Position numbers and translations under genes: made by a program. The notes below the pieces were generated by a model. That model did not search any database and had not been told where the DNA came from. It saw only the letters and a program-made list of their open reading frames with translations. A DNA stretch of 44,575 nucleotides from Candidatus Zhuqueibacterota bacterium (GTDB taxonomy: Bacteria; Zhuqueibacterota; Zhuqueibacteria; Oceanimicrobiales; Oceanimicrobiaceae). Below are positions 1-44,575 of this stretch, piece by piece; within the stretch, counting starts at the first letter, position 1; every line of letters starts with the position of its first letter. The stretch covers positions 1 to 44,575 of the forward strand of contig JAJDAE010000010.1 of the NCBI GenBank assembly GCA_029262035.1. The letters are read 5' to 3'.

Positions 1-60
1 CGTTTTGAAAATTGGTGCAGTTTTATTTGTATTTTTGTTGATAATTCTCTAAGTTCCACT

Positions 61-126
61 AGGCTCCTCCTTATATTTTTTAACTGATTTCGCTAAAATC
101 AATTTATAAGGTTGGAGCCTTTTTTG
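61..126 (+). terminator. Long branched hairpin with T tract, likely terminator
   Basis: The outer arms AGGCTCC (61-67) and GGAGCCT (114-120) pair perfectly, followed inward by CCTTATA/TATAAG pairing and a small inner stem TGATTT/AAATCA. A run of six T follows the 3' arm. This is the form of a rho-independent terminator read left to right, most likely closing a gene that lies left of the window. The length and inner stem are more elaborate than a minimal terminator, so a regulatory leader cannot be excluded. Confidence 0.6.
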
Positions 127-535
127 CAACTAATTTACACGCTTTTTCCGACTTATAAACCATTATTTTTTAATCGGATAAACCTAATAATGGTATCAAG
201 TTTTGGGGGATATTCAGTTAGTTTTTTAAAGTTTCAATTTGAATGAATTGAAGTTTTTCAATCGAGTGTTTGATGAAAGTTCAGGTACAAATTTTCCAAG
301 GAAATCGGCATAAATAATATAAGAAATATAATCCCCATGTCTCGCAAAGAAATATTAAAAATTGTGAACTACGAATGGAGCACCAAACTGGAAAAAAGTA
401 TCAGCCCTCCCGAAATTATTACTACTTTGTAGTCTTCTTTACATTCGCTTAAAACATATTTCTGTTAGAACATTGTTTCTTTAAGTCATTTTAAAATAGC
501 AGCTTATCTCAACTCGTTATTCGCTGGGAAATTGC
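127..535. other. Gene-free leader between terminator and flagellar promoter
   Basis: No convincing gene is seen here. A 31-codon ORF (337-432, + strand) has an ATG but no Shine-Dalgarno sequence and no recognisable product. The stretch is A+T-rich and holds one inverted repeat (159-194). Because a sigma-54 promoter follows at 536, the binding sites of its activator would be expected here, but I cannot name a motif. Confidence 0.5.
159..194. repeat. Inverted repeat, 9-bp arms
   Basis: ACCATTATT (159-167) is the exact reverse complement of AATAATGGT (186-194), with an 18-nt spacer. There is no T tract after it. It could be a protein-binding dyad or an RNA hairpin; the sequence does not say which. 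Confidence 0.45.
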
Positions 536-559
536 TGGCATACGAGTTGCCTGACTCGT
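511..559. repeat. Three copies of the hexamer ACTCGT / ACGAGT around the flgB promoter
   Basis: AACTCGT at 511-517, ACGAGTT at 542-548 (inside the sigma-54 promoter spacer) and ACTCGT at 554-559 form alternating inverted copies. The middle and right copies form a dyad straddling the -12 element. This arrangement could be the site of a regulator that overlaps the promoter; the role is inferred from position only. Confidence 0.45.
536..550 (+). promoter_or_regulatory. Sigma-54 (-24/-12) promoter of the flgB operon
   Basis: The sequence TGGCATACGAGTTGC matches the sigma-54 consensus TGGCAC-N5-TTGC, with exactly 10 nt between the invariant GG and GC. It lies about 32 bp before the flgB start codon, leaving room for a start site near 562 and a Shine-Dalgarno AGGAG at 571-575. 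A second promoter with the same TGGCATA-N4-TTGC form lies ahead of flgF. Sigma-54 control of early/middle flagellar genes is known in many bacteria. The activator gene is not in this window. Confidence 0.8.
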
Positions 560-581
560 GGCGAGAAAAAAGGAGCAAATT

Positions 582-971
582 ATGGGATTTAACCCGTTAG
601 CAAAAACATCGGCGCCGGTGCTTCGGCAGGCGCTAACAGCTTATTCAGCAAGGCACACAGCAATAGCTGAAAATATTGCCAATGTTGAAACCAAAGGGTT
701 TCGTCCGCTAAAGATACACTTTGAAGATGCGTTGCAACGAGCCATGGAGTCTAATAAACCGAAAACCATTAAAACCAATCCGAAACACATGAACTTGAGT
801 AATGATATGGCCTCGGTGGGATTTCGGGTTCAAGAGATGGACAAACGTGTAAATATTGAGCAGGAAATGGCAGAAATTGCTCAAAATCAAATTAGGTTTG
901 ATTTTGCTGCCAGTGCCCTAAAAGGGGGATATGATTATATCAAGACCGCCATTCGTGGCAGGATTGCTTAA
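582..971 (+). CDS. flgB: Flagellar basal-body rod protein FlgB
   Basis: FlgB is a proximal rod subunit that polymerises in the periplasm on top of the MS ring and export gate. The protein is 129 aa, normal for the family, and has the N-terminal rod/hook signature near residues 29-40 (AENIANVETKGF). The reading frame is open from a GTG at 558, but the ATG at 582 is preferred because AGGAG (571-575) sits 6 nt before it and the predicted sigma-54 start site falls after 558. It is the first gene of the operon and is followed 17 nt later by flgC. Confidence 0.95.
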   Translation: MGFNPLAKTSAPVLRQALTAYSARHTAIAENIANVETKGFRPLKIHFEDALQRAMESNKPKTIKTNPKHMNLSNDMASVGFRVQEMDKRVNIEQEMAEIAQNQIRFDFAASALKGGYDYIKTAIRGRIA

Positions 972-988
972 AACAAGGAGACTAAATC

Positions 989-1495
989 GTGGGACTTAAT
1001 CGAATAGATTTTTTTTCAACATTCAAAATTAGTTCGGAGGGCTTGTCGGCGGAAAAGCGTAAACTGGCCATTACGGCTGAAAACATTGCCAATGCAAATA
1101 CCACCCGAACTGATGAAGGAATTGCTTACCGGCGTAAAAGCCTGGTTCGGGAAATGATTTCAAGACGACATCATTTCACCAATGCACTTAAGAATGCCAC
1201 TCTTCAGATGCGAACTTCATCAGGTGGACATTTGGCCGGGTCGAACTATGAGCCGATGCGGGTTAATAGAACGGGAAGTAGTGAGATAAAACTTGAAGTT
1301 GATGAAGCGAATGCTTTCAAGCAAATTTATAGTCCAAGCCATCCTGATGCTGATGAAGCCGGGTTTGTGAGTTATCCGGATATTAATGTGGTTACAGAGA
1401 TGCTTGAATTGATTTCGGCAAGCAGGTCATATGAAGCAAATATTACTGTGATGAATACGACAAAAAATTTAGCTAAAAAATCACTCGAAATTTAG
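989..1495 (+). CDS. flgC: Flagellar basal-body rod protein FlgC
   Basis: FlgC is another rod subunit exported by the flagellar type III system. The 168-aa product has the N-terminal rod signature (AENIANANTTRT, near residue 30) and the C-terminal D0/D1 helix typical of rod and hook proteins (SRSYEANITVMNTTKNLAKK). The start is GTG with AAGGAG about 8 nt upstream. Length is somewhat above the usual 135-150 aa, the extra residues lying in the middle region. Its neighbours flgB and fliE are its structural partners. Confidence 0.95.
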   Translation: MGLNRIDFFSTFKISSEGLSAEKRKLAITAENIANANTTRTDEGIAYRRKSLVREMISRRHHFTNALKNATLQMRTSSGGHLAGSNYEPMRVNRTGSSEIKLEVDEANAFKQIYSPSHPDADEAGFVSYPDINVVTEMLELISASRSYEANITVMNTTKNLAKKSLEI

Positions 1496-1504
1496 AAAAA
1501 GAAA

Positions 1505-1810
1505 ATGGCAGTTATAAGACCTGTACAATTTCCTCATGTTCAAAGGCCTCTGGTTCAAAACGATCCAAGGCCTGTTCGTGCAAAAAAGATTGAACCGGCC
1601 GGCGGCCAGGTTACAGCGGTGCCGGAAAATGTTCGGCCGCAGACAAGCACTAAAACAAAGACTGCAAATGGTATTAAAAATACAAAAGAGGAAAAGCTTG
1701 AAGTGGCTATTGAAGTGCTTCGACAGAAGACAGTACAATTTTACGGACCTAAAAAAAATGAAGTAAAACAAACAGCGGCATTAGGGACTTTAATTGATAT
1801 TAAAGCTTAA
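1505..1810 (+). CDS. Small basic protein of unknown function between flgC and fliE
   Basis: I do not recognise this 101-aa product. It begins with a Pro/Val-rich basic stretch (repeated RPV/RPL-like segments within residues 5-35), has a Lys/Thr-rich middle and a short helical part with a conserved look (EEKLEVAIEVLRQKTVQFYG). There is no signal peptide or membrane segment. It starts 9 nt after flgC with only a purine-rich AGAAAAAGA ahead, and ends 15 nt before fliE, so it is transcribed with rod genes. The usual order is flgB-flgC-fliE with nothing between, so an accessory rod, export or chaperone role is possible but unproven. Confidence 0.7.
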   Translation: MAVIRPVQFPHVQRPLVQNDPRPVRAKKIEPAGGQVTAVPENVRPQTSTKTKTANGIKNTKEEKLEVAIEVLRQKTVQFYGPKKNEVKQTAALGTLIDIKA

Positions 1811-1825
1811 AGATAAGAGGTGGAA

Positions 1826-2128
1826 ATGATCAAGATTGATTTAACTCAAGGCCTCGGTATTCAACCAAACTTAGAGAAGCTGGCTGGAACAACCAAGGCA
1901 GAAAAGGTGCCCTCTTTTGCGGACACCTTAAAAGGTATCGTGCAACAAGCTGATAAAAATTCCGCAGCTGCAGGTGAGGCAATTAAGGATTTTGTGGCAG
2001 GGAAGGACATTGCATTGCACGAAGTGATGGCGACTCGAGAGGAATCTCAGATTAGCTTTCAGTTTATGCTCGAAATTCGGAATAAACTCATGGATGCATA
2101 CCAGGAAGTATCGAGAATGCAGGTTTAA
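1826..2128 (+). CDS. fliE: Flagellar hook-basal body complex protein FliE
   Basis: FliE joins the MS ring/export gate to the proximal rod. The 100-aa protein shows the family C-terminus (SQISFQFMLEIRNKLMDAYQEVSRMQV in part) and a SFADTLKG segment near residue 30. A GTG at 1820 is also in frame, but the ATG at 1826 has an AGAGG motif at a better distance. It is encoded between the rod genes and fliF, as in most flagellar operons. Confidence 0.93.
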   Translation: MIKIDLTQGLGIQPNLEKLAGTTKAEKVPSFADTLKGIVQQADKNSAAAGEAIKDFVAGKDIALHEVMATREESQISFQFMLEIRNKLMDAYQEVSRMQV

Positions 2129-2145
2129 TTTAACGAGGATTTTTT

Positions 2146-3687
2146 GTGAATTCTGCACTAGGTCAAAAAATAAATGAATTACTGGAACGCCTGAGTAAGC
2201 AGCAAAAATTTGCGCTTGTCGGGGTTTCTGCGGTAGCTGTTTTTGCTTTGATAATGTTGTTCGTATGGGCCAACCGACCGGAGTATGCGTTACTCTACTC
2301 AAAGCTAGATGCAGCAGATTCTTCTAAAATTTTAGAAGATCTAAAAGATAATAGTATTGATTACCGTTTAAAGGATGGCGGCCGGTCTATTTTTGTGACC
2401 AAAGAAGATGTCCATGAATTGAGAATCAAATATGCCGGCCAAAACATGATTTCCAGTGGGAAAGTCGGTTACGAACTTTTCGACAAGAATAATCTTGGCC
2501 TTACTGATTTCATGCAAAGAATCAACCTTAAGCGTGCTTTGGAAGGTGAGCTTTCGAATACCATCAATCAAATTGAATCTATTGAGCAATCGCGGGTACA
2601 TTTGGTAATTCCGGAACAAACCCTTTTTACAGAAGATGAGAAGAAGAGTACCGCGTCAGTGGTTTTAAAACTTAAGCCGCAAACATCGCTTGACCGCAAG
2701 CAGGTTGCCGGAATTACAAACCTTGTTGCCGCAAGTGTAGAAGGTTTAGAAACTGAAAATGTGATCATCTTAGATACTTTTGGGCGGGTGCTAACAAAAA
2801 ATGAACCTTCGGATAATGATATTGGCCTGAGCAGTAGTCAGTATGAACTGCAAAAGAGTATTGAAAACCATTTGGGACAAAAAGCACAAACTATGCTCGA
2901 TAAGGTTTTGGGGGCTAATAATTCGATAATCCGGGTTTCCGCCGTCCTGAATTTTGAGAAACTAACCCGAACTTCTGAGAAAGTTGATCCTGATATCTTT
3001 GCTGTTGTAAGTGAAGAAAAAAATGAAGAGACGACAATAAATACGGATACTACAACACACAAGCGTGAAAATGCAATTACCAATTATGAGTTGAATAAGG
3101 TTGTCGAGCATTTTCAAAACAGCATTGGTGATATAAAACAGTTATCGATTGCTGTCTTTGTGAACAAGCCGGATACCAGCCTGGGGCAAAGCGTTCGCGG
3201 TCCCGCTGAAATTGCTAAAATATCAGATATTGTTAAAAATGCAGTTGGATTTAGCGAAGAGCGAAATGATAAAATTTCAGTAGAAGAGTTTCTTTTTGAC
3301 CGGTCAATTTTGGATCGTGAAAATGAAATGATGTCATCGATAGAAGAACGCGAAACGCTAACGGGTTATCTCAAAATTGGATTTGGCGTAGTAGCAGCTT
3401 TAACCATTTTGGTTTTACTGAGAACCTTGCTGAAAAAATTAGGCTTGGATGATTATATAAAACACCAACGTGATCTCCTGTTGCAGGAAGCAGAGGACTC
3501 TCTTGACGAAGCGGCTGAAAAGAAAGAACTTTCAGCATTAGAGAAGCAGAGAAGGTTAGCCGAAGATGCGAAAGCTCGCGTAGTCCTGCAGGAAAGAGTT
3601 AGGGAGGAGGTTCGTGAGTTTTCACAAGATACAGATCGAACCACAAGAATATTACGATATTGGTTAGTAGATGATGAAGAGTATTAA
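2146..3687 (+). CDS. fliF: Flagellar MS-ring protein FliF
   Basis: FliF forms the inner-membrane MS ring, the base on which the C ring and export gate are built. The 513-aa protein has a first membrane segment near residues 22-42, the periplasmic ring-building motifs, a second membrane segment near 403-428, and an acidic/aromatic C-terminal tail (about residues 490-513) of the kind that binds FliG. Start is GTG with ACGAGG about 8 nt upstream. It is followed 2 nt later by fliG, its binding partner. Confidence 0.96.
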   Translation: MNSALGQKINELLERLSKQQKFALVGVSAVAVFALIMLFVWANRPEYALLYSKLDAADSSKILEDLKDNSIDYRLKDGGRSIFVTKEDVHELRIKYAGQNMISSGKVGYELFDKNNLGLTDFMQRINLKRALEGELSNTINQIESIEQSRVHLVIPEQTLFTEDEKKSTASVVLKLKPQTSLDRKQVAGITNLVAASVEGLETENVIILDTFGRVLTKNEPSDNDIGLSSSQYELQKSIENHLGQKAQTMLDKVLGANNSIIRVSAVLNFEKLTRTSEKVDPDIFAVVSEEKNEETTINTDTTTHKRENAITNYELNKVVEHFQNSIGDIKQLSIAVFVNKPDTSLGQSVRGPAEIAKISDIVKNAVGFSEERNDKISVEEFLFDRSILDRENEMMSSIEERETLTGYLKIGFGVVAALTILVLLRTLLKKLGLDDYIKHQRDLLLQEAEDSLDEAAEKKELSALEKQRRLAEDAKARVVLQERVREEVREFSQDTDRTTRILRYWLVDDEEY

Positions 3688-3689
3688 GA

Positions 3690-4742
3690 ATGCCTGAAGA
3701 ACAAATAGTTCAAGCGCCGGGTCAGGCACCAGTTACTGATCCAAAAAATTTAAGTGGTATCCAGAAAGTAGCCGTTTTTTTTATTTCAATAGGTATGGAT
3801 AACGCTGTGCCCATATTGAAGCAGCTTGACGAATTTGAGATGGAACAAGTAACTGTGCAAGTAGCAAAGATGAAAAACCTGCCATCTGAAGTCGTTAGTA
3901 CTGTTGTTTCTGAATTCTATCAAATGATGTTGGCTGATAAATATGTAACTCAGGGCGGGTCAGATTATGCTAAAGATATGCTTGAAAGTGCATTTGGTCT
4001 GGATAGAGCCCGCCGCTTAATGAAAAAAGTAAAAGCAGCAACTGAGGTAACAGGTTTTAAACTATTGCAGTCCGTTCATCCTAATGAGCTTTTGAATTAT
4101 CTGCAAAAGGAACATCCACAAACCATAGCACTGATTTTGGCTAACATGAAGCACCATCAGGCGGCAGGTATTATCAGCGAGCTATCGACTGATTTGCAGG
4201 GTGAAGTCGCATTAAGGTTAGCTTCCATGGGAAAAACATCTCCAGAACTGCTGCAAGAAATAGAAGAAGCTTTGACAGCCCAAATGGGTGGTACAATTAC
4301 AACCCATCAAAGTTTAGGCGGCGGTGTTAAAGCTCTGGCTGAGATATTAAACTCTACCAGTAGAGGCGTAGAGCAAACGATTATGGAAAGCCTTATCCAA
4401 AAGGATCCGGAGTTGGCAACAGAAATCAAGAACTTAATGTTCGTTTTTGAAGACCTCAATCAATTGCGGGATAAGGATGTACAGAAAATTCTTAAAGGGG
4501 TGGATTCCAAGTCACTGGCAATGGCGCTTAAGGTGGCTTCCGAAGACTTGAGAGATAAGATTTTTGGAAATATGTCGACGATGGCTTCTGAGGCGCTGCG
4601 GGAAGAAATTGAATTTCTGGGACCGGTTCGGTTACGAGAAGTTGAGGAAGCCCAGGTTGAAATTGTAGAACAAGTCCGGGAAATGGAAAACAGGGGCGAA
4701 ATTGTCCTTGCACGCGCACAACAAGATGAATTTGTGGAATAG
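3690..4742 (+). CDS. fliG: Flagellar motor switch protein FliG
   Basis: FliG is the rotor protein that interacts with the stator and, with FliM/FliN, forms the C ring. The 350-aa product has the N-terminal FliF-binding domain (VAVFFISIGMDNAVPILKQL), the EHPQT motif of the middle armadillo domain (near residue 139) and a C-terminal torque domain (ALREEIEFLGPVRLREVEEAQ). Length is normal. It lies directly after fliF and before fliH. Confidence 0.97.
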   Translation: MPEEQIVQAPGQAPVTDPKNLSGIQKVAVFFISIGMDNAVPILKQLDEFEMEQVTVQVAKMKNLPSEVVSTVVSEFYQMMLADKYVTQGGSDYAKDMLESAFGLDRARRLMKKVKAATEVTGFKLLQSVHPNELLNYLQKEHPQTIALILANMKHHQAAGIISELSTDLQGEVALRLASMGKTSPELLQEIEEALTAQMGGTITTHQSLGGGVKALAEILNSTSRGVEQTIMESLIQKDPELATEIKNLMFVFEDLNQLRDKDVQKILKGVDSKSLAMALKVASEDLRDKIFGNMSTMASEALREEIEFLGPVRLREVEEAQVEIVEQVREMENRGEIVLARAQQDEFVE

Positions 4743-4743
4743 T

Positions 4744-5412
4744 ATGCTAATAAAGAACTTAGGTGAAAGCAAAGGGATTGTGGGGCATAAGCTGCCTGAC
4801 TTTGTTGAGAAAAAAAAAGTAAAGAAAAAGAAACTCAACCGGGCTTTGGATTTATCAAAACAATTAACCCAGGCTCTTAAAATTATTGACGAGCTGGAAG
4901 TGGAGCGCGAGGAGAGATTTAAGGAAGGATTTGCTTTGGGTAAGGACGAGGGTTACAAAGACGGACTTGGGCAAATCGACTCTAAAATTCAGCAAGTGGC
5001 AGAAACTGTGGCGGTTATTAAGAAACATCAACACGAATATATCAGGTCGGCTGAAGATTTTATCGTGGATTTTTCTATAAAAATGGTTGAAGAAATGGTT
5101 GGCAGCGGAGTTTTGGAACAGCAAAAAATATCAGTTGAAAAAATAACTGAATTTGTAAACAGCACACTTGATAATTTTGCAGATTCTACAAAATATATTT
5201 TCCAGGTGCATAAGGAAACCCTCCCGGTTATGCAGGAATATTTGGATAAAATTAAAGACTGCTTCAAAGAAAAAACCATTGTAAGCGTTGTTGAGGAACC
5301 ATCTTTGGCGCCAGGTGATTGTTTTGTCGAAACTGATTTCGGTGCTTTAGATGGGAAGATAAAAACACATTTCCGGGAAATTTTGAATGCGGTTACAGGT
5401 GAACAGGATTAG
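4744..5412 (+). CDS. fliH: Flagellar assembly protein FliH
   Basis: FliH is the stator of the export ATPase, linking FliI to the C ring. The 222-aa product has a Lys-rich N-terminus, a coiled coil with the family's spaced Gly/Glu pattern (EGFALGKDEGYKDGLGQ) and the C-terminal globular part (DFSIKMVEEMVG, near residue 115). The ATG at 4744 begins 1 nt after the fliG stop; upstream in-frame ATGs inside fliG (4726, 4702) lack a clear ribosome-binding site too, so the start is not certain. Confidence 0.9.
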   Translation: MLIKNLGESKGIVGHKLPDFVEKKKVKKKKLNRALDLSKQLTQALKIIDELEVEREERFKEGFALGKDEGYKDGLGQIDSKIQQVAETVAVIKKHQHEYIRSAEDFIVDFSIKMVEEMVGSGVLEQQKISVEKITEFVNSTLDNFADSTKYIFQVHKETLPVMQEYLDKIKDCFKEKTIVSVVEEPSLAPGDCFVETDFGALDGKIKTHFREILNAVTGEQD

Positions 5413-5417
5413 TGATT

Positions 5418-6779
5418 ATGGGATTAACTAATACCACAACTTTATTGAATCGCTATACTGAAAAATTACGATCTGCGGGGTCTCACCGACTTCTGGGTCG
5501 TGTTGAAAAAGTAATTGGATTGGTTGTGGAATCTCATGGGCCAAGAGCCTCTGTCGGAGAAATGTGTTATATCATTTCCAAAAAAGGAAAAAAGATTTTA
5601 GCCGAAGTCGTTGGTTTCAGAAATAAGCATGTGCTCCTGATACCGTTGGAAGAAACCCAGGGTATCGAACCAGGCAGTTATGTTGATGTTTGTGACCAGG
5701 CTTATACGGTTGGCGTTGGCCGTGAACTGCTTGGCCGGGTTCTCGATGGTACGGGCGCGCCCATGGATGGTAAAGGGCCAATTAAAACCAGGCACCAGCA
5801 GCCGGTGCATAATATGCCGCCAAACCCGTTAACACGGGAGCGTGTGCAGACGCCTATTTCTACCGGAATTCGGGTAATGGATGGCCTGCTGACTTGCGGC
5901 CTTGGCCAGCGTGTCGGTATTTTTGCTGGCAGTGGTGTGGGGAAAAGTGTTCTGATGGGCATGATGGCACGCAACACAAATGCAGACATCAATGTGATTG
6001 CACTTATTGGCGAACGTGGCCGCGAGGTAAAGGATTTCCTTGAAAGGGACTTAGGAGAAGAAGGCCTGAAGCGTTCTGTTGTCGTGACAGTTACCTCTGA
6101 ACATGCTTCGTTGATTCGGGTGAAAGGGGCATTAATTGCCACAGCAATTGCGGAGTATTTTGCTGAACAGGGAATGAACGTGCTATTAATGATGGACTCC
6201 TTAACCCGGGTGGCAATGGCCTTGCGGGAAGTCGGTCTCGCAATCGGGGAGCCACCCACAACCAAGGGGTACACGCCTTCTGTATTTGCATTCCTGCCCC
6301 GTTTGCTTGAGCGGGCAGGCAATTTTGCAAACGGCAGTATTACCGGCATGTATACAGTTTTAGCTGAAAGCGATGATATGAATGATCCCGTTGTCGATAC
6401 CGCACGCTCCATTTTGGATGGCCATATTGTTCTTTCGAGGAAGCTGGCGGCAGCGGGGCATTATCCCGCAATTGATGTGTTGCAAAGCATTAGCCGCGTA
6501 ATGACCGATGTTATGCCGCAAAACCATATCAGCAATGCCATTGCGATTAAAGAAATGCTGGCAAGTTATACCGAAGCTGAGGATTTGATAAATATTGGCG
6601 CTTACGTTAAGGGCAGCAATGAAAGCATTGATAAAGCTGTAAGTATGATAAAAGATATAAAGATTTATCAAAAACAGGGGATGTTTGAAAAATCAGGTTT
6701 GAAAGATGCAGAACAAAATTTGAAGAATTTGATGATTAAAAGTACAGTGGCTCCAGTTCAGCCGGAAATGAGTGTGTGA
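5418..6779 (+). CDS. fliI: Flagellum-specific export ATPase FliI
   Basis: FliI is the F1-beta-like hexameric ATPase that helps deliver substrates to the export gate. The protein is about 453 aa. The Walker A is GSGVGKS starting at residue 171, and the Walker B is the LLMMDSLTR segment near residue 255. A GTG at 5412 overlaps the fliH stop and is in frame, but the ATG at 5418 has AGGA at 9 nt and is preferred. It is followed 1 nt later by fliJ. Confidence 0.97.
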   Translation: MGLTNTTTLLNRYTEKLRSAGSHRLLGRVEKVIGLVVESHGPRASVGEMCYIISKKGKKILAEVVGFRNKHVLLIPLEETQGIEPGSYVDVCDQAYTVGVGRELLGRVLDGTGAPMDGKGPIKTRHQQPVHNMPPNPLTRERVQTPISTGIRVMDGLLTCGLGQRVGIFAGSGVGKSVLMGMMARNTNADINVIALIGERGREVKDFLERDLGEEGLKRSVVVTVTSEHASLIRVKGALIATAIAEYFAEQGMNVLLMMDSLTRVAMALREVGLAIGEPPTTKGYTPSVFAFLPRLLERAGNFANGSITGMYTVLAESDDMNDPVVDTARSILDGHIVLSRKLAAAGHYPAIDVLQSISRVMTDVMPQNHISNAIAIKEMLASYTEAEDLINIGAYVKGSNESIDKAVSMIKDIKIYQKQGMFEKSGLKDAEQNLKNLMIKSTVAPVQPEMSV

Positions 6780-6780
6780 T

Positions 6781-7215
6781 ATGAAGTTTAGGCTGCAAAA
6801 AATTCTGGATGTCCGTGAGATTATTGAACAACAAAAGCAAAAAGAGTTTTCAGTGGTGATGCAACAGCTGCAGAATGAAAATGACAATCTAAATGCATTA
6901 ATAGAAAAAAGAAGTTTGTTCACGGATGCAATGCAATTTGAAAACAAAATTTCCGTGCGTGGTGTCGCCGAGCATCACAGCTATTTGGCTACTTTGACCA
7001 GGGGTATTTCGCATAAAGTCGGAGAAGTTTCAAAAATAGAAAAAGAAGTTGATAAAAAGCGAGAAGTATTGCTTAAGGCTACCACCGACAGAAAGAGTAT
7101 TGAAAAATTGAGAGAAAAGGCACAGGAGGAATTTTTGAAAGAAGAACGCGCCGCAGAACAGGCCTTAATAGATGAAATTGCAATGAGAAAAGTAAAATCG
7201 CAAAAGGTGATTTAA
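6781..7215 (+). CDS. fliJ: Flagellar export protein FliJ
   Basis: FliJ is the coiled-coil central stalk of the FliH-FliI-FliJ complex. The 144-aa product is almost wholly helical, rich in Lys, Glu and Gln, starts MKFRLQKILDVREI as family members do, and has no membrane segment. The ATG lies 1 nt after the fliI stop, so the two are probably translationally coupled. Confidence 0.88.
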   Translation: MKFRLQKILDVREIIEQQKQKEFSVVMQQLQNENDNLNALIEKRSLFTDAMQFENKISVRGVAEHHSYLATLTRGISHKVGEVSKIEKEVDKKREVLLKATTDRKSIEKLREKAQEEFLKEERAAEQALIDEIAMRKVKSQKVI

Positions 7216-7216
7216 A

Positions 7217-7777
7217 ATGAAAATGGTACTTTGGATATCATTCTATTTTATAAGTTTTTTGGTTTTGCTGGTGGGAGCGTATTTGGGGAAAGATGCTTTA
7301 TTTGAAAAAACAACAAGCGTTCCGGTTTTAAATTATACCCAGTATCATAGGGATGCAGTGGTGGTGGATTCAAGTTATACTGAAAAAATTGATTCCCTCG
7401 CCGTAGTTGTTGAAGGTATGCTTGGTGAACTTGCCGAGTACGTTTCTCAACTTCAGGACAGGGATTTTGAAATTGCCAAGCAAAAGTATGAAATTGAAAA
7501 ATTAAAAAATGAAAATACGAGTCTTAAAACAACCAAAGTTAAAACGGAAGAAGATAAAGTAATTTACAACAAGGCACAGGAAGATAAGAAGTTGCAGGAT
7601 TTAGCGAAAATGCTGGGCAGTATGAAGCCAAATGTCCTTGCTCCGGTTTTAAAAAATTTGCCGGATAGACTGGTACAAATTTTTTACGACAAAGCAAAAT
7701 CGAAAGATCGTGTGAAAATTTTTAATGCCCTGCCGCCGGATCGGGTGGGTAAAATTTTGACTGATATAGCTGATTAA
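7217..7777 (+). CDS. MotE-like membrane-anchored coiled-coil protein with MgtE-N-type domain
   Basis: The 186-aa protein has one N-terminal membrane segment (residues 4-24), a periplasmic coiled coil (about 55-125) and a C-terminal MgtE-N-like helical domain (about 130-186: KMLGSMKPNVLAPVLKNLP, then DRVKIFNALPPDRVGKIL). Proteins of this layout occur after fliJ in many flagellar operons; MotE of Sinorhizobium, which stabilises MotC in the periplasm, belongs to the same broad family. The start has AAAGGTGA upstream. Role at the stator or export apparatus is inferred from family and position. Confidence 0.75.
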   Translation: MKMVLWISFYFISFLVLLVGAYLGKDALFEKTTSVPVLNYTQYHRDAVVVDSSYTEKIDSLAVVVEGMLGELAEYVSQLQDRDFEIAKQKYEIEKLKNENTSLKTTKVKTEEDKVIYNKAQEDKKLQDLAKMLGSMKPNVLAPVLKNLPDRLVQIFYDKAKSKDRVKIFNALPPDRVGKILTDIAD

Positions 7778-7792
7778 TAAAAGGATTGTAGT

Positions 7793-10315
7793 ATGACTAT
7801 GCTTATGAAAGCGGGAACTATGGGATTGACTTCTGACACAACCAAATTTTTGGGTGGACTTGGAACCGGCTCGATCTCTGAAAACCAAATGTCAAAATTT
7901 AAAAAGATACTGGCTAATATAACCAAAAGTGAGAACTCTTTTTCAGGGCAGTTTATTCGGGATATTTTAAACAAGTCTGAGAAGGTTGAATCGGATGATA
8001 TTTCGGTTAGTAGCGAGCTGATTCATTTTCTGTATAACAAGGCTGACTCAGGCGAAGAAGTCGAGGTTGAAACAGGTTTGTTGGAAGGACTGATGCAGCA
8101 GTTTGTTCACCATTCACTTGAAACCGGCGGACCAATTGCATTTGAGGTTGAAAGTGAAAGTCATGGTAAAATATCAATTAAATTCGAACCAAAAAATAAA
8201 AAGCTTTCCATTGAATCTGAGATTTCCAGGGAGTTGGTAGCCAATACCGGGTTTATGAATATTTTTTCTGATTTGGATATTGAAAAAATTGAGTTTGTGG
8301 ATTCAAAAAAACTGTCCGCTTTGCAGCCTGCTTCAAGTAGTTTGGATGGTGTAACTGCGAGGAATGGCAGCTCCAAACTTGTCGCTTACAAGGGGATTAT
8401 CAATAATTTTTCAGAAATTGATGATAAGGTGAAAAGCAATTCCTTTTTTTTTAAAAAGAAGAAAGACGAAAGCGCTGTATCTAACCAAAATAGTATTGCC
8501 CAAAAAACAGGTGAGACCGAAAATTTAGGGTTTTTAGATAAACCGGCTCCTTCCGGTAAAAAGCAGCCTTTAGAAAATGTAAACCTGTCCGGAGAAGCAA
8601 TTCCGCAGAAAACGGTGAACATTTCGGACAAAGCCGAACTTCCTTCAAAAACCGGCTTTTTAGATAATTTTTCTAAGAAATCAACATTGCCGGGACAAAT
8701 TAATGTGGCCAGCTTAGTTGGAAAAGCTGTCAACTCTGAAATGTCCGAGGGTATTCATGGGAAACAGAAAACAACTTCTGAGGTAGTAAAAACGCCAAAG
8801 ATGCAGAAGGGACTTTCTGATGCAGTCATAAGTTCTATAAAGCCCGAGAATGCTGAAAAAAACAAGATTAGTCAATCGCAGGCTGTGGAAGCGATAAAGA
8901 ATACTGTTGCCCAAAGCAAGTTGGTTTTCAAAGGAAAATCGGCAGGTAAATTTCAAGTGACGATGGAGGTCGCTGAAAAAGGCGCTTTGACAGTTAGTTC
9001 TCAGAAAAATGAAAATGCTGTGGAAACCAATATTCAAGTAGAAACCCCGAATGCCAGGGATTGGCTGAAATCTGCTTTGGCAAAAAAGGGTGTTAAAGTT
9101 GATAACATATCTGTTCAGATAAAATCGGATTCACCTGAAACTAAAAAAGAAATTGTCGAAAAAGCGGGCACGTTCGGCAAACTGATTAGTGATACAGAAA
9201 AGGCTCCTTTTGCAATTAATAAGGTTTCAGGTATGGTCAGAACGGTTTTGAAGAAAATAGCCGCAGTTGATAGTTCTGAAATTCCTGTTAAGGAAAAAGA
9301 AACATTGAGCGCTAATTTTGAAAAACTTGAAGTTAAGATCAACCAATCGGTTTTGAATGGCAGCAAGGTTGACCATGCAATAAAAGCCGAAAGCGAGCAA
9401 ACCTTTAAGTGGTTGGAAAAAGAGCTTGGCCCCATTGCAGATGAAATTGTTAAGCAGAAACTGCCGGTCTCGAAGTTAACTGTGGTCAAGGAAGAATCTA
9501 TAAAATTTTCCTTGAAACCTGAGGTTGCTGCAATTAACCAGGAACCGCCTGATATAAAGTCAAATAGTAAAAATGCCAAGCAGCAGGCGGCCGTCAGTTC
9601 AATTAATCTAATCAATGCTGATAAATCGTCCGGCGATGAAGAGAGTTTTTCCGGAGAGTCGCAATTTTCAAAAAATGACTTCCAGGTTAAAGAAAGTTTA
9701 ACCACCAAGGGAGTGCAAAGCACTGAATTTAAAATTCCTGTTGAACCTCGTGGCGATGGGTCGCAGGTGGTTAACATTTCTACGGCGACCGGGCAGGTTC
9801 AATTTGATGTTGTAAATGGCAAACTGGTCTCGGCACAAAAAGTAGACTCCTCACATATGCCGGAAATGATTCAGAAAATTGCTGAACTGGCGCACAATCA
9901 AGCCAATTTGTCTTCTCGCAAACTTGAAGTACAAATGGATATGAAGGATATGGGCAAAGTAATGGTAGATGCGTTACGCCGTGCAGATTCAGTTAATCTG
10001 CAAATCCAGGTAGAATCAACTGAAGTTCGCCGGATACTTGAAACTCAGTTAAAACCTTTTATTGAGCAAATGGCTAAAGATGGCATTGATATCGGTAAGC
10101 TGGATGTCTCCGTGCGTGATGAAAAACAAGAAAGTCAAACGGCTGAGCATTTTTCGGAAAATGCATTTCAAAACCATGAAGAAAAGCAAGCCTCTGAAAA
10201 CTTTCGAGACTTCTTCACCGGCTTTGAAAGTGAGAAAGAAATACGTGGAGACTTTGAACGTAAGCAAGTCCGCCCAAAAGTTACCGGTAATCAAACACTT
10301 GAAATCTGGGCTTAA
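7793..10315 (+). CDS. fliK: Flagellar hook-length control protein FliK (long form)
   Basis: FliK is a secreted ruler that measures hook length and switches FlhB specificity. At 840 aa this is roughly twice the usual length. The N-terminal two-thirds is Ser/Lys/Glu-rich and of low complexity; the C-terminal Flg_hook domain is recognisable near residues 690-775 (SSRKLEVQMDMKDMGKV, then LQIQVESTEVRRILETQL and DIGKLDVSVRD). The gene sits in the expected place before flgD. The long disordered part may reflect a longer ruler or just fast evolution. Confidence 0.88.
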   Translation: MTMLMKAGTMGLTSDTTKFLGGLGTGSISENQMSKFKKILANITKSENSFSGQFIRDILNKSEKVESDDISVSSELIHFLYNKADSGEEVEVETGLLEGLMQQFVHHSLETGGPIAFEVESESHGKISIKFEPKNKKLSIESEISRELVANTGFMNIFSDLDIEKIEFVDSKKLSALQPASSSLDGVTARNGSSKLVAYKGIINNFSEIDDKVKSNSFFFKKKKDESAVSNQNSIAQKTGETENLGFLDKPAPSGKKQPLENVNLSGEAIPQKTVNISDKAELPSKTGFLDNFSKKSTLPGQINVASLVGKAVNSEMSEGIHGKQKTTSEVVKTPKMQKGLSDAVISSIKPENAEKNKISQSQAVEAIKNTVAQSKLVFKGKSAGKFQVTMEVAEKGALTVSSQKNENAVETNIQVETPNARDWLKSALAKKGVKVDNISVQIKSDSPETKKEIVEKAGTFGKLISDTEKAPFAINKVSGMVRTVLKKIAAVDSSEIPVKEKETLSANFEKLEVKINQSVLNGSKVDHAIKAESEQTFKWLEKELGPIADEIVKQKLPVSKLTVVKEESIKFSLKPEVAAINQEPPDIKSNSKNAKQQAAVSSINLINADKSSGDEESFSGESQFSKNDFQVKESLTTKGVQSTEFKIPVEPRGDGSQVVNISTATGQVQFDVVNGKLVSAQKVDSSHMPEMIQKIAELAHNQANLSSRKLEVQMDMKDMGKVMVDALRRADSVNLQIQVESTEVRRILETQLKPFIEQMAKDGIDIGKLDVSVRDEKQESQTAEHFSENAFQNHEEKQASENFRDFFTGFESEKEIRGDFERKQVRPKVTGNQTLEIWA

Positions 10316-10349
10316 TTGAAAACAAAATATTAATTTTTTGGAGTTGAAT

Positions 10350-11096
10350 ATGGATGAGATTACTGCACTAAATACGGTCGGGGCAAGCGGTCTGGACCAG
10401 AACTTGTTCGGACAGAACACCGGCGTATTGGGAAAGGATGACTTCCTGAAAATCCTTGTTACCCAGCTGCAAAATCAGGATCCTCTTGACCCTTCCAGCC
10501 CTGATGAATTTGCATCTCAACTTGCGCAGTTTAGTTCTCTGGAACAGCTGCAAAACATGAACGACAGTCTTCAGGGTTCAATCGAACTGGATTTACTGTT
10601 AAACCAGGCAATTAATAATACCATGGCCACGACTTTGATTGGCCGAAGTGTCAAGGCTGGCGGCAATGCCGTTGAACTCACTGAAGGCACTCAGAGTGTG
10701 AATTTAAATTTTGATCTGGCTTCGAACTCGAAAACGGTAAAAGTGGAAATTCGAGATAGTGAGGGCACGGTGATCCGTACTCTGGAGATTGAAAATCAGC
10801 TTGCGGGTGATCATAAAATTCAATGGGACGGCAAGGATAAAAATGGGGATGCAGTGGAAAGTGGTAAATATACTTTTGAAGTGACGGCAGAGGATATTGA
10901 AGGAAATGCTGTTACAGCCAACGAGTTCATCGTCGGTAGAATAGACAGTATCCGATATGAAAATGGTGGTGCAGTTCTTCTTCTTGGCGGGCTGCGAATT
11001 GGCCTGGATGCTGTTTTGGAAATCGGTTATGGCGAAACTGACGGCGGTGACTCAGGTGAGGCAGATGATTCCGGCGAAGATGATTCTGAAGATTAA
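10350..11096 (+). CDS. flgD: Flagellar hook assembly protein FlgD
   Basis: FlgD is the hook scaffold or cap needed for FlgE polymerisation. The 248-aa product has the N-terminal family signature (GKDDFLKILVTQLQNQDPLDP, in part) and the FlgD Ig-like/tudor-like domain (KIQWDGKDKNGDAVESGKYTF, in part, near residue 155). It ends in a short acidic tail (Asp/Glu/Gly/Ser). The ATG at 10350 has TTGGAG at a good distance, while an in-frame TTG at 10338 overlaps that site and is disfavoured. Confidence 0.95.
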   Translation: MDEITALNTVGASGLDQNLFGQNTGVLGKDDFLKILVTQLQNQDPLDPSSPDEFASQLAQFSSLEQLQNMNDSLQGSIELDLLLNQAINNTMATTLIGRSVKAGGNAVELTEGTQSVNLNFDLASNSKTVKVEIRDSEGTVIRTLEIENQLAGDHKIQWDGKDKNGDAVESGKYTFEVTAEDIEGNAVTANEFIVGRIDSIRYENGGAVLLLGGLRIGLDAVLEIGYGETDGGDSGEADDSGEDDSED

Positions 11097-11113
11097 GACA
11101 GTGGTGAATAAAA

Positions 11114-11491
11114 ATGAAGATTGAACAACTACAAAAAACAGCGCATTTTCACCAGGCAAACCAAAGTATAAAAGCTCCGGTTCAGCATGGCGATGCTTTT
11201 GCGAAGGTTTTACAGGACAAAATTGTTAAAGCGACTCATCCTGTTAAGTTTTCAGCGCACGCTGTTGAACGACTCTCCTCTCGTAATATCATTTTAAATG
11301 AGCAGGACATGAGTAAAATAAACAACGCAGTTGATTCAATTAAGGAAAAAGGCGGTAAGGATTCTCTGCTGGTGATGGGCGACTTGGCTCTTGTGGTAAG
11401 TATTGAAAACAGAACAGTAATAACAGCAATGGAGAAACAAGATGGGAATGATAAAATTTTCACCAACATAGACAGTGCATTAATGATGTGA
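11114..11491 (+). CDS. Flagellar operon protein, TIGR02530-like
   Basis: The 125-aa protein has the core of a conserved 'flagellar operon protein' family normally found between flgD and flgE (HPVKFSAHAVERLSSRNI, then DSLLVMGDLALVVSIENRTVITA). No signal peptide or membrane segment is seen. It may be a cytoplasmic regulator or chaperone of hook export; function in the family is not established to my knowledge. The start has GGTGAATAAAA ahead, and the gene is 17 nt after flgD. Confidence 0.8.
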   Translation: MKIEQLQKTAHFHQANQSIKAPVQHGDAFAKVLQDKIVKATHPVKFSAHAVERLSSRNIILNEQDMSKINNAVDSIKEKGGKDSLLVMGDLALVVSIENRTVITAMEKQDGNDKIFTNIDSALMM

Positions 11492-11496
11492 TTTTT

Positions 11497-11524
11497 AGGA
11501 CTGGCCCCTGAAAGGGAAGGTCCT
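11497..11524 (+). other. Imperfect stem-loop before flgE
   Basis: AGGAC (11497-11501) pairs with GTCCT (11520-11524), and the inner CCCT/AGGG pair closes a GAA loop, with mismatches between the two stems. No T tract follows. It could weakly attenuate read-through or protect the flgE mRNA end. Confidence 0.4.
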
Positions 11525-11530
11525 CCGTTG

Positions 11531-11544
11531 TGGAATGATTGAAG
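11531..11544 (+). promoter_or_regulatory. Weak sigma-54-like element before flgE
   Basis: TGGAATGATTGAAGC (from 11531) keeps GG and GC exactly 10 nt apart, as sigma-54 promoters require, but the -12 box is AAGC rather than TTGC and the -24 box is TGGAAT. It lies 46 bp before flgE. It is much weaker than the elements before flgB and flgF and may be chance. Confidence 0.25.
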
Positions 11545-11589
11545 CAGCGGAAACTAGATTTAATTTATTTAATTTGGAGGACCGCAATT

Positions 11590-13230
11590 ATGATGCGATC
11601 ATTGTTTTCCGGAGTGTCCGGATTGTCGAATAACCAGTTGAAGATGGATGTGATTGGTAACAACATTGCAAATATTAATACGATTGGATTTAAAACATCC
11701 AGAATTAATTTTTCGGAGGAATTAAGCCAGTTATTACGCGTGGCTGAGCAAAACAGCTCCGGCGGTACATCCAACGCAATACTTGTTGGTTTGGGTGTGC
11801 GTACGGGCTCAATCGAGCGTGATTTTAGCCAGGGTATTTTACAAACAACCGGTAAAATTACCGATTTAGGACTAGAAGGCGAAGGCTTTTTCGTATTGAA
11901 TGATGGAAATCAAAACTTATATACTCGCGCCGGCAATTTCCATTTTGATGGTAACGGCCGATTGGTGACTGCAAACGGCGCTTCGTTACAAGGGTGGACT
12001 GCCGCGCAAGACGGTGTAATTTCCCAGACTGCTTCGGTTGGTGACATCGTGTTGGACTCTACAGTTATTTCTCCTGCTATTGCAACACAGAATGTCGCGA
12101 TAACAGGGAACCTTGATGCCAGCGCTGCACCCCTTCAGGAGCAATGGACCGCTAGCAGAAGTTTCACGACTGGTGGGTCTACTCCGGCAGTTGCAACCAC
12201 TCTTTTAAGTGCTCTTGACCAAACCACCACACCACTTGTTGCCGGCGACACAATTACCATTGATGGAACAAATTCTGATGGAACTGCAATTACACCAACA
12301 ACCTATACATACGCTGTTGGTGATTCCATACAGGATCTTATAGATGACATAAACACCGCTTTTACTGCTTCAGGTACAATTGCATTAGATACCAGCGGGC
12401 GTCTTGTACTAACTGATACGGCTTATGGTGAAAGCAGCACAACCCTTACCTTAACTGCAGGTGCCGGTAACACCGGCGTAATTACCCTTCCCGGTTTTAT
12501 AAATACTCAGGAGGGGTTTGAACCTCAAACCTCAAGCTCTATTGAAGTTTTTGACAGCCTTGGTATAAAACATACGCTCAATGTTATTTTTACAAAAACA
12601 GAGAATGCTCGTGAATGGAATTTTGCAATGAGCACCACAGGAGACGAAACAATCTCTGAAGGTTCAACCGGAACGATTACGTTTGCAAATGACGGTTCAC
12701 TTGAAACGATTTTCTATACAGGTGGTGAATCCCAATTAAAATTTGATCCAGGCAATGGTGCTGGAGAGGTTAGTCTGAATCTCGACTTCGAGAATCAAAC
12801 CGGCTTTAGCGGTATAACCCAGTTTGCCGGAACATCATCCGTATTATTGCCTTTTCAGGATGGTCAGGCCCAAGGTGCGTTAACCTCTTTTTCAGTTCAA
12901 AGTAATGGTGAAATTCGTGGCGCTTTTGACAATGGCCGTAGCCGGTTAATCGGCCGTCTTGCCATTGCGGATATCAATAATCCGGAAGGACTCTTGCATA
13001 TTGGCAATAATATTTATTCAACCTCTTCAACTTCAGGTTTAGCGGTGCTTGCTAAAGCAGGAGAAACAATAGCAACAACTGTCATTCCCGGCACGCTTGA
13101 AGCGTCGAATGTTGATTTGGCGGCCGAGTTTACCGAGATGATTATTGCACAGCGAGCATTCCAGGCAAATGCAAGGGTAATAACTGTAAGTGATCAATTT
13201 TTGGCTGAAGTAACACAGTTGAAGCGTTAG
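11590..13230 (+). CDS. flgE: Flagellar hook protein FlgE
   Basis: FlgE builds the hook. The 546-aa product has the N-terminal rod/hook signature (NNIANINTIGFKTS, near residue 24), the FlgE/FlgG middle motifs (TDLGLEGEGFFVLNDGNQNLYTR in part) and the C-terminal helix (TEMIIAQRAFQANARVITVSDQ in part). Residues about 190-300 form a Thr/Ala-rich insertion with a flagellin-hook-IN-like segment, a surface domain that explains the larger size. The ATG at 11590 follows GGAGG by 9 nt; an in-frame TTG at 11539 lacks such a site. Confidence 0.96.
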   Translation: MMRSLFSGVSGLSNNQLKMDVIGNNIANINTIGFKTSRINFSEELSQLLRVAEQNSSGGTSNAILVGLGVRTGSIERDFSQGILQTTGKITDLGLEGEGFFVLNDGNQNLYTRAGNFHFDGNGRLVTANGASLQGWTAAQDGVISQTASVGDIVLDSTVISPAIATQNVAITGNLDASAAPLQEQWTASRSFTTGGSTPAVATTLLSALDQTTTPLVAGDTITIDGTNSDGTAITPTTYTYAVGDSIQDLIDDINTAFTASGTIALDTSGRLVLTDTAYGESSTTLTLTAGAGNTGVITLPGFINTQEGFEPQTSSSIEVFDSLGIKHTLNVIFTKTENAREWNFAMSTTGDETISEGSTGTITFANDGSLETIFYTGGESQLKFDPGNGAGEVSLNLDFENQTGFSGITQFAGTSSVLLPFQDGQAQGALTSFSVQSNGEIRGAFDNGRSRLIGRLAIADINNPEGLLHIGNNIYSTSSTSGLAVLAKAGETIATTVIPGTLEASNVDLAAEFTEMIIAQRAFQANARVITVSDQFLAEVTQLKR

Positions 13231-13253
13231 TATAAATTATTAATGGGTAGAAT

Positions 13254-13279
13254 AAAGCTGCTCTTAATCGGGCAGCTTT
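13254..13279 (+). other. Strong stem-loop between flgE and motA
   Basis: AAAGCTGCTC (13254-13263) and GGGCAGCTTT (13270-13279) form a 10-bp stem with one G-T pair and a 6-nt loop TTAATC. It is followed by ACAAAATT rather than a T tract, so it is not a standard terminator. A partial terminator or mRNA stability element separating the abundant hook message from the stator genes is plausible. Confidence 0.6.
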
Positions 13280-13299
13280 ACAAAATTATGGATTGAACA

Positions 13300-14079
13300 A
13301 TGGATAAGGGAACTTTAATTGGTATTCTTTCGGGTTTGGGCCTTACTGCGGTTTCCATGTTAATGGGTGGCGGTATAGGCCCTTTTATAGATATTCCCTC
13401 CCTAATTATGGTGCTTGGGGGTACATTTGCTGCAACTTTGGTTAATTTCAGATTTGAAGATGTGATGGGGCTGGCCAAAATTTTTAAATTAACGATGAAT
13501 GAAGAATCTCTAACTCCTCACAAATATATTGAGCAAATTGTGGCCATTTCTAAAAAAGCCAGAACCAATGGTTTGTTGGCAATTGAAGAGGATCTGGAGC
13601 AGGTCGATCAGGATTTCATGAAGATTACATTGCAGCATGTTGTGAATGGAACGGAATCTGAAGATCTAACCAATATTATGGAAGCTGAGCTGGCTATTAT
13701 GACAGAGCGCCATAAAGTAGGGCAGAAAATGATGATGGGCATGGGAGCTTATGCACCTGCATTTGGTATGGTTGGTACGCTTATTGGCCTGATTCTAATG
13801 TTGCAAAATCTGGAGGATCCTTCTTCAGTTGGTCCGGGTATGTCAATGGCGATGGTCACCACTTTTTATGGCTCTCTGTTTTCAAACTTGTTTTTTATCC
13901 CAATGGCAGGAAAATTGAAAATGCGTTCGGAAATGGAAATTCAATTTAAAGAGATGCTGTTGATAGGAATTCTATCGGTTCAAGCAGAAGAATCCCCACG
14001 AGTTATCCAAAACAAGTTACAATCATTTCTAGCTCCGGGTGATAGAGAAAGCAATGGCTCTGAACCTGCAGAGGAATAA
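13300..14079 (+). CDS. motA: Flagellar stator protein MotA, PomA-like
   Basis: MotA/PomA forms the ion-conducting stator ring with MotB. The 259-aa length and features resemble PomA more than E. coli MotA: an N-terminal pair of membrane helices with the GGxIGxFxDxPS pattern, the YAPAFGMVGTLIGLI helix (third segment, near residue 152), and AMVTTFYGSLFSNL (fourth, near 184). The conserved Pro and the Thr residues in these helices are present. No clear Shine-Dalgarno sequence precedes the ATG. motB follows after 6 nt. Confidence 0.93.
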   Translation: MDKGTLIGILSGLGLTAVSMLMGGGIGPFIDIPSLIMVLGGTFAATLVNFRFEDVMGLAKIFKLTMNEESLTPHKYIEQIVAISKKARTNGLLAIEEDLEQVDQDFMKITLQHVVNGTESEDLTNIMEAELAIMTERHKVGQKMMMGMGAYAPAFGMVGTLIGLILMLQNLEDPSSVGPGMSMAMVTTFYGSLFSNLFFIPMAGKLKMRSEMEIQFKEMLLIGILSVQAEESPRVIQNKLQSFLAPGDRESNGSEPAEE

Positions 14080-14085
14080 ACTACA

Positions 14086-14796
14086 ATGAGTGATAAGAAA
14101 AAGAAACCAGAAGATGAAGATGATATGCCAACTGTACCAGCATGGATGGGGACGTTTGCCGATATGATGACGCTTTTAATGTGCTTTTTTATATTAATTA
14201 TGTCTTTTTCAACAATGGAGCTTGATAAGTTTAAAATGGCAATGGGCTCGTTAAAAGGTGCTTTTGGCGTTCTGGGTGTTCAAAAAAAACTAATGCCAAA
14301 CCAAAGCTGGTTTTCTCCAGCCAGCCCGGAAGCGGTTAATCTGAAGCAAAAAAGTGTTCTGGAACATATGGAGAAATTAAAATCGGTCTTGGAAAACAAC
14401 GAGCTGAACGACAAAGTGGAAGTGGAGAAGCGTGGTGATGAAATATTTATACAAATTAAAGACAATATGCTTTTTCTGGCTGGCAGCGCTGAATTAAGAC
14501 AGAACTATACGAAGCTATTATCGATTATTTCCAAATTGTTCTTTAAAGATATTGCAGAGGTAACCATTGAGGGGCATACGGATAATATTCCTATAAAAAC
14601 CGACCGGTTTCCTTCTAATTGGGAGCTTTCAGTAGGAAGAGCATTATCCGTGGTTAGGTATTTTATCAATGAAGGGAATATTAGTCCGGCTAAAATACAT
14701 GCTGCCGGTTTTGGTGAACATAATCCTATTGCAACCAACGATACTGCTGAAGGCCGTTCACAAAATCGAAGAGTTGTAATTAGGTTGAAAACATAA
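14086..14796 (+). CDS. motB: Flagellar stator protein MotB, PomB-like
   Basis: MotB/PomB anchors the stator to peptidoglycan and carries the ion-binding Asp. The single membrane helix reads WMGTFADMMTLLMCFFILIM from residue 20, with the Asp at residue 26; the WMGTFAD and LLMCFF parts are strikingly like Vibrio PomB, a sodium-motor protein. The OmpA-like peptidoglycan-binding domain is at about 155-236 (TIEGHTDNIP; SVGRALSVVRYF; NRRVVIRL). Sodium coupling is inferred from this resemblance, not shown. Confidence 0.94.
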   Translation: MSDKKKKPEDEDDMPTVPAWMGTFADMMTLLMCFFILIMSFSTMELDKFKMAMGSLKGAFGVLGVQKKLMPNQSWFSPASPEAVNLKQKSVLEHMEKLKSVLENNELNDKVEVEKRGDEIFIQIKDNMLFLAGSAELRQNYTKLLSIISKLFFKDIAEVTIEGHTDNIPIKTDRFPSNWELSVGRALSVVRYFINEGNISPAKIHAAGFGEHNPIATNDTAEGRSQNRRVVIRLKT

Positions 14797-14815
14797 GGTA
14801 CTAAAGGGAAAACTT

Positions 14816-15319
14816 ATGGCAGATAAAGAAGTCAAAAAAGATCAAGAATCTGAAGAAACCACCGATGATCAGAAGAAAGGTGGAAAGCTCAAACTTATCC
14901 TAATACCTGTAATTATTTTGGTTCAGGCGGTTGCCGCCTATTACATAGTGTTTAATATACTTTTAAAACACCCTAATCATGTAGAAGAGCCAAAGCAAAA
15001 AAAGGAAAATTTAGAAGTTGGGCTTTTTTATGAGATTAATGATATCGTAGTAAATACTTCCGATTCGGGCGGAAGACGTTACTTTGTAATTGAGATAGGC
15101 TTAGAGGCTTCAGAGCAAAAAGTTTTAGATGAAGCCACCAGTAAAGAAATTTGGATACGTGACTCAATATTAACCCTGCTTACGAACAAAACAACTGCAG
15201 AATTGATGGATGGTACAGGCAGGAAAATATTAAAAAAGGAAATAATGGGAATTATAAACAAAAAACTTGCGGTGGGTAAGTTTAATAACATTTATTTCAA
15301 GAAGTACATAATACAATAA
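14816..15319 (+). CDS. fliL: Flagellar basal body-associated protein FliL
   Basis: FliL is a single-pass inner-membrane protein that surrounds and stabilises the stator. The 167-aa product has a charged cytoplasmic start, one membrane segment (about 26-48) and a periplasmic domain ending in the family-like NNIYFKKYIIQ. The order motA-motB-fliL fits stator function. It is followed 40 nt later by fliN; fliM, which is commonly next, is not there. Confidence 0.9.
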   Translation: MADKEVKKDQESEETTDDQKKGGKLKLILIPVIILVQAVAAYYIVFNILLKHPNHVEEPKQKKENLEVGLFYEINDIVVNTSDSGGRRYFVIEIGLEASEQKVLDEATSKEIWIRDSILTLLTNKTTAELMDGTGRKILKKEIMGIINKKLAVGKFNNIYFKKYIIQ

Positions 15320-15359
15320 TGTTAAATGCTGTTAAATCAGGCTAGTTTAAAATAAGATT

Positions 15360-15902
15360 ATGGCTGACGAAATTAAAGATGAAAATGCTGAAGATTCCGA
15401 AGAGTTAGAATCTCAGGAATCTCAGGAATCTCCGGAATCTCAGGAACCTTCTGAACCTCAGGCCGAAGAAGCAGACGAAGAGAAATTAGAGAATGCCGGC
15501 GAGCAGTCAGAGGAAGAAGAGCCAGCTGAATTTGAAAGATCTGCTGCCGAGATTCTTGCAGAACAGGCGATGCTTGCGGAACTGGAGGCCTCTGCAAATG
15601 AGGAAGAACCAGAGGATGTTTTCCCGGTTAGCACGGATGGTGGCGCCTTCCCGGAAAATACAAAAAACCTGGAACTGCTTCTTGATGTTTCATTAAACGT
15701 TACGGTGGAGTTGGGTCGTAAAGAAATGCGTTTTGGTGAAGTTCTAAATCTAGGCAAGGGTTCATTAGTTGAACTTAATAAAATTGCCGATGAGCCTGTA
15801 GATATTTATGTGAATCAGAGCAAAATAGCTGAAGGCGAAGTTGTGGTAGTTGATGATCACTTTGGCGTTAGAATAACAAGGCTTGAAACACCCAATAAGT
15901 GA
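15360..15902 (+). CDS. fliN: Flagellar motor switch protein FliN with long acidic N-terminus
   Basis: FliN is the C-ring base protein. The SpoA/FliN domain is at about residues 100-176 (LLLDVSLNVTVELGRKEMRFGEVLNLGKG in part, then VDIYVNQSKIAEGEVVVVDDHFGVRI in part). The first 90 or so residues are Glu/Ser/Gln/Pro-rich, and contain four copies of a 9-bp repeat, with a short helical patch (SAAEILAEQAMLAEL, about 61-75) just before the linker. That patch could be a docking peptide. No FliM-type middle domain and no CheC domain (FliY) is seen. Confidence 0.93.
   Translation: MADEIKDENAEDSEELESQESQESPESQEPSEPQAEEADEEKLENAGEQSEEEEPAEFERSAAEILAEQAMLAELEASANEEEPEDVFPVSTDGGAFPENTKNLELLLDVSLNVTVELGRKEMRFGEVLNLGKGSLVELNKIADEPVDIYVNQSKIAEGEVVVVDDHFGVRITRLETPNK
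15408..15443 (+). repeat. Four tandem 9-bp repeats inside fliN
   Basis: Four units of GAATCTCAG (the third is GAATCTCCG) follow one another in frame, encoding Glu-Ser-Gln/Pro triplets in the disordered N-terminus of FliN. Because the unit is a multiple of 3, slippage would change tail length without breaking the gene. Confidence 0.75.
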
Positions 15903-16003
15903 AAAGTAGCACGAGATATTTTTATCTGATTAACTTATAAATATGAAAATTACTTTTCAAAAATCTGTTTTAAACTACGTGAACTATAACCTCATTCTTC
16001 TTG

Positions 16004-16516
16004 ATGACTTTGTGCCTTAAAATTAAAGTTCTACTTGTGAGTGTTTTGCTTGTATTGGCAACTACTTTGTGCTATCCGTCACCCCAGACGCCTGCAAAGA
16101 CCGTAGAAAATGATTCGCTTCAAAGTACTGTACGGCCGGATCCCCTCAAAAATTCCTTAGACTCATTTACGTTATTGCTAAAAACTGTTGGCCTCGTAAT
16201 TGGTTTTAGCACGATGCTTTATTTTGCTTTACGCTGGTACAAAAAAAGTGTTTACGGAAATAGCTTTAACAAGCACTCATCTGAAATGAAATTGTTGGGC
16301 GCAATGAGCATAGGGCCGAAGAAAACGATTTGCATGGTTAATGTGTTGGATCATGTTTTGGTGTTGGGATTAACAGAAAATGATATGAATCTGCTTCTGA
16401 ATATACCCGAAGCTGATATAAGTGAGCGACTTAAAGAAAGTTTGCTCGAGGAGGGAGAGCAGCCCCGGAATTTTGGCAAAATTTTGAACCAGTGGATGAA
16501 AAAAAATACTGCATGA
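16004..16516 (+). CDS. fliO: Flagellar biosynthesis protein FliO
   Basis: FliO is a chaperone of FliP-ring assembly. The 170-aa product has a signal-like N-terminal segment (about 5-24), a membrane segment (about 58-77, LLKTVGLVIGFSTMLYFAL) and the cytoplasmic FliO domain (MKLLGAMSIGPKKTICMVNVLDHVLVLGL in part). The start could be TTG 16001 or ATG 16004; no Shine-Dalgarno sequence is visible. The 100 bp upstream to fliN is A+T-rich with nothing I can identify. Confidence 0.85.
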   Translation: MTLCLKIKVLLVSVLLVLATTLCYPSPQTPAKTVENDSLQSTVRPDPLKNSLDSFTLLLKTVGLVIGFSTMLYFALRWYKKSVYGNSFNKHSSEMKLLGAMSIGPKKTICMVNVLDHVLVLGLTENDMNLLLNIPEADISERLKESLLEEGEQPRNFGKILNQWMKKNTA

Positions 16517-16520
16517 TGCG

Positions 16521-17273
16521 GTGAAAAACAAAATAGTAAAAATTTTAGCGATCGGTTTGCTTTTTTTATGTATAGGAATGGTGACGAAAACTGTAGCCCA
16601 GCCTTTACCCAAGGTTACTTTGGAATTTTCAGAGGATGGCGGGAAAGGCAATTCTATGCTCGCTATACAAATATTATTTCTGATAACAATTCTAACACTG
16701 GCTCCCGCAATATTAACATTAATGACATCTTTCACCAGGCTGATAATAGTGTTTCATTTCTTGAGACAGGCATTGGGTACTCAACAGACGCCGGCAAACC
16801 AGATCATAGTCGGACTTTCACTTTTTCTTACATTTTTTATTATGCAGCCGGTTATTACAGAAATTAATAACAAAAGCCTGCAACCATTTTTGGCTGATCA
16901 AATAACACAAGATCTGGCTATTGAAAATGCCATGAAGCCTGTTCGCGCATTTATGTTAAAACATGTTCGTGAAAAGGATTTAATGTTGTTTGTTAAGTTG
17001 TCAAAAATTGAAAGACCGCCTAACGCAGAAGAGTTACCAACCTATATAATGATACCTGCTTTTATAATTAGTGAACTTAGAATTGCATTTCAACTTGGGT
17101 TTATTATTTATATGCCGTTATTATTAATAGACTTAATTGTTGGAGTTATACTTATGTCCATGGGAATGATGATGCTGCCACCTGTAATGATTTCTATGCC
17201 GTTTAAGATTTTGCTGTTTGTACTTGTGGATGGGTGGTATCTGGTTGTGGATTCTGTGGTTTCAGGTTTTTAA
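16521..17273 (+). CDS. fliP: Flagellar export gate protein FliP
   Basis: FliP is the core of the export gate pore (FliP5-FliQ4-FliR1). The 250-aa product has a cleavable signal peptide (about 1-26), the strongly conserved segment LTLMTSFTRLIIVFHFLRQA (about 69-88), and later membrane helices ending in the KILLFVLVDGWYLVV motif. Start is GTG, 4 nt after the fliO stop, with no clear ribosome-binding site, so translational coupling to fliO is likely. Confidence 0.96.
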   Translation: MKNKIVKILAIGLLFLCIGMVTKTVAQPLPKVTLEFSEDGGKGNSMLAIQILFLITILTLAPAILTLMTSFTRLIIVFHFLRQALGTQQTPANQIIVGLSLFLTFFIMQPVITEINNKSLQPFLADQITQDLAIENAMKPVRAFMLKHVREKDLMLFVKLSKIERPPNAEELPTYIMIPAFIISELRIAFQLGFIIYMPLLLIDLIVGVILMSMGMMMLPPVMISMPFKILLFVLVDGWYLVVDSVVSGF

Positions 17274-17292
17274 CAAATTAAAGGCTTAAGCT

Positions 17293-17562
17293 ATGACAAC
17301 TGAATTTGTTATATATTGGGGACAACAGACTGTAAAAACTGCAATTGTCATTTGTGCTCCAATTTTGTTAGGCGGTATGTTCGTTGGATTATTTGTAGGA
17401 ATTTTTCAATCAGTAACATCTATCCAGGAGATGACTTTGACATTTATTCCCAAAATGGCTGTGGTGATTTTGGTGATTCTGTTTCTTATGCCCTGGATGC
17501 TTGAAACGCTGATGGATTTTATGCGTGCCATTTATGGCCAAATGCCGGTGATTTCGAAATGA
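17293..17562 (+). CDS. fliQ: Flagellar export gate protein FliQ
   Basis: FliQ is a two-helix subunit of the export gate. The 89-aa product has two long hydrophobic hairpin helices and the family segment GIFQSVTSIQEMTLTFIPK. Length is exactly typical. AAAGG lies about 10 nt before the ATG. It sits between fliP and fliR. Confidence 0.96.
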   Translation: MTTEFVIYWGQQTVKTAIVICAPILLGGMFVGLFVGIFQSVTSIQEMTLTFIPKMAVVILVILFLMPWMLETLMDFMRAIYGQMPVISK

Positions 17563-17604
17563 GTGATATTTTATAACTCATTTAAGGCATTTTGGTAGAA
17601 AAGT

Positions 17605-18390
17605 ATGTTCTATGAAATTTTTGGATTGACCGAATCCCAGTTTATCGGGTTCTTTTTATCTTTTATACGCATCGCGGCTTTAATGTCGGTTGCACCGATT
17701 TTGGGCAGTCAGTCAATTCCTGTGCAGGTTAAAGTGTTTCTGTCACTTTTTCTTTCGGTAACAATGTTGCCGGCATTAAAAGAGCAGCCGCAACTCGAAA
17801 CAATAACTTTGTTAGGCCTGTTACCATTAATTTTTAAGGAAATAGTGTTGGGACTTTTTTTAGGATATAATGCAAAATTTATTTTTGAGAGCTATCAGTT
17901 CGCCGGTAGAATGGTTAGCACGCAAATGGGGCTGGGTATGGCAAATCTGGTGGACCCGGATAGTGGTCAGCCCGTTACGCCAATTGGAAACATTTATACT
18001 TTTTTTATAATGATGGTGTTTTTATTTCTAAACGGTCATCATCTTCTTATATCCGCACTGTATAAAAGTTTTGAAATTTCACCTGCAGCGAGTTATAAGT
18101 TTGCTTTGGTAGGCGCTCGCTGGGAGATGGTATCATTATTTAATGAAATTTTCATTATTGGAATTAAATTGGCCGCACCTTCTATGGCTACTTTATTCCT
18201 TATTGAAGTTTGTATGGGTATTATGGCGCGAATTGTACCTCAAATGAATATATTTTTTATTGGATTACCCGTCAGGCTGGGCGTTGGATTATTTATCGTT
18301 ATTGCATCTCTGCCAATGTATTATTTGTTTTTTTCAAATCACCTTTTGGAGTGGAAGTACGACCTATTTACGATTGTAAAATTTTTTTAG
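17605..18390 (+). CDS. fliR: Flagellar export gate protein FliR
   Basis: FliR is the single-copy subunit that completes the FliPQR gate. The 261-aa membrane protein shows family motifs: SFIRIAALMSVAPILGSQSIP (in part, near residue 18), GQFAGRMVSTQMGLG-like YQFAGRMVSTQMGLGMANLVDP (in part), and a hydrophobic C-terminal half. Next gene (HD-GYP) starts 9 nt after the stop with GGAG before it. Confidence 0.95.
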   Translation: MFYEIFGLTESQFIGFFLSFIRIAALMSVAPILGSQSIPVQVKVFLSLFLSVTMLPALKEQPQLETITLLGLLPLIFKEIVLGLFLGYNAKFIFESYQFAGRMVSTQMGLGMANLVDPDSGQPVTPIGNIYTFFIMMVFLFLNGHHLLISALYKSFEISPAASYKFALVGARWEMVSLFNEIFIIGIKLAAPSMATLFLIEVCMGIMARIVPQMNIFFIGLPVRLGVGLFIVIASLPMYYLFFSNHLLEWKYDLFTIVKFF

Positions 18391-18399
18391 GAGCATAAT

Positions 18400-19314
18400 A
18401 TGGATTTTCAAATTCATGAACTGGATTCGGATGTTTTGGGCAAGAAGCTTGGTCAAAAACTTTTTAGTCCCAAGGGCGGCTTGCTTTTAGGTATGGGCGC
18501 ACAAATAAAGGAATTTCATTTTAAGAAAATTAAAGAAGTTGGCTATAGAAGCATTTACTTATTGAATAATCAAGAAAATGATGTTTTGAATTCCACAGGC
18601 CATTTGATCAGCGAAAAGATTCGTGCGAGTGCGCCAATAACTCTGAAGAGTATTTACAGTAAATTGCACGGCAGAGACAAAATACAGATCTCAAATGCAA
18701 AAAAAGAGTTGGGAGCGCTTGCAGATCTTTTAATTCGGGATGTGAATATAAAAGCTGCCCCCCCGGATATTATCGACTTGAAAAGAGAAAAGGACTACAT
18801 CTACCAACATGCCATAAATGTGGCCGCATACGCGATTATGATTGGTGAAAGCATTCAGTACCATCAATTAAAATTATATGATTTAGCGCAGGCTGCCCTG
18901 TTAGCTGATTTCGGCATGTTGAATCTTGATCCCGAGATTCTTTATAAGGACGGTGAGCTGGACGAAGAGGAGGTTGAGGAAATGCACAAGCATACCATGC
19001 TTGGCTTTCAGCATCTTAGTAGAAATTGTTTTATTAAGGGAATTGTTGCTGCAGTTTGCCTGCAACATCACGAACGTTATGATGGTTCCGGTTATCCAAG
19101 AGGACTTAATGGAGAAAATATACATGAATATTCTCGTATTATCGCCCTGGCAGATGTCTTTGATGCTTATACATCAGATCGGCCTTATCGGCGTCTGCAT
19201 ACAATTGATGAAGGGCTTGCTTACATTAAAAAGTATGCCGGCGCAAAGTTCGACCCACGAATGGTGGCAAGCTTCTTGAAGTTTTTTGGTTTCGAGGATG
19301 AGGATTCGTTATAG
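18400..19314 (+). CDS. HD-GYP-family protein, first of a tandem pair, metal-binding His lost
   Basis: HD-GYP proteins hydrolyse cyclic di-GMP. This 304-aa protein has an N-terminal domain of about 120 aa without a recognised family, then an HD-GYP domain: H137, then A169-D170 where the catalytic HD should be, H196/H198, H223-H224 and an intact G231-Y232-P233 with a typical LADVFDAYTSDRPYR tail. Loss of the HD histidine predicts weak or no hydrolase activity, so it may sense or bind the nucleotide, or pair with the next gene. The gene lies between fliR and flhB and is likely cotranscribed with both. Confidence 0.85.
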   Translation: MDFQIHELDSDVLGKKLGQKLFSPKGGLLLGMGAQIKEFHFKKIKEVGYRSIYLLNNQENDVLNSTGHLISEKIRASAPITLKSIYSKLHGRDKIQISNAKKELGALADLLIRDVNIKAAPPDIIDLKREKDYIYQHAINVAAYAIMIGESIQYHQLKLYDLAQAALLADFGMLNLDPEILYKDGELDEEEVEEMHKHTMLGFQHLSRNCFIKGIVAAVCLQHHERYDGSGYPRGLNGENIHEYSRIIALADVFDAYTSDRPYRRLHTIDEGLAYIKKYAGAKFDPRMVASFLKFFGFEDEDSL

Positions 19315-19341
19315 TATGGTTTTTAAATAGGAGAGAAAAGC

Positions 19342-20235
19342 GTGGGCGTTATCATCGAATCTTTAACCCCCCAGATAATCGGTCAGCGGTTGGGTCAGAG
19401 TTTATACAATCAAACTGGTAATCTTTTGTTGCGCAAAGGCGTCGAAATAAATCAAAGGTATTTCGACTTTTTTGATGAAAAAGGATACGCAAGTATTTTA
19501 TTGCTCGATAGAGATTTTGATGAATGGGAAGGACTTCAAAATATAAATTCAGACCGCTTTTTAATGACAGCCCCTTTTGCGTTAAAAAGAATTTTTAGAA
19601 AGTTAAAACGCGAAGAAAATATTTCTTCCCGCCAGGCAAAAAGTGAATTACTTTCATTGGCGGAGTCTCTTTTGGTTCATATACAAAATACACTAAGGGT
19701 GCCGCCAAAGATTATAGAAATGAAACGACAGGCAGACTATCTCTATCAACACTCCGTAAATGTCGCTGTCTACTCTGTATTTTTAGGCCAAAAATTATGC
19801 TTTCAGGATAGTAAATTGCTGAATCTTGTTGTTTCAGCTCTATTGCATGATTTTGGAATGGAATTTGTCGACGATGAAATTGTTAACAAAACGACCAAGC
19901 TCAAAACAGATGAGTTTGAGAAAGTTAAAGAGCATACGACCAAAGGTTTCAGTCATCTTGTTAGAAATTGTTCGTTTGAAGGATTGACTACAGTAGCCTC
20001 GGTACAGCACCATGAGCGCTTTGACGGGGGCGGATACCCTAAGGCTTTGAATGGGGAAAGCATTCACGAATATTCCCGCATTATCACTCTGTCTGATTTT
20101 TTTGACGCCTGGACTTCGGATAGGCCACATAGGCGCTTGAATACCGTTGAAGATGCAATGGAGTTTATCAACGCCAACAAGAAAAAAATTTTCGATCCCC
20201 AAATGGTTCAATATTTTGCTGAGACGTTAGGATAG
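19342..20235 (+). CDS. HD-GYP-family phosphodiesterase-like protein, second of a tandem pair
   Basis: This 297-aa protein has the same layout as the preceding one, with key residues at identical positions: H169-D170 (HD intact) and G231-Y232-P233. The usual HDIGK is HDFGM, so the Lys is replaced by Met, as it also is in the first copy. The alignment without shift shows the pair arose by tandem duplication. The start is GTG with GGAGAG about 9 nt upstream. It is the better candidate for c-di-GMP hydrolysis; acting near the export gate is inference from position. Confidence 0.87.
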   Translation: MGVIIESLTPQIIGQRLGQSLYNQTGNLLLRKGVEINQRYFDFFDEKGYASILLLDRDFDEWEGLQNINSDRFLMTAPFALKRIFRKLKREENISSRQAKSELLSLAESLLVHIQNTLRVPPKIIEMKRQADYLYQHSVNVAVYSVFLGQKLCFQDSKLLNLVVSALLHDFGMEFVDDEIVNKTTKLKTDEFEKVKEHTTKGFSHLVRNCSFEGLTTVASVQHHERFDGGGYPKALNGESIHEYSRIITLSDFFDAWTSDRPHRRLNTVEDAMEFINANKKKIFDPQMVQYFAETLG

Positions 20236-20262
20236 TCCGTTCAGACCTATGTAGGTTAGGTT

Positions 20263-21330
20263 ATGGCAGAGGAATCTTTTCAAGAAAAAACCGAAGAGGC
20301 CTCCCCGCGAAGGCTGCAGGAGGCTCGTGAAGACGGCAATGTCCCTAAAAGTGCTGAATTCAATTCTGCCCTTATCCTGATTTTTGGTTTGATGACTTTA
20401 AATATCCTCAGCGTACAAATATTCCGAAAATTAATTCGTGGGTTTCAGATTTTTTATTCGGAATTAAATACGTTTTCCCTTTCTATCGATGGCTTTAGAA
20501 CTTATGCTTTTCTTGGCGTGCAATCCATTTTCGATCTAATCGGACCTTTTTTGATTGTCATCGCTTTGGTTGGAATTGTTTCAAATGTTTCTCAAGTTGG
20601 ATTTCTTTTCACTCTTAAGCCGATACAGCCAAAATTTTCAAAAATCGATCCTATAAAAGGTTTGGGTAAATTTTTCAAATTAAAATCTTTAGTTGAACTG
20701 ATTAAGGGGTTGCTGAAATTAACCATAATTGGAATTATTGCATATAACACGATAATCGGTCATCAAGACGAGTATCCACTTTTGCTGAATTATACACCCG
20801 TTCAGATAATATCCTTTATTGCCTCAGTGATGTTTGACTTGGCGATGCGCACATTAGGTGCTTTATTGATTCTGGCATTTTTTGATTTGATGTATCAGAG
20901 GTGGCAGTACAAACGTGATATGCGAATGAGTAAACAAGATTTAAAAGATGAGTCAAAGCAATCGGAAGGAAATCCGGAGGTTAAAGGGGCAGTACGTGCT
21001 ATGCAGCAGAAACGCGCCAGGGAAAGGATGATGGACAAAGTACCGGAAGCCGATGTCGTAATTACCAACCCGACAAGACTTGCCGTCGCATTGAAGTATG
21101 ATCCCGCTAATATGGATGCCCCAATAGTTCTGGCAAAAGGCGCGCGGCTCATTGCTAAGAAAATCAAGGAAATTGCCGCAGAACATGGGATTCCGATCTA
21201 CGAAAATAAGCCCTTGGCGCGGTCACTATATAAACTGGCTGATGTTGGCAAAGCAATACCTTTTGAACTGTTTCATGTTGTGGCCGAAGTTTTCGCATAT
21301 GTTCATCAATTGAAGAATCGAAGGAATTAA
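20263..21330 (+). CDS. flhB: Flagellar export switch protein FlhB (NPTR variant)
   Basis: FlhB is the gate subunit that changes substrate class from rod/hook to filament after self-cleavage. The 355-aa product begins with the family segment EKTEEASPRRLQEAREDGNV (in part), has four membrane helices, and a cytoplasmic domain. The cleavage motif, NPTH in most homologues, reads NPTR here, with Asn at residue 269. The Asn-Pro pair that does the chemistry is kept; the His is replaced. The rest (AVALKYDPANMDAPIVLAKG in part) is normal. Confidence 0.95.
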   Translation: MAEESFQEKTEEASPRRLQEAREDGNVPKSAEFNSALILIFGLMTLNILSVQIFRKLIRGFQIFYSELNTFSLSIDGFRTYAFLGVQSIFDLIGPFLIVIALVGIVSNVSQVGFLFTLKPIQPKFSKIDPIKGLGKFFKLKSLVELIKGLLKLTIIGIIAYNTIIGHQDEYPLLLNYTPVQIISFIASVMFDLAMRTLGALLILAFFDLMYQRWQYKRDMRMSKQDLKDESKQSEGNPEVKGAVRAMQQKRARERMMDKVPEADVVITNPTRLAVALKYDPANMDAPIVLAKGARLIAKKIKEIAAEHGIPIYENKPLARSLYKLADVGKAIPFELFHVVAEVFAYVHQLKNRRN

Positions 21331-21336
21331 TAGGTA

Positions 21337-23442
21337 GTGGCAGAAGAAGAAATACAAACCAGACAACGGTTCGCTTTTTTGTCGGAGTTGCAGCAACGTT
21401 CGGATGTTATACTGGCCATCGCCGTGGTTGCCATGCTGATGTTCATGATCATACCACTGCCGAGCTTTTTTTTAGACATTCTTTTGGCTTTGAACATTAC
21501 TTGTTCTCTCATGATTTTGCTGGTACCGATGTATGTTGAAAAGCCTCTGGAGTTCTCCATATTCCCCGGTATACTTTTGCTGGTCACGCTTTTCAGGTTA
21601 TCCTTAAATGTCGCCTCAACCCGATTGATTTTGGGTGAAGCCTACGCCGGCGATGTTATTGAAGCTTTTGGTAGTTTTGTTGTAAAGGGCAATTATGTTG
21701 TTGGACTGATCGTTTTTATCATTCTGGTTATTATCAATTTTGTTGTTATCACCAAAGGTTCCGGCCGTATCGCCGAAGTTGCCGCACGTTTTACCTTGGA
21801 TGCCATGCCGGGTAAACAAATGGCTATCGATGCGGATTTGAATGCCGGTTTGTTGGATGAAAATGAAGCAAAAAGTCGTCGTGAAGTCATCCGGAAGGAA
21901 GCTGATTTTTATGGCGCGATGGATGGTGCCAGTAAATTCGTTCGAGGCGATGCCATTGCAGGTATTTTGATAACGGTTATCAATATCATTGGCGGGCTAA
22001 TAATCGGCACCATTCAACTTGACATGAGTATTGGCGATGCGCTTGAGACTTACACAATTCTTACCGTCGGGGATGGACTTGTTTCACAAATGCCTGCGCT
22101 GTTAATTTCAACTGCCGCTGGTATAATTGTTACACGAGCTGGTAATGACGATACATTGGCAAAAACTGTTACGGCCCAACTGTTTACCAAACCTCGGGCA
22201 AGTTATATAACAGGCGGTGTTCTTGTGCTCATGGCAATAATACCGGGGTTCCCGACTTTTCCTTTTATGTTGCTCGGCATTACAAATTTAGGTATTGGCT
22301 ATATTGCACAAAGTGTAATTTCACAAAAAAAGACAGAGCATGCAATTGAAGAAGCAAAAGAAAGTACGCCGGAGCCTCCTACAGAACAGGAAGAGCTTGA
22401 GAATTATTTGCATATTGATCCTTTGGAAATTGAAATTGGTTATAGCCTGATTCCCCTTATTGACCGCAACCAGGGTGGCGATTTATTGGACAGCATTACC
22501 ATGATTCGTAAACAACTTGCTCAAGAATACGGGATTGTGGTGCCGCCAATTCGTATACGGGATAATGTCCAAATCAATTCAAACAGCTATACTTTTAAAA
22601 TTAAAGGTAATGAAATTGCTAATGGCGAAGTGATGATGGGGTATTATATGGCGCTAATACCCGATGCTGATGAGGACGAAGTGGAAGGTATAAAAACAAC
22701 CGATCCAACTTATCATCTTTCTGCTTATTGGATGAATCGTGAGCAAAAGGAAAAGGCTGAATTGAAGGGGTATGCGGTTGTGGACACATCTGCGGTTGTT
22801 TCAACTCATCTTATGGAAGTTCTTCGCAAGAGTGCTTACAAAATTTTGGATAGACAGGCTGTTCAGAGTTTATTAGATAATTTGAAGGAAGAACATTCAA
22901 CGGTAATCGATGAGTTAATACCGAATATGCTTTCCATTGGCACTATTCAAAATGTTTTGAAAAACCTTTTAAAGGAAGACGTTCCAATCCGGGATTTACC
23001 CACAATTCTAGAGGCCCTGGCCGACCGGGCCGGGCTAACTAAAGATGCAGAAGTATTGACCGAATATGTGCGTTTTGCGCTAACGGAAACTATAACGAAT
23101 CTAAATAAAAATGAACAGGGTGAGATTACAGCCATCACACTTGATGCAAAATTTGAGGAATATTTAATGCAGCAGATGAGCGCCAATAAACAACTTGGGC
23201 AAAATTTAAACTTATCACCGGCCGCAATGAATGCCCTCTATAGTCAAGCTTCAGAAAAATTTAAAGAGCTTCTTACATTTGGTGAAAAAGCAATTCTTAT
23301 AACAGGGCCAGCTGTCCGGCGTTACCTCAAAGGGTTTTTCGATCCGGTGCTGCCGGAATTGGTTGTGCTATCGATTTCAGAATTAATGCCGAATATTGTT
23401 ATTAACACCACTGGAAATTTAGGATTACCGAATTATGATTAG
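21337..23442 (+). CDS. flhA: Flagellar export gate protein FlhA
   Basis: FlhA forms the nonameric export ring that docks substrates and chaperones and uses ion flow. The 701-aa product has eight predicted membrane helices in its first half, the FHIPEP signature (FRLSLNVASTRLIL, near residue 87), and the large cytoplasmic domain after about 340. The start is GTG, 6 nt after the flhB stop. Its last 8 nt overlap the start of flhF. Confidence 0.97.
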   Translation: MAEEEIQTRQRFAFLSELQQRSDVILAIAVVAMLMFMIIPLPSFFLDILLALNITCSLMILLVPMYVEKPLEFSIFPGILLLVTLFRLSLNVASTRLILGEAYAGDVIEAFGSFVVKGNYVVGLIVFIILVIINFVVITKGSGRIAEVAARFTLDAMPGKQMAIDADLNAGLLDENEAKSRREVIRKEADFYGAMDGASKFVRGDAIAGILITVINIIGGLIIGTIQLDMSIGDALETYTILTVGDGLVSQMPALLISTAAGIIVTRAGNDDTLAKTVTAQLFTKPRASYITGGVLVLMAIIPGFPTFPFMLLGITNLGIGYIAQSVISQKKTEHAIEEAKESTPEPPTEQEELENYLHIDPLEIEIGYSLIPLIDRNQGGDLLDSITMIRKQLAQEYGIVVPPIRIRDNVQINSNSYTFKIKGNEIANGEVMMGYYMALIPDADEDEVEGIKTTDPTYHLSAYWMNREQKEKAELKGYAVVDTSAVVSTHLMEVLRKSAYKILDRQAVQSLLDNLKEEHSTVIDELIPNMLSIGTIQNVLKNLLKEDVPIRDLPTILEALADRAGLTKDAEVLTEYVRFALTETITNLNKNEQGEITAITLDAKFEEYLMQQMSANKQLGQNLNLSPAAMNALYSQASEKFKELLTFGEKAILITGPAVRRYLKGFFDPVLPELVVLSISELMPNIVINTTGNLGLPNYD

Positions 23443-24613
23443 AAAATTTAAAGCCTCCACCATGCAGGAAGCAATGCAATTGGCAAAAAAGGTTTTTGGA
23501 GATGATGCTATCGTATTGCATTCAAGGAAAGTAAAGGAATCCAATCTTTCCGGTACGGATATTGACGAGTTGGTTGAAATTACTGTGACGGCAGATATGA
23601 ATCCTGAACAGAAGGAATTGGCAGGCCCGGCAGTATCTAAGCAATTTTATACACCAACAGATGCTAAACGACAATCTCAACCCAAGCCCAAGCCGGTGCG
23701 GGAGGCTGAACCCACTTTGTCATCCGTAAATAGTAAGAAATTGGTTGATAACACAATTACAATCCGTAGTGAAATTGGTCGTTTGCAAACTTCTATAGAT
23801 CGGCTTCGGGACGATATCCGGCGCTCACATACAAATATTTTGCCTGAAACTTATCGATTCTTAGAGCAGGAAAAAGGTTTGGATGCGGAGCTGGCAGCTG
23901 AACTTGTACAGAACATTTTTTTAAAGCTTGAAGGCGCTGATATCAAAGATGATAGGAAAATTCTGCAAGTATTGCAGGCTGAAGTCCTTAGCTCCATCAA
24001 TATCAATGATAAGATGGATTTAATACCCGGACAGCCCAAGCTGATTTGTCTGGTAGGACCTACCGGTACCGGTAAAACGACATCGATTATAAAATTAGCA
24101 ACTCATCCTGATTTTTATGGGCGCCATAAAGTCGGTTTAATTACAAGTGATACATACCGCGTAGCAGCAGCCGCTCAATTAAAAACTTTTGCAGCTTTGG
24201 CCAAAATTCCGTTGGAGATCGCTTATGAGCCTGATGATTTCGGGCGGGCTATTCAAAGGTTTCGGGACATGGATGTCATCCTGGTTGATACAGCCGGACG
24301 GAGTCCTTTAAATGAGAAACATCTCAGTGATTTAAAAGAATTTTTTGCTGTCGCGAAACCGGATGAAGTGCACCTGGTGCTGGAAATTACCGCAAGCTCG
24401 GCAAATCTTATAGACTCTGTTTCAAATTTTTCTACAATTCCGATTAGTAATTTAATTGTTTCAAAAGTTGATGAAACCATACGGCTGGGTAATATTTTTA
24501 ATATTAGCAAAAAAATTGCCCTTCCGATTTCATTTTTGACTAATGGTCAAAAAGTTCCTGACGATATACTATTAGCGGACTCAGAAAAAATTGCGAGAAT
24601 GATTATTAGTTAA
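23435..24613 (+). CDS. flhF: SRP-type GTPase FlhF
   Basis: FlhF is a GTPase of the Ffh/FtsY class that sets the site (often a pole) and number of flagella. The 392-aa product has the family N-terminus (KASTMQEAMQLAKKVFGDDAI in part), an NG domain with G1 motif GPTGTGKTTS from residue 208, and DTAGR with Asp at 285. It overlaps flhA by 8 nt, so the two are translationally coupled. The usual partner flhG (a MinD-type ATPase), normally next, is absent; a 91-aa membrane protein is there instead. Confidence 0.95.
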   Translation: MIRKFKASTMQEAMQLAKKVFGDDAIVLHSRKVKESNLSGTDIDELVEITVTADMNPEQKELAGPAVSKQFYTPTDAKRQSQPKPKPVREAEPTLSSVNSKKLVDNTITIRSEIGRLQTSIDRLRDDIRRSHTNILPETYRFLEQEKGLDAELAAELVQNIFLKLEGADIKDDRKILQVLQAEVLSSININDKMDLIPGQPKLICLVGPTGTGKTTSIIKLATHPDFYGRHKVGLITSDTYRVAAAAQLKTFAALAKIPLEIAYEPDDFGRAIQRFRDMDVILVDTAGRSPLNEKHLSDLKEFFAVAKPDEVHLVLEITASSANLIDSVSNFSTIPISNLIVSKVDETIRLGNIFNISKKIALPISFLTNGQKVPDDILLADSEKIARMIIS

Positions 24614-24888
24614 TGTTGACGAGACTTTCTTTCAAGGCCAGTTTTTTTGCTGCACTTATGACTTTTACATCCTGCTTTTTACTGGATATTCCTTTGGGAG
24701 AATGTACAAAACGCTCTCTAATTGTATTTGTCGGTTTTTATTTAATCCTGATTTCATTCTTTATAATCCTGCGGTTGATAATAAACCCGAAGGATGAAGC
24801 GCCTGAACCTGAACCGGAAAAAGAAGTCGAGAATGAGGAAAAAGAGCAGATTGCCGAAGGAGATAACATAGGAGTCGAGATTGAATAA
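24613..24888 (+). CDS. Small two-helix membrane protein with acidic tail, unknown
   Basis: I do not recognise this 91-aa protein. It has two hydrophobic segments (about 8-25 and 34-57) and a Glu/Pro-rich cytoplasmic tail of about 30 residues ending EGDNIGVEIE. It overlaps flhF by 1 nt (TAATG) and the start of fliA by 8 nt, so it is translated with both. The same GDNI-x-(V/I)-x-I ending recurs in the 92-aa protein after fliA. The slot is where flhG usually lies. A membrane adaptor for FlhF or sigma regulation is conceivable but unproven. Confidence 0.75.
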   Translation: MLTRLSFKASFFAALMTFTSCFLLDIPLGECTKRSLIVFVGFYLILISFFIILRLIINPKDEAPEPEPEKEVENEEKEQIAEGDNIGVEIE

Positions 24889-25648
24889 CGAGGATCTGGT
24901 CAGGGAATATTTGAGGACTAAAGATCCTAAACTGCGCGAGCAGGTTATCATACGATACATTCCGATCGTTAAGTATGTAATCGGCCGTCTGAATCTCTCC
25001 GTTCGTAACAAGACCGAACTCGAAGATATCCACAGCGCTGGCATTATGGGGTTAATTCGGGCGCTTCAGGATTTTGACATCACAAAGGAAACCACATTTA
25101 AAACCTATGCTAACTGGCGCATTCGCGGCAATATTCTGGACTATTTGAGAAAGATCGATATCGTTAGCCGGGGAGATCGCGCAAAATTAAAACAAATTGA
25201 ACGAACAATTTCAGCACTCGGGTTTAAGTTTGGCCGTGAGCCTTCTGCTTTTGAAGTGGCCAATGAAATGGGGATTGACCTCCGGGAGTGCCATCGGTTA
25301 CTCGAAATCGCACATTTGAATTTCACCATTTCCATTGATCAAACCCAGAATGTTGATGGCGAAGAATTGCGATTAAGTGATGTTTTGGCTGACGAAAAAT
25401 CGTTCGATCCGTTGGAAAAAGTAAGCCGGATGAATATTCTTAATTTAGTGAAAGATGCAATTTATAATCTGCCCGAACGCCAGCGTTTAATTGTTTTAAT
25501 GTACTACAACGATGAAATGACTTTGCTTGAAATTGGCAAGGTTTTAAATTTGTCCGAATCACGTATTAGTCGTTTGCTCGGCAAAGCAATTCTCAGTATT
25601 CGCAGTGATTTGAAAAATATGAAAGTAGGGATGTCAAAGGTCAGTTGA
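24881..25648 (+). CDS. fliA: Flagellar sigma factor FliA (sigma-28 family)
   Basis: FliA directs transcription of late flagellar genes such as flagellin. The 255-aa product has region 2 (DIHSAGIMGLIRALQDFD; TFKTYANWRIRGNILDYLR), region 3 (about 107-160), and region 4 with its helix-turn-helix (TLLEIGKVLNLSESRISRLLGKA in part). Start is TTG, supported by GGAG 6 nt upstream. No flgM anti-sigma gene is visible nearby; the charged 92-aa neighbour does not look like FlgM to me. Confidence 0.95.
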   Translation: MNNEDLVREYLRTKDPKLREQVIIRYIPIVKYVIGRLNLSVRNKTELEDIHSAGIMGLIRALQDFDITKETTFKTYANWRIRGNILDYLRKIDIVSRGDRAKLKQIERTISALGFKFGREPSAFEVANEMGIDLRECHRLLEIAHLNFTISIDQTQNVDGEELRLSDVLADEKSFDPLEKVSRMNILNLVKDAIYNLPERQRLIVLMYYNDEMTLLEIGKVLNLSESRISRLLGKAILSIRSDLKNMKVGMSKVS

Positions 25649-25675
25649 TTTTTAACCAAAGTTGGATGATTAATC

Positions 25676-25954
25676 ATGGACGATTATAGTTTATCTTTGG
25701 GGGTGCCGGACACAACAAGTGTTGGCGGAATACGAGACAAAAACTACAAGAACCCACAACAAGAACAAAAGAAAAAAAAGAAGAAAGAAAAAAAACCTTC
25801 AGTGCTTCCCAAGAAGGATGAAGTCATTCTTTCCGGTAATGTTCAAGCTCCCCGGGAAAACGAGAACGAGCCTAAAAATGAAAACGAATCCGATTCCCCT
25901 GAGGAAAATCAGGAACCTCCGCATCCCGGAGATAACATTGATATAAAAATATGA
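25676..25954 (+). CDS. Small Lys-rich then acidic protein, unknown
   Basis: This 92-aa protein has no recognised family. It has a short neutral start, a strongly basic block (about 30-48, mostly Lys), then a Glu/Asn/Pro-rich acidic part, and ends PGDNIDIKI. It looks intrinsically disordered with no membrane segment. It follows fliA by 27 nt and overlaps the next gene by 4 nt (ATGA). The last residues match the tail of the small membrane protein before fliA. The run of A bases coding the Lys block could favour slippage, but the frame is intact. Confidence 0.65.
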   Translation: MDDYSLSLGVPDTTSVGGIRDKNYKNPQQEQKKKKKKEKKPSVLPKKDEVILSGNVQAPRENENEPKNENESDSPEENQEPPHPGDNIDIKI

Positions 25955-27186
25955 AGCTCAGTTTCTACTTGAAGTTTGTTTTATTTGGAAGTGCATTTTT
26001 TTTATTGCTGGGGAAGCCGCTTTCAGCAAGAGATTTGACCGATGTTCGAACCGGTTTCCATAAGTCGTATTCACGCCTTGTTTTGGAATTTAACGGGCCG
26101 GTTAGATTTCAGGTGTTGGAGAATAAAGAAAATCAAACCATAATGGTGGATATTATTAGTGGGGGAGAAATTAGGAATTTTCCGAACATTAATATCGACC
26201 CCGATGATCCTTTCATACGCCAGGTTAGATTTAAAAAGGACGGCAGCTTGATTTCTGTTATGGCTTTCCTGAACAACAGTTATTTTAAAATAAATCAGTC
26301 TCAGTTAAATTGGCCGTTTAGAATTGTGGTAGATATTTATTCTTCGGGAACGCAGCTACAAACAGCAGTTGCTCATAAAACCAGAGCAACCCGGAAGCTG
26401 GATATTGCAGATGAAAAGAAGGAGCCGGTAAAATCCGATTCAACAAAATCTATTTTGAGTGTCGGCACTGAAAATATTACACCTGAGTCATCTGATATTG
26501 GGATGGATACCACCGAACAAGTCACGGGAATTTCACCTGTTCTGGACAATCTTTTAGTTAAACCCTTCGATATAGAATCTCTGACAAATCCCTTTGCGCG
26601 AAATCTTATTCAAGCTCAGGAACCTCCGGTACATATCGCAGAAACCAAAACGAGTTTGATTTGGCTAATCGGTGGGGCATTTATTCTGTTAGATGTTGTG
26701 CTATTGGCCTTTTATTTTTTGAAACAGGGCAAGTTAAAATTGCCCGGTAAGGCTGCTGCCCAAAATGCGAACAGAAACCGCAAATTTCGAAAAAATGTTT
26801 CCCAGCCGGTAAAAACAAAAAAAGGTAAGCTCGAAAAAAATAAAGAATCTTTGGTGAACCCTGCTTTTCTTTCCTATTTAAATAATGCCCTGGAAAAGCA
26901 GCAACAAGAGCCAGTAAATGTGCCCACAAATGAGCACCAGCCGGATGAGATAGATGAAATTAGTAAAGCCATTAAGCTGGATACTTTGATTGGCACACTT
27001 ACCGAAGCCGTGACCGATACACAGTCCCCCGCCAATAAACTGCCGATTCCGCCCGAATTTAAAGAAATAGCTGTTGATTTGAATCTTAATAATTCCGGGA
27101 CTACCGAAGAGACCGCCAAGCGTGATCTCATTGGAGAAGATGGCCGGGAGTTCATGCAAAACATCAAGCGTTTGTATTTGAATTAA
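25951..27186 (+). CDS. AMIN-domain protein with central membrane segment and cytoplasmic tail
   Basis: The 411-aa protein has a signal peptide (about 1-26), an AMIN-like domain (about 28-130: DVRTGFHKSYSRLVLEFNGP, then PFRIVVDIYS), a Ser/Thr/Asp-rich periplasmic linker, a membrane segment (about 234-256), a basic patch after it, and a long charged tail (about 260-411) likely in the cytoplasm. AMIN domains bind peptidoglycan or target proteins to division sites and poles. With FlhF upstream, this layout recalls polar landmark proteins such as HubP/FimV, where a wall-binding domain, TM and cytoplasmic tail are joined. This is analogy, not homology. It ends the second flagellar block. Confidence 0.72.
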   Translation: MKLSFYLKFVLFGSAFFLLLGKPLSARDLTDVRTGFHKSYSRLVLEFNGPVRFQVLENKENQTIMVDIISGGEIRNFPNINIDPDDPFIRQVRFKKDGSLISVMAFLNNSYFKINQSQLNWPFRIVVDIYSSGTQLQTAVAHKTRATRKLDIADEKKEPVKSDSTKSILSVGTENITPESSDIGMDTTEQVTGISPVLDNLLVKPFDIESLTNPFARNLIQAQEPPVHIAETKTSLIWLIGGAFILLDVVLLAFYFLKQGKLKLPGKAAAQNANRNRKFRKNVSQPVKTKKGKLEKNKESLVNPAFLSYLNNALEKQQQEPVNVPTNEHQPDEIDEISKAIKLDTLIGTLTEAVTDTQSPANKLPIPPEFKEIAVDLNLNNSGTTEETAKRDLIGEDGREFMQNIKRLYLN

Positions 27187-27368
27187 TTTCTTTTTATGTT
27201 ACAGGTGTCAGGTTCTGCGTTTCATCTTACGCTTTATATGAAATGATTGTGAGATAAGCCAGCGAGGATTGTGACAAAAAAAGATAAAGCTACTTTAATG
27301 AAAAAAAGACATCTCCTAAACTCAATATTTCCTACATTCGCTCTTACCAAGCTGGTTAGCTATATTTT

Positions 27369-27400
27369 CTCGCCCGCTCTGGGTAGAAACTCAGGGCGAG
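27369..27400. other. GC-rich stem-loop
   Basis: CTCGCCC (27369-27375) pairs with GGGCGAG (27394-27400), and TGGGT/ACTCA adds a short inner stem beyond a 4-nt bulge. TTAGCT and AGCTAA flank the stem and could extend it around a looped-out A+T segment. No T tract follows on either side. Its role is unknown. Confidence 0.45.
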
Positions 27401-27419
27401 CTAAGTAATAAATCCCTAA

Positions 27420-27460
27420 ACACCCAAAGGCTGTCACCATAAGTGGCGGTCTTTGGGTGT
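27420..27460 (+). terminator. Long hairpin, probable terminator of the upstream operon
   Basis: ACACCCAAAG (27420-27429) pairs with CTTTGGGTGT (27451-27460), and the inside continues as GCTGTCAC/GTGGCGGT with several G-T pairs around a CATAA loop, making a stem of about 18 bp. TATTTTC follows, a weak T-rich end. It is the most likely stop for transcription running out of the AMIN gene. Confidence 0.5.
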
Positions 27461-27733
27461 ATTTTCGTGTTTGCGTGCGAACCAGGGTTGGACGCTTCCG
27501 GACTCCTTAATGCGTTGAAACGCCTGAGCGGGTACCCCATTATGACTACTGAACACTTCGTAGTAATTATCATATTGTCCGGTAATCCCAAGTTTTGCAG
27601 GATGGAAATCCGATACGCTCAGCGTAGCCCGCGCCCGCCGGACGCGTAGTGAAATCGAGCAGGATTCTGAACCGGCGGCATCTGAAGGCGAGGTTGGTTT
27701 ATAATCTGCAAGCAAATGTATTTGAATAAGAAA

Positions 27734-27756
27734 GCAGCCTTTTTGAAAAAGGCTGC
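27734..27756. terminator. Perfect hairpin, likely terminator for the - strand ATPase gene
   Basis: GCAGCCTTTTT (27734-27744) and AAAAAGGCTGC (27746-27756) are exact reverse complements. Read on the - strand it lies 56 bp after the ATPase stop and is followed by TTCTTATT; read on the + strand it is followed by CTTCTTGTT. It may work in both directions. Confidence 0.65.
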
Positions 27757-27811
27757 CTTCTTGTTGATTCGCAATTTAATTCATGAAAATTAGTGTGATC
27801 GTGGGTGTGTT

Positions 27812-28948
27812 TTATGAAATAAAATTAAGATAATTATCTTGGGTAACAACTTCAAATGAAGCATTTGGATACGCTTTTTTCCAATTCCCAGGAATTTTAA
27901 TCTTAGATTTTTTCCACTTAATCTCATAACCAAAAAGATTGCCATCGCGTTCTTCAACCAAATCAATTTCACTTCTATCGTAAGTGCGCCAAAAGTAAGA
28001 ATTTACAGATTTTCTACTATATTCATTCTTTTTTATACGTTCCATGAAAATGTAGTTCTCCCAGAGTTGGCCTAAATCATTGCGAATGTCAACCGGGTTA
28101 AAATTGTTAATTAGCGCATTTCTGATTCCATTATCATAGAAAAAGTACCTGTTATTTTTAGTGATTTCTTTACGTAAATTTCTGCTAAAACCGGTTAATT
28201 TATAAATCACAAACACTTTCTCTAACAAGTCAAGATAACGTTCAACGGTATTTTTACTCATACTAAGCTGTGTGCCTAATTCACTCATGGAACACTCTTT
28301 CCCAATTTGGAAAGCCAATAATTGTAACAGCTTAACCAATTTATTTGCATATTTTATACCCTCAAGCTCAAGAATATCTTTGAATAAATAAGAGTTAACA
28401 ATTTCCCTAAGGTATTCCTGGCGTAGCAAATTATCTTTCATCTTTACACATTCTGGATATGAACCGTAAATCAGGCGCGATTCGAGATTGGCTTCTGCTT
28501 CATGCCGTTTTTCAATATTTGAAATTTCCATTTGGGATAATGGAAGCAACTTCAGAACATATTTTCGTCCTGTTAACGGCTCGCCTAGCCCCCGGGCAAG
28601 TTCAAATGATGATGAGCCTGTTGCTATAATTTTAATACCTGGAATATGATCCACTATCAATTTTAAATTCAATCCGATATTTTGAATATATTGGGCTTCA
28701 TCAATAATCAAAAACTCATGCTCGCCAACAAAATCGGTGAGTTTATTGATGGACTGGCTTTCGAGGTTTTGCCTCACGATAATATCGTCTCCATTGACAA
28801 ATAATACTTTGCTATTTCTGTCTAATTCCTCGAGAAATTTATTTATCAAAGTGGTTTTTCCAACACGTCGTGCACCAAAAATAATTAAAACTTTAGATGG
28901 CTGCAGCAGATAGTGAATGTTTTTAATTTGTTTTTGTGGGATATACAT
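27812..28948 (-). CDS. AAA ATPase with DUF4143-type C-terminal domain
   Basis: The 378-aa protein has a Walker A GARRVGKTT at residues 25-33, a Walker B FLIIDEAQ near 80, a sensor-like IIATGSSSFELARG near 107, and a C-terminal part with a winged-helix-like segment and a nuclease-like end (SEIDLVEERDGNLFGYEIKWKK in part, near 330). This is the common AAA_14/DUF4143 family, whose members are widespread, often horizontally exchanged, and of unclear function. It is transcribed against the flagellar genes and splits the locus. AGAAGAG lies 7 nt before the ATG; a 38-bp near-palindrome lies just upstream. Confidence 0.85.
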   Translation of the reverse strand: MYIPQKQIKNIHYLLQPSKVLIIFGARRVGKTTLINKFLEELDRNSKVLFVNGDDIIVRQNLESQSINKLTDFVGEHEFLIIDEAQYIQNIGLNLKLIVDHIPGIKIIATGSSSFELARGLGEPLTGRKYVLKLLPLSQMEISNIEKRHEAEANLESRLIYGSYPECVKMKDNLLRQEYLREIVNSYLFKDILELEGIKYANKLVKLLQLLAFQIGKECSMSELGTQLSMSKNTVERYLDLLEKVFVIYKLTGFSRNLRKEITKNNRYFFYDNGIRNALINNFNPVDIRNDLGQLWENYIFMERIKKNEYSRKSVNSYFWRTYDRSEIDLVEERDGNLFGYEIKWKKSKIKIPGNWKKAYPNASFEVVTQDNYLNFIS

Positions 28949-28973
28949 ATTTATACTCTTCTAAATTTAGTCA

Positions 28974-29011
28974 ACTTATTGACTGAATTTATATAAATTT
29001 AGTCAATAAGT
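28974..29011 (-). promoter_or_regulatory. 38-bp near-perfect palindrome over the ATPase gene promoter
   Basis: ACTTATTGACT (28974-28984) is the exact reverse complement of AGTCAATAAGT (29001-29011), and the AATTTATATAAATT between them is itself a palindrome, leaving a single mismatched pair. AAATTTAGTCAA occurs twice as a direct repeat 32 bp apart (28963 and 28995), adding a third half-site. On the - strand a TTGCTT-N17-TATATA promoter can be drawn with its -10 box in the centre. It looks like an operator, perhaps for autoregulation; the binding protein is unknown. Confidence 0.6.
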
Positions 29012-29213
29012 AAAGCAATATTCTTACTTTTTTTACAGCAACAATTGTTCAACAAGGCCTTTTGGTAGATTGAATCAACCTATATTTAATAGTAAAAACT
29101 TCCTCACGTCTGGTAATAACTCCCATAAGAACTATTGTTTTACAAAGCAAAGTTACACTACTTTATCCATTTAAGTTAATAGTAAATAGTAGTTTATGGT
29201 TTTGTGGGTTTTG

Positions 29214-29228
29214 TGGCATATCTGTTGC
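29214..29228 (+). promoter_or_regulatory. Sigma-54 (-24/-12) promoter of the flgF operon
   Basis: TGGCATATCTGTTGC keeps the GG and GC exactly 10 nt apart and matches TGGCAC-N5-TTGC at all but one conserved base. It shares TGGCATA and TTGC with the promoter before flgB. It lies 45 bp before the flgF start, giving a start site near 29240. The remaining DNA from 28949 holds the ATPase promoter region and otherwise nothing I can identify; its A+T-rich part may bind the sigma-54 activator. Confidence 0.8.
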
Positions 29229-29272
29229 GTTAAGCCGGGGTGAGAAAAAGTCACTAATGGAATTGGAAAGCG

Positions 29273-30022
29273 ATGATAGACCGATTAAAAAAAGCCAGCC
29301 AGGCCATGATAACCAGAAAGCACGAGATGGAAATTGTTGCCAACAATCTGGCGAATGTAAATACAAATGGGTTTAAAAAGGATTCTATCTTTCTGCACGA
29401 ATTGGATAAAAAGCTCAAAGAATTACAGGTTGGTAAGGTTGAAGGAGAAAAGGGTATTCTCGTTTCTGGCACCAGTATCGATTTCAGTCAAGGCGCTTTG
29501 AAAGGTACCGGCCAGGTGTTGGATGTGGCAATTTCCGGCGATGGACTTTTTGTACTTGAAGCGCCGCAAGGTGAAGTGTTTACCCGGGATGGGCGTTTCA
29601 CCGTTAATGCAGATGGTATTTTAACCAACCTGTCCGGCAGCCCCGTACTCGGCGAGGGTGGACAAATTGAGATTGATATGCAGGAAAACACTCCGGAGCA
29701 AATCATCATCAATAATGAAGGCGAAGTGGTGGTTGATGGACAGATTGTAGATAAGCTTAAACTTGTTAGTATCGATTCTCCTTTTGCTTTCACTAAAATC
29801 GGATCGAATATGTACGAGTTAAAACCTGGTTTTGCGGCTCCGTCTGAAGTCGAAAATTCCTCAGTTAGACAAGGTTATTTAGAGGAGTCTAATGTAAACG
29901 GCATCAATGAAATGGTTAAGATGATAGAGATTTTTCATTTCTATCAAACCAGTCAAAAAATGATATCCAGCGAGGACAGAATACTCAGCAAGGCGGTTAA
30001 CGACATCGCGCGAGTAAATTAG
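29273..30022 (+). CDS. flgF: Flagellar rod protein FlgF
   Basis: FlgF is a proximal rod subunit of the FlgF/FlgG family. The 249-aa product has the N-terminal signature (VANNLANVNTNGFKKDS, near residue 23), the middle motif VLDVAISGDGLFVLEAPQGEVFTRDGRF (in part) and the C-terminal SNVNGINEMVKMIEIF helix. The start is the ATG at 29273, after GGAAAG. It is the first gene of the second sigma-54 operon, with flgG 30 nt downstream. Confidence 0.93.
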   Translation: MIDRLKKASQAMITRKHEMEIVANNLANVNTNGFKKDSIFLHELDKKLKELQVGKVEGEKGILVSGTSIDFSQGALKGTGQVLDVAISGDGLFVLEAPQGEVFTRDGRFTVNADGILTNLSGSPVLGEGGQIEIDMQENTPEQIIINNEGEVVVDGQIVDKLKLVSIDSPFAFTKIGSNMYELKPGFAAPSEVENSSVRQGYLEESNVNGINEMVKMIEIFHFYQTSQKMISSEDRILSKAVNDIARVN

Positions 30023-30052
30023 GTTCTAAAGAGATTTTAAGGAGATTTTAAA

Positions 30053-30841
30053 ATGATCAGAGCGTTACGCACAGCCTCTATGGGAATGTTCACACAGAGC
30101 TTAAGAGTGGATAATATTGCCAACAATCTTGCAAATACAAACACCACAGGTTTTAAAACCAGTAATATCGAATTTCAGGATTTATTTTATCAAACGCTGC
30201 GGCCGGCCGGTGTAACTGACCAGCAGAATACCCAGTTGCCTACCGAGCTGCAAATCGGGCATGGTAGCCGGGCTGTGGCCAATGTGAAAAACTTCCAGCA
30301 AGGGGACATGGTTAATACGCAGAATACTCTGGATATTGGCTTGGATGGAAATGGTTTTTTTCAAATTCAAAAACCGGATGGCACAATAGTCTATTCCCGG
30401 GATGGTAACCTTGGCTTAAATGCAACCGGGCAGTTAGTGAATTCATCCGGCCTGGTTTTGGAGCCCGCCATAACTATACCTGATGATGCAAGCGCTATTA
30501 ACGTCGGGGTTGAAGGTGTTATTAGTATTTTGGTCGTCGGAGAAGTTACACCGCAGGAGGTCGGGCAGATTGAACTGGCTAAATTTGTCAATGCCGGCGG
30601 TTTGAAAAACATAGGCGGCAACCTGTACGAAGCGACAGCAGCTTCTGGTGATGCGGTTCTCGGTACACCGGGCACTGAGGGCTTTGGGCGTACAATGCAA
30701 GGTTTCCTGGAAAAGTCCAACGTGAATGTTGTAAATGAAATGGTAGAGTTGATTGTCGCGCAACGTGCTTTTGAAATAAACAGTAAGGCAATTCGTACCG
30801 CCGAACAGATGATGGAAATTGCAAATAATTTGAAACGATAA
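30053..30841 (+). CDS. flgG: Flagellar distal rod protein FlgG
   Basis: FlgG forms the distal rod. The 262-aa product, of standard length, shows NNLANTNTTGFKTSNIEFQD (near 24), the middle LDIGLDGNGFFQIQKPDGT, and the C-terminal EMVELIVAQRAFEINSKAI. AAGGAG is 8 nt before the ATG; the segment GAGATTTTAA is duplicated in tandem there, doubling part of the ribosome-binding region. Confidence 0.97.
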   Translation: MIRALRTASMGMFTQSLRVDNIANNLANTNTTGFKTSNIEFQDLFYQTLRPAGVTDQQNTQLPTELQIGHGSRAVANVKNFQQGDMVNTQNTLDIGLDGNGFFQIQKPDGTIVYSRDGNLGLNATGQLVNSSGLVLEPAITIPDDASAINVGVEGVISILVVGEVTPQEVGQIELAKFVNAGGLKNIGGNLYEATAASGDAVLGTPGTEGFGRTMQGFLEKSNVNVVNEMVELIVAQRAFEINSKAIRTAEQMMEIANNLKR

Positions 30842-30881
30842 TCTGGTGAAGTAGAGCCTACTGACAATTGACAACTGAACA

Positions 30882-31598
30882 ATGAAATTGAAATTTATTC
30901 TATTAACTCTTTTTGTCGTAGTTGCCTGGCGGCAGCCGGCTTTCCCCGAGAACGAAGAATTTCTACATCCGTTTATCAAAGACGTGCAACAAGTAATTCA
31001 GAAATACATCCAGGAAAGTTTGGATGTAAAGCAAAGCGATCTTTTTATTGAGTTTTCTATGATTGATACCACTTACAATTCCATTAAGTGGGATGAAATT
31101 AGGATTTTACCTGGTCGTCGTGGCGCTAAAAAAGGCGTCCAGATGATTAAGTATGGCATATTTAGCAAAGGTGAATTCAGGAAAGATTTTAGTATCAAAG
31201 TCCGTGTCAAAACGATTCAAGATGTTGTTGTTACAACACAAACTGCAAAGCGGCAACATATTTTGGGGCCGGATGATGTGAAGTTAGAGCGCCGTGAAAC
31301 AACAAAAGTTAGAGGTTTGGTTTGTACTTCGATTGAAGATGTACTACAACTCCGAACCAAGAGAATTGTTGTTGGCGGGGAAATTCTCATACAAAGTGTT
31401 TTGGAAGATTTACCTTTAATTCCTAATGGGGCACGAGTAACCATTCAATTCAAAAGTAGTGGTGTCGATGTGGATATGCCGGGTAAAGCCAAACAGGATG
31501 GCTATCTCGGTAAAAAAGTGTTGGTTAAATGTATGGCGAACAACCGCAGTTACAGGGCAATTGTAGTTGATTCTAAAACTGTAATAGTTGAGATATAG
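30882..31598 (+). CDS. flgA: P-ring assembly chaperone FlgA
   Basis: FlgA is a periplasmic chaperone for the P-ring protein FlgI. The 238-aa product has a signal peptide (about 1-22) and a C-terminal SAF-type domain (RQHILGPDDVKLERRETTKV; GEILIQSVLEDLPLIPNGARVTIQ in part; then a short repeat ending AIVVDSKTVIVEI). No clear Shine-Dalgarno sequence precedes the ATG. Position before flgH and flgI fits. Confidence 0.9.
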   Translation: MKLKFILLTLFVVVAWRQPAFPENEEFLHPFIKDVQQVIQKYIQESLDVKQSDLFIEFSMIDTTYNSIKWDEIRILPGRRGAKKGVQMIKYGIFSKGEFRKDFSIKVRVKTIQDVVVTTQTAKRQHILGPDDVKLERRETTKVRGLVCTSIEDVLQLRTKRIVVGGEILIQSVLEDLPLIPNGARVTIQFKSSGVDVDMPGKAKQDGYLGKKVLVKCMANNRSYRAIVVDSKTVIVEI

Positions 31599-31607
31599 GG
31601 AAGAAAT

Positions 31608-32246
31608 ATGCCGATAGGAAAGAAAATAATTTTGTTAGGTCTCATGCTGTTATTGATAAGCACTCAGGTGCTTTCTCAGAATTTTGATAAGTTTAAACAA
31701 AACTCACTTTATACGGATTTTAAAGCAAAGCAAATTGGTGATATTGTAACTATTATGATTGTTGAATCAACCTCCGGTTCACAGCAGTCAGACGCAAGCC
31801 GCAATAGTAAAGGGAGTTTAAGTGCTAAAGGAAAAATGGGAGGGAACCTGACCCGGTTTTTACCTCTGTTCAATGCCTCCTCAGACTTTGAAGATAAAAA
31901 CAGTGGGGCAGCCGATGCCGCACAAAAAGATGCGCTAAACGGCAAATTGACCGCCCTCGTTACTGAAATTTCCCCCAATGGGAATCTAACCTTAACCGGC
32001 AGAAGACATCTTGAAGTTAATGGTGATTCTTATGTTTTGATGGTGAAAGGTATTGCGCGGCAAAAAGATATTACGGCAGACAACATGGTGCTTTCATACA
32101 ATCTCGCTAACGTTGATATTTCCTATACAAAAGATGGATTTATGGATGGCGTTGCTGCTCCATTTGTCCGGCGGTGGACAAGTTGGTTTTTGATGGCTGG
32201 CGTGGCGACTTCTGCTTACTATTTTCTTGGTGTAGCAAGCAAATAG
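31608..32246 (+). CDS. flgH: L-ring protein FlgH without lipoprotein cysteine
   Basis: FlgH forms the outer-membrane L ring. The 212-aa product shows family motifs: QIGDIVTIMIVESTSGS, then NLTLTGRRHLEVNG and ENMVLSYNLANVDISY-like DNMVLSYNLANVDISYTKDG. Classical FlgH is a lipoprotein, but here the N-terminal signal peptide ends in STQVLSQ and the whole protein has no Cys at all, so lipid attachment is impossible. A hydrophobic C-terminal tail (about 192-211) may serve as another membrane contact. Confidence 0.92.
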   Translation: MPIGKKIILLGLMLLLISTQVLSQNFDKFKQNSLYTDFKAKQIGDIVTIMIVESTSGSQQSDASRNSKGSLSAKGKMGGNLTRFLPLFNASSDFEDKNSGAADAAQKDALNGKLTALVTEISPNGNLTLTGRRHLEVNGDSYVLMVKGIARQKDITADNMVLSYNLANVDISYTKDGFMDGVAAPFVRRWTSWFLMAGVATSAYYFLGVASK

Positions 32247-32540
32247 GCCGGAGATGGGATGATGAAGTATTGGATTAATGGGAGTACTGGATGGTTGGAT
32301 GGATGAGTATTAGGGTTAGGTTCGTAGTACAAGCTTTAGCTTGCCTTGCGCGATCGTCTGAGGCAGCCTTAAGGCTGGATTACGAACCTATAGATTGCAC
32401 CCGAAATGCGTGGTGAAAATTTTTGACTTTAATAAACGAGTAATGGATTGATGGTTAAATACCGTGAACCATGAGCGTCCGGTTAAGTTGTTGCATATCT
32501 TGGTTTAAGTCGTTAAAAAGCAACATCAAAGGAAAATAAA
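32247..32540. other. Gap after flgH holding a structured repeat
   Basis: No gene is supported here. The stretch has a short run of GGAT-like repeats (about 32285-32305), a 70-bp structured repeat (32319-32388), and A+T-rich DNA to the small ORF at 32541. flgH and flgI are normally close together, so the insertion of about 530 bp between them is unusual. Confidence 0.5.
32319..32388. repeat. 70-bp REP-like structured repeat
   Basis: The ends GGTTCGTA (32319-32326) and TACGAACC (32381-32388) pair with each other. Inside are two small perfect hairpins: CAAGCTTTAGCTTG (32330-32343) and CAGCCTTAAGGCTG (32364-32377). An outer stem carrying two inner hairpins is the form of dispersed REP/BIME-type repeats of bacterial genomes. 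Only one copy is seen in this window, so dispersal cannot be shown here. Confidence 0.6.
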
Positions 32541-32761
32541 ATGAGATATTTTTTAATTGCTATGTGGGTTTAACCTTGGGTTTAAATACCACTTTTACTC
32601 AGACAATTGACTACAAGTCAAGGATAGGTATGATCGATAAGTTGGGTTTTACATCAAACTTGCAGCACTTTTATATAAAATCTAAGGCTGCGAACATAAA
32701 GCAAAAAGCGGATATTAAAAGCAAAATCGTAGCTAAAATCGAATTAAGCACAATACTTTAA
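32541..32761 (+). pseudogene. Frameshifted small secreted-protein ORF between flgH and flgI
   Basis: An ATG at 32541 has a good AAAGGA site 6 nt upstream and encodes the start of a signal peptide (MRYFLIAMWV), but meets a stop at 32571-32573. In another frame the reading continues from 32564 as GLTLGLNTTFTQ and on to a stop at 32761. Joined by one indel near 32561 they give a protein of about 72 aa with a normal signal peptide. It is either a pseudogene, a real recoding event or an assembly error. The product family is unknown. Confidence 0.5.
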
Positions 32762-32778
32762 CAAAGTAGCAAAGATAA

Positions 32779-33900
32779 ATGAGTCTTAGAAAAATTTATT
32801 TTGCCGGTTCTCTGCTGTTATTGATAAACTTACCAGTTTTGGGTCAGGCACGAATTAAAGATATTGCAGCATTTCAAGGCTTACAATCCCAACATCTTAT
32901 CGGGTACGGCCTTGTTATAGGTTTGGATGGAACCGGAGACCGCAGTAGCGGCGCCAGCGGTGCTATATTTACGATTCAATCAATTACAAATATGTTAGAA
33001 AAGTTCGGTATAACCGTGCCGTCCGACAGGCTGCGTGTTAGAAATGTGGCTGCGGTTATGATTACAAGCAAGATGTCGCCTTTTTTAAATCCCGGCACAA
33101 AAATTGACGTAACCGTTTCGTCACTCGGAGATGCAAAAAGTTTAGAAGGGGGCATTCTTCTTACCGCCCCGCTTTTGGGGACAGATGGTGAACTTTACGT
33201 AATGGCACAGGGGGCGATTTCAATTGGCGGTTTTAATATCGAAACCGGCGAAGGTGAAAAGATCAGGCAAAATTATGCTTTGGTGGGACGGGTACCGAAC
33301 GGTGGGATCATTCAAAAAGCTCTGGATCATCAGTTCGATATGCAGCAGCCACTTGGCGTTATGCTCAGCAAGCCCGATTTTACCACATCGGTGCGTATTG
33401 CAGATGCCATCAATAAATATTATTCTACCCGGCTTGCTACGCCAATGAACCCCGCTACTGTAGCAATTAGATGGCCTGATAATATGGCCTACCCGGGGGA
33501 TATGGTAAAGTTTATGTCGGAAATCGAATCTTTAGTTGTGAAGCAGGATAGAATTGCGAAAGTTGTGATCAACGAACGAACCGGTACCATTGTGGCCGGT
33601 GGTGATGTGAAAATATCAGATATTATGGTCTCGCACGGTAATCTGACCATCCACACCAAGCGACGCCCGGTTATATCTCAACCCGGCCCGTTTAGCAAAG
33701 GCAGGACAGTAATTGACGGCATAACCACCACGACTGTCCAGCAGGATGAAACCCGAAGCGCTGTGATTAAAAATATTGTGACCGTGAGCGATATCGCATC
33801 TGCTTTAAACGAGTTGGGAGTTAAGCCGAGGGATATTATTGCAATTTTTCAAGCCATAAAAGAAGCAGACGCACTTCAAGCTGAATTGGTTGTGATGTAA
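32779..33900 (+). CDS. flgI: Flagellar P-ring protein FlgI
   Basis: FlgI forms the periplasmic P ring around the rod. The 373-aa product has a signal peptide (about 1-23, ending VLGQA), then the family start RIKDIAAFQGLQSQHLIGYGLVIGLDGTGD (in part) and a normal C-terminus. Length is typical. The start site has only weak ribosome-binding similarity. It is followed 1 nt later by flgJ. Confidence 0.97.
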   Translation: MSLRKIYFAGSLLLLINLPVLGQARIKDIAAFQGLQSQHLIGYGLVIGLDGTGDRSSGASGAIFTIQSITNMLEKFGITVPSDRLRVRNVAAVMITSKMSPFLNPGTKIDVTVSSLGDAKSLEGGILLTAPLLGTDGELYVMAQGAISIGGFNIETGEGEKIRQNYALVGRVPNGGIIQKALDHQFDMQQPLGVMLSKPDFTTSVRIADAINKYYSTRLATPMNPATVAIRWPDNMAYPGDMVKFMSEIESLVVKQDRIAKVVINERTGTIVAGGDVKISDIMVSHGNLTIHTKRRPVISQPGPFSKGRTVIDGITTTTVQQDETRSAVIKNIVTVSDIASALNELGVKPRDIIAIFQAIKEADALQAELVVM

Positions 33901-33901
33901 A

Positions 33902-34678
33902 ATGGATGCCCTTAATTTTCAAAATAATGTTCAGATAAACAGTGCTTTGGCAGACCTGCAAAGCATCAAGAATAAGAGCAAGTATTCTGAGGAAGACTTA
34001 GAGAAACTAAAAAAGGTAGCGCAGGATTTTGAAGCCATTTTAGTAAACCAGGTTTTAAAAAGTATGCGGAAAGGTATGCCGAAGTCCGAACTCTTTGGCG
34101 AGGGCGTTGCCAGTGAATTTTATACAGGAATGTTTGACGAAAATATTGCCAAAGCGGTGGCAAGCAAGGGCGGTTTTCATTTAGCCGATACTATAATTGC
34201 CAGCTTTACAGATGATGGTAGAAATAGTTTGCCTGTGCAAACTTTACATGATTATCGATTAAGGCCAATTAGTACAGAAATAAAATCGATTAAAACACAG
34301 GATTGGGATAGAGGGATTATTGCTCAGGCAGCCCAAAAATATGCTTTGGATCCAAAATTGGTTGAAGCCGTGATAAAAGTTGAATCGAATTATAAAGCAG
34401 ATTCCGTATCTCATAAAGGCGCAGTTGGTTTAATGCAGTTGATGAAAGCGACAGCAGATGAGTTGGGTGTGAAAAACAGATATGACCCCCGACAGAATAT
34501 TTTTGGCGGGGCTAAATATTTACGCAAAATGCTGGATCGGTTTGACGGGAATCTTGAATTCGCAGTCGGTGCGTACAATGCAGGGCCTTCTGCAATCGAA
34601 AAGTACAATGGCATTCCGCCCTACAAAGAGACCCGGCGTTACGTGGAAAAAGTAATGTCAAATTATCGAGATATGTAA
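33902..34678 (+). CDS. flgJ: FlgJ-type rod-binding domain fused to lytic transglycosylase
   Basis: The 258-aa protein has an N-terminal rod-binding (FlgJ-N) domain (about 25-105: VAQDFEAILVNQVLKSMRKG; EFYTGMFDENIAKAVASKGG) and a C-terminal SLT lytic transglycosylase domain (about 135-258: VEAVIKVESNYKADSVSHKGAVGLMQ in part; AVGAYNAGPSAIEKY) with catalytic Glu likely at 161. It would cap the rod and cut the wall to let it through. In Salmonella FlgJ the enzyme domain is of another class (glucosaminidase); the SLT type is found elsewhere. No signal peptide, as expected of a type III substrate. Confidence 0.92.
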   Translation: MDALNFQNNVQINSALADLQSIKNKSKYSEEDLEKLKKVAQDFEAILVNQVLKSMRKGMPKSELFGEGVASEFYTGMFDENIAKAVASKGGFHLADTIIASFTDDGRNSLPVQTLHDYRLRPISTEIKSIKTQDWDRGIIAQAAQKYALDPKLVEAVIKVESNYKADSVSHKGAVGLMQLMKATADELGVKNRYDPRQNIFGGAKYLRKMLDRFDGNLEFAVGAYNAGPSAIEKYNGIPPYKETRRYVEKVMSNYRDM

Positions 34679-35176
34679 ATGGAAGCGATTATTGAAGAAT
34701 TGATTGATGTTATCGCGGAAGAAATTGAGGCGTTTAACGAACTTTTGGTAACCCTGCATGACAAGCAAAGAGCAATTGTTGAGGGAGAAATTGAGCAGTT
34801 GAATACAACGGTTGAACTTGAAACCAAATTGGCTAATGAGACAAAATCTTTGGAAGCGTTACGGCTTAACAAATCTCAAAAATTAGCCGAGCAGCTTGAA
34901 ATGGATAGCTTGAATCCGAAGTTAGGAGAAATTATCGATCAAGTTGAAAAGAAATACGCTCAAAGATTAAGTGACCAGCGAAATTTGCTAAGAACTTTGG
35001 TAGGAAAAATCCAGGTTCTCAATAAAAGCAATCAATTTTTGTTGGACTATTCGTTGGAATTTATCGAAAAAAGCATGGCTGTTTTACTCAGCGGGACGGA
35101 GCCTATGAGCATTTATAAAAAAGATGGTAAGATGTTAAAAGGGTTGAAGAACATTGTTTTGGATCAAAGCGCATAG
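34679..35176 (+). CDS. flgN: FlgN-like chaperone for FlgK/FlgL
   Basis: FlgN is the cytoplasmic chaperone of the hook-filament junction proteins. The 165-aa product is nearly all helical and acidic (IIEELIDVIAEEIEAFNELLVTL, in part) with the FlgN pattern of a long helical hairpin. The ATG follows the flgJ stop directly with no gap, and flgK starts 9 nt after it, which supports the call more than sequence similarity does. Confidence 0.78.
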   Translation: MEAIIEELIDVIAEEIEAFNELLVTLHDKQRAIVEGEIEQLNTTVELETKLANETKSLEALRLNKSQKLAEQLEMDSLNPKLGEIIDQVEKKYAQRLSDQRNLLRTLVGKIQVLNKSNQFLLDYSLEFIEKSMAVLLSGTEPMSIYKKDGKMLKGLKNIVLDQSA

Positions 35177-35185
35177 GGTACAATT

Positions 35186-36565
35186 ATGGCTGATTTATTG
35201 AGAATGTTAAATATTGCTAAACGTGCCATGTTCGCGCATCAGACCGCAATGAATACATCTGGACAGAATATAGCAAATGTGAATACCGAAGGCTATTCTC
35301 GCCAGCGTGTAACCTTGGCGGCATCCCGTGCGACCGCTGCCCCGTTTGGCTATCTGGGTGCTGGAGTAGACGTGCAAACGGTCGAACGTATCCGCAGCCA
35401 AATGATAGACCAGCAACTTTTGGATGAGCGTCCTGCTTTAGAAATGCACGATTTTAAAAGCTCAGGGTTGGAGTTTGTGGAGGAAATTTTTAATGAGCCT
35501 TCCGAATTCGGTTTAAGCAGAAACATAGAGGAATTCTTTAATTCCTGGCATGATTTGGCAAATGATCCGGAAAGTACCGCTTCCAGAACTGTTGTACGCC
35601 AGAAAGCTCAAACAATGACCAGTAGTTTCCGACGGATTGACCGTGAGTTAAATAATTATCAAACTCACTTGAATCGTGAATTAAGGGATGCGGTTGATGA
35701 GGTTAATTTGATAACCAAAGAAATTTCGAAACTGAATGAAAGGATTGTTAATTCAGAAGTTAACGGCCATCAAGCTCCGGATTTGCGTGATCAACGTGAT
35801 ATACTGGTTGGAAAATTGTCGAAATTGGTAGATGTGCGTACCAGTGAAAATGAGCATGGTGGAATCACTGTTTCTGCTGGCAATAGAACATTAGTAGTGG
35901 ATACATTTAATGAACCACTCACTTTGACCACAATTTCTGAAAGCGATCCAGGGCCGTTTATAACCTTTGAAGGCGATAGCACTATAGCACAAATTTCAAG
36001 CGGAAAAATCAAAGGCTTGCTTGAGCTTCGGGACAAAAACATACCAGATTACAGAAATCGTTTGGATGCGCTGGCTGTTGCCTTGACTACGGAACTCAAC
36101 ACGGTGCATACAACCGGTTATAACTTGAATGGCATAACCGGCATAGATTTTTTTGATACTGCAACATCAGGTGCGGCGGATTTTGAAGTAAGTGCATCCA
36201 TCCTTACTAATGCTAATTTAATTGCAAGCGCGGATACGACCGGAGAATCGGGTAATAACGGTATTGCACTGGCAATGGCCAATGTTGCTGATAATTTGAC
36301 GATGAACAGTGGTGAGTTTACTTTTAGTGATTATTATAATTCACTTATCTCAAATATTGGCAGTGAGACACAGGAAGCAAATTTTTTATCCAATACGTTT
36401 GGCTTAACAGTAGAGCAGCTCGAATTTAGCCGGGAGTCAATATCCGGAGTTTCTTTGGACGAGGAAGTTACAAACATGATTGAAGCCCAAACAGCATTCA
36501 ATGCAGCGGCCAGAGTTATTTCCTCTGTGGATGAAATGATGCAGACTATATTAAACATGACATAG
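35186..36565 (+). CDS. flgK: Hook-associated protein FlgK (HAP1)
   Basis: FlgK forms the first junction ring between hook and filament. The 459-aa product has the N-terminal signature (NTSGQNIANVNTEGYSRQRV, in part, near residue 22), a central coiled part and the C-terminal FlgK helix (EEVTNMIEAQTAFNAAARVISSVDEM in part). It is on the short side for FlgK (often 500-600 aa), mostly through a smaller variable middle. flgL follows after 9 nt. Confidence 0.96.
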   Translation: MADLLRMLNIAKRAMFAHQTAMNTSGQNIANVNTEGYSRQRVTLAASRATAAPFGYLGAGVDVQTVERIRSQMIDQQLLDERPALEMHDFKSSGLEFVEEIFNEPSEFGLSRNIEEFFNSWHDLANDPESTASRTVVRQKAQTMTSSFRRIDRELNNYQTHLNRELRDAVDEVNLITKEISKLNERIVNSEVNGHQAPDLRDQRDILVGKLSKLVDVRTSENEHGGITVSAGNRTLVVDTFNEPLTLTTISESDPGPFITFEGDSTIAQISSGKIKGLLELRDKNIPDYRNRLDALAVALTTELNTVHTTGYNLNGITGIDFFDTATSGAADFEVSASILTNANLIASADTTGESGNNGIALAMANVADNLTMNSGEFTFSDYYNSLISNIGSETQEANFLSNTFGLTVEQLEFSRESISGVSLDEEVTNMIEAQTAFNAAARVISSVDEMMQTILNMT

Positions 36566-36574
36566 GTTTAGGTT

Positions 36575-37468
36575 ATGAGAGTCACCAATAGAATGATTGC
36601 TAAGCAGATGCTAACAACAATTTCAAAAAACCAGGGATTAGCAGCAAAGCTGCAATTAGACATTGCCACAACCAAAAAAGTCAGGCGGCCTTCTGATGAT
36701 CCGACCGGGGTGATTCAACTTGGAAGATTCAATGCATTGGTCAGCCGGAATGATCAGTACCTCAAAAATATGAGCACAATGGATAATTTTTTAACCAATT
36801 CCACTGCCGCTTTGGATAATGCCCTAAACATCGTTGAGCAGGCTAAAGATATCGCAATAAGTGGTGCTTCGGGTGTAACCAGCGATGAGGCCAGAGTTTC
36901 AATGGCGAATCAGGTTGACCTGCTTATTGACTCAATGGTTGATATTGGAAATTCAAAATACAATAACCGCAACCTGTTTGCGGGCACTCTGACAAGCGGT
37001 ACAGATTCTTATACGCGGGTAGGAGATGTTATTACTTATAACGGTAACGACAAATCGATCACTGGTACAATTGGTTTTAGTACAGATGTGACATATAATA
37101 AAACGGGTACTGAAGTCTTTAACCCTTCCGGCGGTCCTGATTTATTTGCAACACTCGTCGCTTTAAAGCAGGGTCTTGCGGGAAATGATGTTGACGCCGT
37201 TCAGGCTGAATTGACAAATATCGAATCCTCTAAGGATCATTTGATTGCTGTTATATCGCACCTCGGAATTTTACAAGACAGGTTGAGTTCAACTGAGGTT
37301 ATGATCTCAAATCAAAACATTAGTTTTGCCGATCAAATTTCAAGAATTCAGGACACGGATATGGTGGCAACCATAGTTAATTCACAAGTTTTGGGAAATG
37401 CAATTACAACTGGCTTAAGGTCTATGGGCGAGGTTATACAAATAAGCTTAATAAATTTTATTAGTTAA
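36575..37468 (+). CDS. flgL: Hook-associated protein FlgL (HAP3)
   Basis: FlgL is the second junction protein. The 297-aa product starts with the flagellin-like MRVTNRMIAKQMLTTISKN, has the family segment KKVRRPSDDPTG near residue 34 and a flagellin-like C-terminus (TDMVATIVNSQVLGNAITTGLRS in part). Size and the distinct middle domain fit FlgL rather than flagellin. It ends the recognisable flagellar gene run. Confidence 0.94.
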   Translation: MRVTNRMIAKQMLTTISKNQGLAAKLQLDIATTKKVRRPSDDPTGVIQLGRFNALVSRNDQYLKNMSTMDNFLTNSTAALDNALNIVEQAKDIAISGASGVTSDEARVSMANQVDLLIDSMVDIGNSKYNNRNLFAGTLTSGTDSYTRVGDVITYNGNDKSITGTIGFSTDVTYNKTGTEVFNPSGGPDLFATLVALKQGLAGNDVDAVQAELTNIESSKDHLIAVISHLGILQDRLSSTEVMISNQNISFADQISRIQDTDMVATIVNSQVLGNAITTGLRSMGEVIQISLINFIS

Positions 37469-37479
37469 AGGGAGTTAAC

Positions 37480-38046
37480 ATGAATTCGTATACAAATTAC
37501 GGGAAAGTAGAGTTACTGCAAGGCAGTATACTTTTACAACAAGGAAACTTTGAACAAGCGAAACAAAGCTATGAAGAAGAACTTCAAAAGGATTCAAAAA
37601 ACCTGGAAGCATTGTACGGAATGGGCATTCTGTGTCAATATAAAGAGGATTACGAAGGGGCAAAAGGATACTTTGAACGAGCATTAAATCTCGAGGATGT
37701 CAGTTCACAAATCTTGAACAGCTTTGGTATTGTTTCGGTTTATCTTGGCGATAAAGAATCGGCAATAAAAGCTTTTGAAAAAGCAGTTGATTTAGATCCT
37801 GAGTTTCTGGATGCTTACAAAAATTTGGCAGATGCGTACATTGAATGCGGGAATTTCGATGATGGCATTAAAACCTACCAGGTGATTTTACAAGAGCACC
37901 CCGATGATGTTGAGACTTTACTCACGGTGGCAGAGTTATATTCTGAGTCGGGAGACAAGGAATCGACCAAATACTTATTTGAAAAAGTCATTAAAATTGA
38001 ACCGGATAATGACGTGGCCAAAATGGGTCTGCAGGAATTTGATTAG
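37480..38046 (+). CDS. TPR protein
   Basis: The 188-aa protein is built of about five tetratricopeptide repeats with the usual spacing (ALYGMGILCQYKEDYEGAKGYFERAL in part; AIKAFEKAVDLDPEFLDAYKNLADAY in part). It has no signal peptide or membrane segment. It lies 11 nt after flgL and 23 nt before a glycosyltransferase with its own TPRs, so it may act with those enzymes as a protein-binding adaptor. Substrate unknown. Confidence 0.85.
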   Translation: MNSYTNYGKVELLQGSILLQQGNFEQAKQSYEEELQKDSKNLEALYGMGILCQYKEDYEGAKGYFERALNLEDVSSQILNSFGIVSVYLGDKESAIKAFEKAVDLDPEFLDAYKNLADAYIECGNFDDGIKTYQVILQEHPDDVETLLTVAELYSESGDKESTKYLFEKVIKIEPDNDVAKMGLQEFD

Positions 38047-38069
38047 GAAATTTGTAATAGAGTCCTGAT

Positions 38070-39731
38070 ATGCCCACTTTGAGTAAAAAGGATGCTAAGC
38101 AAAAAAATAAGATTATTGCACTTTTCCGGAAAGGCGATACTGAAAGCGCACTCTCCGAAGTAACGTCTGCCCGGAAAATAGCGCCAAATAATCATGAGTT
38201 TTTTTATCTTGAGGGGATGATACTTGGCTCCCGCTCGAACTATGCTGACGCATTTCGGGCATTGGCCAGGGCAACTGAACTAAATCCCAAGCATGGCGAA
38301 TCTTTTTTTGAGATAGCCTATCTTCAAATGGCGCTTTGCAGGTTCAACCTTGCTGAAGCCAATTTTAAGAAAGCACTCACACTCAATTTCAATAAAAAAG
38401 AATGTTCTACATATATCGCCCGAATAAGGTCGGTTGCAAAAACAAAAGACGTCACCTTATCCGCTTGCCTGATCGTTAAAAACGAAGAGAAATTTCTACC
38501 CGGATGCCTGAAAAGCCTTGAGACAATTGCCGATGAAATTGTAATTGTAGATACAGGCTCTACGGATGAAACCATACAAATTGCCGAAGAGTTTGGGGCG
38601 AAAATATTTCATTATAAATGGAAAAACGATTTTGCAGACGCCCGCAATTTCGCGAACAGCAACGCAACCGGTGATTGGATCATTCAATTGGATGCCGATG
38701 AAGAGCTTTTTCCTGAAGATCAAAACAAAGTTCGGGAAATCATTCACCAGGGGACTTCTAACGGTGCCTATCTGGCTTTGCATAATCGCGTTTCCAATTC
38801 TTTTGGCGAGAATATGCCTTCCATTCATTATCTGGTCCGGCTATTCAGGAATTCTCCCGAATTTTATTATGAAAATGCAATACATGAAGTTTTACAAATT
38901 TCCGGTCATGTTGCGGCTGTAGATGTAAATATTTTGCACCATGGTTATAATCAAGATGCCGAATATATGAAAACCAAACGCAACCGAAATGCAGAAATTT
39001 TGTATCGCCGCCTTGAAGAGGATCCTGAAAAAGTTTCAACACTTTTTTACCTTTCCATGATGCACGTGGGGTGCCGGGAGTTTGATAAAGCAGAATCATT
39101 TGCATTGAAAGCAATTGAAAAAATTGACCCCGGGAATCCGTCGAAACAACATCTACTTTTAATGATGTTGAACAATTTAGCTTTAATCAAAAACATTGCA
39201 GGCGATTTGGATACTGTGATTGAGTATTCGGAAAGAGCCATCAGTATAAACGAGAATTTTCTCGATCCATACTTTTTTTTGGGAACGGCCTATTACCGCA
39301 AAGACGAGCTGAGCAAGGCAAAAGATGTTTATTCACGCTATCTCAAAAAGACTCAGGAATTAAAGGAACGACCGGTTTTTAATCTGTTTGGCAGTTCGGC
39401 CGATACTTATCTGTTCCAGGTTTATCACTTTCTGGGGAAAATACACCGCAAGGAACACGACGATAAACAGGCAGAATTTTTTATCCAAAAATCTGTAGAA
39501 TTAAATCCAAAATTTTGGATTGGTTATGTGGATTTGGCTTACATAAATAAAGATTGCGAGAACCTCAGGAAGTCAGCTGAGTATTTTGAGAAGGCTATAA
39601 ATCTCGCTAAGGAAAACCCGGATATAAACAAAGAAGATTCACTGCTATATTTTGATTTTGTGAATGCTGCAAAATCGTATATGCAGGTTTTGAAAATGAT
39701 TGGTCATCAAAATAAAGAAGCAGTCTCCTGA
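38070..39731 (+). CDS. TPR-linked family 2 glycosyltransferase
   Basis: The 553-aa protein has N-terminal TPRs (about 20-115), a GT2 domain (about 129-350: LSACLIVKNEEKFLPGCLKSL in part; IVDTGSTDETIQIAEEFGAK; D208-A-D210 as the metal-binding DxD) and C-terminal TPRs (about 320-545). This SunS-like domain mix is common in protein glycosyltransferases. Its location right after flgK-flgL suggests that it modifies a flagellar filament or junction protein in the cytoplasm. No maf or sugar-synthesis genes are near to support this. Confidence 0.87.
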   Translation: MPTLSKKDAKQKNKIIALFRKGDTESALSEVTSARKIAPNNHEFFYLEGMILGSRSNYADAFRALARATELNPKHGESFFEIAYLQMALCRFNLAEANFKKALTLNFNKKECSTYIARIRSVAKTKDVTLSACLIVKNEEKFLPGCLKSLETIADEIVIVDTGSTDETIQIAEEFGAKIFHYKWKNDFADARNFANSNATGDWIIQLDADEELFPEDQNKVREIIHQGTSNGAYLALHNRVSNSFGENMPSIHYLVRLFRNSPEFYYENAIHEVLQISGHVAAVDVNILHHGYNQDAEYMKTKRNRNAEILYRRLEEDPEKVSTLFYLSMMHVGCREFDKAESFALKAIEKIDPGNPSKQHLLLMMLNNLALIKNIAGDLDTVIEYSERAISINENFLDPYFFLGTAYYRKDELSKAKDVYSRYLKKTQELKERPVFNLFGSSADTYLFQVYHFLGKIHRKEHDDKQAEFFIQKSVELNPKFWIGYVDLAYINKDCENLRKSAEYFEKAINLAKENPDINKEDSLLYFDFVNAAKSYMQVLKMIGHQNKEAVS

Positions 39732-39734
39732 TTT

Positions 39735-41117
39735 ATGCGCCCTTCCGCTGTAAAAAAAAATAGACTCTCTTTGTGCATGATAGTAAAAAACGAAGAGCAG
39801 TATCTTTTCGACTGTTTGAAAAGTGTTGAAGATGTTGTTGATGAAGTGATTATCGTCGATACCGGCTCCGAAGACAGTACTCTGGATATAGCCGAAAAAT
39901 TCAATGCAAAAATTTATCACTATCCCTGGAAGGACGATTTTTCTGCTGCGAGAAATGAAAGCCTGAAACATGCAACCTGCGAATGGATTTTACAGCTTGA
40001 TGCTGATGAGCGGCTATGTACGGAAAGTAAAGCCGAGTTGAAAAAAAGGCTCAAAGATAAAAAATATATGTGCGTCAATGTGGTAATTGACAGCCCGAAA
40101 GCAGATCAGAAGAAAGGACATATAAGCCGGGCGCACCGGTTATTTCGCAATATACCCGGCATGAAGTATTCGGGTAGAATTCACGAGCAGGTCTCGCCGG
40201 CAGTGATGGCATTAAAAGGCAAAGAAGGCTTCTCATCCATTAAACTCATTCATCTGGGTTATGCAAAAGATGAAGGCGCAATGGAAGAAAAAAGTCTTCG
40301 AAATAGCAAGCTGCTAAAACAACAAATTTCCGAGGAGCCGAATAATGCCTATTGGCGCTTTACATATGCTCAAAATTTAGTTCTAAATCGCGAGTATAGT
40401 GAGGCAGAGGAGCATCTAAAAAAAGCTCTTGAGCTTGGCGGGTTACCTAAAGATATTCTATGCAGCATTTATAATAATTTTGCTGAGATAAAAATAAAAA
40501 AAGGTGATTATCGCAATGGAGTTGAACAGGCGCAGCAATCGATAAAGTTGAATCCTGCTCAAACCACTTCATATCTTTTAATGTATGAAGCCTACGGCTA
40601 TCTCAAACAGATCGAGAGTCAAATATTCTGTTTAGAAAAAACCATTGCACTTGTTGAGAAAAATAGCCGAAATACGAACCAAACGTCCCTTGAAGCTTAT
40701 GTTGATATTACCTCGCTTTATCTTAATTTAGGCGCACGGCATTTTCAAAGTAAAGATTTTCTGTCGGCGAAAGCCGCCTTCCAAAATGCTGTAAAAATAT
40801 CCCCTGAAAATATAATGGCTTTGCAGGGATATAGCGATTGCCTAATTCAAATTGGAGAATTTGATACCGCCGAGGAAGTTTTGTCTACTCTGGGTAATTT
40901 GAATCCGGACGATCCTGTAATTCTTGAAAAGCGGGCATTTATTTTCATGAGACTTAAAAAATTTGAACAAGCCATTACGGCCTATGAATTACTGAGTACG
41001 CGAGTCTCCCGGACTGTGGCTTTAAGTAAAAGATTAGCTGGTCTTTATAATTTGATTGGTGACAGGGAAACGGCTGAAATGTATCTCCAGGAATCCGTTC
41101 AAATTGGAGAGGGTTAA
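39735..41117 (+). CDS. Second TPR-linked family 2 glycosyltransferase
   Basis: This 460-aa protein starts directly with the GT2 domain (LSLCMIVKNEEQYLFDCLKSV in part, near residue 11; IVDTGSEDSTLDIAEKFNAK; D89-A-D91) followed by several TPRs (about 200-450). It lacks the N-terminal TPRs of its neighbour and begins 3 nt after it. The GT2 parts of the two share many identical stretches (IVKNEE, IVDTGS, AEE/EKF-AKI), so they are paralogues. The two may act in sequence on one protein. Confidence 0.87.
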   Translation: MRPSAVKKNRLSLCMIVKNEEQYLFDCLKSVEDVVDEVIIVDTGSEDSTLDIAEKFNAKIYHYPWKDDFSAARNESLKHATCEWILQLDADERLCTESKAELKKRLKDKKYMCVNVVIDSPKADQKKGHISRAHRLFRNIPGMKYSGRIHEQVSPAVMALKGKEGFSSIKLIHLGYAKDEGAMEEKSLRNSKLLKQQISEEPNNAYWRFTYAQNLVLNREYSEAEEHLKKALELGGLPKDILCSIYNNFAEIKIKKGDYRNGVEQAQQSIKLNPAQTTSYLLMYEAYGYLKQIESQIFCLEKTIALVEKNSRNTNQTSLEAYVDITSLYLNLGARHFQSKDFLSAKAAFQNAVKISPENIMALQGYSDCLIQIGEFDTAEEVLSTLGNLNPDDPVILEKRAFIFMRLKKFEQAITAYELLSTRVSRTVALSKRLAGLYNLIGDRETAEMYLQESVQIGEG

Positions 41118-41119
41118 TT

Positions 41120-41154
41120 ACAGGGAGAATGGATTTTTCCCATTCTCCCTGTTT
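41120..41154. terminator. Perfect 13-bp hairpin, bidirectional terminator
   Basis: ACAGGGAGAATGG (41120-41132) and CCATTCTCCCTGT (41140-41152) are exact reverse complements around a 7-nt loop ATTTTTC. It lies between two convergent genes, 3 nt after the glycosyltransferase stop and 10 bp past the stop of the - strand gene. The T-rich loop and short TTTC end suit termination in both directions. Confidence 0.8.
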
Positions 41155-41161
41155 CAAGATT

Positions 41162-42073
41162 CTAGCGTGCGTCACTTACATTGTTTATTACAATATTTCT
41201 TTCAATCACAGAATTGATTTTATTTGGCGGCACGGGCAATTTTGTTTCGGAAACAACTATTTCATCAAATGCTACTTTTTGCACCCAACCGGATTCAATA
41301 TCTTTGTAGAAATTCCCTTTATAATGTGAGCCGCCAACAGTTGTGATTTCCATATTTGGCATCGGAGTCATAATCATTTTAAATGAACTTTCGCCCGAAT
41401 CGATGCCAATTATGGCGCATTGTTTGTCATTAACTAAACTTAGTCCATTAAACTCAAGTGTGATTTTCCCATTTTTGAAGGATGACCCCTCGGCAAAGTT
41501 TGAACCCAGATTGGTTGGTGGGGCGCTGTTGGCCGCAACATGAACAACTTTTTGTCCAATTTTTTTCAAGTTTTGAATGCCATTGCCATATTGTGTTTTT
41601 TCTCCGAAAACATCACAAAAACCATGGAAGTCTATAAAAGAATTATAGATATGATATGATTTGTCGGGTGGTATCATGTTACCGTTTTCATCGACGAGGC
41701 CTTCAAATTTGCTATGCTCTAAACCGAATACCTGGTTTGACTTGTCGATGCCTGATTTGTACTTATATTGCCAATTGGTCAATACGGGAATGCTGACTTC
41801 CAATGAATCTCCAAAATTTATTGTATATTTTTCGCAGGTATATTCAAAGCCATCTGACGTTGGCATGCATTTCAAACGAAAACGAAAGGTGTCCTTTCCA
41901 AGGCGTTCGCCGTCTAAACCATAATTTAGAAGTTCGGATTTGAGTTCAAAAAACTGTACTTCTGCGGTGCGTTTGTTCGCTAAATTAAATTCTTGCTCAA
42001 GCAGGGGTTTGTCTGCGGGTTTGGAACCTAAAATAAAGGGTAAGATGAAAATAGTTAGGATTAATTTTTTCAT
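41162..42073 (-). CDS. Secreted protein of unknown function
   Basis: I do not recognise the family. The 303-aa protein has a signal peptide (MKKLILTIFILPFILGSKPA) and a soluble part with mixed beta-type composition and three Cys in a small area (near residues 70-80) plus others. The ATG at 42073 is chosen because AGGAG lies 7 nt upstream; an upstream in-frame ATG (42175) would overlap the regulator gene. It is the last gene of a three-gene operon with a regulator and a membrane protein. Confidence 0.75.
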   Translation of the reverse strand: MKKLILTIFILPFILGSKPADKPLLEQEFNLANKRTAEVQFFELKSELLNYGLDGERLGKDTFRFRLKCMPTSDGFEYTCEKYTINFGDSLEVSIPVLTNWQYKYKSGIDKSNQVFGLEHSKFEGLVDENGNMIPPDKSYHIYNSFIDFHGFCDVFGEKTQYGNGIQNLKKIGQKVVHVAANSAPPTNLGSNFAEGSSFKNGKITLEFNGLSLVNDKQCAIIGIDSGESSFKMIMTPMPNMEITTVGGSHYKGNFYKDIESGWVQKVAFDEIVVSETKLPVPPNKINSVIERNIVINNVSDAR

Positions 42074-42093
42074 AAGGTGTCTCCTTTTTTTAA

Positions 42094-42396
42094 TCATTTT
42101 TGATTTTTTATAATTTGCTCCATACTGCTCAGGTAGTTTAAAAAAGCTTGTCTGCCCTTTTCGGTAATCATGCATGTGGTTTGGGGTTTTTTCCCGACAA
42201 ATGCTTTTTTTATCTCGATGAGTTCGTGGTCTGCCAATTTGGTTAGATGTGTATTTAAATTTCCATCCGTAATCCCGATCGATTCTTTTAAAAATGTAAA
42301 ATTTGCACTTTCAACATTAATTAAAATGGCCAGAATGGCCAATCGATTGGGTGCATGAACGATGGGATCCAGTGCTAAAATTTCTTCATGGCTCAT
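42094..42396 (-). CDS. Winged-helix transcriptional regulator
   Basis: The 100-aa protein matches the small MarR/ArsR-like winged-helix type: a helix-rich start (ALDPIVHAPNRLAILAIL), a recognition region (ESIGITDGNLNTHLTKLADHELIEI in part) and a wing with TTCMITEKGRQAFLNYL. The ATG at 42396 has GGAG about 9 nt upstream and starts 1 nt after the preceding stop; an upstream GTG/ATG is less likely. Such regulators encoded next to multi-pass membrane proteins often repress their own operon. The dyad at 43038-43060 is a candidate target. Confidence 0.82.
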   Translation of the reverse strand: MSHEEILALDPIVHAPNRLAILAILINVESANFTFLKESIGITDGNLNTHLTKLADHELIEIKKAFVGKKPQTTCMITEKGRQAFLNYLSSMEQIIKNQK

Positions 42397-42397
42397 T

Positions 42398-42979
42398 TTA
42401 AACGCTCCGGTTTTTATATTTCCTGTTGAAAATAATACCAGGCAGTACAAAGCCGATTGAGATGGTTAAAACCGCAATGAGCGTGTGTATTGATGCCAAT
42501 TCAACAAAAGATATCAGCAGGGCGCCTATCCACCATGCCAGGCTACACAATGTTATGAATTTTAAATCATAAATTGCTCCAGTGGTAAAAAGCCCAATTC
42601 CCAGAATTAGATAAATTAAAACGGGAGCAGCTGTGGCAGGAATAACATTTAAAAATGGAAAAACGAAAAGAATCATAATACAAATGAAGCCACAGGCAGC
42701 CCATAAATAACCGAAGATTTCTTGCGCATATGTGCGGACTTTTTCCTTCTTACCTTGCCTGCCAATTGTCATAAAGCCAATAACACCGCCGATTACTGTC
42801 ATTCCAATTAGAATAGGGAATTCCCATTGCAGACCCATGAAGTGGATGAGCGGTATGATGAGGATACTTAAGATGCCTATAAAAATAAAAAAATGCCCTG
42901 ACTCGGCTGTCTCTCTCCTGGTCTTTTCAATCATTTCTTTGATGATTGAAATGTCTTGTTGAACCTGTTGGTGTTCCAT
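42398..42979 (-). CDS. Multi-pass membrane protein paired with the winged-helix regulator
   Basis: The 193-aa protein has a charged N-terminal helix (about 1-25) and about six membrane segments from residue 29 on. No known family is evident from motifs. It starts after an ideal AAGGAGG site 5 nt before the ATG and runs into the regulator gene with no real gap. It is the first gene of the operon. It could be a sensor for the regulator or simply its target. Confidence 0.75.
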   Translation of the reverse strand: MEHQQVQQDISIIKEMIEKTRRETAESGHFFIFIGILSILIIPLIHFMGLQWEFPILIGMTVIGGVIGFMTIGRQGKKEKVRTYAQEIFGYLWAACGFICIMILFVFPFLNVIPATAAPVLIYLILGIGLFTTGAIYDLKFITLCSLAWWIGALLISFVELASIHTLIAVLTISIGFVLPGIIFNRKYKNRSV

Positions 42980-43037
42980 AAAACCTCCTTTGAATTTTCA
43001 AGAAGTTGTTTTTTAATAAAAGTACTTTTAAAAACAA

Positions 43038-43060
43038 AGTAAATATATAATAAATTTACT
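43038..43060. promoter_or_regulatory. Inverted repeat over the -10 box, candidate operator
   Basis: AGTAAAT (43038-43044) and ATTTACT (43054-43060) are exact reverse complements with a 9-nt spacer, overlapping the -10 box and spacer of the promoter. The position suits a repressor, probably the winged-helix regulator encoded in this operon. The rest of the gap to 43242 shows nothing I can identify. Confidence 0.5.
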
Positions 43061-43069
43061 CTATGTCAA
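43042..43069 (-). promoter_or_regulatory. Sigma-70-type promoter of the membrane protein-regulator operon
   Basis: Read on the - strand, TTGACA (43069-43064) is separated by 16 nt from TATATT (43047-43042). This gives a start site near 43035 and a leader of about 55 nt before the ATG at 42979. Confidence 0.55.
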
Positions 43070-43241
43070 GGTTTTTGTGAAAAAATAGGAGAATCTAAAT
43101 TATTGGTATCAAAATCTGAGTGATTTCTTACAATCCGTCAGAAACCTAAGCTCACCGCAAAAAATTTAAGCTGCCCCTGCATTTTTCTGCACCACTAAAA
43201 AAATACAATTATATCGATTATGTGGTTTTACCTGGTCTACG

Positions 43242-43949
43242 TCAAACCCATTCAACCAGGTCCTGTATTCTTTCTCGCGTCAACATGAGCAATTGTTCTT
43301 TTGACAGCGATTTAACTTGGTGCGCGGAAATTTTTTCACCGAATTTTATTTTGATGGGTTGGGGTTGCACCAGCCAACCGTTTTTACGTTTTAAGCTAAA
43401 TAAACCCGACAGGCCTATTGGCACAATATCCACAGCGGCTTTGCGTGCCAAGTGAAACGGCAGTTTTTTGAACTGCTGGAGTTGTCCATCTTCGGCACGC
43501 CCGCCTTCGGGTAGAATAAGTACCGACTTTCCTTCGAGAAGTAACTTTGCTGCTTTATTAACGGCAGATATTGAGCCATGAATGCTGTTCCGGTCTATTG
43601 GAATCGTGCCGTACCGACGCATAAACCAACCATATAAAATCCATTTAAATTGATGCTCTGATGCCACACCCCGAAAAGCGATTGGTATAAAGCCGACGAC
43701 TAACGGCAAATCAAAAAGACTGATGTGGTTGGCCATAAAAAGGTACGGTGTATCTTTTTCAAACCGGGTATCACCTTCCACAATTACTTTTACCCGAATT
43801 ACTTTGAAGAAGAAGCGCATCATTTTTTTAAACCAGGGATCGTATTTTTCCAAAGGGAAGAGGATTGAAAGAATCAGTCCAATAATGAGCATCGCGGTAA
43901 ACACAAAAATGCCGACGCACCAGATATAAATTGAAATTAAATATTTCAT
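43242..43949 (-). CDS. 1-acylglycerol-3-phosphate acyltransferase-like protein (PlsC family)
   Basis: PlsC enzymes transfer an acyl group to lysophosphatidic acid in membrane phospholipid synthesis. The 235-aa product has an N-terminal membrane segment (about 8-32), the catalytic HX4D motif in NHISLFD (about 74-80), the variant LPEGGR in place of FPEGTR, and VDIVPIGLSGL later. It follows the lipid-kinase-like gene with no gap (ATG next to TAA), so the two are translated together. Confidence 0.9.
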   Translation of the reverse strand: MKYLISIYIWCVGIFVFTAMLIIGLILSILFPLEKYDPWFKKMMRFFFKVIRVKVIVEGDTRFEKDTPYLFMANHISLFDLPLVVGFIPIAFRGVASEHQFKWILYGWFMRRYGTIPIDRNSIHGSISAVNKAAKLLLEGKSVLILPEGGRAEDGQLQQFKKLPFHLARKAAVDIVPIGLSGLFSLKRKNGWLVQPQPIKIKFGEKISAHQVKSLSKEQLLMLTRERIQDLVEWV

Positions 43950-44575
43950 TTATGCGAAGATCTCCACCGCCTTCTCCAGGCACTTTATCCGGACTGGCGT
44001 TGTGCCGAATAGTTCACCATCCATGCCGAGTAAAAGACGGGTATTGCAGTCAATCTTGATGGATTTAATCTTGAAAGTTTCAATCTCGGGCTCAGAGGTG
44101 TGTTCACCTGTAAAAAGTTTTGAGAAAATTTTTAACAATCTTAGGCGCGTGATTTTTGTAGCGAGAGTTACATCAAAATAGCCATCATCAAATTTGGCAT
44201 TGGGTGCCATCAGGAAGGTACGGGCAGTGTAGCGCGTGTTTGAAATTTCAACCATTGTCGTTTCTTTTTGTATGCTCTGCCCATCCAATTCCATTTTTAT
44301 ACTGTATGTCCTTAGTTGCAGCATATTCAAAAAGACACCCAGGATATAAGAAAAATTGCCGAGGAGCTTATATCTTTCCGAAGTCTGCATAACATCGGTT
44401 ACAAACCCCAAACCGATAATATTTAGAAAATAGTAAGCTTTGCCTTCTGTTTCAAAATAACCTGCATCTACTTTTTGAGGGCAGTTTCGAAATATCATTT
44501 CGAGCGCTTTTTGCCATTCGCCGGTCTCAATCCCAAAATCTTTAATAAAAGAATTGCCCGTACCCACCGGCAGAA
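43950..44575 (-). CDS. Diacylglycerol/lipid kinase-like protein, partial (N-terminus beyond window)
   Basis: The visible C-terminal 208 or so residues match the DAGK/YegS/LCB5 family: LPVGTGNSFIKD at the window edge is the conserved GTGN(D/S) nucleotide motif, followed by FLNIIGLGFVTDVM, APNAKFDDGYFDVTL and a C-terminal MDGELFGTTPVRIKC. The frame runs off the right end without a start, so the N-terminal part of the kinase domain is missing here. Together with the PlsC-like gene it suggests a lipid-modifying operon. Confidence 0.88.
   Translation of the reverse strand, partial: LPVGTGNSFIKDFGIETGEWQKALEMIFRNCPQKVDAGYFETEGKAYYFLNIIGLGFVTDVMQTSERYKLLGNFSYILGVFLNMLQLRTYSIKMELDGQSIQKETTMVEISNTRYTARTFLMAPNAKFDDGYFDVTLATKITRLRLLKIFSKLFTGEHTSEPEIETFKIKSIKIDCNTRLLLGMDGELFGTTPVRIKCLEKAVEIFA

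Follow-up and report, generated by a model that had tools for sequence, protein, structure and literature searches.

A tandem pair of HD-GYP proteins between the flagellar export genes fliR and flhB in a family of Zhuqueibacterota

In the window analyzed here, a stretch of 44,575 nt from a Zhuqueibacterota genome of an uncultured lineage, two adjacent genes encoding HD-GYP proteins, designated A and B, lie between fliR and flhB, the genes for the flagellar export gate protein and the export switch protein. The same order, A and then B between fliR and flhB, was found in all five genomes of the family with a full-length flhB. Judging from the sequences, we hold it an even call that the pair forms a cytoplasmic c-di-GMP module, specific to this lineage and expressed together with the export gate, in which A would be a non-catalytic receptor or partner.

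Gene order and active-site residues

The four genes are all on the plus strand, in the order fliR (17605-18390; Pfam Bac_export_1, E = 7.2e-66), A (18400-19314; 304 aa), B (19342-20235; 297 aa) and flhB (20263-21330; Pfam Bac_export_2, E = 4e-123). Both A (104.8 bits, E = 5.5e-30) and B (84.1 bits, E = 1.3e-23) score above the curated cut-off of 27.2 bits for the HD_5 profile (PF13487). The ORFs, profile matches and neighboring genes thus bear out the original prediction of two HD-GYP proteins of near-equal length in this position. The gap between fliR and A is 9 nt, while A and B, and B and flhB, are each separated by 27 nt. A and B are two separate ORFs, each with its own start and an AGGAG-like site upstream, and a simple scan detected no terminator-like site on the plus strand among the four genes. 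In a Pfam search, A and B matched HD families alone and had no homology to FliP, FliQ, FliR, FlhB or FlhA. They are 43% identical to each other, end to end, across 294 residues (E = 5e-84). In the AF2 models (mean pLDDT 91 for A and 87.6 for B), both proteins have an N-terminal domain, a helical linker and an HD-GYP domain; in A, these comprise a small domain at residues ~1-60, a linker at 72-114 and the HD-GYP domain at ~125-296.

Other features of the flagellar cluster can be mentioned here. The self-cleavage motif NPTH of FlhB reads NPTR in the window (gene at 20263-21330), and relatives have NPTR, NPTE, NPTH or NPTQ, so the His is not fixed. A FliN-type protein (15360-15902) is the sole C-ring protein found in the cluster, and the gene for FliM is on a different contig (G000:C247). 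Between flhF and a sigma factor gene, where flhG often sits, is a 91-aa ORF (24613-24888) that has no Pfam match and is 49% identical to a relative in the corresponding position of genome G006 (L049). An AAA_14/DUF4143 ATPase gene (27812-28948, minus strand) lies between two flagellar gene blocks. Two glycosyltransferase-TPR proteins (38070-41117), encoded shortly downstream of flagellin (36575-37468), possibly serve flagellin glycosylation.

The key residues of A and B occupy identical positions (169-170 and 231-233), as had been claimed. By motif extraction, codons 169-173 of A (18904-18918; GCT GAT TTC GGC ATG) encode Ala-Asp-Phe-Gly-Met instead of His-Asp-x-Gly-Lys, with the Ala at 18904-18906, and the same codons of B (19846-19860) encode His-Asp-Phe-Gly-Met, with the His as CAT. 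Asp170, Met173 and the GYP motif at 231-233 (19090-19098 in A) are common to both. For a wider comparison, the ten proteins of the family, A and B from each of the five genomes, were aligned to PmGH (4mcw), an active c-di-GMP phosphodiesterase with three irons. The PmGH ligands H189, D222, H250, H276, H277 and D305 correspond to H137, D170, H198, H223, H224 and D252 and are kept in all ten, and H221 corresponds to residue 169, the one metal ligand missing from window A. The position of E185 is Tyr (Y133) in 10/10, a residue that marks the two-metal Y/F subfamily of HD-GYP proteins (PMC4159591). The ligand set of this subfamily is complete (7/7) in every B and stands at 6/7 in window A. Also present in all ten is the RxxR motif (R261/R264), of the RxxR/K type that recognizes guanine (PMC10882959), and GYP is found in nine, the exception being GYL in A of genome G002.

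The Lys of the HDxGK motif (K225 in PmGH) is replaced by Met173 in all ten proteins, and the position of its Asp partner, D183, is K, E, S, A or G, with Asp in 0/10. In PmGH, alanine mutants at H221, K225 or D183 essentially abolished hydrolysis, and those in GYP, R314 or K317 did not (PMC4159591). Window A is very probably not a phosphodiesterase. Despite its metal ligands, B may also be a weak or inactive one, since it lacks both the Lys and the Asp partner, each essential in PmGH.

Duplication, histidine loss and selective constraint

In a maximum-likelihood tree of the family A and B proteins and 36 relatives from Bacillota, one branch each sets apart A (95/90), B (99/98) and the two together (100/100). 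The predicted origin by duplication is thus supported, and a single tandem duplication preceded the radiation of the family. Since Lys and Asp are missing from all ten proteins, their loss is most simply placed before this duplication, in the common ancestor of A and B.

The His has a different history. In B, residue 169 is His, with HD and GYP both intact, in 5/5 genomes. In A, it is Ala in the window genome (G000), Tyr in G007, Cys in G006 and His in both G001 and G002, with G001 and G007 belonging to the same genus; the codons at the lost His are GCT, TAC and TGC, against CAY. The degeneracy claimed for the first copy therefore holds in the window and is not uniform in the family, where A of G001 keeps HD and GYP and A of G002 keeps HD with GYL. 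An HD or GYP lesion is present in four of the five A copies and in none of the five B copies. The His loss is not unique to one sequence, being seen in A of three genomes. Sequencing error or recent decay was rejected as its cause, given three different residues in three genomes, the two changes that separate GCT and TGC from CAY, and a dN/dS of 0.22 for A. In the gate-protein tree, G000 groups weakly with G006 (78/65), and in the A tree it groups with G002 (92/70); with the residues found in each genome, these trees put the independent losses of the His in A at two at least and perhaps three. The asymmetry of about three losses in A to none in B has a chance of ~1 in 8 if losses are spread evenly, and could still be accidental, with so few events and five genomes known.

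The order of these losses can be approached from 101 distinct homologues outside the family, a sample picked by similarity to A and B and representing few independent origins, for which reason a Fisher p-value is set aside. These comprise 56 HDxGK, 2 HDxGN and 43 (F/Y/R)DxGM proteins and none with HDxGM (58:0:0:43 for the association of His and Met), such that Met at the Lys site is always paired with a missing His (43/43). HDxGM is thus absent outside the family and present within it, and the family apparently shows an intermediate step in what looks like a loss of Lys to Met first and of His later.

These residues bear on two alternative readings of the pair. The original prediction held that the duplicates had divided into a sensor and an enzyme. 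The sensor half of that claim is consistent with an A that is likely non-catalytic and with a His loss that recurs in A and never in B; the enzyme half is weakened by the Lys and Asp missing from B. Under such a division, A would sense c-di-GMP and control B, whose phosphodiesterase activity would reduce c-di-GMP around the new flagellum. The HD, GYP and full set of two-metal ligands in every B would fit this, and V-cGAP3 (5z7c) provides a precedent for a partial and a full HD domain cooperating in one chain. However, two residues that are each essential in PmGH are gone from B, and its HDxGM combination occurs in 0/101 homologues, so we regard the division as unlikely. A second reading, possible though doubtful, is that neither copy is catalytic and both act as receptors or scaffolds, the metal ligands of B serving fold stability only. 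The shared absence of Lys and Asp and the constant pairing of Met with a missing His outside the family favor this, as do DvhD and PA2572, inactive HD-GYPs with regulatory roles; but the strict retention of seven metal ligands in B across five genomes, at 51-88% identity, suggests that its metal site is in use.

Another possible reason for the lesions in A is that this copy is functionless and has been decaying under relaxed selection since the duplication, and the lesions do differ by genome (Ala, Tyr, Cys, GYL). However, A is full-length in five genomes and its remaining metal ligands are all intact. For G001 and G007, the single genome pair close enough for the calculation and one that spans the His-to-Tyr change in A, dN/dS was 0.22 for A and 0.19 for B, compared to 0.10 for fliR and 0.11 for flhB. 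Between G000 and G006, A is 70% identical, fliR 63% and flhB 65%. By these measures, A and B are both under strong constraint, and with A conserved like fliR and flhB, its decay is highly unlikely.

Distribution of the pair and its relatives

The survey of flhB neighborhoods proposed with the original prediction found the position of the pair conserved, with the fliR-flhB slot held across four genera (g1, g2, g3 and g7). Named relatives in the family are the MAGs Caldithrix sp. N075bin58 and CR04bin15 and KSB1 bacterium OFTM153. In G006, the two genes are split by a contig break, which leaves A beside fliR on one piece and B beside flhB on the other. Family genomes G003 and G004 gave no flhB match. 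In G005, a decaying flagellar operon (L152 8513-15348) keeps fliF, fliG, motA, motB and fliL, and fliOPQR and flhA are absent from the same stretch; here a remnant of a B-like gene adjoins an flhB remnant, so the pair was probably present before the flagellar genes were lost.

Elsewhere in the class, 18 other flagellated genomes had no HD-GYP insert, with flhB following fliR at a distance of no more than ~200 nt, and the slot is therefore not general. A search of 82 genomes found no A/B-type proteins elsewhere in the phylum, and the pair did not turn up outside the family when 84,980 species genomes were scanned by pattern. The nearest outside proteins in that scan, at most 39% identical, were from Bacillota. 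Some Bacillota HD-GYPs with (F/Y/R)DxGM, for example in Paenibacillus, Anoxybacillus and Sporomusa, share the small N-terminal domain and, like window A, combine a missing His with Met in place of Lys, but are only ~26-34% identical to A and B and have additional sequence at the C-terminus. Within 6 kb, their loci showed no flagellar genes resembling those of the window. This group is large in Paenibacillaceae, Bacillaceae and Sporomusaceae (L052-L123). At two loci of Negativicutes type (L050 5685-7050 and L051 3108-4336), an ordinary HDxGK HD-GYP gene lies directly 3' of a ylqH-like gene, which resembles the FlhB C-terminus and is itself preceded by a FliK-like, ylqG-like gene. On this basis, we considered whether relatives of A and B are tied to FlhB-like proteins in other lineages; the arrangement is suggestive, but it comes from just two loci that are phylogenetically separate, and the idea was set aside.

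Comparison with known proteins and possible role

Among the top structural relatives of the A and B models in Foldseek are PmGH, Bd1817 (over the entire length), PA4781 and DvhD. PmGH has the same domain as A and B (profile E = 3.3e-34, Foldseek 3e-11), with matching positions for the seven metal ligands and GYP. Unlike PmGH, A and B have Tyr for E185, lack K225 and D183 and have a different, smaller N-terminal domain, and window A also lacks the HD His. Bd1817 (3tm8), an unconventional HD-GYP protein of Bdellovibrio that is inactive on c-di-GMP (PMC4159591), aligns over the whole length including the N-terminal domain (~330 columns, TM ~0.57); it has retained a two-iron site but not the Tyr of GYP, whereas in A the GYP is intact and the His is missing. 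The HD-GYP domain of the Desulfovibrio receptor DvhD (9rbz, 9rc0), like that of A, has the fold without the HD His (Foldseek TM-score by target 0.71-0.76). DvhD binds c-di-GMP without hydrolyzing it, and its isolated domain dimerizes upon binding (PMC13090378), which makes it a direct precedent for an HD-GYP receptor that has lost HD. It is a membrane adhesion receptor and has SQ in place of HD and Met-Asn in place of the double His, whereas A has lost one ligand. PA2572 of Pseudomonas aeruginosa, an inactive YN-GYP protein that influences swarming (PMC3774798), resembles A, by its description, in having lost the HD motif and kept GYP; unlike A, it is not known to belong to a pair within a flagellar operon. 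Among the papers that could be searched, which exclude most subscription journals, none described an HD-GYP protein between fliR and flhB; degenerate and paired HD domains are already known, and such a pair at this site is new within that literature. V-cGAP3, which from its PDB name we take to be a 3'3'-cGAMP enzyme, is comparable to A plus B in its partial and full HD domains, but combines them in one polypeptide at a non-flagellar locus, whereas A and B are separate ORFs.

The window genome has 7 GGDEF, 3 EAL and 2 PilZ matches, and c-di-GMP is therefore expected in the host. It also has two HD_5 matches besides A and B, which with the EAL genes means that B is not the sole candidate phosphodiesterase. 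If the pair is a c-di-GMP module, A could bind the nucleotide through its retained GYP and RxxR without hydrolyzing it, and B, which holds the ligands of a two-metal center, could be a slow phosphodiesterase or a metal-stabilized receptor. The two would probably pair by HD-GYP and stalk contacts, as in HD-GYP dimers, and binding would alter the conformation of the pair. In this way, the level of c-di-GMP might tune flagellar export, assembly, motor output or the local c-di-GMP concentration as the gate is made. A caveat to the receptor reading is that two of the five A copies keep the His, and A of G001 differs from an ordinary site solely in Lys and Asp.

We infer an action of A and B on flagellar export from their position, which may reflect just co-expression. 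For an effect of c-di-GMP on export, the ATPase FliI provides a precedent (PMC12564702). Alternatively, and compatibly with the other readings, A and B could be ordinary genes for c-di-GMP turnover or sensing that are in the operon for co-expression and make no contact with the export machinery. Their sequences show no binding surface for FlhB, FliR or FlhA, and other flagellated members of the class manage without the pair; against this, the exact slot was held through four genera though other candidate phosphodiesterase genes exist. We consider this a tentative possibility. At the other extreme, A and B might be an obligate heterodimeric c-di-GMP receptor that docks on the gate, perhaps at FlhB or FlhA, and there switches export directly. 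This seems improbable, and we know of no flagellum with such a control point.

Flagellar control by c-di-GMP is usually described at transcription, at the motor (PilZ proteins) or at the export ATPase FliI. An HD-GYP pair fixed within the gate operon would indicate a further control point. The recurrent loss of a metal ligand in A suggests that the flagellar genes here include a signal receptor and not a conventional enzyme. Moreover, the family has HDxGM and xDxGM together, whereas the homologues sampled outside it show end states only (HDxGK, rarely HDxGN, and xDxGM). The step from enzyme to receptor is thus testable in orthologues.
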